Shown in pieces: positions 1 to 58,394 of a stretch of DNA of 58,394 nt (position 1 is the first letter of the stretch; each line of letters starts with the position of its first letter). The stretch comes from Pseudomonadota bacterium (GTDB lineage Bacteria > Pseudomonadota > Alphaproteobacteria > Acetobacterales > Acetobacteraceae). The position numbers and the translations under genes are program-made. Location: the NCBI GenBank assembly GCA_021846225.1, contig JAJZCG010000001.1, forward strand, positions 79,125 to 137,518, given 5' to 3'. Below the pieces are notes generated by a model that saw only the letters and a program-made list of their open reading frames with translations, had not been told where the DNA came from and made no database searches.

Positions 1-675
1 TGGAATTACCCGTCCTGGCTGGTCAGCGCGGAATGGGCCGGTTATCTGCTTTTCCCGCTGTTGTGGTATATTGTCAGCTATCTTGATCATGTCGTCTCGA
101 TTGCATTCATTTTCTGCTGCCTCACCGCGCTGGGGCTGATTGATGTTGAATACCAGCACACACTTAACCTGAGCGCCGGTGCGGTGCTGCTGCGCTTCTT
201 GCCGGAGTTTCTGGCGGGCATTGCCGCGGCGCGAATCGTCCCGAGCTATGCCGATTTTCTGCCGACCCGGGCTTTGGCGGTTCTGGCTGCTGCGCTTATC
301 CTCATATTTTCCTCGCTCGGCTCCGATGCACTCACCGTTGCGGCGCTCTGGCTGCTGTTATTCAGCCTCACCATGCAGGCGGATGCCGAGCGCCCGCCGC
401 TGTTCGCTCATCCCGGCTGGTTGCGCTGGACTGGCCAGCTATCTTATGCGTTGTACATGAGCTTTGCCGTGGTTCAGCTGCTGCTGGCACTGCTCTTCAG
501 GCATCAGGGCTGGACCCCGTCCAGTCACGGCCTTCTCTTCGCCGCGGGCATGCTGGGGGGCACTTTTGCCGTTGCGGTTGTCTTGCATACCACAGTCGAG
601 CTTCCCTGCCGCCGCGCGGCTGGCCGCTGGCTCAATACCCCCGCCTCGCCTTTACAGCCAATCCGCTCTAAATAG
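1..675 (+). CDS. Acyltransferase-3 family membrane protein, C-terminal part (5' end outside window)
   Basis: Frame is open from base 1 ([20 protein letters not shown]..., resembling the acyltransferase 3 'WSLSVE' region); multiple hydrophobic segments. Confidence 0.7.
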
Positions 676-701
676 CCCTCGCTCACACCATAAGGCTCTT
701 C

Positions 702-1994
702 ATGCGTCTCTCTCAAAGCTTGATCCCCACACTGAAAGAAACTCCCGCCGACGCGCAGATCGCCTCGCACCGGCTCATGCTGCGTGCCGGTCTGGTCCGC
801 CAGATGGCTTCTGGCATTTACGCTTGGCTACCTGCCGGGCTGCGGGTGCTCAACAAAATCTCCGCGATCGTACGTGAGGAGCAGGCCGCCGCCGGTGCCC
901 AGGAACTGCTGATGCCGACCATCCAGAGCGCTGATCTCTGGCGCGAGAGCGGGCGATACGAAGCCTATGGGAAGGAAATGCTGCGCATTACCGACCGGCA
1001 TGAGCGCGACCTCCTCTACGGCCCGACCAATGAGGAAATGATCACCGCCATCATGCGCGAGAGCGTGAAAAGCTACCGCGAGCTGCCGCAAAATCTCTAC
1101 CATATTCAGTGGAAATTCCGCGACGAGGTTCGCCCCCGCTTTGGCGTGCTGCGCGGCCGTGAATTCCTGATGAAGGACGGCTACGGCTTCGACCTGGATT
1201 ACGCAGGGGCGCTGCTCACCTACAAAAAAATGATGCTGGCCTACATGCGCACTTTCCAGCGCATCGGCATCACCGCCATCCCTATGCGCGCCGACACCGG
1301 TCAGATCGGTGGTGATCTCTCGCACGAATTCCACATTCTCGCCCCCACCGGCGAAAGCGGCGTGTTCTACGATGCCGCGTTTGAGGCTGGCGACCCCTCG
1401 GCCGCGGCCAGCGTAGAAGCGTTCTATGAGCAGATGACCACCATCTACGCCGCGACGGATGAAAAACACGATCTTGCAGCCTGGGAGAAAATCCCCGCTG
1501 AGCGCAAGCGTGAGGGCAGGGGGATTGAGGTCGGCCAGATTTTCTACTTCGGTAAAAAATACTCCGAATCCATGAATTTCACCGTTACCGGCCAGGACGG
1601 CACCAAAATCTTCCCCGAGATGGGCAGCTACGGTATCGGCGTCTCGCGCCTCGCAGGCGCCATCATCGAGGCCCGTCACGATGAAGCCGGCATCATCTGG
1701 CCGGACGCCATCGCCCCCTTCCGCGCCGCCATCCTCAATCTGCGCCAGGGCGACGCCGCCACCGGTAAAATCTGCGACGATCTCCACGAGAAACTTGGGC
1801 AGGATTGCCTCTACGATGACCGTGAGGAACGCGCAGGCGCCAAATTCGCCGAGGCCGATCTCATGGGCCACCCCTGGCAGATCATCGTTGGCCCGCGCGG
1901 CGCCGCGAACGGTCAGGTCGAGCTCAAGCGCCGCGCCACCGGTGAGCGCTTCGAGCTATCGGTTGCCGATGCCTTGGTGAAAGTTCTGTCCTGA
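702..1994 (+). CDS. proS: Prolyl-tRNA synthetase
   Basis: 430 aa; class II aaRS motifs ([40 protein letters not shown]). Confidence 0.97.
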
Positions 1995-3244
1995 TGTTCA
2001 ACGCCTTCGAGCGAAAAGTCGCGGCCCGCTATCTGCGCGCGCGCCGTGGCGAGCGGTTCGTCTCCGTCATCGCGATTTTCTCGCTCGTGGGCATCGCCCT
2101 CGGGGTTGCCACGCTCATCATCGTCATGAGCGTGATGAACGGCTTTCGTCAGGAACTGCTCTCCCAGATCCTCGGCCTGAACGGTGATATCGGCGTCTAC
2201 AGCGCAGGCCCGCCGCTCACCGGATACGATGATATAACCGCCAAAATCCGCGCCATCCCGGGCGTCACCGCGGCTTTCCCCATCGTCCAGGGCGAGGTTT
2301 TGTTCTCCGGCCCGCGGGGTGGCACCGCAGGCGGCATCGCGCGCGGCATCACGCCCGAGGGCCTCGCGGCCCTGCCCACCGTTGCCAGCCACATCATCGC
2401 GGGCAGCCTCTCAGACCTCACGGGCGACGGCACAATCGCCATCGGCGGCGGGCTTGCCAACCAGTTTGGCATTACCGTTGGCCAGAGCATCACCCTCATC
2501 ATGCCGCAGGGTAAAGCCACCATCATCGGCACCATCCCCAGCATCCAGAGCTTCCGTGTCGCCGCCATCTTCCAGACCGGGATGCAGCAATACGATTCCA
2601 GCTTTGTCTTCCTGCCGCTGGGCGCCGCGCAAACCTTGTTCCAGCACCCCGGCGCCGCCACGCAAATTCAGGTCTTCGTGCGCGACCCGGACCACGACAG
2701 CGCAATCAAGCAGGCCATCGTCAACGCGCTGCCCAACTTGCCGCTCAATATCCAGGACTGGCGCCAAAACAACGATTCTTTCCTCGCCGCCGTTACTGTC
2801 GAGGGGAATGTGATGTTCCTCATCCTCACCCTCATCATCATTGTCGCCGCGTTCAACGTCATCTCCTCGCTCATCATGATGGTGAAGGATAAAGCCCGCG
2901 ACATCGCCATCCTGCGCACCATGGGCGCAACATCGGGCGCCATATTGCGCATCTTCCTGATGTGCGGCGCTTCGGTCGGCATTCTCGGCACCCTCATCGG
3001 CTTTGGCATCGGCGTGGTTTTTTGCGCCTATATCGAGCAGATCAAGGAGTTCGTCTCCAAAATCACCGGCACGCCGCTGTTTGATCCCACAGTCTATTAC
3101 CTGGAATCCCTGCCCGCGAAGCTGGACTGGCACCAGGTCACGGAAGTTATCCTGATGTCTTTTGCGCTATCAATTCTCGCCACCATCTACCCAAGCTGGC
3201 GCGCCGCGCGGATCGACCCGATCGAGGCGCTGCGCAGTGAGTGA
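1994..3244 (+). CDS. lolC: Lipoprotein-releasing ABC transporter permease, LolC/LolE family
   Basis: 416 aa; [47 protein letters not shown]; followed by lolD. Confidence 0.93.
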
Positions 3245-3911
3245 TTTTCTGCTCCACCTCCAGGCTATCGGCCGCACCTACAAAACGGGTTCTGAATCGC
3301 TCACCGTGCTCGATGGCGCCGAGCTGTTCCTCAATCGCGGTGAAATCGTCGCGCTCGTGGCGCCTTCCGGCTCGGGTAAATCTACCCTGCTGCATCTGGC
3401 CGGGCTATTGGAGAAGCCGGATGGCGGCGCGGTGATCATAGGCGGCCAGGATTGCGGCAAACTCTCCGACGACGCGCGGACGAATATCCGCCTGCGCACC
3501 ATTGGCATCGTCTATCAGTTTCATCATCTGCTGGCGGAATTCACCGCGCTGGAAAACATTTCCCTGCCGCAGATGATTGCGGGAAAAACGCAGGCGCAAG
3601 CTGACCTGCGCTCCATGGAGCTGCTGGGAAAATTCGGCCTTACCGCGCGCGCCCAGCATCTGCCGGGCAAGCTCTCGGGCGGTGAACAGCAGCGCGTCGC
3701 CATTGCCCGCGCCCTGGCCAACAACCCCTCGCTCCTGCTCGCGGACGAGCCCACAGGCAACCTTGATGTCCACACCGCCAACATTGTGTTCGAGGAATTG
3801 CTGCACATCGTCCGTTCGGAAAATGTCGCCGCCCTGATCGCGACCCATAACCCGGATCTGGCCCAGCGCATGGACCGCCAGCTAACCCTGCGCGAAGGAA
3901 AACTCGTTTAA
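3237..3911 (+). CDS. lolD: Lipoprotein-releasing ABC transporter ATP-binding protein
   Basis: Walker A (PSGSGKST), [15 protein letters not shown] signature, [14 protein letters not shown] start at 3237 overlaps the lolC stop. Confidence 0.93.
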
Positions 3912-4858
3912 GCCAGCGTCCGGCAGCGCTCCAGCGCTGCGATCAGCGCCGTCCGCACCCCCGGCTCCAGGGCTGAATGCCCTGCATCGGGCACCATGGT
4001 CAGCCGGGCGCGGGGCCATGCCGCCGTCAGTTCAAATGCCGACTGCGCCGGGCAGATCATATCATAGCGCCCCTGCACGATCTCGCCGGGAATCTCCCGC
4101 AGTTTATCCATATGGCCGAGCAGTCCGCCCTCGGGCAGGAACAGATCATTAACGAAATAATGCGCCTCGATGCGCGCCAGCCCAAGCGCTGAACGGTCCT
4201 GCGCGAAGGCTGAGACAGCCTCAAAACTGGGCAGCAGCGTCGAGCATGATCCCTCATAAACGCTCCAGCTCCGCGCTGCCGGTCCATGAACCCGCGGGTC
4301 GGGATCGCTCAGCCGCCGTAAATAGCTGGCGAGCAAATCCGCCCGTTCGTTTTCAGGAAGAAATCCTGAAAACGCCGCATGCGCCTCGGGAAACACGCGC
4401 GCCAAGCCATGCAGAAACCATTCCACCTCAGCCGCCCGGCCAAGAAAAATGCCGCGCAGGACCGCGCCGGTCACCGCCTCGGGGTGCGCCTGCGCGTAAG
4501 CCAGCGCCAGCGTCGAGCCCCAGGAGCCGCCAAACAGCAGCCAGCGCTCCACGCCCAAAAACTCTCGCAATAGTTCGATGTCTTCCACCAGATGCGGCGT
4601 GGTGTTCGCCGCCAGGCTGCCCAGCGGCGTTGAGCGCCCGGCCCCGCGCTGGTCGAAAATAATCGCCCGCCACACGTTCGGATCAAAAAACCGCCGGTGC
4701 ACCGTTCCCGCGCCCGCGCCCGGCCCGCCGTGCAGAAACAGCACCGGTTTGCCGAGCGGATTGCCGACCTGCTCCCAATACATCACATGCCCGCCGGAGA
4801 GGGGAAGATACCCGCTCTGGTAGGGCGCTATCTCCGGGAACAGATCACCGCGCGGCAT
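3908..4858 (-). CDS. pip: Prolyl iminopeptidase (alpha/beta hydrolase)
   Basis: [46 protein letters not shown]; start trimmed to [18 protein letters not shown] at 4858. Confidence 0.92.
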
Positions 4859-4865
4859 ATTGGGC

Positions 4866-6011
4866 TTAAACCAGGGCGGCGCGCAGCACAGCCGCCACCC
4901 GGGCGGCCTGCGAGTCGGACAAATCCGGGTGGATCGGCAGCGCCAGAATCCGGCGCCCCAGCCCCTCGGCCACCGGCAGCGGCGCGCCATCGTGGCAGGA
5001 CGCATAGGCCGGCTGCTGGTGCAGCGCGCGCGGGTAATACACCGCATGCCCGATCCCCGCCGCCTGCAGCGCGGCCTTGGCCTTTTCACGCTCCGCCTCG
5101 TCGCGCAGCAACACTGAATAAACCGCCCAGGCGCTCACGCTCTGCGCCACCCGCGATGGAACCTTCAGCACATCGGCCAGCGCCTTGTCATAAATCCCGG
5201 CGATTTCCTCGCGCCGCGCGATCTCGTCCTCGAACACCTCCAGCTTGGCCAGCAACACCGCCGCCTGCATCGTATCCAGCCGTCCGTTCATGCCGATGCG
5301 CATCACCTCATAGCGCGTGGTGCCCTCGCCATGCGTGCGCAGCGAGCGGAACAGCGCCGCACGTTCGGCCGACTCCGTAAATAGCGCGCCGCCATCGCCA
5401 TAGGCGCCGAGCGGCTTGGAGGGGAAAAAGCTGGTCGCCGTGGCATCCGCCGCCCGGCCCAGCCGCTCGCCTTTCAGCGCCGCGCCAAAGCTCTGCGCGC
5501 AATCATCGAGCGTATACAGCCCTTCGCGCGCGGCGATGGCGCGGATTCCCTCCCAATCCGCCGGCTGTCCGAACAGATCCACGCCGACCACGGCGCGCGG
5601 CCTTAACACGCCGCCACGCTTCACATCCGCGATCCGCGCCTCCAGCCCCGCCAGATCAATCTGGAACGTATGCGGATCGACATCCACGAACACCGGCGTG
5701 GCGCCCAGCAGCAGCGGCACCTCGGCGGTGGCGGTGTAGGTGAAGGCGGGCAGAAACACCGCGTCTCCTCGCCCGATTCCCTCGGCCATCATCGCAATCT
5801 GTAACGCATCGGTGCCCGAGCTCACCGTCACGCAATGCGCCGCGCCGCAAAACGCCGCCAGCCGGGCCTCCAGCTCACCTACCTCCGGGCCGAGAATATA
5901 TTGCCCATGTGCCAGCACCGCATCCAGCCTGGCGCGCAGGCCGGGGCCAATGCGCGCCTGCTGCGCTTTCAGGTCAAGAAACGCGACAGGGGAGAGATTT
6001 TCTGTGTTCAT
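4866..6011 (-). CDS. DegT/DnrJ/EryC1/StrS family PLP-dependent aminotransferase
   Basis: 381 aa; FLDLKAQQARI, SGTDALQIAMMAEGIGRGDAVFLPAFTYTATAEV, DDCAQSFGA. Confidence 0.92.
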   Translation of the reverse strand: MNTENLSPVAFLDLKAQQARIGPGLRARLDAVLAHGQYILGPEVGELEARLAAFCGAAHCVTVSSGTDALQIAMMAEGIGRGDAVFLPAFTYTATAEVPLLLGATPVFVDVDPHTFQIDLAGLEARIADVKRGGVLRPRAVVGVDLFGQPADWEGIRAIAAREGLYTLDDCAQSFGAALKGERLGRAADATATSFFPSKPLGAYGDGGALFTESAERAALFRSLRTHGEGTTRYEVMRIGMNGRLDTMQAAVLLAKLEVFEDEIARREEIAGIYDKALADVLKVPSRVAQSVSAWAVYSVLLRDEAEREKAKAALQAAGIGHAVYYPRALHQQPAYASCHDGAPLPVAEGLGRRILALPIHPDLSDSQAARVAAVLRAALV

Positions 6012-6021
6012 AATACCAATC

Positions 6022-7917
6022 CTAGCTCGCCGGACTCAAAACGGCGAGACCTCCCGCCGGGACAAATTCCGGCACCATCCGCGCCAGTGCCGCCAGAGCC
6101 CCGGCTTCGTCAGCCGCCACGCAAGCGGCTTCAATATCGCGTATCGCGGCGGCCACGAGCCGCATATCGCTCACGCGCGGGCTTGCCATCAGCAACCCCT
6201 CGTGGCCGGTGGGCTCAGCCTGTTCACCGCCATGGAACAGCTCCTCGAATAATTTCTCACCCGGCCGCAGCCCGGTGTAGCGGATCGCCACATCCACATC
6301 CGGCCGCAGCCCGGCAAGGCGGATCATTTGCCGGGCCAGATCCGCGATTTTCACAGGCGCCCCCATATCCAGCACAAAAATCCCGCCATCGGGGATCGCC
6401 GTCTCGCCACGGCCCACCACCGAGGCTTGAAGCACAAGCCCAACGGCTTCGCGTACGGTCATGAAGTAGCGCTGCATTTCGGGGTGGGTTACCGTCAGCG
6501 GTCCGCCCTGGGCGAGCTGCCGGCGGAACAGCGGCACCACCGAGCCGGTGGAGCCCAGCACATTGCCAAACCGCACGGTCACGCAGCGCATTCCCTGGCC
6601 GCCGCCGCGCCGCGCCTGCACGTTCAAACCTTGGCAATACATTTCCGCCAGCCGCTTGCTGGCCCCCATCACCGAGCTGGGGTTCACCGCTTTATCGGTG
6701 GAGATCAGCACCATCAGCGCCGCCCCGCTGGCGGCGGCGGCATCAGCCACCGCGCGCGTGCCGAGCACATTGGTCTGCACCCCCTCCAGCGGGTTTGCTT
6801 CCACGATCGGCACATGCTTCAGCGCGGCGGCGTGGAACACCAGCTCGGGGCGGAATTTCTGGCACAAGGCCATCATCCGCGCCGCATCGCGCACATCGCC
6901 GATAACCGCGCGCCGCGGCACCTCCGGGGCCAGCTCCGCCAGTTCCAGATCAATCTGCCAAAGCGCATACTCGCCATTGTCCAGCAGCAGAATTTCGCCC
7001 GGCGCAAACCCCGCGACCTGGCGCGCGAGTTCCGCGCCGATGCTGCCCCCTGCACCTGTCACCAGCACGCGCCGGCCCGTGATTAGCCGCGCCATCCCCG
7101 AACGGTCAGGCTGCACCTGCTGGCGGTTCAGCAGATCCTCGATCGCGATCGGCTGTAATTCCAGTTTGTGTTCCGCCGGGGCCAGCCGGGTCAGGCTGGG
7201 GGCGCGCAATACCCTGATGCCGCTGCGCGCCGCAACCGCCAGCAGGCTTGTCAGCCTGTCACCCATCAAGCCGCCTGCGGTGATAATCAGCAGATCAGGT
7301 TTTTGTTCCAGCCTGGCCAGCGCTGCCTCTGCCGTCTCCACGGTGCCGAAAACATCCAGCCCGTGCAGCCGCTGCCCCATGTGTTTGGCTGAGAGGGCCA
7401 ACACCCCGGCCACCCGGTAGGGAGAAGCGGCCGCCTGATGATGCGCCGCCAAAAACAGCTCCGCGCTTGCGGCATCGCCCACCAGAACAGCCCTCTGCGC
7501 CGCGATCCGGCGGTCAGAACTGCGGATGCGCGCCAGGCGGTACAGAAATTTCGGCGAAATCAGAAACACCACCAGAGACAAAGCCAGAATCACCGGAAAT
7601 GCCGGTGAGGGCAGGGGGATGCCCGAGCCGATGAGCAGCAGCACCAGCATCACCGCCGTAACCACTCCGGCAGCGCCGATCACGGCCAGATCTCTGAAGG
7701 AGATAAACCGCCAATGCAGCCGGGGGAGGCCAAGCGGCGCCCCGATCAGCCAGATCGCCACGGCGCCGCCCAGAGGCAACACAGGCGGCTGCGGTATGGG
7801 GGCAGCGGGGGCGGCCAGCCAGAAGCTTAACCCTACCGCCAGCGCCGCGAAGGCACCGTCCAGCAGTATGTTCACCGCCATACGGGCTTGCAGTCGCGAA
7901 AGGTTGAGCTCACTCAT
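6022..7917 (-). CDS. CapD/WbpM/PglF-like nucleoside-diphosphate-sugar 4,6-dehydratase with N-terminal membrane region
   Basis: 631 aa; VTGAGGSIGAELARQ, AALKHVPIVEANPLEGVQTNVLGT, STDKAVNPSSVMGASKRLAE. Confidence 0.92.
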   Translation of the reverse strand: MSELNLSRLQARMAVNILLDGAFAALAVGLSFWLAAPAAPIPQPPVLPLGGAVAIWLIGAPLGLPRLHWRFISFRDLAVIGAAGVVTAVMLVLLLIGSGIPLPSPAFPVILALSLVVFLISPKFLYRLARIRSSDRRIAAQRAVLVGDAASAELFLAAHHQAAASPYRVAGVLALSAKHMGQRLHGLDVFGTVETAEAALARLEQKPDLLIITAGGLMGDRLTSLLAVAARSGIRVLRAPSLTRLAPAEHKLELQPIAIEDLLNRQQVQPDRSGMARLITGRRVLVTGAGGSIGAELARQVAGFAPGEILLLDNGEYALWQIDLELAELAPEVPRRAVIGDVRDAARMMALCQKFRPELVFHAAALKHVPIVEANPLEGVQTNVLGTRAVADAAAASGAALMVLISTDKAVNPSSVMGASKRLAEMYCQGLNVQARRGGGQGMRCVTVRFGNVLGSTGSVVPLFRRQLAQGGPLTVTHPEMQRYFMTVREAVGLVLQASVVGRGETAIPDGGIFVLDMGAPVKIADLARQMIRLAGLRPDVDVAIRYTGLRPGEKLFEELFHGGEQAEPTGHEGLLMASPRVSDMRLVAAAIRDIEAACVAADEAGALAALARMVPEFVPAGGLAVLSPAS

Positions 7918-8007
7918 GGTTGCAGCCTTATATCCGGGGAAGCCGCGGCTTATCCATAAGCGCGATCAGCCGCCCCGGCTTAAAACATGCCGGGTGGGCG
8001 GCGGGCG

Positions 8008-8469
8008 CTAGCCGAGCCAGAAAGTCCCTTCAACCTCAACCGCCGCGTCCAGCGGCAGCGACGCCACGCCGACGGTGGAGCGCGCATGGCGCCCCAGATC
8101 GCCAAAAGCGGCCACCGCCAAATCGGACGCACCGTTCATCACAACGGCATGTTGCGAGAACTCCGGCGCCGCGGCGATGAAACCACCAAGCCGGATCACC
8201 TTGGTGATGCTGGCCAGGCCGCCAGGAAGCGCCGCTTCCAGCTGCGCCAGCACATTGATCAGGCAAAGCCGCGCCGCGTGCTGCCCCTCTTCGATCGAGA
8301 CATTCAGCCCGAGTTTCCCCGTCACCGCCACCTTGCCGTCAATGGCGGGCAACTGCCCGCTCACGGTTACCAAATTGCCGGCAATGCTCACCGGCACATA
8401 GGTCGCCACCGGGGGCATCGGCCGGGGCAGGGTGATTCCAAGTTCGGCCAGCCGTTCGATCACATTCAT
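8008..8469 (-). CDS. RidA family protein
   Basis: 153 aa; [19 protein letters not shown]...[36 protein letters not shown]. Confidence 0.85.
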
Positions 8470-9992
8470 GCGTTGCTCACCAGTTTCAGGTTTTTGCGCC
8501 GTTCGCGCGGGGCAGGGGCGGGAAGATCAAGCGGCAGCAGCGGCGCGCGGTCGGCCGCGCCATCGCCCACGGTATCGCTGGCTTCGGGCACCGCCGGGGC
8601 CAGATTCGTCTGCCCCAGATAGTTTACCGCGAGATTGCGGAACACATAATCGATCATCGAGGTCGCCTGCGGCACCGCTGGATCGCCCTCCACCGTCCCG
8701 GCGGGGCCAAAGCGCGTGAAGGTGAACGCCTCGACGTAATCCTCCAGGTTGACCCCGTGTTGCAGCCCCAGGCTCACCGCGATCGCAAAGGCGTCCATCA
8801 GGCCGCGGAAGGCTGAGCCCTCCTTATGCAGCGCGATGAAAATTTCGCCCAACCGGCCATTGCCGTATTCGCCGGTGGAGATGAATAATTTATGCCCGCC
8901 GACGCTGGCTTTTTGCGTGTAGCCGCTGCGGCGCGCGGGCAATGCCTCGCGGTTGGACTGCCGGCGCGCGGGCATGGGCGCCGCCGGACGCGCGGGCATC
9001 CGCGCCACCAGAGGCTCCAGCGCATCATGCATCGCGGCATGCGCCGCCGGGCGCACGGGAGGGAGCAAGGCTTCACCGCTCAACATCCTGGCCAGAGCCG
9101 CCTCGGCGTTCAGGCCCAGCGCCGCCAGCCGCGCGTTAACCCAAAGGCTCAGCCGCCCCTCATCGTCCACCGGTGAGAGCGCCGGGGCGAAATTACGCGC
9201 CTCAGCCCCCAGCAGGGCCTCAATTTCCGGTGTCGCGGAAAAGCCGAGCAATGCCTCGTGGCGGCGTGAGCCCGCTGCCAGAGCCTCCCGCTGCGCCGCC
9301 TCGGTGGCTTCCTTCAGCCCCGGCACCATGCAATCGGCCGGCAAAGCGGCGGCTGTCACCGGATAGCCCGGCGCCGTGCCGCGTGCCAGCAGCCTGGCCG
9401 AGGCGATGTCAGCTTGCGCCCCCATGAACGCCGTAAGCGTGAAAGCCGTATCCCGCGCCGGTGTGGAGTCATAATCCACGCCGAGTCTCGCCAGGAACAG
9501 GTTGAGGTCCGTGAAGCCGATACTGAGCCGGTGCGCCGAGGGTGCGCTCAGCGTCAGCGCCGTTACCGCGCACTGCACCATCGTCCCCAGCCGGGCAATG
9601 TCAAAAACCCCAGCTTCATCGACAAACGCATTCAGGTTGAACACAAAGCCCGGCTGCCCGGATGCTTTGTTCTGCCAGACATCGGCGCTCGGGCTGCCCA
9701 GCCGCGCGGCCAGCAGCTCATGCAGCTGTGCGCCCAGCTCCGGCGCAATTGCGGTGGTTTGCGCCCGGGCTGCGATTGGCGCAATCCAGGCCTGCGCCGC
9801 GAGCGCAATATCCAGCGCGCCTCGCTCCGGCAGTATCCCTGCGAGCGCATTGGCCGCTCCGGCGCCCCAGGCGGCGGGGATTTTAACATCAACCGCCACA
9901 GAATCCGGGTCCGCGCGTCCGGCGAACACCGCCTGTTTTATACCATGCCAGGATTTGTCAGTTCTGGATTTGTCGGTTCTATAAGTGCCCAT
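8466..9992 (-). CDS. TSCPD-domain protein resembling a degenerate class II ribonucleotide reductase
   Basis: 508 aa; C-terminal [61 protein letters not shown] matches the NrdJ C-terminal region; middle has an RNR-like [21 protein letters not shown] segment. Confidence 0.75.
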
Positions 9993-10131
9993 GCCCTCAT
10001 CCTATGCCGGCCGGTGCGCCAGTTAAAGTGCATATAGTGGCAAATTTTGTTCCAAACCACAAAATACTGTGGATAGTCTGCGCGCAACTTGAAGATGGAC
10101 CACAGCGCCCGCTTCACTTATATCAGGCGGC

Positions 10132-10560
10132 ATGAGCACTTCCCAATCCGCATCCGCTGCCAAAGTCTCAATCAGCCAGCTCGGCGGTCTGCGCCGGCTA
10201 ATCTTCAGCCCGGGCCTGGTGCTCTACACGCTTCGCCACGGCCGCCTCGCCGGGCGCGACGAGCAGGGCAATTTGTATTTTGAGCGTCCGGCTCACGGCA
10301 TTGCCCGCAAGGGCCGCCGCTGGGTGGTTTATGCCGGCGCCGCTGATCCTTCCGCCGTCGCCCCGCGCTGGCACGCCTGGCTGCATCGCCTCACGGACCA
10401 GCCGCTGCCCGAGACCAGCGGCAAGCCCTGGGTCAAACCGCACCAGCCCAACCTCACGGGCACGGCGGCAAGCTACCGCCCTGCCGGACATGATTATAAG
10501 GGTGGCAAGCGCGCCGCCGCCTCAGCCGATTACGAATCCTGGACGCCGGGGCAGGGATGA
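10132..10560 (+). CDS. NDUFA12-family complex I accessory subunit
   Basis: 142 aa; RHGRLAGRDEQGNLYFERP...RRWVVYAGAADPSAVAPRWHAWLHRLTDQPL. Confidence 0.88.
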   Translation: MSTSQSASAAKVSISQLGGLRRLIFSPGLVLYTLRHGRLAGRDEQGNLYFERPAHGIARKGRRWVVYAGAADPSAVAPRWHAWLHRLTDQPLPETSGKPWVKPHQPNLTGTAASYRPAGHDYKGGKRAAASADYESWTPGQG

Positions 10561-11090
10561 TGGCCCGCAGACTTCCGGAGCTTTTTACCGGCTTTGCGGT
10601 TATCATTGTTGCGGCGGTGTTCCTGGTTTACGCGCTCACCGAATCGGGCACCGTCACCACGAGCGGCTACCCGCTGCAGGCGCAATTCTCAAGCGTCGGC
10701 GGCCTCACCGTTGGCGCCGATGTTAAAATCGGCGGTGTTGTCATCGGCCATGTCGCCGATGAACGGCTGGACCCCAACACCTACGCCGCCATCGTCCGGT
10801 TGGTGATTGATAACGGCATCAAGGTGCCTGAGGACAGCAGCGCCAGCATCTCCTCCGATGGTCTGCTGGGCGGCAATTATGTGTCCGTTTCGCCGGGTGG
10901 TTCAAACACCATGCTCGCCTCCGGTCAGTCTTTTTCCGTGACCCAGTCGGCGATCAATATCGAGGATCTGCTCGGCAAGTTCATATTCTCCATGGGCGGC
11001 ACGCCGGGCAAGCCATCCGCTCCCGCCCAGGGCAGCGGCGCGGGCGCGCCGGCTAACCCCGCGGCGCTTTCTCCGGCAGCGGCAAAATAA
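10557..11090 (+). CDS. mlaD: MlaD-family outer membrane lipid asymmetry protein (MCE domain)
   Basis: 177 aa; LQAQFSSVGGLTVGADVKIGGVVIGHV; SISSDGLLGGNYVSVSPGG. Confidence 0.9.
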   Translation: MMARRLPELFTGFAVIIVAAVFLVYALTESGTVTTSGYPLQAQFSSVGGLTVGADVKIGGVVIGHVADERLDPNTYAAIVRLVIDNGIKVPEDSSASISSDGLLGGNYVSVSPGGSNTMLASGQSFSVTQSAINIEDLLGKFIFSMGGTPGKPSAPAQGSGAGAPANPAALSPAAAK

Positions 11091-11656
11091 TGCGGCTTCG
11101 CACCGCCACGGCTGTTCTCGCCTTGCTGGCAGGCGGCGCCGCCTGGGGGCAGACGGGTGGCGCCGTGGCTGTCCCGCCGCCGCCGCCGATTGTTTCAGCC
11201 CCTCTTCCTGCGCCGGCTTCTGCCGCCGCGCCTGCGCCGGTTACGCCTCCTCCCGGCCTCGTGCAGGCGCAACCCCCTGTTTCGCCAGGGTCCCAGGCGC
11301 CGGCCTCCGGCTCCTCAGACACCAATATGCCTGACACAGCCCCCGTTATTTCCAGCGGCTGGACGCCCGGCAAAACAGCGCTGCTTGGTGTGCTCGACAA
11401 GGTTGACGGCAGCACGGCCCGGGTCTCCATCCCGGTTGGCGGGCAGGCGAATGTCGGGGATCTTCAGGTCTCCGTGCAGTCCTGCCTCATTCGCCCCGCC
11501 GGGCAATTGCCGGATGCAGCCATATTCCTGACGGTTGAGCCTTTGGCCAATATATCCGGGCCGCCGTTGTTCCGCGGCTGGATGGTCCGTTCCACGCCCG
11601 GCGCAACCGTCGTTGGCGACGCAGGGGAAACCTTTCGCGTCATTGGATGCTCATAG
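11090..11656 (+). CDS. DUF2155-domain protein, secreted
   Basis: Signal peptide, Pro/Ala-rich linker, then LGVLDKVDGSTARVSIPVGGQANVGDLQVSVQSCL; overlaps the mlaD stop. Confidence 0.75.
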   Translation: MRLRTATAVLALLAGGAAWGQTGGAVAVPPPPPIVSAPLPAPASAAAPAPVTPPPGLVQAQPPVSPGSQAPASGSSDTNMPDTAPVISSGWTPGKTALLGVLDKVDGSTARVSIPVGGQANVGDLQVSVQSCLIRPAGQLPDAAIFLTVEPLANISGPPLFRGWMVRSTPGATVVGDAGETFRVIGCS

Positions 11657-11928
11657 CATCCCGGTTCTAAACTTCGCGGCATCCAAACATCTTTTTTGAC
11701 GGCGCTGGATTTTTATAGGGTACGCTTGGCGCTTCCTTGCGCGGCAAGATGCAGCGGCGCTCACCGGTAGAGCAGCCCGATTACCATTTGTTTATTTTCG
11801 CGCTACAAAATTGTGCTAAAAATACAACATAGTCAGAATGTTAAGGATTGAAGCGAATTCGCTCTGTTGAATCATCCGGGGCACGCCTAAATGAGCGAGG
11901 TTCGTTTTGTAATTTTTGGAGTTTAGCC

Positions 11929-12966
11929 ATGAAGCTGCGCTTAGCCCTTGCCGCCGCCACCTGCCTTGCATTGCCGATTATGGCACATGCACAGCCGGTC
12001 ACCGGCCCTTACGTCAGCCTGGGTGCTGGCACCAGCATCCTCAACCCGGTCCCCGCAAGCAACGCAACCGGCTCCGGCAAAATCCTGTCGCGTCCTTCCT
12101 ATGCCGGCGATCTCGCCGTCGGTTACGGCTTTGGCAACGGCTTCCGCGTGGAGCTGAATGGTAACTACTACCGTAACACCGCGCATAAATTCGGCGGCGG
12201 CCAGCGCGTTACCGGCGGTTTGGATACCTATGGCCCGATGGTCAACGCGCTGTATGACATGAATGTCGGCCTGCCGATTTTCCCCTATGTCGGCGCGGGC
12301 GTCGGCTATCAGTGGCAGAATCTCGACTCGTCGCTGAAGACTGCGGGCAGCGCCCCGGTCAGCGGCAACAAGGGCAGCTTCGCCTATAACATCATCGCTG
12401 GCGCTGCTTATCCGCTCCCGATGGTCCCCGGCCTCTCCCTCACCGCTGAATACAAGTTCACGCAGCTGGTTGAGAGCCGCAACTACAACCAGGCCGGCAC
12501 TCGCTTCAAGCTCGGTCAGGAATCCAGCCACACCTTCCTGCTCGGCATGCGCTATCAGCTGTTCAACCCGGCGCCCGCGGCCCCGGCCGTTGCTCCGGTT
12601 GCCGCCCCGGTCGCCGCCGCTCCGGCCCCGGCTCCTGCCCGCACCTATCTGGTGTTCTTCGATTGGGATAAGGCCAGCCTGACCCCGCGTGCGACCCAGA
12701 TCATCGCGCAGGCGGCGTCTGACAGCAAAACCCAGTCCACCACGACGATTGACGTGAACGGCTACACCGACACTTCCGGCACCCCGGTCTATAACCAGGG
12801 CCTCTCCGTGCGCCGTGCGAAGGCCGTTGCGGCCCAGCTGGTGGCCGACGGCGTTCCCGCCTCCGAGATCACCGCCAAGGGCTTCGGCGACACCAACCTG
12901 CTGGTGCCAACCGGCCCGGGCGTGCGCGAGCCGCAGAACCGCCGCGTGGAAATCGTCCTCAAATAA
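11929..12966 (+). CDS. OmpA family outer membrane protein (N-terminal beta-barrel, C-terminal OmpA domain)
   Basis: ATG at 11929 gives a clean signal peptide (MKLRLALAAATCLALPIMAHAQ); C-terminal VNGYTDTSGTPVYNQGLSVRRAKAVAAQLVADGV...PQNRRVEIVLK. Confidence 0.92.
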   Translation: MKLRLALAAATCLALPIMAHAQPVTGPYVSLGAGTSILNPVPASNATGSGKILSRPSYAGDLAVGYGFGNGFRVELNGNYYRNTAHKFGGGQRVTGGLDTYGPMVNALYDMNVGLPIFPYVGAGVGYQWQNLDSSLKTAGSAPVSGNKGSFAYNIIAGAAYPLPMVPGLSLTAEYKFTQLVESRNYNQAGTRFKLGQESSHTFLLGMRYQLFNPAPAAPAVAPVAAPVAAAPAPAPARTYLVFFDWDKASLTPRATQIIAQAASDSKTQSTTTIDVNGYTDTSGTPVYNQGLSVRRAKAVAAQLVADGVPASEITAKGFGDTNLLVPTGPGVREPQNRRVEIVLK

Positions 12967-12990
12967 TCGGGACCTTTCCAAAACATCGAG

Positions 12991-13018
12991 CCCCGGCAGG
13001 AAACTGCCGGGGTTTTTT
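12991..13018 (+). terminator. Intrinsic terminator after the OmpA-family gene
   Basis: CCCCGGCAG-GAAA-CTGCCGGGG followed by TTTTTT. Confidence 0.93.
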
Positions 13019-13152
13019 GTTGGCTAGTGCCTGATTGGTTTAAGTGTGATCAGACGAGTTATTTTGTTGAGGGCGATTAACGGTTTAAAGGCGGACAGGA
13101 CCCGGCGCCCAGCCCATGCTCAAAAATATTGTGCAGCATACAGGACCAACAC

Positions 13153-15495
13153 TTACAACCGCGCCCCCCGCAGGCGTAAGGCATTGCTGACGACTGATAC
13201 CGAGCTGAACGACATCGCCAGAGCCGACACGACCGGGGTGAGCAAAATGCCAAACCACGGATAGAGCAGGCCAGCCGCGACCGGGACGCCAACAGCGTTA
13301 TAGATGAAGGCAAAGAATAGGTTCTGGCGGATATTGCGCATCACGGCGCGGCTGAGGCGCCTGGCCCGGACGATCCCATCCAGATCTCCCTTTACCAGTG
13401 TCACCCCCGCACTTTGCATCGCCACCTCCGTGCCTGTGCCCATGGCGATGCCGATATCGGCTTCCGCCAGAGCGGGGGCGTCGTTCACGCCGTCGCCGGC
13501 CATCGCCACCACACGGCCCTCGCCGCGCAGCCTACGGATCACCGCGTGTTTCTGCTCCGGGAGCACATCCGCCTCGATCTCGGTAATACCGAGCTGCCGC
13601 GCCACTGCTTCGGCGGTGCGGCGATTATCACCAGTGAGCATGACGATGCGCACCCCATCCGCCCGTAATGCATTGAGCGCCGCCCCGGCTGATGCCTTCA
13701 CCGGATCGGCAACGGCGATGAGGCCGGCGGCTTTGCCATCCACCGCGACGAAGAGCACCGTGGCGCCCGTCGCGCGGAGCGCCTCGGCGGGGGCGGTGAG
13801 TTCATCCAGCGTAATGTTTTGCGCCTGCATCAGCCGGGCATTGCCAGCCAGCACATGCCGGTCATCGGCCATGCCGCTCACGCCCTGGCCGGTGACCGAT
13901 GTGAAAGCGCTGATCCTGGCGAGGGGTAATTGCCGCCGGATTGCTTCCTGCACGATAGCGGTGGCGAGGGGGTGCTCGCTCGATTGTTCCAGGCTGGCCG
14001 CCAGCCGCACTATGTCCGCCGCCTGATAGCCGGTGGCAGGGGTGATGGTGGTGACACGCGGTTTGCCCTCGGTCAGGGTGCCGGTCTTGTCGATAACCAG
14101 CGTATCGGCTTTTTCCATCCGCTCAAGCGCCTCGGCGGATTTGATCAGCACGCCCGCCCGCGCGCCCTTGCCGACGCCGACCTGGATGGACATTGGCGTG
14201 GCAAGGCCGAGTGCGCAGGGGCAGGCGATGATGAGCACGGATACAGCCGCCAGCAGCCCATAGCTGAGTGCCGGTGCCGGACCCAGGATCGTCCACAGGA
14301 CGAAGGCGAGAAGTGCGATGGCGATGACCGCCGGCACGAAATACCCGGCGGCAAGGTCGGCCAGGCGCTGGATGGGCGCGCGCGAGCGCTGGGCCTCGGC
14401 GACCATGGCAACGATCCGTGCCAGCATCGTCTCCGCCCCGATCTTCTCGGCGCGCATCACCAGCGCGCCGGTGCCATTCACCGTGCCGCCGGTCACCGCA
14501 TCGCCCGGCATTTTGGTCACGGGCATGGACTCGCCCGTGACCATCGATTCATCGACCTGGCTCTTGCCCTCGAGAACGACCCCGTCAACGGGCACGGCGT
14601 CGCCGGGACGGATACGCAGGTGGTCCCCGGCGATGACGAGATCGAGCGGGATTTCGACATCAGGGCCATCGGTTTGGACGCGGCGGGTGGTTTTTGGCGC
14701 TAGATTCAGCAGGGCGCGGATCGCCCCGCCGGTTTGCGCGCGGGCACGCAGTTCCAGAACCTGGCCAAGCAGCACCAGAACGGTGATTACCGCCGCTGCC
14801 TCGAAATATGTGTCCACGCCGCCATTGGCGTTGCGGAACCCCGCCGGAAACAGCTCTGGCGCCAGCGTGGCCACAAGGCTGTAGCCATAGGCCGTGCCGG
14901 TACCCAGCGCGATCAGCGTGAACATGTTGAGGCTGCGGCGGCGCAGGGATTGCCAGCCACGCACGAAGAATACCGACCCGGCCCAGAGAACGGCAGGCGT
15001 TGCCAGCAGGAGCTGAAGCCAGACCGATACAGGTGGCGGGACCAGACGGCCGAGGGCGGGGCCGAGGCCGGGCACGAAGCCGCCCATCGCCAGCAGAACA
15101 ATGGGGGCGGTGAGCGCGGTAGCCACCCAGAAGCGATTTTGCATGCCGTGCAGCTCGGTGTTTTCCGGGGCTTCCGCGGAGAGGGTGAGCGGCTCCAGCG
15201 CCATGCCGCAGATCGGGCAGGCGCCGGGGTGGTCTTGCCTGATCTGCGGATGCATCGGGCAGGTGAAGATTGTGCCGGGCGCGGCAGCCGCGCTGGGTGG
15301 CGACGTTGACAGGTAGCGGGCCGGGGCGGCCAGGAATTTCTCGCGGCAGCCATTGGAGCAGAAATGGAAAACCTGCCCGCCATGGGTGGCCTGGTGCGGT
15401 GATGTGGCGGGATCAACCGTCATGCCGCAGACCGGGTCATGAATCTGCCCCGGATGAGCGGCGTGATGGTGCGCGTGGTGAGCAGATTCGTCCAT
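13153..15495 (-). CDS. copA: Copper-translocating P-type ATPase with N-terminal YHS and heavy-metal-binding segments
   Basis: CPC motif (IIACPCALGLATP), DKTGTLTEGKP, GDGVNDAPALAEADIGIAMG; N-terminal His-rich and HDPVCGMTVDP; start trimmed to MDESAHHAHHHAAH. Confidence 0.93.
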   Translation of the reverse strand: MDESAHHAHHHAAHPGQIHDPVCGMTVDPATSPHQATHGGQVFHFCSNGCREKFLAAPARYLSTSPPSAAAAPGTIFTCPMHPQIRQDHPGACPICGMALEPLTLSAEAPENTELHGMQNRFWVATALTAPIVLLAMGGFVPGLGPALGRLVPPPVSVWLQLLLATPAVLWAGSVFFVRGWQSLRRRSLNMFTLIALGTGTAYGYSLVATLAPELFPAGFRNANGGVDTYFEAAAVITVLVLLGQVLELRARAQTGGAIRALLNLAPKTTRRVQTDGPDVEIPLDLVIAGDHLRIRPGDAVPVDGVVLEGKSQVDESMVTGESMPVTKMPGDAVTGGTVNGTGALVMRAEKIGAETMLARIVAMVAEAQRSRAPIQRLADLAAGYFVPAVIAIALLAFVLWTILGPAPALSYGLLAAVSVLIIACPCALGLATPMSIQVGVGKGARAGVLIKSAEALERMEKADTLVIDKTGTLTEGKPRVTTITPATGYQAADIVRLAASLEQSSEHPLATAIVQEAIRRQLPLARISAFTSVTGQGVSGMADDRHVLAGNARLMQAQNITLDELTAPAEALRATGATVLFVAVDGKAAGLIAVADPVKASAGAALNALRADGVRIVMLTGDNRRTAEAVARQLGITEIEADVLPEQKHAVIRRLRGEGRVVAMAGDGVNDAPALAEADIGIAMGTGTEVAMQSAGVTLVKGDLDGIVRARRLSRAVMRNIRQNLFFAFIYNAVGVPVAAGLLYPWFGILLTPVVSALAMSFSSVSVVSNALRLRGARL

Positions 15496-15577
15496 GATGG
15501 CCACCTGTATGGATTTTGCTGGGGCTTGGTTTGCGGGGCAGGCGGGTGCCGCTTGCAGGCCGGAGATGAAAGGTTTA

Positions 15578-15596
15578 TATACCCGCATAGGGTATA
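15578..15596. promoter_or_regulatory. Probable CsoR-type operator in the copA/csoR divergent region
   Basis: Perfect 7-bp inverted repeat TATACCC-GCATA-GGGTATA between divergent copA and csoR. Confidence 0.75.
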
Positions 15597-15616
15597 GTAT
15601 CAAGTGGCAACCATCG

Positions 15617-15892
15617 ATGCATGACGCAACACGGCAGAAAGTAACCCAGAGGCTGCGGCGGATTGAGGGCCAGGTGGGTGGTTTGCTGCGCATGGTCGAT
15701 GAAAATCGTTATTGTATCGATCTGCTCACGCAAATCGCCGCCGTGCGGGCCGCCTTGCACAAGGCAGAGGAAGAAATTTTGCGCGATCATCTGAGCCATT
15801 GCGTCGCGGATGCTTTTGCCGCCGGTGATGTGAATGACCAGCGCCACAAGGTGGATGAGCTGGTGCGGACCCTGGCGAGGATGACACGCTAA
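15617..15892 (+). CDS. csoR: CsoR/RcnR-family metal-sensing transcriptional repressor
   Basis: TRQKVTQRLRRIEGQVGGLLRMVDENRYCIDLLTQIAAVRAALHKAEEEILRDHLSHCV. Confidence 0.9.
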   Translation: MHDATRQKVTQRLRRIEGQVGGLLRMVDENRYCIDLLTQIAAVRAALHKAEEEILRDHLSHCVADAFAAGDVNDQRHKVDELVRTLARMTR

Positions 15893-16305
15893 TGGCGCGC
15901 GGGTGGATACAGAACAAGCCTGGGAGCCTGGGGCTGATGCCCTGGATTTTCAGGCTTTTCTGCGTCACGGCTCTTCTGTTTGCATCCGCGCCCGGCACGG
16001 CCCTGCCCGCCCATGCGGCCATGCCCATGGCGGGCGGTGCGGCGGGCATGAGCGTTTCTCACGCCTGCCCGCCCGCGTTCATGCCCCGGGCCGCGCCTGC
16101 ATCGCCCATGGCGGCTGATGGGTGTTGCCAAGGGCCATTCGCCTGTTCGCCTTGCGCGGTGGCTATGCCCGCTTTGTTGCCGCCCGTGGCTACGCTTTTG
16201 CCTTCCTCTGTGCGGGCGGGCCGGGGGGTTGGTCCAGCGGTTCAGGATAAATTGCCGGGTCAGGTCATTCCGCCCGCCGCGCCGCCGCCGCGCCTCTTGG
16301 CGTGA
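15892..16305 (+). CDS. Hypothetical secreted protein in copper cluster
   Basis: 137 aa; N-terminal hydrophobic segment; Met/Cys/Pro-rich; ATGA-coupled to csoR. Confidence 0.5.
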   Translation: MARGWIQNKPGSLGLMPWIFRLFCVTALLFASAPGTALPAHAAMPMAGGAAGMSVSHACPPAFMPRAAPASPMAADGCCQGPFACSPCAVAMPALLPPVATLLPSSVRAGRGVGPAVQDKLPGQVIPPAAPPPRLLA

Positions 16306-16383
16306 TCTGAGCTTGCGCGGGGCCGCGCGCCCCGATTCCGATTTTTTCATGAATTCCGGCTTACGCCAGGAAAGGTACAGATT

Positions 16384-17799
16384 ATGAACAAGGTTTTTTC
16401 ACGCCGGCAGGTGATGCTGGCGGGTGCGGCTACGGCTGCGTTTTCCACCCTGCAAGCCGGGCGCGCCAGCGCGGCCTCGGCCCGGGTGCTCACCGTTGGC
16501 CGGCGCAGCATCGAGGTTAACGGCAAGGCGGCTTCCGTATTTGCTATAGAGGGCGCGGATGGCGGGCTGGGCGCGGTGCTGGCGCCGGGCGAGCGCTTTG
16601 CCACCTCGCTCGTGAACCAATGCGGTGAGCCCACGATCATCCATTGGCACGGCCAGACGCCGCCTGTGCGCCAGGATGGGGTGACCGAGACCGGCTATGA
16701 AACGCTGATCGCCAATGGCGCCGCCCAGGGCTATGATTTCGCGCCGCGCCCCGGTACGCATTGGATGCATTCGCATCAAGGTTTGCAGGAGCAGCAATTG
16801 ATGGCGGCGCCGCTGATCGTGCGCACGGCGGCGGAAACGCGGGAGGACCGGCAGGAAATTATCGTGCTGCTGCATGATTTTACCTTCAGAAACCCGGCGG
16901 ATATCGTGGCCGGGCTGACCGGCGGCGGTGGCATGGGTGGCAGTGCTGGCGGCGGGATGATGGGCAATATGGGTGGCACGATGAGCGGTACTTCCGATCT
17001 CAACGATGTCAATTTCGATGCCTATCTGGCAAATGGCCGCACGCTCGCCGATCCTGAGGTCTTCCAGGTCGAGGCAGGCGGGCGCATTCGTCTCCGGTTG
17101 ATCAATGGCGCGGCGGCAACCGCGTTCTGGATCGATACCGGGGCGCTGCCGGGGCGGATTATCGCCGTTGATGGCAATGCTGTGCAGCCCCTTGCCGTTG
17201 GCCCGTTTCCCCTGGCGCAAGCCCAGCGCGTGGATATATTGCTGGACTTGCCGGCGGGAGAGGGTGTCTACCCCATTCTTGCTCAGCGTGAGGGGGACGT
17301 GGCGCGCACCGGCATTATTCTGGCGGCATCCAAGGCGCGCATCACCAGGCTGGAGAGCATGGCGAACATCGCCGCAGGACCATGCGGTGTGGAGTTGGAA
17401 GTTCTGCTGCGCGGCGCAAAGCCTTTGCTGAATCGCCCGTTCAGCCGCCTGACCCAGGTGCATCTGACCGGCGGCATGATGGGCTATGATTGGGGCATTG
17501 ATGGCCGGCAATGGCAGAACCACCAGCCGATAGTGGTGAAACAGGGCGAGCGTGTTGGCCTGGACATCATCAATGACGGCATGATGGCGCATCCGATGCA
17601 TCTGCACGGGCATCATTTCCAGGTTGTGGCGATTAATGGAAGCGCCTTGCCAGGGGCGATGCGCGATACCGTGCTGGTGCCGCCCATGGGCAGCGTGCGC
17701 ATCGCCTTCGACGCCGATAATCCGGGGCGCTGGTTGTTTCACTGCCATAATCTTTACCACATGGCCGCGGGGATGATGACCGAGCTGCGTTACGTGTGA
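16384..17799 (+). CDS. Multicopper oxidase, Tat-exported
   Basis: SRRQVMLAG Tat-like signal; HWHGQ, HWMHSHQGLQ, HPMHLHGHHFQVV, WLFHCHNLYHMAAGMM copper ligands; Met/Gly-rich insertion. Confidence 0.93.
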   Translation: MNKVFSRRQVMLAGAATAAFSTLQAGRASAASARVLTVGRRSIEVNGKAASVFAIEGADGGLGAVLAPGERFATSLVNQCGEPTIIHWHGQTPPVRQDGVTETGYETLIANGAAQGYDFAPRPGTHWMHSHQGLQEQQLMAAPLIVRTAAETREDRQEIIVLLHDFTFRNPADIVAGLTGGGGMGGSAGGGMMGNMGGTMSGTSDLNDVNFDAYLANGRTLADPEVFQVEAGGRIRLRLINGAAATAFWIDTGALPGRIIAVDGNAVQPLAVGPFPLAQAQRVDILLDLPAGEGVYPILAQREGDVARTGIILAASKARITRLESMANIAAGPCGVELEVLLRGAKPLLNRPFSRLTQVHLTGGMMGYDWGIDGRQWQNHQPIVVKQGERVGLDIINDGMMAHPMHLHGHHFQVVAINGSALPGAMRDTVLVPPMGSVRIAFDADNPGRWLFHCHNLYHMAAGMMTELRYV

Positions 17800-17892
17800 C
17801 GCACCTGCGCGCCTTGAGCCGGATCAAGGCGCGCGGATTTCCTGAAGTATAGTCAGGTGAACAGAATTTTGGACCAGGAAGGGACAAATATC

Positions 17893-18336
17893 ATGAGCAA
17901 GATCATACGTAATATAAGTGTTGCGGCGTTGCCGGTTATGTTTGGCGCGCAGGCATTATGGGCACAATCCGCAGCCGGTACGGCGGCGGTGAATGGCGGC
18001 GGCGCAGGCGGCTCTGGGCCGGTGTGGAGTGGTTACGGGCCTGGCCCCTGGATGATGGGTGGCTATGGCGGCTGGAATAATGGAGGCTGGATGATGATGC
18101 TTTTGGGCATGGTGATATTTGTAGCGCTTCTGGTGTTTCTCTTCAGGGCTGTTGCCTGGAATGGCTGCGCGCATCGCGGCGTTTATCAGCCTCATCCGCC
18201 GCAGCCAGGCCGTTCATCCAGCGGCCTGCACGCGCTGGATGAACGTTATGCGCGTGGTGAAATTAACCGCGAGGAGTATCTGCAAAAGAAGCAGGATATA
18301 CTGAGCGATTTAGCCGCCGCTCAAAACAGGGGCTGA
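17893..18336 (+). CDS. SHOCT-domain membrane protein
   Basis: Signal peptide, one TM segment, C-terminal LHALDERYARGEINREEYLQKKQDIL. Confidence 0.8.
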   Translation: MSKIIRNISVAALPVMFGAQALWAQSAAGTAAVNGGGAGGSGPVWSGYGPGPWMMGGYGGWNNGGWMMMLLGMVIFVALLVFLFRAVAWNGCAHRGVYQPHPPQPGRSSSGLHALDERYARGEINREEYLQKKQDILSDLAAAQNRG

Positions 18337-18338
18337 TA

Positions 18339-18662
18339 ATGGCCTATCTTGGACAGAACGGGATTTTTATCATATTGGCGATTGCGGCCATGTTCCTGAT
18401 GATGCGTATGGGAGGCTGCGGCATGGGCCGCAAGCACCGATCCTCGGCGGGGTCTGGTACTCATGATCCTAAAAATCCACAGGCATGGCCTGTGGATGGA
18501 CAAAATGGTCTGGCAGTCGATCCGGTGAGCGGGCAGTCCGTTTCAACATCGCAGGCGCCGGCATCGGCAATCCATGGGGGGATGGTTTTCTTTTTTGAAA
18601 CCCGGGTCAACCGTGATCTGTTCGAGGCGAATCCAGAACAATATGCCGCGAAGGCTGGCGGT
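18339..18662 (+). pseudogene. YHS-like membrane protein, 5' part; gene split by prophage insertion
   Basis: The ORF track runs to 18686, but the last codons (CPVTPLI-stop) lie inside the prophage; the reading frame resumes at 57891. Confidence 0.85.
18658..18662. repeat. Target-site duplication, left copy (GCGGT)
   Basis: GCGGT immediately before prophage end 18663, identical to 57886-57890. Confidence 0.88.
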
Positions 18663-18673
18663 TGTCCTGTGAC

Positions 18674-18687
18674 TCCATTAATTTGAA
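18674..18687 (+). promoter_or_regulatory. Putative transposase-binding site at left end (L1)
   Basis: TCCATTAATTTGAA, same distance from the end as the right-end copy. Confidence 0.65.
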
Positions 18688-19161
18688 CCGGGACAATGTG
18701 GGACCATGCGGGATTTTATGGGACAAGGTATTGAAAATACACCGATAAACGTGACCCCACAAAATTGACGCCGCCGTTGCGGATGCGAGACGGACGGGCT
18801 GAAACGGCCCGGAAACAGATATCTGGGGCGGCTTTGAATGGCGACCTTTAAAAGCCCTGAAACACCCCTTAACGGCACCTCAGGGCAGTGTGAGGCCGCA
18901 GAAATGCTGGCCTTAAGGGGATTCTGGCGCGCCGCTGACGGTGGACGGAAGCATGGAAAATTTGAGCATCGAGGGTGCGGACGGTGCGACAAACTCGGAC
19001 AGGGGCGAAAAATTGCCGGTGGGAACTGGGAACAACTAACTTACTGAATTATCACAATAAAAAAACACATGTCCCAGTTCGTGAGTCCCAGTTTCGATGC
19101 GGGAAACGGGTGATTTTGGGTTAAACCGGGCGCCAAAAGGCTCATTTGTTAGTTGTCATTG

Positions 19162-19761
19162 TTAGTTAGGCGATTTGCCAGCTGGAGCACCGGTATAAAT
19201 ATCGAATGGAGCGTCACCCTTCTTGAGATGAGACGTTATTTCGAGCATTAATTGGCTGTTCGCGATGTCATTCGCACTTTGCTGAGCATCGGCAGATAGA
19301 GCCAAACAGTCTTGCTTGTAATTGTCGAGAGTATCATTATCGAAGCCGGCATTGCCGCCGATAATAGCCATGATGCGCCAGGCGCAACCCAAAGTCGGAT
19401 CGGGATTAATACCAAGTTCTGAGTCCCCTGGGGTCAGATTGCGAGGCGGATTGCCGTCACCAGAAAGCAAATATGCAATGTTCGTTTGGGATGAATACTC
19501 ATTATAGACTGCATAAATGTAGTCCATGACAAAGTTATATTGACTGAAGAGGCAGCCCCGCTCGGTATCGGCATCCATACCAGTGCATGGAGAAAGATAC
19601 CCTTCGGCCTCTGAAACGAGAAGATGATGCGCATGTACTTCAGCTAAAACTTGGGGCGACGCACCATCGAAGATTGAATCCGGCCAGGGTGAGGCATAAG
19701 CTGGAAGTGTCGGCGTGGCGACTGCCAAGGCCAAAGCAAGATTGACAGACCGGAAGTTCAT
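19162..19761 (-). CDS. Hypothetical secreted protein in repressor operon (candidate lysogenic-conversion gene)
   Basis: 199 aa; signal peptide ending ...AYAS; co-directional with the repressor, 13-nt gap. Confidence 0.7.
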   Translation of the reverse strand: MNFRSVNLALALAVATPTLPAYASPWPDSIFDGASPQVLAEVHAHHLLVSEAEGYLSPCTGMDADTERGCLFSQYNFVMDYIYAVYNEYSSQTNIAYLLSGDGNPPRNLTPGDSELGINPDPTLGCAWRIMAIIGGNAGFDNDTLDNYKQDCLALSADAQQSANDIANSQLMLEITSHLKKGDAPFDIYTGAPAGKSPN

Positions 19762-19774
19762 CGAAAGTTTCCTT

Positions 19775-20263
19775 CTATGGGCTGAGCTTCACCGGAGCAT
19801 CAGGAATTGTGGCGTGGAGCGCATATGGCCCTGCAATCCAGTCTAATACTTGTCGAAGGGTTGGTTTAGGTTCGTTTTTGAAGTATTCCTGGCAAAGGAC
19901 GAGTGCCATGGAAAGCAAATTGAAATTTACCGGACTATCGAGGTAGGCAGTAGTCAGTAAAGCGCAATGCTGAGAAGGCATTGCATCCGGCGGGTTCGAA
20001 GTCAGTTTTTTGGTCGGATCAGTACCTAAAAGCCAGTCTGAATCTACATTCATGGCCTTGGCTAATCGGTGTAGTGTTGACGTTTTCGGACGTTGCTTTC
20101 CGTTTAAATACAAACTCATGGATGAACGGGCGACGCCTGCCATTTTGGCGAACTCGTAGTCGTTCGCCACATCCGCCTTAGTGCGCAGAATGCGGAGACG
20201 GGCCGCTAAATCAAGCGGTTGCACATCATCCTCTTCAACGGGCGGTAACGTGTTCCGCGACAA
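19775..20263 (-). CDS. Phage repressor, XRE-type helix-turn-helix
   Basis: AARLRILRTKADVANDYEFAKMAGVARSSMSLYLNGKQRPKTSTLHRLAKAMNV. Confidence 0.8.
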   Translation of the reverse strand: MSRNTLPPVEEDDVQPLDLAARLRILRTKADVANDYEFAKMAGVARSSMSLYLNGKQRPKTSTLHRLAKAMNVDSDWLLGTDPTKKLTSNPPDAMPSQHCALLTTAYLDSPVNFNLLSMALVLCQEYFKNEPKPTLRQVLDWIAGPYALHATIPDAPVKLSP

Positions 20264-20358
20264 CTACCGGAACCCAAATGAGGGGAAAAGGGCCATTGTG
20301 CGGTTGTTGCACTATTTTTTGAATTTGTAAAAAACAAAAAAGCTTTTTCGTCCGATTT

Positions 20359-20387
20359 TGTTTGATTCTTGTTTAATTTATGTTTGA
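20359..20387. promoter_or_regulatory. Putative operator array between divergent repressor and Ner genes
   Basis: TGTTTGA / TGTTTAA / TGTTTGA starting at 20359, 20370 and 20381: exact 11-bp spacing. Confidence 0.6.
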
Positions 20388-20740
20388 CGTTTTGCAAATT
20401 TCAGTCAATAAACAAACCTATGACCGATTCGAGTTCGCTCCCACAATTGGCCGGCATCGGCTGGCATCATGAAGACGTTAAGGCCGAATTGCGCAAGCGC
20501 TTTGGCAGCCTGACGGAGATCTCCAGACAGCTTGGTGTAACTCGCCAGTCTATTTCTAATATTTTATCAAATCCCCTGGCATCTGCCCGGCTGGAACGTA
20601 AGGTCGCTCAGGCGCTGCAGGTGCCACCATACGCGATCTGGCCGATGCGGTGGCGGCCGGACGGCACGCCGATTTCAAGGTCGGATCGTTTAATAGCCGT
20701 CCGAATTATTCAAAAACAAAAGAAGGAGAAATCGACATGA
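20369..20740 (+). CDS. ner: Ner/Nlp-family DNA-binding protein (start may be internal, near MTDSSSLPQ)
   Basis: GWHHEDVKAELRKRFGSLTEISRQLGVTRQSISNILSNPLASARLERKVAQALQVPPYAIWP. Confidence 0.88.
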   Translation: MFNLCLTFCKFQSINKPMTDSSSLPQLAGIGWHHEDVKAELRKRFGSLTEISRQLGVTRQSISNILSNPLASARLERKVAQALQVPPYAIWPMRWRPDGTPISRSDRLIAVRIIQKQKKEKST

Positions 20741-20808
20741 CGCTGCCGCAGGAAATTGACGTTAAAGCTGACCAGGATGCCGCCGGGCCGGGAGTGCATG
20801 CGGCATGA
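20737..20808 (+). CDS. 23-aa micro-ORF coupled to both neighbours
   Basis: ATGA overlaps with the Ner stop and the ParB-like start; preceded by AGAAGGAGAA. Confidence 0.4.
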   Translation: MTLPQEIDVKADQDAAGPGVHAA

Positions 20809-21647
20809 AGATTAAGAAGCAAACAATCCTCGATACCCAAAACATCCCTCTCGAAAAAATTGAGATCGCGGACCGCTTGAGAGAAGTCGATCCGGAGGGG
20901 GTCATGAACCTTGCCGCTTCAATGGGTGGCGAAAAAGGTGATAAAATCAATATAATTCAACCGATTATTGTTATCGCCGCAGCTTTTGGTGGCTATCGCC
21001 TCGTGGCGGGTGCCCATCGCGTTGCAGCAGCCCAGCAGCTCGGGTGGAAAGATATCAGCGCAATCGTCGTTGAGGGCTTGACCGCCGACGATGTCCGCGT
21101 TCTGGAGATCGATGAAAATCTGCACCGCCGCGAACTGTCGCCTGGCGAGTACGCAGAATTTGCGACGATGAAGATTCGGCTTTCCCTGAAGCGTGACGGC
21201 AGAAATACACTGCCGGATATCACTGATCTTGAAGACGACGCGGAGATAGCAAAGCATTATGTCAAGACGGCTGGCATAGCTGGCGTCCATCCCGAAACGA
21301 TTGCTCTTGCCGTTCGCCGCCGCCGGCAGCTTGATCATGTTTGGGATCGTCTCAAGGGCACCAGCGCCATGAATAGCGGTGCTGCGCTCGATCGGCTCCG
21401 TAAGAAGTTCAATACGAATGCCGGCGAAATAATCGATGCGGCGGTTGAACATCATGGCGGCGATATTGAAGCAGCCATGGACGCAATCGCTAATCCGAGA
21501 GCGCAAAAAACTTCCGTTCCGGCTGAAGTAGCTCTCAAGGAACTGCGCAAGGCTTGGAAAATATGCCCCCCGGCAAAAAAGCAGAAGTTTGTCGACGACA
21601 ACGCCGATGAAATCATCGGATTCCTAAAAAATAGCGGCTGCCTGTGA
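20805..21647 (+). CDS. ParB/Spo0J N-terminal-domain protein
   Basis: IPLEKIEIADRLREVDPEGVMNLAASM...QPIIV...YRLVAGAHRVAAAQQLGWKDISAIV...ENLHRRELSPGEYAEF. Confidence 0.85.
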   Translation: MKIKKQTILDTQNIPLEKIEIADRLREVDPEGVMNLAASMGGEKGDKINIIQPIIVIAAAFGGYRLVAGAHRVAAAQQLGWKDISAIVVEGLTADDVRVLEIDENLHRRELSPGEYAEFATMKIRLSLKRDGRNTLPDITDLEDDAEIAKHYVKTAGIAGVHPETIALAVRRRRQLDHVWDRLKGTSAMNSGAALDRLRKKFNTNAGEIIDAAVEHHGGDIEAAMDAIANPRAQKTSVPAEVALKELRKAWKICPPAKKQKFVDDNADEIIGFLKNSGCL

Positions 21648-21651
21648 GGAA

Positions 21652-22032
21652 GTGATGGATATGCACGACATTGAACTTGAGAAATCATTTATCCGCGACG
21701 TGATCAAACAGACACCGCTATCGCGAACGCAGATCATTGTTGACTTAAAGCGGCGGGAACACATTGGAGATTCTATTTGGGCTGTGATTGGGGAGTTCGA
21801 GCGATCTGCTAGTGTGCCATCTCTGGATTTTTTAGCTAATCTTCCTGCTCATAGTCAGCAAACAATCGCCCTCCAAATGCGCGATCATAACTTAAGCCTT
21901 CATGACGCCATAACCGCCGCCACGGGTGAAGTGCTTTTAGATGATGCTGTCTATCTCAGTGAACTCGTGGCGTCGTGGAACGCTGCCCCAGCCGAGGTGA
22001 GGGCTCGCTTCCTCAAGGGGATAATGAAATGA
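21652..22032 (+). CDS. Hypothetical phage early protein
   Basis: 126-aa ORF in a tightly packed early operon. Confidence 0.6.
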   Translation: MMDMHDIELEKSFIRDVIKQTPLSRTQIIVDLKRREHIGDSIWAVIGEFERSASVPSLDFLANLPAHSQQTIALQMRDHNLSLHDAITAATGEVLLDDAVYLSELVASWNAAPAEVRARFLKGIMK

Positions 22033-22121
22033 AATTCCTCACAAAAAACGACAGGGTGGCGCTTGGGTTTTTGGCGGTGATGGCGCTGGTTTGGGCGCCG
22101 GTGATCTGGAAGGCGCTCTGA
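22029..22121 (+). CDS. 30-aa single-TM microprotein
   Basis: MKFLTKNDRVALGFLAVMALVWAPVIWKAL; overlaps both neighbours at stop/start codons; absent from ORF track. Confidence 0.45.
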   Translation: MKFLTKNDRVALGFLAVMALVWAPVIWKAL

Positions 22122-22492
22122 TGGCCAAAGAATGGTTCACGCTGGCCGAGCTGCGCGGGTTAAATTTGCCGGAAGTTGACGCGGCGTATTTGCGCGCGAT
22201 GGCGCGGCATTATGCGGAGATGTCGTCCAATCACGCACGGGCGCGGGGCGTGGGAACCGTGCTTTTCCCGGTTGCTGAGTTCCATATTTCGATATTGCCG
22301 GAGCGCGCACGCGACGAGGTGCAGCGGCGGAATGTCCCGATTGAGGAGGATTTTATTGAGCGGGCGCGTAAGCTGGGTATTTGCGCGCGGGTCGCCGATC
22401 CGCGCGGGGTTTATGTTGGTCCGGATGCCGGGCCGGAAATATCGCAGCTGGAGCGTATGCTTGAGCTGCACCGCACGCATGGTGCGCGTTGA
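22121..22492 (+). CDS. Hypothetical early protein upstream of transposase
   Basis: 123 aa, MAKEWFTLAELRGLNLPEVDAAYLRAMARHYA; coupled. Confidence 0.6.
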   Translation: MAKEWFTLAELRGLNLPEVDAAYLRAMARHYAEMSSNHARARGVGTVLFPVAEFHISILPERARDEVQRRNVPIEEDFIERARKLGICARVADPRGVYVGPDAGPEISQLERMLELHRTHGAR

Positions 22493-24447
22493 AAAAGGCG
22501 TGGTTCAGCGCGGCTGAAATTGCCGCTGAACGGCTGCCTGGGATGCCGGGCAGCAAGCGTGGCGTGGCGCGCAATGCTGAACGGATGCGTTGGGATGCCA
22601 CTGACCTGGCGCGCCCCCGTGAGGGCCACGGCGGCGGCCTTGAGTACCACTTCAGCCTGCTTCCGGAAGGGGCGCAGGCCGCGCTGGTGGCGCGTTATGG
22701 CGAGGCGGAGTGCCGCCAGGAGCCGAAAACGGTTAAGCGGGCCGCTGCTGGCGTGACGATGGCGGAAACGCCACGCGGCGCGGCGGCTTGGGCTTGGTAT
22801 GAGACGCTGCCAGGAATGATCAAGGACCGGGCTGCGCAACGCCTCGACGCGCTGCTGCGCGTTGAGACGCTGCGCCGCCGGGTTGGGCGCGGGCCCGCGG
22901 TGCGGGCGATCGCCGAAGAGAAAGCCGTGACGGTGGCGACGCTGCACAACTGGTTTGACCTGGTGCGCGGCGTGGCGCGGGCGGATTGGCTGCCAGCGCT
23001 GGCGCCAGCGCCGCGGGGCGGCGGCGGCCGGGTGGTGGATGTGGCCGCGGCGTTTTGGGATGCGTTCCGAGCGGATTATCTGCGGCTCTCTGAGCCCAGC
23101 TTTAATTCATGCTATCGCCGTACCTGCGATATTGCGCAGGAGCAGGGCTGGGAAATTCCCAACCAGCGCACATTGCGCCGCCGGGTGGACGCGATACCGG
23201 ATGCGGTGAAGGCGATGGCGCGCAAGGGGCGCGATGCCACGAAAGCGATGTATCCGGCGCAGGAGCGCGACAGGTCTGGCTTCACGGCGATGCAGGCGGT
23301 GAACGTGGACGGGCACAAATGGGATGTGTTCGTGCGGTGGCCCGATGGCACGGTGGGACGGCCGATGATGGTGGCCTTCCAGGACCTTTACAGCGGAATG
23401 TTCGTGGCCTGGCGCATAGCGCGCAGCGAGAACAAAGACGATGTGCGGCTGTGCCTGGGCGATATGATCGATACCTACGGGATTCCGGAAGACTGCTATT
23501 TGGATAACGGCCGGGCGTTCGCCAGTAAATGGCTGACCGGCGGCACGGCGAATCGCTACCGATTCAAAGTTAAAGAAGAGGAGCCGGATGGGATACTGAC
23601 GCAGCTCGGCGTGCGGATACATTGGACCACGCCGTATGCCGGCCAAAGCAAGCCGATTGAGCGCGGGTTTGGGGATTTCGCACGCGACATCGCCAAGCAT
23701 CCGGCATTCCAGGGCGCCTATTGCGGCAACAGCCCGCTGGACAAGCCGGAGGATTACGGCACGAAGGCGGTGCCGGTGGATGAATTCACGCGGATCATCA
23801 CCTCAGAAATTGCCAAGCACAACGCGCGGCCAAACCGCGACACGCGGGTGTGCCAGAAGAAGTATTCGTTCCAGCAGGTGTTTGATGCCTCCTACGCCGT
23901 CAACCCGCCGCTGAGAGCGAGTGCGGAGCAGGTGCGGATGTTCATGTTGATGGCGCAGGGCGTGAAGCCGCGGGCGCGGGACGGCTCAATATTCGTGCTG
24001 GGCAACCGCTACTGGAACGAGAAGCTGCTTGAGCACAGAGGCCGGCCGCTGATGGTGCGTTTTGACCCCGAAGACGTGCAACAGGATTTGGCGGTGTACG
24101 CGCAGGACGGCACGCTGATTTGCGTGGCCGAGCTGCTGGAGGCCGTGGGCTTCGCCGACACCAATGCGGCGCGCGAACACGCGCAGGCGCGCAAGGCTTA
24201 TTTGCGCGCCACGAAGGAACGGTTGGAGGCGGAGCGCAAAATGTCGTTGGCCGAGCTGGTGGCGTTGCAGCCGCAGGCGGAGAGCTACGCGCCGCCTGAG
24301 ACCAAGATCATCCGCCCGATGTTCACCCCGGCGAGCAGGGGGAATTTGGCGATGAAGCCCGCGGTCCAGGCGGAGGCCGATGACGACTTCGATGAGAAGT
24401 TCGCGCGCGGCCTGCGCCTGGTGCGGGCGGATAACGAGGAGTTCTAG
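22489..24447 (+). CDS. MuA-like DDE transposase (TTG start)
   Basis: 652 aa; N-terminal Mu-type DNA-binding region (FSAAEIAAERLPGMPGSKRGV); rve core VNVDGHKWDVFV...YLDNGRAFAS...QSKPIERGFGDF. Confidence 0.95.
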   Translation: MKKAWFSAAEIAAERLPGMPGSKRGVARNAERMRWDATDLARPREGHGGGLEYHFSLLPEGAQAALVARYGEAECRQEPKTVKRAAAGVTMAETPRGAAAWAWYETLPGMIKDRAAQRLDALLRVETLRRRVGRGPAVRAIAEEKAVTVATLHNWFDLVRGVARADWLPALAPAPRGGGGRVVDVAAAFWDAFRADYLRLSEPSFNSCYRRTCDIAQEQGWEIPNQRTLRRRVDAIPDAVKAMARKGRDATKAMYPAQERDRSGFTAMQAVNVDGHKWDVFVRWPDGTVGRPMMVAFQDLYSGMFVAWRIARSENKDDVRLCLGDMIDTYGIPEDCYLDNGRAFASKWLTGGTANRYRFKVKEEEPDGILTQLGVRIHWTTPYAGQSKPIERGFGDFARDIAKHPAFQGAYCGNSPLDKPEDYGTKAVPVDEFTRIITSEIAKHNARPNRDTRVCQKKYSFQQVFDASYAVNPPLRASAEQVRMFMLMAQGVKPRARDGSIFVLGNRYWNEKLLEHRGRPLMVRFDPEDVQQDLAVYAQDGTLICVAELLEAVGFADTNAAREHAQARKAYLRATKERLEAERKMSLAELVALQPQAESYAPPETKIIRPMFTPASRGNLAMKPAVQAEADDDFDEKFARGLRLVRADNEEF

Positions 24448-24490
24448 CCGACAATTTTTTAAAGCCGTCCATCAAGAAGGAGAAGCAAAA

Positions 24491-25489
24491 ATGCTTGATC
24501 ATGCCGACGAGACCTTGGAGACTATGACGCCGCCGCCGTTTGAGGATTTGAGCGGACTGGATGCGGACGCGTTGCGCCAGCGAGTGCGTGATTATGTGGC
24601 CGCGAATTCAACCAGCTATTCGGGTGTCGCGCTGATCGCGGGCATCGCCGAGAGCACGTTTACGGCGTGGCTGGGCGGAAAATACAAAGGCAATAATGCG
24701 CGCATCGAGGAGCAGGTGCGGATCTGGCTGCAGAGCGAGAGCGCGCTGGGCAAGAAGCGCCTGGTGATGCCGGCGGATGCGAAGTTCGCGATGACGCGCT
24801 CGGCGCAAAAGTTCATGGCGGTGCTGGAACATGCACAGGGCGTCCCGGATATCGGCGTGATTACGGCTGGGGCCGGCGTCGGCAAAACGACAGTGTTCGA
24901 GCACTACAAAGCCACGCGGCCAAATGTGTGGATTTTGACGGCGGAGCCGTCGATCGCATCGCCCTACGCAATGTTGCAGTATCTGCGTGAGGTCGTGGGG
25001 ATTCCAGAGGCCGCGCCGCACCGTATCAGCCGAGCCATTACCACCAAGCTGATCGACAGCCAGGGGCTGATTATCATCGACGAGGCGCAGCATCTGGCGA
25101 TTAAATGTATCGACCAACTGCGCTCGATCTACGACAGAGCAAATATCGGCGTCGTGTTTGCCGGAAATTTGGAGGTCTGGAGCCGGATTGACGGCGGGGG
25201 ACGCAAGGCGGAATTCGCACAGTTATTCTCACGCGTCGGGATGCGGGTGACGGTGAACCGGCCATCGGATAAAGATATCGAGATCATGCTCGATGCGTTG
25301 AGCATATACGCGGATGACCAGCGCAAGATACTGAAGTTCATCGCCACCAAGCCGGGCGCGTTGCGGGCCATGGTGAAAACGTTGCGCGTTGCACGCATGC
25401 TGGCGATCGGCGCGGGGGAAGGGCTTGCGAAGGAACATATTTCGAGCGCGTGGAGCCGCCTTTCGGGCGGCGAGGCTGGTGTGGCGTGA
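24491..25489 (+). CDS. MuB-like AAA+ transposition ATPase
   Basis: VITAGAGVGKTTVFEHYK, LIIIDEAQHLAIKCIDQLRSIYD. Confidence 0.92.
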   Translation: MLDHADETLETMTPPPFEDLSGLDADALRQRVRDYVAANSTSYSGVALIAGIAESTFTAWLGGKYKGNNARIEEQVRIWLQSESALGKKRLVMPADAKFAMTRSAQKFMAVLEHAQGVPDIGVITAGAGVGKTTVFEHYKATRPNVWILTAEPSIASPYAMLQYLREVVGIPEAAPHRISRAITTKLIDSQGLIIIDEAQHLAIKCIDQLRSIYDRANIGVVFAGNLEVWSRIDGGGRKAEFAQLFSRVGMRVTVNRPSDKDIEIMLDALSIYADDQRKILKFIATKPGALRAMVKTLRVARMLAIGAGEGLAKEHISSAWSRLSGGEAGVA

Positions 25490-25701
25490 CCACGCACACC
25501 GACGCCGCCCAGGCGCATGAGCGAGCGGCACAATTGGCGCAAGCGGCGGAAGTGGCGCAGGCGCGGGCGGGGAAGGCTGAGTCATCGCTGTTCTCTCAAG
25601 CTTATGCGGAGGCGAAACAGCGCGAGGTTATGGCGGCGGTGGTTACGGCATCGGCGCAGGCGCGGTGGGCGTTGTGGCGGATTCCACACGCCAGGCCGTG
25701 A
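25486..25701 (+). CDS. Hypothetical small early protein (GTG start)
   Basis: Overlaps the MuB stop; Ala-rich helical. Confidence 0.45.
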   Translation: MTTHTDAAQAHERAAQLAQAAEVAQARAGKAESSLFSQAYAEAKQREVMAAVVTASAQARWALWRIPHARP

Positions 25702-25910
25702 TTACGTTGGGGACATGCGGAATGTGCCAAGGCACCCGCATGCGCCCCGGCAACTTGAATGACTGGGCGCAGACGGACGCATGCAAGCGCTGCACCCAGG
25801 AGGCGGAACAAAAATGGTTGAAAATTCAGAAGGACTTGAAAGATGGCAAAAGCAGTAAGCGGCAAAAAAGTGAAGGCCCCGGCGCAGGTGATCAGCGTGC
25901 CGCAGAATAA
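25698..25910 (+). CDS. Possible small CxxC zinc-ribbon protein (GTG start)
   Basis: ITLGTCGMCQGTRMRPGNLNDWAQTDACKRCTQEAE, two CxxC pairs; overlaps gam by 68 nt, so uncertain. Confidence 0.4.
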   Translation: MITLGTCGMCQGTRMRPGNLNDWAQTDACKRCTQEAEQKWLKIQKDLKDGKSSKRQKSEGPGAGDQRAAE

Positions 25911-26394
25911 AGATGCGGTGGCGCTGGCGATCCACGAGATCGGGAATGCGCAGCGTGAGCGCACGCGCATTGAGGCGGCGATGAATGATGAGATAGCCGC
26001 CGTTAAGGCGCGCTTTGAGGAGCTGGCGCAGCCTTGGAAGGAAAAAATCCAGAGTCTGCGCGAGGGGGTGCAGATTTTCTGCGAGGCGAACCGCGAGAGC
26101 CTGACGCAGGGGGGCAAGGTGAAGTTCGCGAGCTTCACCACGGGTGAGGTGAAGTGGCGTTTTACGCCGCCGGGCGTGAGTGTGAAGCAGGCGCTGATGA
26201 CGATGGAGTTGCTGGCACGCAAAGGGTTCAGCCGGTTTTTGCGGACCAAGGTCGAGGTGAACAAAGAGGCGATACTGGCTGAGACGGATGCGGCGAAGCT
26301 GCTGGCCGAGGCAGGGATAGCGGGCATCACGATTACGCAGCGGGAAGAATTCGTGATTGAGCCGTTCGAGACCAAACTTGAAGAGGTGGCGTGA
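25843..26394 (+). CDS. gam: Host-nuclease inhibitor protein Gam (Mu Gam family)
   Basis: 183 aa; IHEIGNAQRERTRIEAAMNDEIAAVKARFEELAQPWKEKIQSLREGVQIFCEANR; GEVKWRFTPP. Confidence 0.92.
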   Translation: MAKAVSGKKVKAPAQVISVPQNKDAVALAIHEIGNAQRERTRIEAAMNDEIAAVKARFEELAQPWKEKIQSLREGVQIFCEANRESLTQGGKVKFASFTTGEVKWRFTPPGVSVKQALMTMELLARKGFSRFLRTKVEVNKEAILAETDAAKLLAEAGIAGITITQREEFVIEPFETKLEEVA

Positions 26395-26519
26395 TGGCAC
26401 AGCGCCGGATTGTGATGCGCGGCTGGTATTGGAAACTGCAAGAGGTGATCAATACCATGATCGTGGTGGCCCTGGTGGTATTGGCCGTGTATTTGACCGT
26501 GAAGGAGTGGGGGCCATGA
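26394..26519 (+). CDS. 41-aa single-TM protein
   Basis: MAQRRIVMRGWYWKLQEVINTMIVVALVVLAVYLTVKEWGP; ATGA-coupled at both ends. Confidence 0.5.
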   Translation: MAQRRIVMRGWYWKLQEVINTMIVVALVVLAVYLTVKEWGP

Positions 26520-27016
26520 CGGTGCAGCCTGATCGCCGGGCGAAATTGGCGAAGGTGCATATTGCCAAAAAGCAATTGGCGCTTGAGGATGACAGTTATC
26601 GCGCGCTGCTGTTGCGAGTCGTGGGGAAGGACAGTTCGGGGCTGTGCAGCGATGCACAGCTCGATGCTGTTCTGGCGGAGTTTAAACGGCTTGGATTTTT
26701 GGGCGAGAAGCCGAAAACACCGCGCTCTGACAAGGCGTTCGTGAGGATGATTTATGCGATTTGGCGCGATCTGAAGCCTTTCGTTAGAGATCATTCTGTA
26801 AGGGCTTTGCAGAGCTTCGTGAAACGGCAAACTGGCGTGGATGCTCCTGAATATCTGAATGCAGAGCTGGCAAACGACGTGATCGAAGGATTGAAAAGCT
26901 GGCTGGCGCGCGAGCGCGCCAAGCAGACGGCCGAGCGGCGCGCGCAGGGAAAGGCGGCGCCGAAGATGCGCCGCCGTCCGGCGGGGCTGCCGCCAGTTGA
27001 TACGGGCCGGCATTGA
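26516..27016 (+). CDS. GemA-family regulatory protein (Mu gp16-like)
   Basis: RRAKLAKVHIAKKQLALEDDSYRALLLRVVGKDSSGLCSDAQLDAVLAEFKRLGF. Confidence 0.9.
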   Translation: MTVQPDRRAKLAKVHIAKKQLALEDDSYRALLLRVVGKDSSGLCSDAQLDAVLAEFKRLGFLGEKPKTPRSDKAFVRMIYAIWRDLKPFVRDHSVRALQSFVKRQTGVDAPEYLNAELANDVIEGLKSWLARERAKQTAERRAQGKAAPKMRRRPAGLPPVDTGRH

Positions 27017-27354
27017 GCGAGCTGCCGTCATTGCGTGAGCTGCTGGGCGACGAAGGCGCGCTCATTGTGGTGGAGCGCCTGGGCGGCACGCGCGTTTTTG
27101 TGCCGGGGTTTATTACGGCCGAGCACCCGCTGCGCGAGACGCTGGGCGAAAAGGTGTTTGGCGATCTGGTGCGCTATTTCGGAAAATCAATGATCCTGGT
27201 GCCTCTCGCACGGCAATGGCGCGTCGAGATTTACGCGCGCCAGAACCTCACACATGCGCAGATTGCGCGTAAGATCGGGTGTGGCGAGACCATGGTGTAC
27301 CGGGCGCTGAAAAAAATGCGCGCCACGGCCAACCAGCTGGCGCTGGATTTTTAA
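27013..27354 (+). CDS. Mor/C-family transcription activator (TTG start)
   Basis: 113 aa; VERLGGTRVFVPG...YARQNLTHAQIARKIGCGETMVYRALKKMR. Confidence 0.88.
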   Translation: MSELPSLRELLGDEGALIVVERLGGTRVFVPGFITAEHPLRETLGEKVFGDLVRYFGKSMILVPLARQWRVEIYARQNLTHAQIARKIGCGETMVYRALKKMRATANQLALDF

Positions 27355-27495
27355 AACGAATTAGGGGTAGATATAACCCTGTGAGCGGCTCGGAGCCGCC
27401 GGGCGAATAAGCCGCCGCAACCGCTGGGTTGCAGGAAGAATTGAGGGCGCGCCTTAGATTTGGCGCATGTTGACCCTTAGCGCAAGCGGCTTTTT

Positions 27496-28026
27496 ATGAC
27501 CCAGAGTATTCCTGCAAATATCTTTGACGCGTGCTTTTCGTTCACCCTCGGGGTGGAAGGCGGCTATTCGAACAACCCGGGCGATCCTGGGAATTGGACG
27601 GGCGGCGCGCAGGGTGTTGGCGAATTGGCCGGCACGAAATTCGGCATCAGCGCCGCGCAATACCCAGAGGTGGATGTTAAAAACCTCACCGTTGATGGCG
27701 CGAAAGCAATTTATTTGCGGGATTATTTTGTGCCGCTCTACGCCGGATCGCTGGCATGGCCGCTGCCGCTGGTGGCGTTTGACGCGGCTGTGAACGAAGG
27801 CGTGGGAAACTCGATCAAATTTTTGCAGAGGGCGGCCGGGGCCGAGCCTGATGGGATAATGGGGGTGGCCACCATGGCGGCGTTGAGGTCTGGCGATGCT
27901 GTGGCGCTCGCGCGCGAGGCGCTGGCGCGGCGGCTGATTTATCTGGCCAGCCGCCCTGGTTGGACTGAATTTTCGCTAGGCTGGACGCGCCGGGTGATTA
28001 AGCTCGTGACGGAGTTGGGCGCGTGA
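27496..28026 (+). CDS. Glycosyl hydrolase 108-type phage lysozyme
   Basis: FTLGVEGGYSNNPGDPGNWTGG...AGTKFGISAAQYP; C-terminal peptidoglycan-binding-like region. Confidence 0.9.
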   Translation: MTQSIPANIFDACFSFTLGVEGGYSNNPGDPGNWTGGAQGVGELAGTKFGISAAQYPEVDVKNLTVDGAKAIYLRDYFVPLYAGSLAWPLPLVAFDAAVNEGVGNSIKFLQRAAGAEPDGIMGVATMAALRSGDAVALAREALARRLIYLASRPGWTEFSLGWTRRVIKLVTELGA

Positions 28027-28628
28027 GTGTGGTGTTGGCCGGACTCTTCGTGCTGTTTTCAGCAGTGATGTGGCGGTTGCGCGGCGGGGCGTTCACCACG
28101 CTCACGGGAGTGCGGTTGGGCACTGACCAGGCGCGGATTTTTGGGTGCGTGCCGGCAATGGTTTTTGCCGAGGTGATGGCGCAGAATTTAGGCGTCTCGG
28201 GATGGGTGAGGCTTGGCCCGCTGGCAGTGTTCGCTGGATTGGTGGAGGGCGGCTGGGCGCCGTTCCAGGAGATGGGCTTGATGCCAGCGGATATGCCTGA
28301 GGCGTCGTGGATGCGCTGGCTGCCGGAGCGTCTAGGTTTCAAGATCGGCACGCTCGGACATGATTTTATCGGCATGATGCTGGCTGGGTATGTGTGCATG
28401 GCGCCGCTGGCGATGCTGGTGCTGCTGACCGCTGGCCTTTACGGATGTGTGGTGTTGCTGCTGGCCGGGTTGGGGTTTGCGCCTTGTTATCTGCTGGCGC
28501 GGTTAAATTTTCCGGCCGTCAAGAATTTTGCCGAAGGGCAATCCTGGGGCGAGGTATTCGTGGGCGCGCTGATCGGCGCCGCGCTCATGTTGATTATGTA
28601 TCACAGCGCCGGATGGAGCTTTTTATGA
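28023..28628 (+). CDS. Phage membrane protein, lysis region
   Basis: 201 aa, several TM segments; overlaps endolysin stop. Confidence 0.6.
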   Translation: MSVVLAGLFVLFSAVMWRLRGGAFTTLTGVRLGTDQARIFGCVPAMVFAEVMAQNLGVSGWVRLGPLAVFAGLVEGGWAPFQEMGLMPADMPEASWMRWLPERLGFKIGTLGHDFIGMMLAGYVCMAPLAMLVLLTAGLYGCVVLLLAGLGFAPCYLLARLNFPAVKNFAEGQSWGEVFVGALIGAALMLIMYHSAGWSFL

Positions 28629-28798
28629 CTGATCCTGTTGTGAATGCGGCTGACGCCGCTGTGAGTGCCGTAAAAACCGATGTGAATGCCGCTGTTGCCA
28701 GGCAGCTCGGATTTTTTGAACGAAACCCGAAGGCTGCCGCGATCGGCTCGGCCGTGGCCGGTGCGCTGGTGGTGTTTTTGGTGATGCACTTCCTCTAG
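28625..28798 (+). CDS. Small single-TM protein, holin candidate
   Basis: 57 aa; C-terminal AAAIGSAVAGALVVFLVMHFL. Confidence 0.5.
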   Translation: MTDPVVNAADAAVSAVKTDVNAAVARQLGFFERNPKAAAIGSAVAGALVVFLVMHFL

Positions 28799-28816
28799 CG
28801 CGAAAGGCTTGAGGCC

Positions 28817-29065
28817 ATGCGTCTGCTTGAGTTGATCGAGGGTGCCGACGGAAGGCTCGATGAGCAGTCGGCGCTTTCAATTGCGGGTGTGCTCACGTTC
28901 CTCGGCCTGGAAATCTACGATGTGGGCATTCTGCACCACGCGTTCGACCCGCAGAGTTTCGGGTTTGGTTTTGGTGCGGTGATGGCCGCGACGCTGGGCG
29001 GACTGGCTTTCCGTGAAGCAAAAGGAGTGAGAAATGCCGCCGTTCCTGATCAGTCTGCTCGGTAG
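28817..29065 (+). CDS. Small membrane protein, holin candidate
   Basis: 82 aa, two hydrophobic segments, lysis module. Confidence 0.5.
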   Translation: MRLLELIEGADGRLDEQSALSIAGVLTFLGLEIYDVGILHHAFDPQSFGFGFGAVMAATLGGLAFREAKGVRNAAVPDQSAR

Positions 29066-29420
29066 ATTTGGCGCTTATGCCGCGCTTGCGTTGCTTGGCG
29101 CCGGATTTGGGTTTTATGCCGGGTATCATTGGTGTTTGCCGCAGGTGTATGCGGCTCGCAACGCGCTCTCCGCGCAGCAAGCGCTTGATGCCGGTGTGAC
29201 CGCGGAATGGAACGCGCAGGCCGCGCAATTCCAGGCCCGGATTTCGGTGCTCCAAAGCGATGCGCTGACGGCGCGGGTGGTTGAGCGGCAAGGTGCGCAG
29301 AGCGCGGGCGAGGCTGAGCGGGCTGCGCTGGCGGCGCAAGGTGCGCGGCCGGGGCAGGACGGCGTGACGGCGCCGGTGCTGCTGGCCGCGCGGACATATT
29401 TGGCGGGGGCAGAAAAATGA
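29034..29420 (+). CDS. Rz-like inner-membrane spanin candidate
   Basis: N-terminal TM then Ala/Gln-rich coiled region; overlaps a lipoprotein-like ORF. Confidence 0.55.
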   Translation: MPPFLISLLGRFGAYAALALLGAGFGFYAGYHWCLPQVYAARNALSAQQALDAGVTAEWNAQAAQFQARISVLQSDALTARVVERQGAQSAGEAERAALAAQGARPGQDGVTAPVLLAARTYLAGAEK

Positions 29421-29743
29421 GATTTGAACGCAGGGACGCTGGACGATTTGGTGTCGCGGCCGTGCAGCTCGTGCTGCTGGTGGTGGTGCTGGCCATCTCG
29501 CTGGCGGGCTGCGCAGCGCCGCCGCCGCTGGTGGAGACGCGGATACAAGTTGAACGGGTTCGGCTACCGGGTGGATTGCTGAGTTGCGAGGGGGCGCCGG
29601 TGCTGGGCGATTGGCGCCGTCAAAGCGCGGTGGCGGATTACGTAGTGCGGCTGCATGAGGCGTGGGCCGATTGTTCGCAGGATGTGGCGGCGATCGCGCA
29701 GATCGAGAATTCCGCGCCGGGCGCGCCGGTGGCTGCGAAGTAG
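29417..29743 (+). CDS. Rz1-like lipoprotein candidate
   Basis: Hydrophobic segment ending LAGCAAPPP (lipobox). Confidence 0.6.
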   Translation: MRFERRDAGRFGVAAVQLVLLVVVLAISLAGCAAPPPLVETRIQVERVRLPGGLLSCEGAPVLGDWRRQSAVADYVVRLHEAWADCSQDVAAIAQIENSAPGAPVAAK

Positions 29744-29746
29744 ACG

Positions 29747-30109
29747 ATGAATGCGCAAGACTGGCAGGCCGCCGCCGAAGTGTTTGGGGTTATCCTCGTG
29801 CTGCTCAATCTGGTTTTCGCGGGGATTATGTACCGCATGCAGGCCAAATTCGTGACGCGAGCCGAGCATAGCATGCTGGAGGGCAAGGTGAGCGAGATCG
29901 ATGGCAAGATCGATGAAATCGAGATGGCCATTTCAGGGTTGTTCACAAATAAGGATGCCGACAATTTGAAAGGCAAAATGCAGGAGCTGGCGGTGCAGAA
30001 TGCGCGGTTGTTGGGTGAACTGCCGGGGTTGCACGACAGTATCCAGGCGCTGGCGCACCAAACCAGGCTGCTGAACCAGCATGCGCTAAACCAGGCAGGG
30101 AAAAGCTGA
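29747..30109 (+). CDS. DUF2730-like phage protein
   Basis: N-terminal TM plus coiled coil; position between lysis and terminase genes. Confidence 0.65.
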   Translation: MNAQDWQAAAEVFGVILVLLNLVFAGIMYRMQAKFVTRAEHSMLEGKVSEIDGKIDEIEMAISGLFTNKDADNLKGKMQELAVQNARLLGELPGLHDSIQALAHQTRLLNQHALNQAGKS

Positions 30110-30408
30110 TGAGTCTCGCACAAATCCACGCCGAGGACCGGCGCTTGATTATCCTCCGCTCACTCGACGAGAGCGGCTATGCGGCGAACGAGACCGTTTT
30201 GAAGCAGGTGACGGAGCAATTTGGCCACGCTCCGAGCCGCGAGCTGATCCGCTCTGATCTGCTGTATCTGGCGGAACACAGCCTGGTGCGGCTGGAGAAG
30301 ATGGCGGCGAGCAATGGCGAAATATGGATCGCGCATTTACTGACGCCAGGCCAGGAGGTGGCCAAGGGCCGTGTTTACCCCGGCGTGGCGCGGCGTGAGC
30401 CCAGCTGA
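30109..30408 (+). CDS. Mu gp26-like (VpaChn25_0724-type) phage protein
   Basis: EDRRLIILRSLDESGYAANETVLKQVTEQFGHAPSRELIRSDLLYLAEHSLV. Confidence 0.75.
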   Translation: MSLAQIHAEDRRLIILRSLDESGYAANETVLKQVTEQFGHAPSRELIRSDLLYLAEHSLVRLEKMAASNGEIWIAHLLTPGQEVAKGRVYPGVARREPS

Positions 30409-30980
30409 TGGCACGCCCTTCCAGCATCGATAAATTACCTGCGGAGATCCGCGTGGAGATTGGGCGGTTGCGCGGCGAGGGCCATACGATCGACGGCATC
30501 CTCGCGCATCTGGCGGATATGCGCAGCCAGGTCGCGGTGTCGCGCTCGGCGCTGGGGCGCCACATTAAGGGGTTCGACAAGATCGCCGAGAAGATGCGCA
30601 ATTCGCGCGTGGTAGCAGAGGCGCTGGTACGCGAGCTGGGGGACGCGCCGGAGAGCAAGACGGCGCGGCTGAACATCGAGCTGCTGCACGGCACGATCAA
30701 CGATCTGTTTATGCATACGCTGGAAGGCGATTTCGTGGACGGCGACGGCAAGGCCGCGATGAGTGGCAACCCCGAAGGGGTGATGATGCTGGCGAAGGCG
30801 CTGGATCACCTCGGCAAGGCCAGCAAGAGCAATGTGGAATTCCTGGCGCTGGCGGAGAAGCGCGCGGCGGATAAGGCGCGGGCGGAGAGCGCGCGGGCGG
30901 TGGAAGACGTGGCGAAGGACGCCGGGCTTTCGAAGGATACCGTGGAGACGATCAAAGCCAAGATTTTTGGAGTGAAGTGA
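30408..30980 (+). CDS. DUF3486 (Mu gp27-like) putative small terminase
   Basis: MARPSSIDKLPAEIRVEIGRLRGEGHTIDGILAHLADM...VSRSALGRHIKGFDKI. Confidence 0.88.
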   Translation: MARPSSIDKLPAEIRVEIGRLRGEGHTIDGILAHLADMRSQVAVSRSALGRHIKGFDKIAEKMRNSRVVAEALVRELGDAPESKTARLNIELLHGTINDLFMHTLEGDFVDGDGKAAMSGNPEGVMMLAKALDHLGKASKSNVEFLALAEKRAADKARAESARAVEDVAKDAGLSKDTVETIKAKIFGVK

Positions 30981-30981
30981 G

Positions 30982-31173
30982 ATGACTCCGCGCGAGCGAC
31001 AAAAACTGGTGAAACCTGTCCCGTCGGACGCGGTGCATGCCGCCGAGGATGACGGGTTTGAGGATTATGTGAGCGGGAAACTGCGCGGAGAAAATCCTTT
31101 TCCCGCGCGCAGCCCGTGCTTTTTGCTGTGGGACCGGGGCTGGCTGGAGGCGAGGCGTTACCTTGGAAGATAA
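30982..31173 (+). CDS. Hypothetical phage protein
   Basis: 63 aa between terminase subunits. Confidence 0.5.
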   Translation: MTPRERQKLVKPVPSDAVHAAEDDGFEDYVSGKLRGENPFPARSPCFLLWDRGWLEARRYLGR

Positions 31174-31174
31174 T

Positions 31175-32755
31175 ATGAGCACGGGCCTACCAGATGTATT
31201 CCTTCCGTATCAGCAGCGGTTGATGGCGGCGGTCTCTAAAAACGCTGTGGTGGTATGGGAGAAAAGCCGCCGCACTGGGTTTTCCTGGGCGATTGGTGCC
31301 GAGGCGGTTTTGACGGCATCGAGCACGCGCGCCGCCGGCGGCCAGGATGTGTTTTATCTCGGCTACAATCTGGAAATGGCACGCGAGTTTATCGATTATG
31401 TGGGCGAGTGGGGCAAGATGATTACCGGTGCCGCGGTGGAACTCGACGAGGAGATTTTTCACGACCCTGACCACCCTGAGAAGGATATTAAAGCGTTTCG
31501 CGTGACGTTCGCCAGCGGGTTTAAGGTACTCGCGCTGCCGTCCGTGCCGCGCAGCCTTCGTGGTATGCAGGGGCTGGTGATTATTGATGAGGCGGCGTTT
31601 CATGATGATTTGCCGGGCGTGCTGAAGGCGGCGTTCGCATTGTTGATATGGGGTGGCAAGGTGGTGGTGCTGAGCACGCATGACGGTGAGGCCAACCCGT
31701 TCAATATGCTGGTGCAGGATATTCGGGCCGGGCGGCTGCCTTATTATCTGGGGCGGACCACGTTTGATGAGGCGCTGGCCGAAGGGCTTTATAAGCGCAT
31801 CTGCCTGACCACGGATAAGGTGTGGTCGCCGTCGGCTGAACTGGCCTGGCGCGACGAAATCATCGCGATCTACGGCGCGTCGGCCGATGAAGAGTTGTTC
31901 GTGATTCCGAGCCAGGGAACTGGCGCCTATCTCTCGGGCGCGGTGGTCGAGAAGTGCATGCGCGACGATCTACCGGTCATCCGGTTTGCCGTGCCTGAGA
32001 GCTTTAAGATGCTGGCCGAGCATCTGCGCGTGGCGGAGGTGAGGGATTTTTGCGAACGGGAATTGTTACCGGTACTGAAAACGCTCGACCAAAAACTGCC
32101 ACATGTATTCGGGCAGGATTTTGGCCGCAAGCGGGATTTGAGCGTGTTCTGGCCGCTGGCGATTGGTACGAATTTGCTGCTGCGAACGCCTTTCGTGCTG
32201 GAAATGCGCAACGTGCCTTACACGTCGCAAGAGCAGATCGTCAATTATGTTATCGACCGGCTGCCAAAATTCCGCGCCGGCAAGTTCGATGCCACCGGCA
32301 ACGGCGGGTTTTTGGCCGAGGTGGCGATGCAGCGCTACGGTGAGCGCATTGAGGCGGTGATGCTCAACGAGCCGTGGTACCGCGATAATATGCCACGCTG
32401 GAAGGCGGTGTTTGAGGACGGGATGATTGTGATCCCGCGCGACCGGGAAATTCTGGATGACCACCGGCTGGTGAAACTGATCCGCGGCGTGGGGCGCGTG
32501 CCCGATGAGCGGACGGGCGAGAAGGATAAGAAGCGGCACGGCGACAGCGCGGTGGCGAGCGCGCTGGCGGTGGCGGCGAGCCGGGCCGAGCCGGAGGTTT
32601 ATGGCTACGAGGGGGCACCAATGCGCGGCACGGGGCGTGCGGCCGCCGACGCATTTTTTTCGACGGCTGACGAACAGGAAGAGGCCGAGAAGGCCGCGCG
32701 CAATGCAGGTGGCTTTATGCCGAGCCTGACACGGAGGGTTTACAATGGCGTTTGA
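31175..32755 (+). CDS. Large terminase (Mu gp28-like)
   Basis: MSTGLPDVFLPYQQRLMAAV...VVWEKSRRTGFSWAIGAEAVLTA...LVIIDEAAFHDD...VVVLSTHDGEANPFN. Confidence 0.93.
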   Translation: MSTGLPDVFLPYQQRLMAAVSKNAVVVWEKSRRTGFSWAIGAEAVLTASSTRAAGGQDVFYLGYNLEMAREFIDYVGEWGKMITGAAVELDEEIFHDPDHPEKDIKAFRVTFASGFKVLALPSVPRSLRGMQGLVIIDEAAFHDDLPGVLKAAFALLIWGGKVVVLSTHDGEANPFNMLVQDIRAGRLPYYLGRTTFDEALAEGLYKRICLTTDKVWSPSAELAWRDEIIAIYGASADEELFVIPSQGTGAYLSGAVVEKCMRDDLPVIRFAVPESFKMLAEHLRVAEVRDFCERELLPVLKTLDQKLPHVFGQDFGRKRDLSVFWPLAIGTNLLLRTPFVLEMRNVPYTSQEQIVNYVIDRLPKFRAGKFDATGNGGFLAEVAMQRYGERIEAVMLNEPWYRDNMPRWKAVFEDGMIVIPRDREILDDHRLVKLIRGVGRVPDERTGEKDKKRHGDSAVASALAVAASRAEPEVYGYEGAPMRGTGRAAADAFFSTADEQEEAEKAARNAGGFMPSLTRRVYNGV

Positions 32756-33065
32756 AATGCCGGAGAGCGATGACGACGGCGCGCGGGTGAGTGGCTCGAT
32801 CGTGAAAATGCTCGGCATCACGGTTGAGAAAATGCTGACCCTGAAGCTGCCCTCAGGCAGCCCTGAGGGACGGTTTATCGAGGCGATGGATATGCGGCTG
32901 AACGTGCTGCACCAGATGCCGGGCGATGACCAGGTGCAGCGGATTAAGGATTTGGCGTGGAAATACCGGCGGCGGTTGCCAGCGCATCTGGCGCCAAAAC
33001 TGCCGCCCGGTGACCCGATTGTGCAAGAAATGGAGCGGCCTGCCGCCGAAGCGGGTGTGAAGTGA
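32745..33065 (+). CDS. Hypothetical phage protein
   Basis: 106 aa; between terminase and portal. Confidence 0.55.
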   Translation: MAFEMPESDDDGARVSGSIVKMLGITVEKMLTLKLPSGSPEGRFIEAMDMRLNVLHQMPGDDQVQRIKDLAWKYRRRLPAHLAPKLPPGDPIVQEMERPAAEAGVK

Positions 33066-33277
33066 TCCAAAAACTGCTGTGCGAAATGAGCTTTGGTGAG
33101 CTGAGCGAGGAGCTGAAAGCCGCCACGGCGGCGCGGCGCGTGGCGGAGTATCAGGACGGGTTGGCGAATTGGCAGACGGCGGTGGGCGCGGCGCAGGCGT
33201 GGCTGGATGCGGTGAATGCCGAGGTTGATAAGCGCCTGGCTGGGCTGGGCGCGCAGGGAGGGTTTAAAAATGGCTGA
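33062..33277 (+). CDS. Hypothetical phage protein (GTG start)
   Basis: 71 aa; overlapping operon organisation. Confidence 0.5.
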   Translation: MIQKLLCEMSFGELSEELKAATAARRVAEYQDGLANWQTAVGAAQAWLDAVNAEVDKRLAGLGAQGGFKNG

Positions 33278-34979
33278 CGGTTACAAGCCGGTGGTTGACC
33301 AGTTTGGCAATGCGATCAGCCGGGCGGAGATCGCACAGCTCAAAACACAGGTGGCGGCGCCGAGCGGGTTTTCGGCCAGGCCGCCGTTCGCCGGGCATCT
33401 GGCGTTTGATATTGAGCCGCGGCGCCTGGGCGCTGTTATCCGCGCGGCGGATAATGGGCAGACGCGGGATTGGTTTATTCTGGCCGAAGAGATCGAAGAG
33501 CTGTTCACGCATTACTACGCGGTGCTGAGCAAACGCCGCCGCCAGGTGACGCTGTTGCCGGTGACGGTGAAAGCCCCCGAAGGGGTGAAGGGCGCGGAAC
33601 GGCATGCGGATTACGTGCGCAAATGGCTGGCGACCGAAACGCTGGAGCGCGCGATGTACGACGTGACCGATGCGATCGGCAAGGGCTTCTCGGCCAATGA
33701 GATCATGTGGGACACGCGGCCGGATGGCGTGTGGCCGGCGGAAATCTGCTGGCGCAACCAGCGCGATTTTGAGGTGAGCTGGGAGGATGGCCAGACGATC
33801 TGGCTGCGTACGAATGGCGGCTTTGAGGGGTTGGCGCCGCATAAGTTTCTGCTGCACCGGCACGCCAGCAAATCAGGCAATGTGGTGCGCTCTGGCCTGA
33901 CCCGCGCGATTGCATGGAAATGGATGTATGCGACCTTCACAGAGAAGGACTGGGCGCTCTTCGTGCAGGGCTACGGGCTGCCAGTGCGGCTGGGACGCTA
34001 TGGGCCGGAAGCCTCCGACTCCGATAAACGCACGTTGTGGAAAGCGGTGCGGGGCATCGCCGGAGACCTGGCGGCGATTATTCCAAAAAGCATGGAGATG
34101 GAGTTTGTCGAGGCGAAGGGGGCGAATGACGGGGCGAAGCTGTTCACGGAGCGGGCGAACTGGCTGAATTATGAGACCTCGAAGCTGGTTCTGGGTGGCA
34201 CCGCGGGCACGGATGCGGTGGCCGGTGGCCACGCCGTGGGGCAGGAGCACCGCTCGGCCGAGCAGGATGTGGAAAAATTCGACGCGCGGCTGATCGCCGG
34301 GTCGATCAATCGCCAGATTGTGCAGGCGATGATCGCGTTCACCTTCGGGGAGCAGGCGGCGTATCCGGTGATTTTGATCGGGCAGCAGGAACAGGTGCCG
34401 ATATCGGACGTGATTGCATCTGTCGCGGATTTGGGACCGCTCGGGCTGAAGGTGAAAGCCTCGGAGCTGCGCGACAGGCTGCAGCTAACGAAGCCCGAGG
34501 AGGGCGATGAGGTGATCGGGATTCCGCCGCCGCCGCCGCCAGGCGCTGGCGGTGGTGGCGGGGCGCAAGCATCGAGCGATCCGACGGCGGCGGCGGCGCT
34601 GAAGATTAAGGCGAACCCGCACCCCGAGATCAACCCGACCTCCGATAGCCGCGCGATGATGAGCACGGGCGCGCTGTTCGGGCGGTTTATTTCCGCGCAA
34701 ACGGAGCAGCTCGGCGACGATGAGGTGAAGGCGACGCTGGCGGCGCTGGACGCGCGCATGGCGCGTGAGGCGGCCGGCGCGCTGGCGGGAATGAGCGCGC
34801 AGATCCACGCGCAATTCGTGGCCGCGCGGGACATGCAGGATCTGGCCGAGCGGCTGACCAGGCTGAAACTGGATGACAACGAATTCGCGCAGGCGATGAC
34901 GCGCGGCATGGTGCTGGCGAACCTGGCCGGACAGGCCGCGCTGATGGACGAGCTGAGGCCGCTGGGCAAGAAAGGCTGA
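33270..34979 (+). CDS. DUF935 portal protein (Mu gp29-like)
   Basis: ADNGQTRDWFILAEEIEELFTHYYAVLSKRRRQVTLLPVTV; GKGFSANEIMWDT; ATG at 33270. Confidence 0.92.
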   Translation: MADGYKPVVDQFGNAISRAEIAQLKTQVAAPSGFSARPPFAGHLAFDIEPRRLGAVIRAADNGQTRDWFILAEEIEELFTHYYAVLSKRRRQVTLLPVTVKAPEGVKGAERHADYVRKWLATETLERAMYDVTDAIGKGFSANEIMWDTRPDGVWPAEICWRNQRDFEVSWEDGQTIWLRTNGGFEGLAPHKFLLHRHASKSGNVVRSGLTRAIAWKWMYATFTEKDWALFVQGYGLPVRLGRYGPEASDSDKRTLWKAVRGIAGDLAAIIPKSMEMEFVEAKGANDGAKLFTERANWLNYETSKLVLGGTAGTDAVAGGHAVGQEHRSAEQDVEKFDARLIAGSINRQIVQAMIAFTFGEQAAYPVILIGQQEQVPISDVIASVADLGPLGLKVKASELRDRLQLTKPEEGDEVIGIPPPPPPGAGGGGGAQASSDPTAAAALKIKANPHPEINPTSDSRAMMSTGALFGRFISAQTEQLGDDEVKATLAALDARMAREAAGALAGMSAQIHAQFVAARDMQDLAERLTRLKLDDNEFAQAMTRGMVLANLAGQAALMDELRPLGKKG

Positions 34980-34981
34980 GG

Positions 34982-36184
34982 ATGCCCACCACCGCGCGCA
35001 GCGCCGTGAACCTGCCGTTCAACGAGGCGGTGGATTTTTTCCGGCAGAAGGTGAACGTGCCGACCGAGCGCTGGACGGATTTGATGAACGAGGCGCACAG
35101 CCACGGCTTTGCGGTGGCCGGGGCGGCCAATGAGGCGATGCTCGGCGATTTCCGCGAGGCGGTGGACAGGGCGATTTCGCAGGGCACCGGGCTCGCTGCG
35201 TTCCGCCAGGATTTCGACGCTATCGTGAAAAAATACGGGTGGCAGCATACCGGCGATGCGGGCTGGCGGGCACGGGTGATCTACGAGACCAACATGACCA
35301 CCGCGTTCTCGGCGGGGCGCTATGCGCAGCTCACCGCACCAGGGATGCGCGCAGCCTTCCCTTATTGGCAATATAATCACACGCCGTGCGCCAACCCGCG
35401 CCTGCAGCATCTGGCCTGGGACGGGCTGGTGCTGAGCGCCGATGATGGGTTCTGGGATATGTGTTATCCGCCCAACGGCTGGGGCTGCCGCTGCTTCGTG
35501 ACGGCGGTTTCCGCCGGAGGGCTGGGGCGCATGGGCAAAAGCGCGCCGGATTTGGCGCCGGTGCTGCAATACAGGGACTGGACGAATAAAGGCACCGGCG
35601 AGGTGATGAAGGTGCCGGTGGGGGTTGACCCCGGCTTCGTCTATAACCCCGGCAAGGCATGGGCGGAGGATGCGAAGCTGCCGGTGCGCGCGCCGGAGGT
35701 GAAGCTGGTGGGGGGCAAAATGCCGCACCTGGCGCGCCCTGGAGCGAATGCGGTTGAGCCGCATGTTCTGGATAGATTTATCGCGGCGCCGGATGGCGCG
35801 GCGCAGGTGGCGACGTTGAGCCCTGAGCTGGTGCAGCTGTTGGGAACCAAGTCGCCTCGTGTGCTGCTTTCAGCCCCCACGCTGACCAAGCAGGCGGTGA
35901 AGCACCCGGAAATGACGCCGCAGCTCTACGCTGAGCTTGCCGCCGTGCTGAAGCATCCTGAACTCATGCTCGATGCCGGGGAACGGCATATCCGTGTGAT
36001 CGGCCGCGTGGGTACGCAGGTGCTGAGCGTGATGGTGAAAACCACAGGCGCGAAGGATGAGGTTTTTGTGTTGAGCGCACATGTGGCCGACATGCCGAAC
36101 GTGAAGCGCTTTTTACGCAAGAACCCTTTGCTGGCTGGGGATGCCTCAGCGTTGCTGGACTGGATGGGAAAACGAGCGCGGTGA
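34982..36184 (+). CDS. Head morphogenesis protein (Mu gp30 / SPP1 gp7-like) with C-terminal extension
   Basis: YETNMTTAFSAGRYAQL...PYWQYNHTPCANPRLQHLAWDGLVL...CYPPNGWGCRC. Confidence 0.9.
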   Translation: MPTTARSAVNLPFNEAVDFFRQKVNVPTERWTDLMNEAHSHGFAVAGAANEAMLGDFREAVDRAISQGTGLAAFRQDFDAIVKKYGWQHTGDAGWRARVIYETNMTTAFSAGRYAQLTAPGMRAAFPYWQYNHTPCANPRLQHLAWDGLVLSADDGFWDMCYPPNGWGCRCFVTAVSAGGLGRMGKSAPDLAPVLQYRDWTNKGTGEVMKVPVGVDPGFVYNPGKAWAEDAKLPVRAPEVKLVGGKMPHLARPGANAVEPHVLDRFIAAPDGAAQVATLSPELVQLLGTKSPRVLLSAPTLTKQAVKHPEMTPQLYAELAAVLKHPELMLDAGERHIRVIGRVGTQVLSVMVKTTGAKDEVFVLSAHVADMPNVKRFLRKNPLLAGDASALLDWMGKRAR

Positions 36185-36297
36185 TGGGGCCTGCAAAAAA
36201 CCCCATAATCGGCTCAGCCAATAATTTGGCTGGCCTGCGGTGTGCAGAATATCGCCGTCTCGCACCGCGCCCAGGGCCAGTATAGGAGCGCAGCGAT

Positions 36298-36804
36298 ATG
36301 GGCGCAACGATTGATGTGGTGTTTGACGACAGGCCGGTGCTGGACGCGCTGGCGCGGCTGGAGGCGGTTGGTGCTGGCGCGGTGCAGTTGATGACCGTGT
36401 TGGGCTCCGCGCTCGCGGACTCCACGCGGCTGCGGTTTTCCAGCAACATCGCGCCGGATGGTAATAAATGGGCGGCATTGAACCCAGCGTATGCGGAGCT
36501 GCGGCGCCCGGGGCCGATATTGGTGCAGGGCGGCCATCTGCGCGGCAGCATCACGTTCCGGCCATCCGCCGAGGAGGTGAAGATCGGCAGCCCGATGATC
36601 TATGCGGCAGTTCACCAGTTCGGCGCGCGCATCGAGGCAAAAAACGTTAAGTCACTCGTGTTCCAAATGGGAGCGGGTGGCGGCCTGGTGCGGGTGCGGG
36701 CGGTGACGATTCCGGCGCGGCCGTATCTGGGTATCTCGGCCGAGGATGAGGCGATGATCGAAGCCGAGACGCAGGCGTATCTGGAGCGGGTGATGGCGGT
36801 ATAA
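36298..36804 (+). CDS. Phage virion morphogenesis protein (Mu gpG-like)
   Basis: VFDDRPVLDALARLEAVG...LRGSITFRPSAEEVKIGSPMIYAAVHQFGARI...IPARPYLGIS. Confidence 0.88.
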   Translation: MGATIDVVFDDRPVLDALARLEAVGAGAVQLMTVLGSALADSTRLRFSSNIAPDGNKWAALNPAYAELRRPGPILVQGGHLRGSITFRPSAEEVKIGSPMIYAAVHQFGARIEAKNVKSLVFQMGAGGGLVRVRAVTIPARPYLGISAEDEAMIEAETQAYLERVMAV

Positions 36805-36853
36805 TTTTAGCTTGACGGCGGCATGAGGCCGGGATTACGGATGATCCACGGTG

Positions 36854-37030
36854 CTTCAAAACGCCGCTGATAGTAGGATACCGAACATGAGATTTATCGA
36901 AATGCCGGAAGGCAGATGTGTATGTCCAGGGCGTGAGCCTAAAGACATCTGCGCCGTTCCTACTACGGTTTTGAACTTCCGGCTTCGCGCGGTTGTCGCG
37001 CGGAGCAATGCCTTCAAAAGCATGTAGGAG
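36854..37030 (+). promoter_or_regulatory. Putative riboswitch-like structured leader RNA with pseudoknot and alternative SD pairing
   Basis: P1 TTCAAAAC(36855-36862)+TAGTAGGA(36871-36878) with TCCTACTA(36958-36965)+GTTTTGAA(36968-36975); P2 GCAGATGT/ACATCTGC (36912-36919/36945-36952) with GTGA-capped hairpin; pseudoknot GCCGGAAG/CTTCCGGC (36904-36911/36976-36983); SD-region copy CTTCAAAA...GTAGGA at 37012-37029. Confidence 0.7.
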
Positions 37031-37036
37031 ATTACC

Positions 37037-37282
37037 ATGACGAAAATTACTGACGACAAAATTGACTGCTTCGATGTCTCGAACGCGCAGTGCAAAGTGG
37101 CGATGCTCGCCGATTTGTTTGCTGGCCATTCAGAGGATAGCCTTTCGCTGTCTGACGCCGGGCTCGCCGGGCTGGCCATGATGTTGCGGGATATTTCGGA
37201 CGTACTGGTGGCCGCTGAGCCTCTGGTTGCCGCGCGGAGTGTTGCTGCTGCCACGGCGACGCATGAGCGGCGGGTGAATTGA
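37037..37282 (+). CDS. Hypothetical accessory protein downstream of structured leader
   Basis: 81 aa; AGGAG SD at 37026-37030; overlaps next ORF. Confidence 0.7.
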   Translation: MTKITDDKIDCFDVSNAQCKVAMLADLFAGHSEDSLSLSDAGLAGLAMMLRDISDVLVAAEPLVAARSVAAATATHERRVN

Positions 37283-37911
37283 GCGGCGAGCAAGACTCTG
37301 ATGCTAAACCAGATCCCCGGCATTTATGCCGGGGGTTTGGGGAAAGGTTTAAGCAGATCAGAGAGGCGCGCCGATTAACCCAGGCAGTGGTCGCGAAAGC
37401 ATGCGGCGTTACCCAAGCCGCCGTTTCGCAGTGGGAAGCTGAAAAGGATATGCCGGGCGAGAAGGTGGTTATGACCTTGGCTTATCTATATTGCGTTGAG
37501 ATGGAGCAATTGGGCTGGCGCCGTTGGGCACCGATAAATGTCGGTGCCCTCAAGCCTGCTGGACGCCAACTCGGGACCGTCATCTCTGATGGCGAATTCA
37601 ACCAGGCCGCTATGTTGCATCACGAGAGAGTAAGGGCGACGGAAGAAAAGCGTCTCGCTCGTGAGGCTCGCCGCGAAGCGGTGGCGCTGGCCAAGAAGGC
37701 GCGCATTGCAGAGAAGGAACAAAACAAAGCAGCACTCTCAGAAAAGTTTAAGTTTAACACTCCTTACTATCGTGCTAAACGCGAAGAGAGGCAGAGACGG
37801 CTCGAAGATGAAGAGAAGCGTATCGCCGCTATGACCGCCGAAGAGCGCGCGGATCATGAATGGTTGGTCTTACATCAAAAAGTGATGAACGCACTGAGAA
37901 TGCGCGGCTGA
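37279..37911 (+). CDS. XRE-family regulator with long charged C-terminal helix
   Basis: GERFKQIREARRLTQAVVAKACGVTQAAVSQWEAEKDMPGEKVVMTLAYLY; Lys/Glu/Arg-rich tail. Confidence 0.8.
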   Translation: MSGEQDSDAKPDPRHLCRGFGERFKQIREARRLTQAVVAKACGVTQAAVSQWEAEKDMPGEKVVMTLAYLYCVEMEQLGWRRWAPINVGALKPAGRQLGTVISDGEFNQAAMLHHERVRATEEKRLAREARREAVALAKKARIAEKEQNKAALSEKFKFNTPYYRAKREERQRRLEDEEKRIAAMTAEERADHEWLVLHQKVMNALRMRG

Positions 37912-38006
37912 TTTGGCCTTCAGAGAAAATAGGCATTTAAGGCCCAGATTCGAACCCGCTGACGGGATTATAAGTGGCTCTCGGGCAAACTTCCATCCGG
38001 TTTAAA

Positions 38007-38039
38007 AACGCCGCCTACGGCCTTCCTAGGCGGTTTTTG
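38007..38039 (+). terminator. Intrinsic terminator closing the accessory cassette
   Basis: CCGCCTA-CGGCCTTCC-TAGGCGG followed by TTTTTG. Confidence 0.85.
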
Positions 38040-38172
38040 TAGCCCAGGTGAACTCGGGCTGGTAAATCAGCGTCAAGTCGCGCTAGACTGCATTATCCCC
38101 ACAACTGAATAGACCGCCGCTGCCGCCCACGGGTTGCAGAAGCGCGCCTGTGCGCCGGGGCATGGTCCGGAC

Positions 38173-39351
38173 ATGGACGTTTCCTCCCATACCACCTTAT
38201 TGCCGCCTGGTGCTGTGCCTGAATGGGTGCATTTGCTGCCGGGCGGCAAATTTTTAGGATCAGACGGGCGCGGGCCTTATAGTCTGCGCAGCCCTGAAGC
38301 GGTTATCGCGGCCTCGATGGCGGCGGGGCGGCTGCCGATGGATGAGAACCATTCGACGCAGGTGGCGTCGCCGCAGGGACGCCCGGCGCCGGCGCGGGGC
38401 TGGATTGTGGCGCTGCAGGCGCGCCCGGATGGCATTTGGGGCCAGGTTGAATGGAACGAGGCTGGACATGCGCTGATGTCGCAGAAAGCCTACCGCAACG
38501 TGAGCCCGGTATTTTGTCATGACAAAGACGGCACCGTCACGCGGTTGATTTCGGCGGCGCTGACCAATTCGCCGAATTTGAAGCAGCTCACCTCGATGAA
38601 CACCGCGCTGAGCGCGGAGCAGCGCCAGGCGCTGAAACCGGCTGATTATGCGGTGCCGGGGAAAGGGGCGTTGCCGATCCCCGACGCGCATCACGTAATG
38701 CTGGCCTGGGATATGGTCGAGCGTACCGCGGGGCTGAGTGCTGCGGAGAAAACGGAGGCGCGCAAGCGCATCCGCGCGAAGGCGGCTGAACTTGGCGTCG
38801 ATACCAGCGGCTGGGCCGCGCACACCCACACACAAACCGGAGCAGACATGGATATTTCAAAAATTCGGGCGGTCCTGGGGCTGTCCGAGGCGGCCGACGA
38901 GACCGCCGTGCTGGCGGCCTTGACGGCGCAGCGCGAGGGGCTGGTGGCGCATACCGCGGAGATTGCCACACTCAAGGCGGCGACGGTGCCGCTGGGCGAG
39001 ATGGTGGCGCTGCAAACGCAGGTGAACAATTTGCAAGCGGAGCGCGCCCAGGAAAAGGCCGCCGCTTTTGTTGATGAGGCGATCGCGGCCGGCAAGCCGC
39101 TGGGCGTGATGCGGGACCGGCTGATCGCCCTGCATGTGCAGGACCCGGAGGCGGCGAAGGATTTGATTTCGGCGGTGCCGTCGCTGAAGGCGGGTGGCGT
39201 CGCGGCGCATGCGGCGCAGGCGGCCGGGGACGACGACATGTCGCTGATGACCGAGGCGGACAAGGAGGTGGCCAAGAAGATGGGCATCGATCCGATGAAA
39301 ATGGCAAAGGCCAAGCGCGCGCGCCTGGCCGAGAAGGGAGGTAACGCGTAA
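38173..39351 (+). CDS. Mu I-like phage protease/scaffold
   Basis: MAAGRLPMDENHSTQVASPQGRPAPARGWIVALQARPDGIWGQVEWNEAGHALMSQKAYRNVSPVF. Confidence 0.9.
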   Translation: MDVSSHTTLLPPGAVPEWVHLLPGGKFLGSDGRGPYSLRSPEAVIAASMAAGRLPMDENHSTQVASPQGRPAPARGWIVALQARPDGIWGQVEWNEAGHALMSQKAYRNVSPVFCHDKDGTVTRLISAALTNSPNLKQLTSMNTALSAEQRQALKPADYAVPGKGALPIPDAHHVMLAWDMVERTAGLSAAEKTEARKRIRAKAAELGVDTSGWAAHTHTQTGADMDISKIRAVLGLSEAADETAVLAALTAQREGLVAHTAEIATLKAATVPLGEMVALQTQVNNLQAERAQEKAAAFVDEAIAAGKPLGVMRDRLIALHVQDPEAAKDLISAVPSLKAGGVAAHAAQAAGDDDMSLMTEADKEVAKKMGIDPMKMAKAKRARLAEKGGNA

Positions 39352-39764
39352 TGGCTCTCACCAGCAGCACCAACCCGCGCCGGCGCGGGTATGCGGTCGG
39401 CGACACGTTCGGGTATCCGGTGGCGCCCTCCGAGGTGGTTTATACCGGCGGCCTGACCGGCATCAACGCGGCGGGGCAGGCGCAACGGATTCAGACCGCT
39501 GGAACGGTGGCGTTTATCGGCATCGCGACCACGGGGGTGAATAATACAGGTGTCGCGGCGGCGGGGGATAATGTGATCGCCACGTTTGATACCTACGCCC
39601 TGACAGTGCCCAGCGCGACGCCCGCGAATATCAACGCGCCGGTGTACGCCACGGATGACAACACGCTCACGCTGACGCTGCCCACCACGGGGTTTACCGG
39701 CAAGGTCGGGTATCTCGCGGGGATTGAGGGCGGCCAAACCTACGTCAAGCTCGAAGGACATTAA
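39351..39764 (+). CDS. DUF2190-like capsid decoration protein
   Basis: Located between protease and major head protein; beta-rich. Confidence 0.6.
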   Translation: MALTSSTNPRRRGYAVGDTFGYPVAPSEVVYTGGLTGINAAGQAQRIQTAGTVAFIGIATTGVNNTGVAAAGDNVIATFDTYALTVPSATPANINAPVYATDDNTLTLTLPTTGFTGKVGYLAGIEGGQTYVKLEGH

Positions 39765-39767
39765 TAC

Positions 39768-40688
39768 ATGGATATTTCATTCCCCGCGCTGCAGAGCATT
39801 AACGATGCGGTGAACCTGCAGTTCAACAACCAGCTCTGGGCGGCGCCCGGCATTTATAAAAAATTCAGCTTCGATGCGAGTTCGACGGGCGCGGCGGAGG
39901 TGTACCCTCGCCTGGATATGATCCCCGGGCTGCGCGAATGGGTTGGCGAGCGCGTGGTGAACTGGCTGACGCAAGAGACGTTCACGATCAAGAACAAAAC
40001 GTTCGAGGGGACGATCGGCGTTAAGCGCGAGGACATCGAGGACGATAAATTCGGGCTGCTCTCACCGGTTGCGGCGCAGCTGGGCGAGAACGCCGGGCAT
40101 CTGCCGGACCTGCTGGTGGCGCAGCTGCTGATCAACGGGCATACCACGCTCGGCGTGGATGGCCAGAACTTTTTCGACCTGGCGCATGCGAACTATACGA
40201 ATGCCGGGGCAGCCACGACGATCGCCAATTATATGGCGGGCAGCGGTAATCCGAGCTGGTATCTGATCGACACCACCAAGGTGCTCAAGCCATTCATCTA
40301 TCAGACGCGCCGGCCGTTCAAGCTGATCCCGAAGTTCAGCCTTGAGGCGGAGAACGTGTTCTGGGCGGATGAATTCATCTGGGGGGTGGATGGCCGCGCG
40401 AACGCGGGATACGGGCTGTGGCAGCTCGCATACAAATCCGACGCACCGCTGACGGTGGCCAATCTGCTGACCGCGCGCACCACGATGGCGACCTGGCGGC
40501 GCCCGGACGGCGCCCCGATGGGCATTAACGGTAATCTGCTGGTGGTGCCGACCGCGCTTTATGCCCAGGCCCGCGCCTATTGCGAAAACGAATTGCTGCC
40601 GCCGGGTGATCCGCTGGCCACTGGGTCCTATGTCGGCAACGACTTCAAGGGCCTGGCCAGCGCACTCGAAAACGTGTGGCTGAACTGA
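39768..40688 (+). CDS. Mu gpT-like major head subunit
   Basis: FKKFSFDASSTG...YPRLDMIPGLREWVGERVVNWLTQETFTIKNKTFEGTIGVKREDIEDDKFGLLSPV. Confidence 0.92.
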   Translation: MDISFPALQSINDAVNLQFNNQLWAAPGIYKKFSFDASSTGAAEVYPRLDMIPGLREWVGERVVNWLTQETFTIKNKTFEGTIGVKREDIEDDKFGLLSPVAAQLGENAGHLPDLLVAQLLINGHTTLGVDGQNFFDLAHANYTNAGAATTIANYMAGSGNPSWYLIDTTKVLKPFIYQTRRPFKLIPKFSLEAENVFWADEFIWGVDGRANAGYGLWQLAYKSDAPLTVANLLTARTTMATWRRPDGAPMGINGNLLVVPTALYAQARAYCENELLPPGDPLATGSYVGNDFKGLASALENVWLN

Positions 40689-40906
40689 TGATCGTTATCG
40701 TCAGCCGCGTCGATGGACGCATTCGCGGCGGGATGCGCCACAAGGCGGGCGCAACCGTTTACGAGGCCGGGGCCTTGAGCGTGCAGCAGCTGCACGAGAT
40801 TGCCGCCGACCCGATGTTGAGCGTGGTGAAGGGCGTTTTGATCACGCACGAAAATCTGACCGAGCTGCTGGCCGAGGGGGCCGGGGTTAAGAGCAAGGGC
40901 AAATAG
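40688..40906 (+). CDS. HI1506-like phage protein
   Basis: 72 aa; between head and gp36-like genes; ATGA overlap. Confidence 0.6.
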   Translation: MIVIVSRVDGRIRGGMRHKAGATVYEAGALSVQQLHEIAADPMLSVVKGVLITHENLTELLAEGAGVKSKGK

Positions 40907-40909
40907 TGC

Positions 40910-41377
40910 ATGGCATACGCCACGGTGGAGGAGATGATCGGGCGGTTTGGGGAGGCGGAGATGATGCGCCTCACCACGCCCGCGAATGCCGACCTGGTGG
41001 CGGTGCAGAGCGCCCCTGCCAAGGTGGCGCTTGAAGATGCCTCGGCGGTGATCGATACGTTTTTGCGCAAGCGCTACCGGGCGCCGTTGGATGTGGCGCC
41101 AAAAGAGATCAAACGAGCGTGCTGCATATTGGCGCGCTACGACCTGGCCACGGGTGAGCAGAAGCAGCCGAGCGAGACCATGGTGGCTGAGCGCAAGGAG
41201 ACGCTGGCATGGCTGAAGCAGATCGCCAGCGGCGATGTGGTTTTGGACCTGGAAGAGGTTACCACCGGCGAAGAATCTTTCTCGGCGATGCAGACGCGTG
41301 ATCCGGTGTTTGGGCGCCAGGGCTGCGGGCGCGGGCTGGACGATTACGGGCCGGGCGATAGTGGAGATTTCTGGTAA
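40910..41377 (+). CDS. DUF1320 (Mu gp36-like) protein
   Basis: MAYATVEEMIGRFGEAEMMRLT...ALEDASAVIDTFLRKRYRAPLD. Confidence 0.85.
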   Translation: MAYATVEEMIGRFGEAEMMRLTTPANADLVAVQSAPAKVALEDASAVIDTFLRKRYRAPLDVAPKEIKRACCILARYDLATGEQKQPSETMVAERKETLAWLKQIASGDVVLDLEEVTTGEESFSAMQTRDPVFGRQGCGRGLDDYGPGDSGDFW

Positions 41378-41994
41378 TGAGCACCACGGCCGCCGCCGCG
41401 CCGATTTACCCGGTGCAGCCGATTGGGCCCGGGCCGCTGGCGCTGATCGCGCGGGCGTTGCAGGCGCGGTTGCAGCTGGTGTTCCCGGCCACGCGGTTCC
41501 AGCACGATATCGTGCCCGCGAAAATCACGCCGGAGATTTGGAAACAGTTGCTCCGGCGCACGCCGTTTATCGGGCTGGGCTGGAATGCGGTGAACAATGG
41601 GCTTGATGGCCGTTTGTTCGAGGGGCTGAGCAGCTGGAGCGTGTTTTTGGTGGTGAAGAACCCCGCCTCGGTGCCGGCACGGTATTTTGGCGACACGCAG
41701 GGCGCGGGATTGTTTTTGCTGACGCAAGCCGCGATCGGCGTGTTGAACGGTTATACGATCGAGGGGTTTGGCAGCGTGCGCGTGCGCCAGGCGGGCAATG
41801 TTTACGCCGAGAGCTGGGACGATGATGCGGCCGCCGTGATCGTGGATCTGGATGTGACCACCACGCTGGCGCTGCCCGAGCTGGTGAGCGCGCCGGGCGA
41901 TTTGAACGAGTTCAGCGCGATGATGGCGGAATGGAATTTCGGCGGCGCGGATGTGCTGACCGAGCAACTGATTGTCGGCGACCGGAGTGATTGA
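41377..41994 (+). CDS. Mu gp37-like (DUF1834) protein
   Basis: Position and residues (LTQAAIGVLNGYTIEGFGSVRVRQAGNVYAES). Confidence 0.75.
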   Translation: MSTTAAAAPIYPVQPIGPGPLALIARALQARLQLVFPATRFQHDIVPAKITPEIWKQLLRRTPFIGLGWNAVNNGLDGRLFEGLSSWSVFLVVKNPASVPARYFGDTQGAGLFLLTQAAIGVLNGYTIEGFGSVRVRQAGNVYAESWDDDAAAVIVDLDVTTTLALPELVSAPGDLNEFSAMMAEWNFGGADVLTEQLIVGDRSD

Positions 41995-42197
41995 TGATGT
42001 TTGAACGTGTGCATGTGATGCCGGGGGCTGGCCGCCGGGTGAGACTGCCGGGAGGCACGATTGTGCCGCCGCAGGGGGTGATTTGCGAGCGGAGCATGTT
42101 CATCGAGCGGCGGCTGGCCTGTGGCGATTTGGTGCTGGCGCCCGCCGCGCCGCCTGCTGACGCGCCGGCGAAGGCCGCTGAGAAGAAGGGAGTTTAA
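41994..42197 (+). CDS. DUF2635 (Mu gp38-like) protein
   Basis: VHVMPGAGRRVRLPGGTIVPPQGVICERSMFIERRLACGDLVLA. Confidence 0.78.
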   Translation: MMFERVHVMPGAGRRVRLPGGTIVPPQGVICERSMFIERRLACGDLVLAPAAPPADAPAKAAEKKGV

Positions 42198-42199
42198 GC

Positions 42200-43699
42200 A
42201 TGTCCGGTACGAATGCGCCGACGCCGCCGCAGGTGATCAATTTCAACGAAATCCCGAACAATATCGAGGTGCCGGGCACCTATGTCGAGATCCATCCGAA
42301 TTACAGCCAAAGCGGGCTGACGGCCTATACGGCCAAGGCGCTGATTATCGGCCAGATGCTGGCCGCAGGCACGGCGCAGCCGAATGTGGCGTATCCGCTC
42401 TATGCCGTGGCGCAGGCGGAGAATTTGTTTGGCGTGGGGTCGATCGCGGCGCAGATGGCGTCGGCGTTTATCGCGGCCAATCCGTATATCGCCGTGGATA
42501 TCATGGGTGTGGCGGATGCCGTGGGCGCTGCGAAGGCATCGCAGACCTTGACGGTGGCAGGCGCCGCGACGGCCGCCGGGACGCTGGCGGTGTATGTGCA
42601 GGGGGTGCGCGTGCCGGTGGCGGTGAACGCGGGCGACACCGCAGCCGTGGTGGCGGGGAATTTGCTGACCGCGCTGCAGGGCACGCAGGGGTTGGAAAGC
42701 TCCGCCAGCGATTTGGGCGCGGTGATTACGCTGACCGCGCTGCATGGCGGCACGCTCGGCAATTCGCTGGACCTGCGGGTGAATTATCAGCCGGGCGACA
42801 CGACGCCCGCAGGCTTGACCGTGGCGATCACCGCGATGGCGGGCGGAGCTACCGACCCGAGTGTCGGCGCCGCGCTGAACACGATCGCGGCGAGCTGGTA
42901 CAGCGATATCGTGATGTGCTGGGTGGATGCCACGAACGTTGGGTTGCTCGAAGCCGCGTTGGAGAGCCGCTACAACGCGATGAGCAAGCTGGATGCGCAT
43001 GCCTACGGCGCGCTGGGGATGACCTATGGCGCGGGGCTGGCCAACCAGACCACGCTCAACTCACGGTTCCGCTCGGTGTTGCTGATGCAGAACCCGCCGC
43101 AGCCGGCCTGGATGTGGGCCGCGAGTTTCGCGGGCGTATGCAGTTATTACATGGCGCAGGACCCTTCCCGCCAGCTACGCGGGCTGGCGATGCCGGGAAT
43201 GCTGGCGCCAGCGCGGGCGGACCGCTTCGACTGGACCGAGCGCAATTTGCTGCTGGCGGACGGCATCTCGACCTTTGATGTGGAGATCGACGGTACGGTG
43301 GCGCTGGAAAAAGTGGTGACGGAACACCTGACGGATGCGGGTGGTGTGCCCACGGTGGCGTGGCACGATATCATGGCGCCAAAGGTGGCCAGCCGCATCC
43401 GCTACGATTGGATCAGCTATATGGCGCTGGTGTATCCGCGCAATAAGCTCGCGGACGATAACACGGTCGCCGCTGAGTATGACACCGGGGTGGCGACGCC
43501 GCGGCGGGTGAAAAATTCATGGGCCGGGCGCTCGATGCTTTATGAGCAGTACGGCTGGATCGAGAACAGCCAGGCGAGCGCGCAGCAAAGCTATTTTGTG
43601 CGCGACCTGACAAGCCGCAACCGGCTCAATTGCCGCCTGCAATATATAAGGATCGGCAACCTCATGGTTGAGGGCGTGTCTCTCGAATTCCAGGCTTAG
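42200..43699 (+). CDS. Tail sheath protein (Mu gpL-like)
   Basis: 499 aa; NFNEIPNNIEVPGTYVEIHPNYSQSGLTAYTAKALIIGQML. Confidence 0.92.
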   Translation: MSGTNAPTPPQVINFNEIPNNIEVPGTYVEIHPNYSQSGLTAYTAKALIIGQMLAAGTAQPNVAYPLYAVAQAENLFGVGSIAAQMASAFIAANPYIAVDIMGVADAVGAAKASQTLTVAGAATAAGTLAVYVQGVRVPVAVNAGDTAAVVAGNLLTALQGTQGLESSASDLGAVITLTALHGGTLGNSLDLRVNYQPGDTTPAGLTVAITAMAGGATDPSVGAALNTIAASWYSDIVMCWVDATNVGLLEAALESRYNAMSKLDAHAYGALGMTYGAGLANQTTLNSRFRSVLLMQNPPQPAWMWAASFAGVCSYYMAQDPSRQLRGLAMPGMLAPARADRFDWTERNLLLADGISTFDVEIDGTVALEKVVTEHLTDAGGVPTVAWHDIMAPKVASRIRYDWISYMALVYPRNKLADDNTVAAEYDTGVATPRRVKNSWAGRSMLYEQYGWIENSQASAQQSYFVRDLTSRNRLNCRLQYIRIGNLMVEGVSLEFQA

Positions 43700-43708
43700 G
43701 AGTAAAAA

Positions 43709-44077
43709 ATGGCGCAGACCCTTGGTATTGTCGATCTGATCTGGCTGGGCACGAAAATCCCGATCAAGACGGCGACGTATAAGCGCGGCGGCCTGGTGAA
43801 CAACGCGATGGTGGCGTCGCGCCGGGTGTTCAACAGCCAGGAATTCCAGGCCGACACGGTGGAGGCGACGGTGCCGTTCAAAGTGGGGGATTCGCTGGCG
43901 CAGTTCGCGGCGTCGCAGATCGGCGAGTTGCAATACGTGTGCGACACCGGCCAGACCTATACGATTCCCGATGCGTTCGTGACGGGGACGCCGCAGATTA
44001 CGCCGGGCAGCGGCAAGGAAGGCGGCACCGCCAAAATCGCCTGGGCAGGCTCGCCGGCGCAAGAGGTGATCTCGTGA
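43709..44077 (+). CDS. Tail tube protein (Mu gpM-like)
   Basis: 122 aa following sheath; YKRGGLVNNAMVASRRVFNSQEFQADTVEATVPF. Confidence 0.85.
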   Translation: MAQTLGIVDLIWLGTKIPIKTATYKRGGLVNNAMVASRRVFNSQEFQADTVEATVPFKVGDSLAQFAASQIGELQYVCDTGQTYTIPDAFVTGTPQITPGSGKEGGTAKIAWAGSPAQEVIS

Positions 44078-44493
44078 TCGATGATGATCTCATTGTGATT
44101 TCGGACGCTGCCGATGATATGGCCGCGCTGGGAGTGGATGCGGCGCAAACGCCTGAGCCGAAGCTGCCCGCGAATGCGGTGGTGAATGCCGATGGCTCGG
44201 TGACGCTCACGCTGCGCTGGCCGGCGGGGATTAAGTTCAAAGGGGCGGACGGCAGTGTGCGCGAGGAGAGTGTCGGCGAGACGCTGGTGTTCCAGCGGCT
44301 GCGTGGCGGGGATTTGCGGGCGATGATGAAAGCGGATGGCAGTGACGCCAGCCTGGTGCTGTTCAACCGCTCGACACGGCTGGGCGACGGGCGCGGCCCG
44401 CTGACCTTTGATGCGCTGGATGCGGATGACGCGAGCGCCGCAATGGAAATCGTCAGTTTTTTGGCCGGGTTTGGACGCAAGACTGGCCGCTGA
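44074..44493 (+). CDS. Tail assembly chaperone, zero-frame product (GTG start)
   Basis: 139 aa; GP41-like position between tail tube and tape measure. Confidence 0.82.
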   Translation: MIDDDLIVISDAADDMAALGVDAAQTPEPKLPANAVVNADGSVTLTLRWPAGIKFKGADGSVREESVGETLVFQRLRGGDLRAMMKADGSDASLVLFNRSTRLGDGRGPLTFDALDADDASAAMEIVSFLAGFGRKTGR

Positions 44494-44618
44494 CGCTGGC
44501 GGCGCTGGCCAAGCATTATAGTTTCACGATGGCTGAGCTTGACGCGCTGACCGATCAGGACGCGGCGTTCTGGTTGGGGGCGGCCGGTGCGCTGATGAAT
44601 CGGGTAACAGAGGGGTGA
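44074..44618 (+). CDS. Tail assembly chaperone, predicted -1 frameshift fusion
   Basis: Slippery TTTTTTG at 44457-44463; -1 frame continues to TGA at 44616-44618 (GRVWTQDWPLTLAALAKHYSFTMAELDALTDQDAAFWLGAAGALMNRVTEG). Confidence 0.78.
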
Positions 44619-44622
44619 GATA

Positions 44623-46299
44623 GTGTACGGAGATATGGTCGCCAGCCTGACGCTGCGGTTGCAAGACCAGATGTCCGGCGGGGTGGGCGAGATACGGGCG
44701 CTGTTCACCAACCTGAATGCCACGCTGGACGCGCTGAACAATACGCTGGGCGGCATGCAGGATTTGATGGCGAATCTGCGCGGGCCGACGCAGCTGATGA
44801 GCGATTTGCAGGCGGTGAACAGCCAGGCGAAGGCGGCGGCGGACACGATGACCGCATCGCTGGATTCAGTGAGCGCCGGCGTGGATGCCGATATTGTGAA
44901 GATCAAGGAAATGTACGCGGCGATGGGCCAGGGACTGGCATTCATCCCGCCAGGCGTAACCGCGCCGGGGAGTTTTGACCCGATGGCACCGTTGCCACCG
45001 GGGATGGTGCCCGGAGCGCCGGAGCCAACAGAACCAGGAGCTAAGCCGCAGCCTGAAACGAAGGCGTTGGGTGGCTCTGATATGGTCACCGACATGATCG
45101 CGGTCGCGACGGGATATTCGGCGTTCAAATCATTCGCTGATTTTGATGTGGCCGCGAAGCAGATAGCGATTACTGAAGGATTGAGCGGCCCGGCGGCGAT
45201 GGCTGAGTCGGCGCGGTTGAAGGGATTGACCGACCATCTTGCTATTCAGTTTGGCAATTCGAGCACTGATTTGATGAGCGCATTTTCGTTCTTGATCACG
45301 GATAGCATCCCAAAGGATGAAGTTAATAAACTGATGGCGCCGCTGGCTGAGGCATCGACAGCCTATAATGTGCCGGTGAGCGAGATGAGCCAGGCGGTGT
45401 TTACGCTCTATAAAAATCTCGGCATCGGGCCTGACCAGATGGGCCGGGGACTGGCGATTTTGCACCACGCGGCGATGGCTGGCCATTTTGGCATGGAAGA
45501 TTTCAGCATGTATCTGCCGCAGATCGGCGGCCAGATGTCGCTGATGGGCATGCAGGGGCTGGGCGCGGATATCACCGGGGCGTCGGCACTGGAGACGATT
45601 CGCAAGAACACCGGCACGTCCGGCGAAGCGGCGACGGATTTGCAAGATATGCTGTTCTATCTGCACTCGCCGATGGGGCTGCGGATGTTCGACCAAACGA
45701 AGCACATGCGTGATTTGCTCGGGCCGTCCGGCGAGGCGCTATTGAACAAATATCATGTGAAGCCGATTGATCTGCCCAAGTATCTGAATGATGAGCGCGC
45801 CAAGGGCATCGACCCGATCAATGCGATGGCTGATTATTTCACCAAGTTGTTGGCCAACGTGTCGTCGCCTACCGATAGAGCCGACATCGTAGGATCAATG
45901 ATCCATAATCAGGGCGCGCAAAATGCGATTCTGGCGCTGGTGCAGTACGATCAGGACTTTAAGAACTACCAGAAAAAATTGGGTGGCATTTCCGACAAGA
46001 CAATCACGGATGATTTTTATACTGCGGTATCTGGCACGTCGGCCGACCTGAAGCTTTTTGATGAGAACCTGGCGCAGGCCAGCCGTAACGTGGGGCATGC
46101 GTTCGACTATTTTATCGCGCAGCCGTTTAATCATGTTTTTAATCCAGGGTTTCGCTACGGGCCTGATGCACCGCCGGGAACGCCAAAACCCACGCCGGTG
46201 GAGTTGCATGTGCATGTTTACGGCAAGGGCGACGTGCGGGTGACGGAGGGGCCGAGCAGTGGGCCGCCGGCGCGCGGGCAGGTTTTAAACCGGCATTAA
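44623..46299 (+). CDS. Tail tape measure protein (GTG start)
   Basis: 558 aa; N-terminal coiled region, tape-measure-like core (FAKQIAITEGL...LAEASTAYNVPVSEMSQAVFTLYKNLG). Confidence 0.82.
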   Translation: MYGDMVASLTLRLQDQMSGGVGEIRALFTNLNATLDALNNTLGGMQDLMANLRGPTQLMSDLQAVNSQAKAAADTMTASLDSVSAGVDADIVKIKEMYAAMGQGLAFIPPGVTAPGSFDPMAPLPPGMVPGAPEPTEPGAKPQPETKALGGSDMVTDMIAVATGYSAFKSFADFDVAAKQIAITEGLSGPAAMAESARLKGLTDHLAIQFGNSSTDLMSAFSFLITDSIPKDEVNKLMAPLAEASTAYNVPVSEMSQAVFTLYKNLGIGPDQMGRGLAILHHAAMAGHFGMEDFSMYLPQIGGQMSLMGMQGLGADITGASALETIRKNTGTSGEAATDLQDMLFYLHSPMGLRMFDQTKHMRDLLGPSGEALLNKYHVKPIDLPKYLNDERAKGIDPINAMADYFTKLLANVSSPTDRADIVGSMIHNQGAQNAILALVQYDQDFKNYQKKLGGISDKTITDDFYTAVSGTSADLKLFDENLAQASRNVGHAFDYFIAQPFNHVFNPGFRYGPDAPPGTPKPTPVELHVHVYGKGDVRVTEGPSSGPPARGQVLNRH

Positions 46300-46309
46300 G
46301 GGGGGCTGA

Positions 46310-47587
46310 ATGGTCGATATTGTTGGGCTTTATGACAGCCTCCTGGATGCCAGCTATGGCGGCGTGAATTTTTATGTGCTGCCGGCCGACATCGAGGTGG
46401 GGCGCCGCACGCAGCGGTTTTTATTCCCCGGGGCGGATGGCGCGAGCTTCCAGGATTTGGGCGCGGCCGATGGGCAGATCAGCGTCCAGGGGTTTTTGAT
46501 CGGGGAGGATTATATCGCGCAATCGCTGGCGCTGCGGGCGGCGTTCCGCCGGAGCGGCCCGGCGACGCTGGTGCATCCGTGGCTCGGTACGATGCAGGTG
46601 GTGCAGGATAAGCAGCAACTGCCAAAGCTGAGTTTCACCGATAAAGAGTTGCGCGTGTGCCGCTTTCAGGCGGTGTTCTTCCCGTATTCGCCGCCGCCGC
46701 AGGTGGCGCCGGATACGCTGGCGGCGCTGGAGCTGGCGGTGGGGAATGCCACGGCCGATGCGCAAGGCTGGCTGGCGGCGCAGCTGGCACCGGCGGCGGG
46801 GACGCTGGGGGCGTTCAGCTATGCGCAAGGGTGGATCGCGAGCCTGCAGGCGCAGTTCGGCGGATTGTTGAATACCGGCGGCTCCGGCGCGATTATCGGC
46901 CCGGCGGCGGGAGCGGCGCTGGCGGCGCTGAGCGCACCGGTGAGCGTGGTGAATACCGCCTGGGCGGTTTCCACCGCCGCCGCGCTGGCGGCTGTGCCTG
47001 CGGCGATTGCGGCGGCATGCGCGCCCACGATGCCCTCCGCCGTGGCGCCGGGCGGTGCAGTTGTGGCAGCGCTGGCGGCTGATCCGGGCGATGCCACGGC
47101 CATGCTGCTCGCCAGCCTGGCGGGAATTGGCACCGGGCTGAACGCGCCAGCACCTGGCCCCGCGCTGGCCATCGCGCTCACCGCGCTGGTGTTGGCGAAC
47201 GCGGCGCAGGCGGCCAGCAATATCAGCTACACGAGCCAGCAGCAGGCGCAGGCGCAGGCGGCGCTGCTGTATGCGGCGTTTGATGCGGGGATCGCCAGCG
47301 CGGCCCTGGCGGCGGCCAGCGCGCCCGTTTTGGGTGGCGCGGTGTGGCGCGACCTGCTGGACCTGAAAGCGGCGGTGGCGGCGGATATGAATGCGGTGAT
47401 CGGGCGGTTGCCGCCGGTGGTGGTGATCACGGTGCCGAACACGATTCCGGCGTGGCTGCTGGCGCAATATATCTCGGGCGATAATCCGGGCGCGGTGTTC
47501 GCGACCTGGCAGGATATCGTGGCGCGCAACAATATCCGCAGCCCCGGCGCGGTGCCGCCTGGCACCATCGAGGCGCTGGCATCGTGA
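46310..47587 (+). CDS. DNA circularization/tail protein (Mu gpN-like)
   Basis: DAGYGGVNFYVL-like start, DIEVGRRTQRFLFPGADGASFQDLGAADGQISVQGFLIGEDY. Confidence 0.85.
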   Translation: MVDIVGLYDSLLDASYGGVNFYVLPADIEVGRRTQRFLFPGADGASFQDLGAADGQISVQGFLIGEDYIAQSLALRAAFRRSGPATLVHPWLGTMQVVQDKQQLPKLSFTDKELRVCRFQAVFFPYSPPPQVAPDTLAALELAVGNATADAQGWLAAQLAPAAGTLGAFSYAQGWIASLQAQFGGLLNTGGSGAIIGPAAGAALAALSAPVSVVNTAWAVSTAAALAAVPAAIAAACAPTMPSAVAPGGAVVAALAADPGDATAMLLASLAGIGTGLNAPAPGPALAIALTALVLANAAQAASNISYTSQQQAQAQAALLYAAFDAGIASAALAAASAPVLGGAVWRDLLDLKAAVAADMNAVIGRLPPVVVITVPNTIPAWLLAQYISGDNPGAVFATWQDIVARNNIRSPGAVPPGTIEALAS

Positions 47588-48816
47588 GCGCGGCGCTCAA
47601 CAGCTTCAGCGCCGCCTCCAGCCGCCGTGTGGGGCTGGTGGTGGGCGGCCATGTGTTCGACCGCTGGAGCGAGGTAGAGATTGACCGCGACCTGCGCAAC
47701 ATCGCGGGCGGATTTACCATGCAGTATGTCGACTCTGGGCGCATTGCGCAGGCGGTCTCGCCGGATTTGGACCGGCTGCCGCCGTTTGAGATCATCCAGG
47801 CGGGTATGGCCTATACGGTGCTGCTGGACGGTGAGCCGGTGCAGCGGGGTTGGATTGACGAGGTGGAGCTGAAGGATGAGGCGGAAGAGCTGAGCGCCAC
47901 GGTGACCGGGCGCGATGTTTGCGGGGATTTGGTGGATTGCGCGGCGGCGCCGAACGGGCCGGTTGAGTGGCACGGGCTGAATGCGTTGCAGATTGCGCAG
48001 GCGATTTGCGCGCCCTTTGGTTTGAGCGTGCGCGCCGAGGTGGATGTGGGGCCTGCATTCCCGGTGTTTGGCATCCAGCTCGACGAGAACTGCATGCCAG
48101 CGATTGAGCGCGCTTGCCGCCAGCGCGGGTTGCTCATGGTTTCCGACGGGGTGAGCGGGCTGATTTTGACAGTGGGCGGCAACACGCGTGCGCCGGCGGC
48201 GCTGGCGCGGGGTGGCAACATCCAGGCGAGCGATTACACCAACTCCTGGGCTGAGCGGTACAGCGATTATTACGTGAAGGGCCAGACCGGCACGGGCGGC
48301 CAGCGGGCGGGGAAAAATTGCGCGATCACCTCCGCCACCGACCCGTCCAGCGCGCCCGCGCCGCTGCCTGACGTGAGCGACGACACGGCCGAGGCCAGCA
48401 CCATTGTGATGACGGGCCACGCGATTGACCCGCAGGTGACGCGCTACCGGCCAAACGTACGGGGCGTTGCCACGCAATCCGGTTCTGCATCGGCCCAGGC
48501 GCAGGCGGAGTGGGCGCTGCGGGTGGCGCGCGGGATGGGCGAGACGCTGAACTACACGGTGCAGGACTGGCGGGCCGGGGCGGCGAACGCGCTGTGGCTG
48601 GCGAACCAGATTGTGGCGGTGAGCGATGCGTATTTGGATATCAACCGGGATATGCTGATCAGCGGTGTGAAATACCGGATGAGCGAGGCGGGGATTACCA
48701 CCGTGTTGCGGATTGCCGGGCGCACGGCGTTCGACCGGATTGATGAGCCTGCGAAAGGGCCGAAATTCTTGTTCAAAAAATCGCCGCGCAGCTTTGGCCC
48801 GACCCGGACAGGCTGA
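47584..48816 (+). CDS. Baseplate hub protein (Mu gpP-like)
   Basis: 410 aa; VGGHVFDRWSEVEIDRDLRNIAGGFTMQYVD; late control D/hub-like. Confidence 0.85.
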   Translation: MSAALNSFSAASSRRVGLVVGGHVFDRWSEVEIDRDLRNIAGGFTMQYVDSGRIAQAVSPDLDRLPPFEIIQAGMAYTVLLDGEPVQRGWIDEVELKDEAEELSATVTGRDVCGDLVDCAAAPNGPVEWHGLNALQIAQAICAPFGLSVRAEVDVGPAFPVFGIQLDENCMPAIERACRQRGLLMVSDGVSGLILTVGGNTRAPAALARGGNIQASDYTNSWAERYSDYYVKGQTGTGGQRAGKNCAITSATDPSSAPAPLPDVSDDTAEASTIVMTGHAIDPQVTRYRPNVRGVATQSGSASAQAQAEWALRVARGMGETLNYTVQDWRAGAANALWLANQIVAVSDAYLDINRDMLISGVKYRMSEAGITTVLRIAGRTAFDRIDEPAKGPKFLFKKSPRSFGPTRTG

Positions 48817-49310
48817 TGGAACAGGAGCTGTTTTCGAATCTGCGCGGGGCGGTGAGCATCGGCCAGGTGATATCCGTGAACGACGCGGGCCAGGCGCAGA
48901 CGGTGAGCGTGCTCACGGCGGATAATGTGGTGCGGGCGGATGTTGAGGTGATGATGCCCTTCGGCTTCGCCTCGATGCCGCCGCTGCACGGGGCGATCTG
49001 CCTGCTGCTGGCGGTGGGGGCGGATCCGGCCAATTTGCGCGCGCTGCCGATTGCGGCGCCCGCGCAAAGGTTTGGTGGCCAGCAGCCCGGGGAAGCGGCG
49101 ATGTACGCGCAGGACGGCACGCGGGTGGCGGTGCGCCAGGGCGGCGTGGTGGAGATTTGGGGCGGCACGCAAATTAATCTGCATACGGAGACGTGCAGCA
49201 TCAGCGCGCCAGCGGGTTGCACGATTAACGCGGCGGCCGGGACGACGATAAACGGCAATACCGAAATCGCAGGAAACCTCACGGTCACCGGCAATATTTC
49301 ACAGGGATGA
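48816..49310 (+). CDS. Baseplate assembly protein V (Mu gp45-like)
   Basis: RGAVSIGQVISVNDAGQAQTVSVLTADNVVRADVEVMMPFGFASMPPLHGAICLLL. Confidence 0.88.
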   Translation: MEQELFSNLRGAVSIGQVISVNDAGQAQTVSVLTADNVVRADVEVMMPFGFASMPPLHGAICLLLAVGADPANLRALPIAAPAQRFGGQQPGEAAMYAQDGTRVAVRQGGVVEIWGGTQINLHTETCSISAPAGCTINAAAGTTINGNTEIAGNLTVTGNISQG

Positions 49311-49315
49311 TTTAG

Positions 49316-50296
49316 ATGAGCGGGATTAAATCCACCGGCACGATTGATGCGGCGCACGGATTTTATGTGAGCGGGACGCCGATTAGCGCGGCGGCGGTGG
49401 TATGGGAGCAGGGCAGCTTTGCGCAGGGCGCGCCGACGCTGGTGGTTGAGGGCGGGACGTTGACCGGTGGCGGCGGCTCGCCGGTGACGCTGAGCATTAG
49501 TGCGGCGCAGCCAAAAATCGCAGCGGCGGCGGCCGAGGTTTTATTTGGTCCCTCCACGCTTGGTGGCGCGCCGCAGCCAGTGACGCTCGGGCCGGATTTG
49601 ACCCTCTCGGGAACGACGCTGGATTTAGCGACAAATTTTGTTGAGTACGTGGCCCCGTCGGGCGGGGCTGCGGCCTCCATTACGGGGCGCACGCTCTCGA
49701 TTTCCGGTGGCGTTGAATATGGTGGCACGCTCTATGGTACGCTGGCGGCTGGCGGTGGTGTGACTATCACGCCGAGTGGTTCAGTTTTGGCGTTTTCGGC
49801 TGGAGGTGGTGGAAGTGCATATTTCATTGCGTCAAACGGCACCTTCACGAGCTCGTCTCCAATATCGATATTCGGCCTAAATTTTAGCGTGTACGATTAC
49901 GAGCTTGTATATGAGCAAGACAAGGCAGCAGGCATCGGAAACCTGTTTCTGACATTTGGCACTGGAACAACAACTTTCAGTCCTATAACGCCGTCTAACC
50001 TGTATGAAACAGGTACTAGCGTGGGCACCGGCGCGGGGACAACTCCGTATCTCTCTGGCGCTGCGATTGCTATTGCGTATCTTGGCGTAGCTAATGCGGG
50101 GCCCGTGGCGCGCGTTGGTATAACTGTTTCAGAAATCACCTCGCCAGTCTCATATCTGCTGGAGATACATTCGGCATTTTGGGAATGGAATTTTACAGTT
50201 GACGGCCCGTTGCCCGCCGTTCCGACCGCGTTGCAAATTACGCCGGTGCCGGGTCTGACAACTGGCAGGTATACGTTGTGGGCGCGGCAGCGGTGA
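49316..50296 (+). CDS. Fibre/adhesin-like phage protein
   Basis: Gly/Ser/Ala-rich beta-repeat composition; located between gp45 and gp46. Confidence 0.6.
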   Translation: MSGIKSTGTIDAAHGFYVSGTPISAAAVVWEQGSFAQGAPTLVVEGGTLTGGGGSPVTLSISAAQPKIAAAAAEVLFGPSTLGGAPQPVTLGPDLTLSGTTLDLATNFVEYVAPSGGAAASITGRTLSISGGVEYGGTLYGTLAAGGGVTITPSGSVLAFSAGGGGSAYFIASNGTFTSSSPISIFGLNFSVYDYELVYEQDKAAGIGNLFLTFGTGTTTFSPITPSNLYETGTSVGTGAGTTPYLSGAAIAIAYLGVANAGPVARVGITVSEITSPVSYLLEIHSAFWEWNFTVDGPLPAVPTALQITPVPGLTTGRYTLWARQR

Positions 50297-50320
50297 TGAC
50301 GTAATGATAAGGAGATTTTG

Positions 50321-50698
50321 ATGGCCTATATAAATTTCGATCCCGTAGCGCTGAAAACGGCACGGCTGAATGCGGTGCTGAAAACGGCACGGCTGAATGC
50401 GGTGCTGAGCGCGCTCGGCGCGAATGCGCTGATAAAAATCTACACTGGCGCATGGCCGGCAGACCCGTCTGTCGCGGCGACGGGGACGCTGTTGGCGACC
50501 GCGAGCGCGGCGTCAGTTTTTGGTGTCGTGACGCCGGGGGTGAGCGGTGGCGCAGAGCCGTATCTCACCGCAAATGCGATTGCCTCGGTGAACGCCGTGG
50601 CGACGGGGATACCGGGGTATGTGCGGATCGAGACTGCGGCAGGCGCTGGGTTGATCGATGTGGATTGCGGCGCGCGCGAAGATGTTGGTCGTGGCTAA
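50321..50698 (+). CDS. Hypothetical phage structural protein with 9-aa tandem duplication
   Basis: MAYINFDPVALKTARLNAVLKTARLNAVLSALGANALIKIYTG. Confidence 0.65.
   Translation: MAYINFDPVALKTARLNAVLKTARLNAVLSALGANALIKIYTGAWPADPSVAATGTLLATASAASVFGVVTPGVSGGAEPYLTANAIASVNAVATGIPGYVRIETAAGAGLIDVDCGAREDVGRG
50351..50404 (+). repeat. 27-bp perfect in-frame tandem duplication
   Basis: CTGAAAACGGCACGGCTGAATGCGGTG twice (50351-50377, 50378-50404). Confidence 0.97.
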
Positions 50699-50843
50699 TT
50701 CTTCGGTCAATATTCCCAAGGGGCGCACCGCCTGGGGCGATATCGCGCTTACCTGGAACCAGGCGCTGCTGCGCGCGGATATATCCGTGGTCTGGGGCGA
50801 TATCGCCACCGATGCGGGGCTGGAAACGGCGGTGCTCGGTTAA
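50682..50843 (+). CDS. Hypothetical small phage protein
   Basis: Two related WGDIA segments (TAWGDIALTW, VVWGDIATDAG). Confidence 0.45.
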   Translation: MLVVANSSVNIPKGRTAWGDIALTWNQALLRADISVVWGDIATDAGLETAVLG

Positions 50844-50899
50844 TTAATCAGCCACCCAGGGGTCGCAGGCAGCTACTCGCGCGCGCGCGATAACGGGCC

Positions 50900-51352
50900 A
50901 TGGATATCGCCCTGCAATACGATCCGGTGATGCGCCGCTGTGATGTGGTGTTTAATGGCCGCGATTTCGCGCTCGATGCGACGCCTGCCTCCGCGATGCT
51001 GTTTTCGCTGTTGGCTGACCGGCGCGCGGAGCCGGATGATGTTTTGCCGGATACGGTGCCTGATTATCTGGCGCCCAGCACGTTTATCGCGCGGCGCGGC
51101 TGGTGCGGCGATTGGCTCGACGCGCTGGGGCGGCTGGTGGGGAGCCGGTTTTGGCTGCTGCGGCGCGCCAAGGCGAGCGAGGCGACGCGCCGCGCGGCGG
51201 AGAGCTACGTGGCGCAAGGGCTGGGCTGGCTGGAGACCGACCGCAATTTGGCGGTGCAGGTGACGGTGCGGTGGGTAAAGCCCGGCATTTTGGGGATTTT
51301 GGCCCGGTGCGGCCAGACGAAATTATCACTCACCCGCGCGTTGGCCGCGTGA
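50900..51352 (+). CDS. Mu gp46-like baseplate protein
   Basis: MDIALQYDPVMRRCDVVFNGRDFALDATPASAMLFSLLADRRAEPDD...RRGWCGDWLDALG. Confidence 0.87.
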   Translation: MDIALQYDPVMRRCDVVFNGRDFALDATPASAMLFSLLADRRAEPDDVLPDTVPDYLAPSTFIARRGWCGDWLDALGRLVGSRFWLLRRAKASEATRRAAESYVAQGLGWLETDRNLAVQVTVRWVKPGILGILARCGQTKLSLTRALAA

Positions 51353-51365
51353 TGGAGACGCGCTG

Positions 51366-52424
51366 ATGCCCGTACCTGTACCAGCGCCTGGCGTGATCTC
51401 GGGCCGCGCGGCGGCGATTTATGAGGAGCTGCTCGCCGGCATCGATGCGCGCAGCCCCAACACGGTCGCCACCGCGAATACGCGCATCACCGAAATGGCG
51501 ATGCTGGATTTATATGTGCGGCTGCAAAACACGGTGCTGGAGATGATGCCGGATACTGCCGTGGAAAATCTGCCGCGGATCGCCGTGGAATGGGGGGTGC
51601 CGCAGGTGCAGCCCTCGGCCGCGACGGGCAATTTGATCGTGACGGGCGGCAATACCACCGTGATCCCGATCGGCCTGCAATTCGCCGCCGCGAGTGGCCA
51701 GATTTATGCGACCACGGCGGCGGTGACGATCGGCAGCACGCTGACCGCCAGTGTGCCGGTGGCGGCGAGCATGGTGGGTGTGGCAGGGAATTTGGTCGCG
51801 GGGGCGCCGGTGAAGCTGGTGTCCTCGATCGGGCTGAGCTTGAATACCGTCGCGGTGGTGGACGGCAACGGTATTTCGGGTGGCGCGGATATCGAGAGCC
51901 TGGATTCCTGGCGGGCGCGGATTATGGCGCAGATCCGGCTGGAGCCGTCGGGCGGCAATTACGATGACTACGTGAAATGGGCGAAGGAAGCGCTGCCGGA
52001 TGTGCAGCTCGCCGCGTGCCCGCCGGCGGCGTGTGGCGGCGGGGTGGTGAGCGTGGTGATCGCGATGACGGGACTCGTGCCGCCGACGCCCGCGCAGATC
52101 GCGGCGGTGCTGGCGTATATCGAGACCAAGCGGCCGGTGGGGGCCACGAATATCACGGTATATGCCTGCGTGTTGAATGCGGTGAACGTGACGCTGCACC
52201 TGAACCCCGACACGGTGGATATTCGCGCCGCGGCCGCCGCCGCGCTGGCGCTGAGTTTTGCGCAGGATGCGGCGATTGGCGCGACGACGTATGTGACCAG
52301 GCTGGATGCGGCGATCAGCTCCTCCGACGGGGAATATAGTCACGAGATGAGCATTCCGGCTGCGGATGTGGCCGCGCCGAGCCTGTTCAGCCTGAACGTT
52401 TTGGGCGCGGTGAGTTTCGTATGA
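51366..52424 (+). CDS. Baseplate J-like protein (Mu gp47)
   Basis: PQVQPSAATGNLIVTGG...IPIGLQFAAASGQIYATTA; ESLDSWRARIMAQIRLEPSGGNYDDYVKWAKEA. Confidence 0.93.
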   Translation: MPVPVPAPGVISGRAAAIYEELLAGIDARSPNTVATANTRITEMAMLDLYVRLQNTVLEMMPDTAVENLPRIAVEWGVPQVQPSAATGNLIVTGGNTTVIPIGLQFAAASGQIYATTAAVTIGSTLTASVPVAASMVGVAGNLVAGAPVKLVSSIGLSLNTVAVVDGNGISGGADIESLDSWRARIMAQIRLEPSGGNYDDYVKWAKEALPDVQLAACPPAACGGGVVSVVIAMTGLVPPTPAQIAAVLAYIETKRPVGATNITVYACVLNAVNVTLHLNPDTVDIRAAAAAALALSFAQDAAIGATTYVTRLDAAISSSDGEYSHEMSIPAADVAAPSLFSLNVLGAVSFV

Positions 52425-53011
52425 GCCGTGGCCCTGACCAGGTGCTGACTGAGCTGCTGGCGATTTCACCACCGGGCGATGTGCTGCCCAGCGGGGATGC
52501 GGGCGCGATGTGGGCCAATTGGCTGCGGCCGTTCGCCAATGAAATATCGCTGTTTGAGGTGCTCGACGACGCGATGCTGGCCGAGGTTGACCCGGCCAGC
52601 GCGCAATATCTGCTGACCGATTACGAGCGTGTGCTGGGGCCCGACCCGTATGGCCGGGATGCGGGCAGCCTCACGATCGCGCAGCGCCAACAGCTCGCGC
52701 ATAGCCGGTGGACCGCGAAATATGGCGTGCGGCCAGCGGATTTTATCGCGCTCGCCGCAAGTTTTGGTGTGGCGATCAGCATCACGGAATTCGCGGATCT
52801 ACAGGTGAATTTTTTCGCGGATGCACAATGCGCCGATACGCCGATCCAGTTCACCTGGCAGGTGAACCTGCCCGCGAGTGTGATGGCGTATGCGTTCGCC
52901 AATGAATTTTCGGCCGGTGATCTCGTCTCTAGTTTTGAGCCGAGCAACGTGCAGAACGTGATCGCGGCACGCAATCCGGCGCAGCTGACTGTGGTTTTTA
53001 ATTATGCGTGA
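52421..53011 (+). CDS. Mu gp48-like (YmfQ/DUF2313) tail protein
   Basis: 196 aa after gp47; LTDYERVLGPDPYGRDAGSLTIAQRQQLAHSRWTAKYG. Confidence 0.87.
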   Translation: MSRGPDQVLTELLAISPPGDVLPSGDAGAMWANWLRPFANEISLFEVLDDAMLAEVDPASAQYLLTDYERVLGPDPYGRDAGSLTIAQRQQLAHSRWTAKYGVRPADFIALAASFGVAISITEFADLQVNFFADAQCADTPIQFTWQVNLPASVMAYAFANEFSAGDLVSSFEPSNVQNVIAARNPAQLTVVFNYA

Positions 53012-53019
53012 GGTAAGCA

Positions 53020-54153
53020 ATGTACTGGGTTAATGGCCTCTATACGATAACGGTTAACGGTGTGCCGCAGTTCCAGTCAGCCAACCCTGGCGCTGGGATT
53101 CCCAACGGCACGCAGGTGACGACCGCGTGGCTCAACGACGTGCAGGGTGAGGCGCTGAATGTGCTGAATTCCGCCGGGGTGGTGCCTGCGGTGAACACGC
53201 CGACGCAGGTGTTGCAAAGCCTGAAGCGGATTTTTGGCGGCAACCGCGCGGTGCTGGCGGCCAGTGCGGTGTTGACGGCGGATAATGCGGGGTTGGTGGT
53301 GGTGAACGCCGCGGCGGGAAATATCACGCTCACGCTGCCCGCCGCCGCCGGGGCTGGCGGCGCGCCGCTGAAATTTGTGTTCATGCGCACGGATACGAGC
53401 GCCAACACGGTGACGGTGCAGGATGCGGGCACCGATACGGACGCGCCGGGAGGTGCGACGGCTTTGCCGGTAGTGGCGGGGTCGCCGCTCTGGATCGAGA
53501 GTGATGGGGTGAGCGTTTGGGATGTGGTGCTGGGCAGCACCGGCGGGGCGGCGCCTGTGGAGGTTAAAACCGCCTCCTATGCGCTGGTGGCGGCCGATGC
53601 CGGGAAAGTACTGCTGGGCGACGGGACGTTGACGTTCACGCTGCCAAATAGCGGTGTGACGGCTGGGTATAAAGTCTCGATCGTCAACGAGACGGGTGTG
53701 GTGTCGATCAACCCCAACGGCAACGCGATTATCGATGCGCAGACGACGGGCAACAGCGTGCTGACCCTCCCCGCGCCTGGAGATTTCGTGACGCTGATTT
53801 TGGATGCGTCGCTGACCTATTGGCGGGTGTTGGCGGGGTCGGCGCCGGTGTTGGGTGCTGCGGTTGCGAGCGGCGTGGTGGCGGGGGGCGGGGCGGCATA
53901 TGTCAACCAAACCGCAGCTCGGGCGATTGGCACCGTCTACACCAACAGCGGGACGCGGCCATTAATGGTCGTGATTCTTAACAGCACCGCAGGCAGTCAA
54001 AGCGTAAGTTTTGCGGTCGCGGGCGTTGCTATCGCGGGCGGTGGCAGCGGCTCCACGGTGACAAAATCAGGCACGATCACCGCGATTGTGCCGGCTGGCG
54101 CGACCTACGAGCTGACCGGCGGCGGCGGTATCTCAACCTGGATGGAGCTTTAA
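53020..54153 (+). CDS. Tail fibre protein
   Basis: 377 aa; low-complexity beta-rich; N-terminal TQVTTAWLNDVQGEALNVLNSAG typical of phage fibres. Confidence 0.75.
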   Translation: MYWVNGLYTITVNGVPQFQSANPGAGIPNGTQVTTAWLNDVQGEALNVLNSAGVVPAVNTPTQVLQSLKRIFGGNRAVLAASAVLTADNAGLVVVNAAAGNITLTLPAAAGAGGAPLKFVFMRTDTSANTVTVQDAGTDTDAPGGATALPVVAGSPLWIESDGVSVWDVVLGSTGGAAPVEVKTASYALVAADAGKVLLGDGTLTFTLPNSGVTAGYKVSIVNETGVVSINPNGNAIIDAQTTGNSVLTLPAPGDFVTLILDASLTYWRVLAGSAPVLGAAVASGVVAGGGAAYVNQTAARAIGTVYTNSGTRPLMVVILNSTAGSQSVSFAVAGVAIAGGGSGSTVTKSGTITAIVPAGATYELTGGGGISTWMEL

Positions 54154-54154
54154 A

Positions 54155-54664
54155 ATGCAATTTTATTTTGATCCCGCGACGGGGAAGCAATATGCGTTCG
54201 GGGATGATGTTATCTGCTCAGGCGCGCCGGGTGCCTATGTTTTTAGCGCGGCGCATGGCGTGGTGCTGGGGCCGTATCCGGCCACGCTGACGCCCGGCAC
54301 CGCGCCGTTTATCGCGCCCCCGCTCGCCACCGTGCAGACCGCGCAGATCGGCGCGATCAATGCTGCTTGCCAGACCACGCTGGCGGCGATTGTGGCGGCT
54401 TATCCAGATTTGGAGGTGGCCACCTGGCCGCAGCAATACGCCGAGGCACAGGCGGTGACGGCCAGCTCCACCGCGCCGACGCCGATCCTCTCCGCGATTG
54501 CCGCGGCCTCCGGCGCTACCGTCACCAGCCTCGCGGCGGGGGTTATCGCCAAAGCCGCGGCGTATCTGGCGGCCAGCGGGGCGGCTATTGGTAAGCGCCA
54601 GGCGCTCACGGCGCGGATTATGGGCGCCACTACCGCCGCGGCTGCGCAGGCGGTGGTGTGGTGA
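54155..54664 (+). CDS. Fibre-associated/tail-fibre-assembly-like protein
   Basis: MQFYFDPATGKQYAFGDDV; Ala-rich helical C-terminus. Confidence 0.55.
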   Translation: MQFYFDPATGKQYAFGDDVICSGAPGAYVFSAAHGVVLGPYPATLTPGTAPFIAPPLATVQTAQIGAINAACQTTLAAIVAAYPDLEVATWPQQYAEAQAVTASSTAPTPILSAIAAASGATVTSLAAGVIAKAAAYLAASGAAIGKRQALTARIMGATTAAAAQAVVW

Positions 54665-54993
54665 TCCGGAGCGCGGTGGTCAGCTATTGCGAGACTGTCG
54701 GGATACAGCTCGATGAGCTGCTCTGCGCGATTATTTTTGGTGTGCGGGGGATGACGATATCGCTGCATGCGGCGCTGGAAGAGGCCACGGGTGCGCGCTG
54801 GGCGTGCTGGCTGTGCGATTTTCTCAGTTTTTGGGTGCAGCGGCATCATTGCGCGGACCAGCGGCGCGGGCTGCCGATGGGGGGTGAGAACTATTTGAGG
54901 GCCATTGCCGGGCTGTTGCTGCTGTGCGTGCTGCTATGGCTGGCCGTTTTGGGCGGATTAAGGCTGATTTGGTGGGGGTTTAATCTTGCCTGA
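54661..54993 (+). CDS. Hypothetical membrane protein (GTG start)
   Basis: C-terminal TM segment; coupled to neighbours. Confidence 0.55.
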   Translation: MIRSAVVSYCETVGIQLDELLCAIIFGVRGMTISLHAALEEATGARWACWLCDFLSFWVQRHHCADQRRGLPMGGENYLRAIAGLLLLCVLLWLAVLGGLRLIWWGFNLA

Positions 54994-55348
54994 CATCCGG
55001 ATTAAACGCGGGCAGCCGCTGATTTTCACTGACGTGTGCGCGAATGCCGATGGCAGCGCATTTGACCTGACCCAAGTGCAGTTGAGCGGGATGATTCGTG
55101 ATTCGCGCGATAATCTGCTCGGGGTGTTGAGTTTCACCCTTGGGGTTCCGGGCACCTACACGGCGATCTGCGCCGTAACGGCGGGGTGGCCAGAGGGGAT
55201 GCACAAGCTGGATATCGCGTTCAGCGCGCTGGCCAGCGGCTATGTGGTGTATAGTGAGACGATGCCGGTTTATGTGGAGCGCGCAGTGACGATCCTCTCG
55301 CCTGATCCGGCCGCGCCAAACCCCGTGACAGATGGATTGCCAAACTGA
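54986..55348 (+). CDS. Hypothetical phage structural protein (TTG start)
   Basis: MPDIRIKRGQPLIFTDVCANADGSAFDLTQVQLSGMIRDSR. Confidence 0.55.
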   Translation: MPDIRIKRGQPLIFTDVCANADGSAFDLTQVQLSGMIRDSRDNLLGVLSFTLGVPGTYTAICAVTAGWPEGMHKLDIAFSALASGYVVYSETMPVYVERAVTILSPDPAAPNPVTDGLPN

Positions 55349-55632
55349 TGAGTGGCACGATTTTAGCCCCCGCCAGTATCACCCGCACGCAGGCTGGTGT
55401 CAGCGTGCCTGTGGAGGTGGTTTCCGGGGCCGTGGGCGCGCCGCCGCCTGGGATTCCGCCGTATCCGCTGGCTAGTGATCCGGCGCAGAGCTGGTATCTG
55501 ACGTATGTGGGCGGTGTTTTAAGCTGGGTGCAGACCAATGCGTCCCCGGCGCTGGCGGTGTTGGCACTGGAGGATGCGCGCGGCCTTTTCCTGCTGGAGG
55601 ACGGGGCTGGATTTTTGTTGTTGGAGGCGTAG
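55348..55632 (+). CDS. Hypothetical phage structural protein
   Basis: 94 aa; coupled to next ORF. Confidence 0.5.
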   Translation: MSGTILAPASITRTQAGVSVPVEVVSGAVGAPPPGIPPYPLASDPAQSWYLTYVGGVLSWVQTNASPALAVLALEDARGLFLLEDGAGFLLLEA

Positions 55633-56607
55633 ATGACCGATCAATCCGTGATGCAGCTCACTCAGATTTTGTACAAGCCGGGTTTGTTGATACCCGCAGT
55701 TGACCCCACGGCGCCCCCGGGCCTCAAAAATGTGGCATTGCCGGTGAGCCAGTTGCCGGGTGGGACGGCGGATGCGCCGATTGTTGAGTTGACGGGCAAC
55801 ACCGGGTTGACCCGCGCGGCGCATGACGGCGCGGTGCTCGTGTGTCTGGCGCCGCTCACGTTGAGTGCCAATTTCGCGACGGCCGGGCTGGGGTTTGAGT
55901 GCGATATCGTCAACCTCTCCTCGGGTAACGTGGTGATGGGGAGTGGGATTACGGTGGGCAATGGCGCACCTGTGCTGGTGCCGGGAGGCGAGGCGCGGGT
56001 GCGTGGGCTGCCAGGTGTGGCGGGTGGTGTGGTGTTTTGGGCGGGCGTCGATGTGGCCAGCACGGCGCCGGCATTGACGGTGGCGCTCATCGGCAACACC
56101 ACGGCCGGGACGGCGATCTTGGTCAGTGGCGCGTATTTCAACGATGTGCCGGTGGCACTGGATTACAGCACAAATGGTGGCACCACCTGGGTGGCGGCGG
56201 TTGCGCCCACGATCAGCGCCGGGGCGTTCAGCTTCGGGATTTCGGGTGGATTGCCCGCCGGGGCGTATAGCCTGCTGGTGCGGGACCATAATGCGCTGAG
56301 TGTCGTGGGCGCGTCCAACGCGTTCACGGTTGCGGGCAATTCCCTCACTGTCAGCGCACCGGGTACGGGCGTGGCTGGGACGGCATTGGCGGTTTCTGGG
56401 AGTGTATGGCCGGTCTCTGATTCGGTGCAGATCGCACTCGCCACGTCGTCACTTGTCGCGCCCACTTCCGGCTATGTGGCGGCGGCAAACAGTGGCGGCA
56501 TGCTCTCGGGCAGCCTCACGCCAGTTGCCGCAGGCACCTATTACGTGTGGGCTAATGACCTGGTGACGGCGCTGACGGCGGTGTCTGGGCCGATCGCTGT
56601 GACGTAA
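55633..56607 (+). CDS. Ig-like beta-repeat fibre/receptor-binding candidate
   Basis: 324 aa; two or three repeats of Ig-like pattern (VAGNSLTVSAPGTGVAGTALAVSGSVWP). Confidence 0.55.
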   Translation: MTDQSVMQLTQILYKPGLLIPAVDPTAPPGLKNVALPVSQLPGGTADAPIVELTGNTGLTRAAHDGAVLVCLAPLTLSANFATAGLGFECDIVNLSSGNVVMGSGITVGNGAPVLVPGGEARVRGLPGVAGGVVFWAGVDVASTAPALTVALIGNTTAGTAILVSGAYFNDVPVALDYSTNGGTTWVAAVAPTISAGAFSFGISGGLPAGAYSLLVRDHNALSVVGASNAFTVAGNSLTVSAPGTGVAGTALAVSGSVWPVSDSVQIALATSSLVAPTSGYVAAANSGGMLSGSLTPVAAGTYYVWANDLVTALTAVSGPIAVT

Positions 56608-56641
56608 TGGCTGGGCGGAGCACGGCGCGGCGATTTTGTTG

Positions 56642-56670
56642 TTGACGAATGCGCACACTGTGCGTATAAA
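56642..56670 (+). promoter_or_regulatory. Sigma70-like promoter with palindromic operator in spacer
   Basis: TTGACG (56642-56647), 17-bp spacer, TATAAA (56665-56670); CGCACA-C-TGTGCG at 56652-56664 inside spacer. Confidence 0.72.
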
Positions 56671-56716
56671 TGACTCACCGAGACGCAATCAAGCGCCGGG
56701 AACGAGGACAGAGACA

Positions 56717-57064
56717 ATGAACACCACCACCGAATTTAACCACGACGCCGATTGCTCCAGCGACGCAGAACGCGACGCACGCATGGAAAAATACGCCGCC
56801 GCAAGAAATGAGTTTTTAGGGGCGTACCAAGCGGTTGCGGCGTTCCGCGAAAGCCGCGATTTTCATTGCGCACGCCGCCCCAGCAATTTGGCGTTTCGCG
56901 TAAATTTCACGGCAGAGGGCGCCGATTTGGTGGCTAATTTTTGGGCCAAAAAACCGGCCTACCACGCCGCAAAGAGCGCTTTTCGCGCCGTTGATTCTAG
57001 CCCCCGCCTGGGATTTCCGATTTGCGCCCGGTTCAACCGGGCGTACAAAATTGCAAACGGCTAG
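56717..57064 (+). CDS. Hypothetical accessory protein, right-end cassette
   Basis: 115 aa; directly downstream of predicted promoter. Confidence 0.65.
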   Translation: MNTTTEFNHDADCSSDAERDARMEKYAAARNEFLGAYQAVAAFRESRDFHCARRPSNLAFRVNFTAEGADLVANFWAKKPAYHAAKSAFRAVDSSPRLGFPICARFNRAYKIANG

Positions 57065-57078
57065 AGGAGACCGGCAGT

Positions 57079-57480
57079 ATGCGCGTTGTATTGCACCAAA
57101 AAATCCGCCGCACCCAGCCGTTAGATCGTTGGAACGGCTCTACGCGGTTCCAACTAAACGGTGCCCAGAACGTGCGTACCTCGCACTACCGGACCGTAAA
57201 AACAGAGCGTGACGTTGATCTCGCGCTGCTGGACGAACCTGAAATCGCGGTGCTGGAATCTATCCGCGCTGGCGGGAAATACGAGGCAGTGCAGTTGTTT
57301 TATCTGCGTCAGGTGGACCAGTTCGAGCGCGTCCGCCCCCCTGAGTTTGATTTAGAGGCGGACCAAATCCCTCTGCACCGCTGGTTGCGGAAATACGTCG
57401 AACGTTTGAGACTGCAACACGGCGCGACCGCTTTCCAGCCCGTTTCTAATATAAAAATTTACGATTGGATCGAATTATGA
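57079..57480 (+). CDS. Hypothetical accessory protein, right-end cassette
   Basis: 133 aa from ATG 57079; overlaps following HTH start. Confidence 0.65.
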   Translation: MRVVLHQKIRRTQPLDRWNGSTRFQLNGAQNVRTSHYRTVKTERDVDLALLDEPEIAVLESIRAGGKYEAVQLFYLRQVDQFERVRPPEFDLEADQIPLHRWLRKYVERLRLQHGATAFQPVSNIKIYDWIEL

Positions 57481-57680
57481 CCCCCGCCGAATTCCTCGCC
57501 GCGCGCACTGGCCTGGGGCTAACCCAGGGCGCACTGGCAACCGTAATCGGCGTGGGCCGCCGTACAGTGCAGAGCTGGGAGGCCGAGGACCGGGAAATCC
57601 CCGAGCCTGTAGCCCGGCTGCTGCGCGCGGCAGTAGCCCATCCCGAGGTGTTGGAGTGGATTACGGCGGGGCGATCGTAA
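57477..57680 (+). CDS. Small helix-turn-helix regulator
   Basis: AARTGLGLTQGALATVIGVGRRTVQSWEAEDREIPEPVARLLRAAV. Confidence 0.82.
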   Translation: MTPAEFLAARTGLGLTQGALATVIGVGRRTVQSWEAEDREIPEPVARLLRAAVAHPEVLEWITAGRS

Positions 57681-57839
57681 ACGCGAGACCGAGCAGATTA
57701 AGGCGCCGTTAAGGCGCGCCCAGAACTCGCCCAAACCGACCACTAGAAACAATTTGCCCTCTCCGTTTGATCCCAAAAATTCCTCAATGTTAGGGGAAAT
57801 CTCGAATCTCTGTTAGTCGGGGGATGCAATTTTCCGAAT

Positions 57840-57855
57840 TTCAAATTTATGGTGT
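57840..57855 (-). promoter_or_regulatory. Putative transposase-binding site R2
   Basis: TTCAAATTTATGGTGT; 21 bp from the R1 copy. Confidence 0.6.
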
Positions 57856-57860
57856 CATAA

Positions 57861-57876
57861 TTCAAATTATTGGTGG
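57861..57876 (-). promoter_or_regulatory. Putative transposase-binding site R1
   Basis: TTCAAATTATTGGTGG; AATTTGAA core 17 nt from right end, as at left end. Confidence 0.65.
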
Positions 57877-57885
57877 CCCGCTACA

Positions 57886-57890
57886 GCGGT
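57886..57890. repeat. Target-site duplication, right copy (GCGGT)
   Basis: GCGGT immediately after prophage end 57885. Confidence 0.88.
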
Positions 57891-57953
57891 GTGGGTATTC
57901 CGGTTGCGTCGTTTGTGGGGCAAGGTCAGAAGCACAGGCATCGCGGTTGTTAG
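57886..57953 (+). pseudogene. YHS-like membrane protein, displaced 3' part
   Basis: After removing one GCGGT copy, the frame from 18339 continues as VGIPVASFVGQGQKHRHRGC-stop. Confidence 0.82.
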
Positions 57954-58220
57954 AAATCGCGGCTTGGTTGGTATGACGAAATTCAAGAGTGAGAGTTGAA
58001 TCCTGCGCTTCATGACAGGTTTGAGTCCGGAGGAGAGGCTTCCGGGGCCTGTCATGAAGAAGTACCACGGATATCAATGTGCCTCTCGCGATATCCCGTT
58101 CGACAGGCTTGTGCTGCCGTAAGCGAATGTCGCGCGTGTGAACCCCGGCTGGCTGATAATCCTCAGATCATAGAGTAATCGAAATAATAAATAATTACGA
58201 TACAGGTATAACAATTACAA

Positions 58221-58394
58221 TTAATCCGGGCCGCCATTGCGCGCGCGCAGCAGCCAGAGCAGCACGGGGAGAGCCAGGAGTACCATTGGGAACTGGACCA
58301 GGAGTCCTGAGATGATGGCGATTGCGAGTGGTTGTTGCATTCCGGCTCCCTGGCCGAGGTCGAGCGCGAGGGGGAGGAGTGTGAGGATGGCTGC
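58221..58394 (-). CDS. RND efflux permease, C-terminal end (5' part outside window)
   Basis: Reverse strand open to the window edge: AAILTLLPLALDLGQGAGMQQPLAIAIISGLLVQFPMVLLALPVLLWLLRARNGGPD-stop; absent from ORF track. Confidence 0.82.
   Translation of the reverse strand, partial: AAILTLLPLALDLGQGAGMQQPLAIAIISGLLVQFPMVLLALPVLLWLLRARNGGPD

Follow-up and report, generated by a model that had tools for sequence, protein, structure and literature searches.

The window analyzed here, a stretch of 58,394 nucleotides from a Pseudomonadota bacterium of the Acetobacteraceae, is a Mu-like prophage with portal, F, Gp27, gpT, protease I and tail-completion genes, as an earlier note on this DNA had recognized. 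Positions 36904-36983 of its forward strand are predicted to encode a small RNA of about 80 nt. Its loops match two places in the transcript from which it would be cut, the presumed 5' start and the ribosome-binding site of the following gene, and the RNA therefore most likely silences a small regulatory operon. Very probably this is an antisense RNA of the C4/P4-CI type that represses an 81-aa leader ORF and, via coupling, an HTH (XRE) regulator. Judging by its sequence and predicted fold, it is a variant of the C4/CI-type phage antisense RNAs in a new setting.

All parts of the locus lie on the forward strand. The sequence CTTGAC at 36811-36816, a candidate promoter -35 element whose position is conserved in relatives, is followed by two upstream target blocks that occupy the same site in relatives, namely a1 (TTCAAAAC, 36855-36862) and b1 (TAGTAGGA, 36871-36878). 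A (C/G)TTGAC is present 90-105 nt 5' of the RNA in 8 of the 12 loci with the full layout; no clear -10 element was found for the candidate promoter at CTTGAC. Within the RNA, whose mature ends are putative, the strand b' (TCCTACTA, 36958-36965) in the P3 loop is complementary to b1 and b2, and the strand a' (GTTTTGAA, 36968-36975) located 3' of P3 is complementary to a1 and a2. A CGCGC/GCGCG hairpin without a U-run (36986-37002; arms 36986-36990 and 36998-37002) separates the RNA from the downstream target, and a similar hairpin is predicted in some relatives. The downstream target consists of a2 (CTTCAAAA, 37012-37019) and b2 (GTAGGA, 37024-37029), the latter overlapping the Shine-Dalgarno sequence AGGAG at 37026-37030.

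What had earlier been taken for a single ORF at 37037-37911 is really two: an icd-like leader ORF of 81 aa with an ATG at 37037 (37037-37282) and a separate ORF with a TTG start, overlapping the first by 4 nt and encoding a 210-aa HTH (XRE-type) protein (37279-37911). The 210-aa protein matches HTH_31 (E=1.2e-9) and HTH_3 (E=3.1e-9) and has only weak HTH-domain matches in phages, while a family search with the 81-aa ORF gave no match. Searches for relatives of the two proteins in viral contigs found none, and tblastn against the protease-anchored loci described below gave no match for either.

The 83-nt unit at 36903-36985 has a predicted folding energy of -35.8 kcal/mol (z -3.75), which was reached by none of 200 shuffles, and its best fold is a three-way junction. 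It is composed of stems P1 (36904-36911/36976-36983), P2 (36912-36919/36945-36952) and P3 (36953-36957/36965-36969), with an internal motif AUGUCCA - GGGC-GUGA-GCCU - AAAG in P2 (36922-36944) that is conserved in the subtype discussed below. The complementarities reported in the earlier note were exact on re-reading, both for the arms at 36855-36862/36968-36975 and 36871-36878/36958-36965 and for those of P1, P2 and the CGCGC/GCGCG hairpin. The second copy CTTCAAAAgcatGTAGGA at 37012-37029, the AGGAG and the ATG are likewise present. The architecture drawn from them has to be revised. Since the unit folds as a three-way junction, the proposed H-type pseudoknot GCCGGAAG/CTTCCGGC is instead the stem that closes this junction, in a nested RNA of a fold shared with the sRNA-Xcc1/C4 type. 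The long-range stem that had been combined with it into one pseudoknotted fold is an alternative pairing, and its complementarity is not that of a structural stem but that of an antisense RNA (b' and a') to its target (a1 and b1).

The upstream two-block match comprises 16 bp, which was reached in 3 of 2000 dinucleotide shuffles, and the downstream match 13 bp, reached in 25 of 2000. Across the 2.69-Mb genome, the only two copies of the two-block target motif are those upstream and downstream of the RNA, and the single copy of its complement is inside the RNA. Co-folding of the mature RNA gave no predicted gain with a2-b2 and a gain of 1.3 kcal/mol with a1-b1, in a nested folding scheme that cannot model kissing loops.

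An Rfam scan of the whole window at gathering thresholds was empty, and a permissive scan gave the window RNA 22.1 bits with RF02221 (sRNA-Xcc1), below the gathering threshold of 53. RF01695 (C4) had no match over 36600-37300 up to E=10, nor in the four other Mu-like loci described below up to E=5. Many RF02221 matches in related genomes have the P2 internal motif of the window, ATGTCCA...TAAAG, and these matches were the source of the sequences for a covariance model. A structural alignment (A1) that mixed two P2 subtypes recovered only P1 and was dropped; the ATGTCCA subtype was therefore modelled alone (A3, R1). The resulting model R1, for which 21 RNAs of the sRNA-Xcc1 type from other genomes were used and the window was left out, matches 36903-36992 at 68.3 bits; its E-value of 4e-13 expresses subtype likeness and is not a blind test, since the 21 were chosen after the motif shared with the window had been seen. 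Pair covariation in the R1 set is strong: 19 of 25 pairs changed on both sides, with 78 double-change cells compared to 20 in shuffles. Of 245 genomes searched with R1 (the window's own and relatives), 31 have copies, among them others of the same genus. By BLASTN, the leader had no match in phages and only short, weak matches in 100 relatives.

Several observations concern the class as a whole. In the genomes G182, G380, G080 and G061 (small), about 9 to 17 such RNAs were found in each, with differing pairing strands. At L188, L025 and L041, the RNAs precede proteins that by eye resemble phage antirepressors (Rha/Bro-like). At L030, L042 and L051, the 3' arm of P1 and its flank overlap a terminator-like hairpin with a U-run (CAGTCACCAAA...TTTGGTGACTGTTTTTTTT in L030); P1 and the terminator look mutually exclusive there, an attenuator-like layout. 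RF02221 matches in L025-L154 almost always have a two-block complement of the P3 loop and the following strand about 15-110 nt upstream, and most RF02221-type RNAs in this set have no downstream target.

Both targets change together with the RNA across related loci. Among 124 unique RNAs of the sRNA-Xcc1 type (window included), which are not independent samples because some genomes give many copies, the recognition strand pairs with its own upstream 130 nt over a mean of 15.4 bp, compared to 9.2 bp with swapped RNAs. The own upstream match is beyond the 5% level in 94% of the 124, and the downstream match in 24%. The 12 full-layout loci have own pairings of 14.3 bp upstream and 14.1 bp downstream (9.6 and 9.2 bp when swapped), the downstream figure being partly selected as these loci were chosen for a downstream match. 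The observed pairing sum in these loci was reached by none of 20,000 permutations. Five Mu-like loci among the 12 were found via the protease and the RNA model, independently of the targets; in one of the 12, L196, the upstream site is unconvincing (10 bp). The window is one of 12 loci in which b2 lies on the Shine-Dalgarno sequence or just before the start codon. The earlier identification of TCCTACTACGGTTTTGAA as an anti-Shine-Dalgarno strand that can pair upstream or over the Shine-Dalgarno of the ORF at 37037 is thus borne out, as related loci retain both pairings with altered sequences.

Further Mu-like loci were sought by protease-anchored searches of viral and genome contigs and then with R1. 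Four other distinct Mu-like (pro)phage loci, L286 (uncultured Acetobacteraceae), L229 (same as L230), L220 and L246, have the RNA, as in the window, between the tail-completion gene and protease I. In all four, a1-b1, the RNA and a2-b2 are followed by an ORF of 61-76 aa, the counterpart of the 81-aa ORF, and then, with a 4-nt overlap, by a second ORF. This second ORF encodes an HTH protein in L286 and L246 (Pfam) and, by inspection, in L220, and a Bro-N protein in L229. The scaffolds of L220 and L246 are nearly identical, while a', b' and both targets all differ. L246 has a short downstream b2 match of 4 bp, and in L286 one of four swapped partners outscores the own RNA downstream. Among 121 Mu-like loci the gap between the tail-completion and protease genes is usually 100-300 nt, compared to 1.4-1.8 kb in the RNA-bearing ones, and the nearest relative of the window, L280 (tail-completion protein 80% identical), has a gap of 291 nt without the cassette. 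The cassette is therefore an optional insert. Inserts of 1-2.6 kb without an R1 match are found at the same place in L308, L327, L322, L274 and L315; Mu-like loci with a long gap and no R1 match had no Rfam C4 or sRNA-Xcc1 match. This gap may be a place where extra genes are inserted.

The closest known counterpart of this arrangement is C4 of phages P1 and P7. The GenBank record of phage P1 has the order a1, b1, c4 RNA (77 nt), a2, b2, icd and ant1, with icd and ant1 overlapping by 4 nt, and the window has the same sequence of target blocks, RNA, second target over the Shine-Dalgarno, small ORF and overlapping second gene. In both, the RNA is 77-80 nt long with P1-P2-P3, b' occupies the P3 loop and a' lies 3' of P3. 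For C4, RNase P cleavage at the 5' border of the P1 stem, occlusion of the ribosome-binding site by b' and specificity through a' have been described (PMC5320573); related RNAs differ in specificity, as in P1/P7 heteroimmunity (PMC12197685), and so do the relatives of the window RNA. However, P1 c4 gives only 13 bits with R1, just as RF01695 fails to match the window, the P2 of the window RNA is longer and bears AUGUCCA/UAAAG, the second gene encodes an HTH (XRE) protein instead of Ant, and the cassette lies within the cluster of head genes of a Mu-like phage. With sRNA-Xcc1 the window RNA shares the three-way-junction fold and the upstream complementarity, and RF02221 matches in other genomes include its subtype, yet the window itself scores so low with that family. 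We found no paper joining sRNA-Xcc1 to the C4 mechanism; a 2025 integron paper merely notes sRNA-Xcc1 upstream of symE (PMC12444791).

As for RNase P processing, 56 of 129 sRNA-Xcc1-type RNAs have RCCA after P1 at a fixed position (0-2 at other offsets tested, with the offset fixed by model alignment), which would suit RNase P substrates. The window RNA has no RCCA after P1, and its cleavage by RNase P is therefore uncertain.

P4 CI, compared here by description, is processed from its own transcript, pairs there with sites to either side of it (seqA/seqC) and acts by transcription termination (PMC4825925). The pairing sites of the window are similarly placed and its layout is compatible with that of P4 CI RNA, though its downstream site instead covers a Shine-Dalgarno sequence. 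It is possible, if rather unlikely, that pairing of the window RNA with nascent a1-b1 and a2-b2 causes premature transcription termination and that the translation block is secondary. The upstream site being near-universal in the class and the downstream site present in only about a quarter of its members would fit such attenuation. The location of b2 at the Shine-Dalgarno sequence or just before the start codon, as in C4, speaks against it, as does the result of a search for an intrinsic terminator between the RNA and the 81-aa ORF, which found none. The data do not discriminate between translational block, as in C4, and termination of the nascent transcript, as in P4 CI. Control of a small ORF and the next gene by a prophage leader RNA via access to a ribosome-binding site, as proposed here, is also described for Gifsy-1 IsrK/orf45/anrP (PMC4825925), a system compared by description in which IsrK, unlike the window RNA, opens the orf45 ribosome-binding site.

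A cis switch without excision, close to the riboswitch of the earlier note, would have the leader flip, perhaps with a ligand, between a1-b1 pairing (Shine-Dalgarno free) and a2-b2 pairing (Shine-Dalgarno hidden). These pairings are mutually exclusive, and the predicted whole-leader folds are close in energy, at -66.1 kcal/mol (free), -64.8 (C4 fold), -62.5 (upstream pairing) and -61.1 (downstream pairing); in these models thermodynamics alone does not choose between folds a few kcal/mol apart. We nevertheless regard such a switch as very unlikely. The best-conserved part of the leader is a self-contained three-way junction that is present elsewhere without a downstream target, and the switching strands vary between the close relatives L220 and L246, unlike a ligand pocket. 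No Rfam riboswitch family matched. The earlier note could not match the leader to a riboswitch class; its mode is a known one, that of a C4/P4-CI type antisense RNA (PMC5320573, PMC4825925). Less probable still is a trans-acting small RNA with host or other phage mRNAs as main targets and the cis matches as relics of its origin, an idea suggested by the many class members without a downstream target and by a title cited in PMC12189769 that describes sRNA-Xcc1 in this way, but opposed by the absence of the target motif elsewhere in the genome and by the co-change of both cis targets with the RNA.

For the favored C4/P4-CI-type repression we envisage the following course. The transcript would begin just 5' of a1, possibly from the candidate promoter at CTTGAC, and the three-way-junction RNA would be excised from it, as RNase P does with C4. 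Pairing of b' in the P3 loop and of a', the strand next to it, with a2-b2 would then mask the Shine-Dalgarno sequence of the 81-aa ORF, so that its translation would be blocked and, by 4-nt coupling or polarity, production of the HTH protein too. The a1-b1 site may bind the same RNA strand as a second target or as a competitor. Cassettes of incoming phages with the same pairing code could be silenced by the RNA in trans as well, which would give the RNA a role in immunity.

The best-known examples of C4/CI-type RNA immunity come from a handful of classical phages (P1, P7 and P4). In Mu-like phages the same device forms an optional cassette, followed by a different regulator, in which the pairing codes vary on a constant scaffold. 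The fact that nearly all of the 124 RNAs match their own upstream sequence suggests that the sRNA-Xcc1 family is C4-like. More tentatively, the whole sRNA-Xcc1-like class could work in the C4/P4-CI manner, as a widespread modular system for self-silencing and immunity that occurs in phages, integrons and genomic islands. Nearly every member would target the leading portion of its own transcript (a1-b1), only some would block a ribosome-binding site in addition, and in Mu-like phages the class would serve as a second immunity module that can be exchanged and has many specificities. If the reading of the cassette given here is right, Mu-like phages would fall into heteroimmunity groups that are based on RNA and recognizable from sequence, and a functionally unexplained Rfam family, sRNA-Xcc1, would gain a testable rule, the presence of a1-b1 just upstream.
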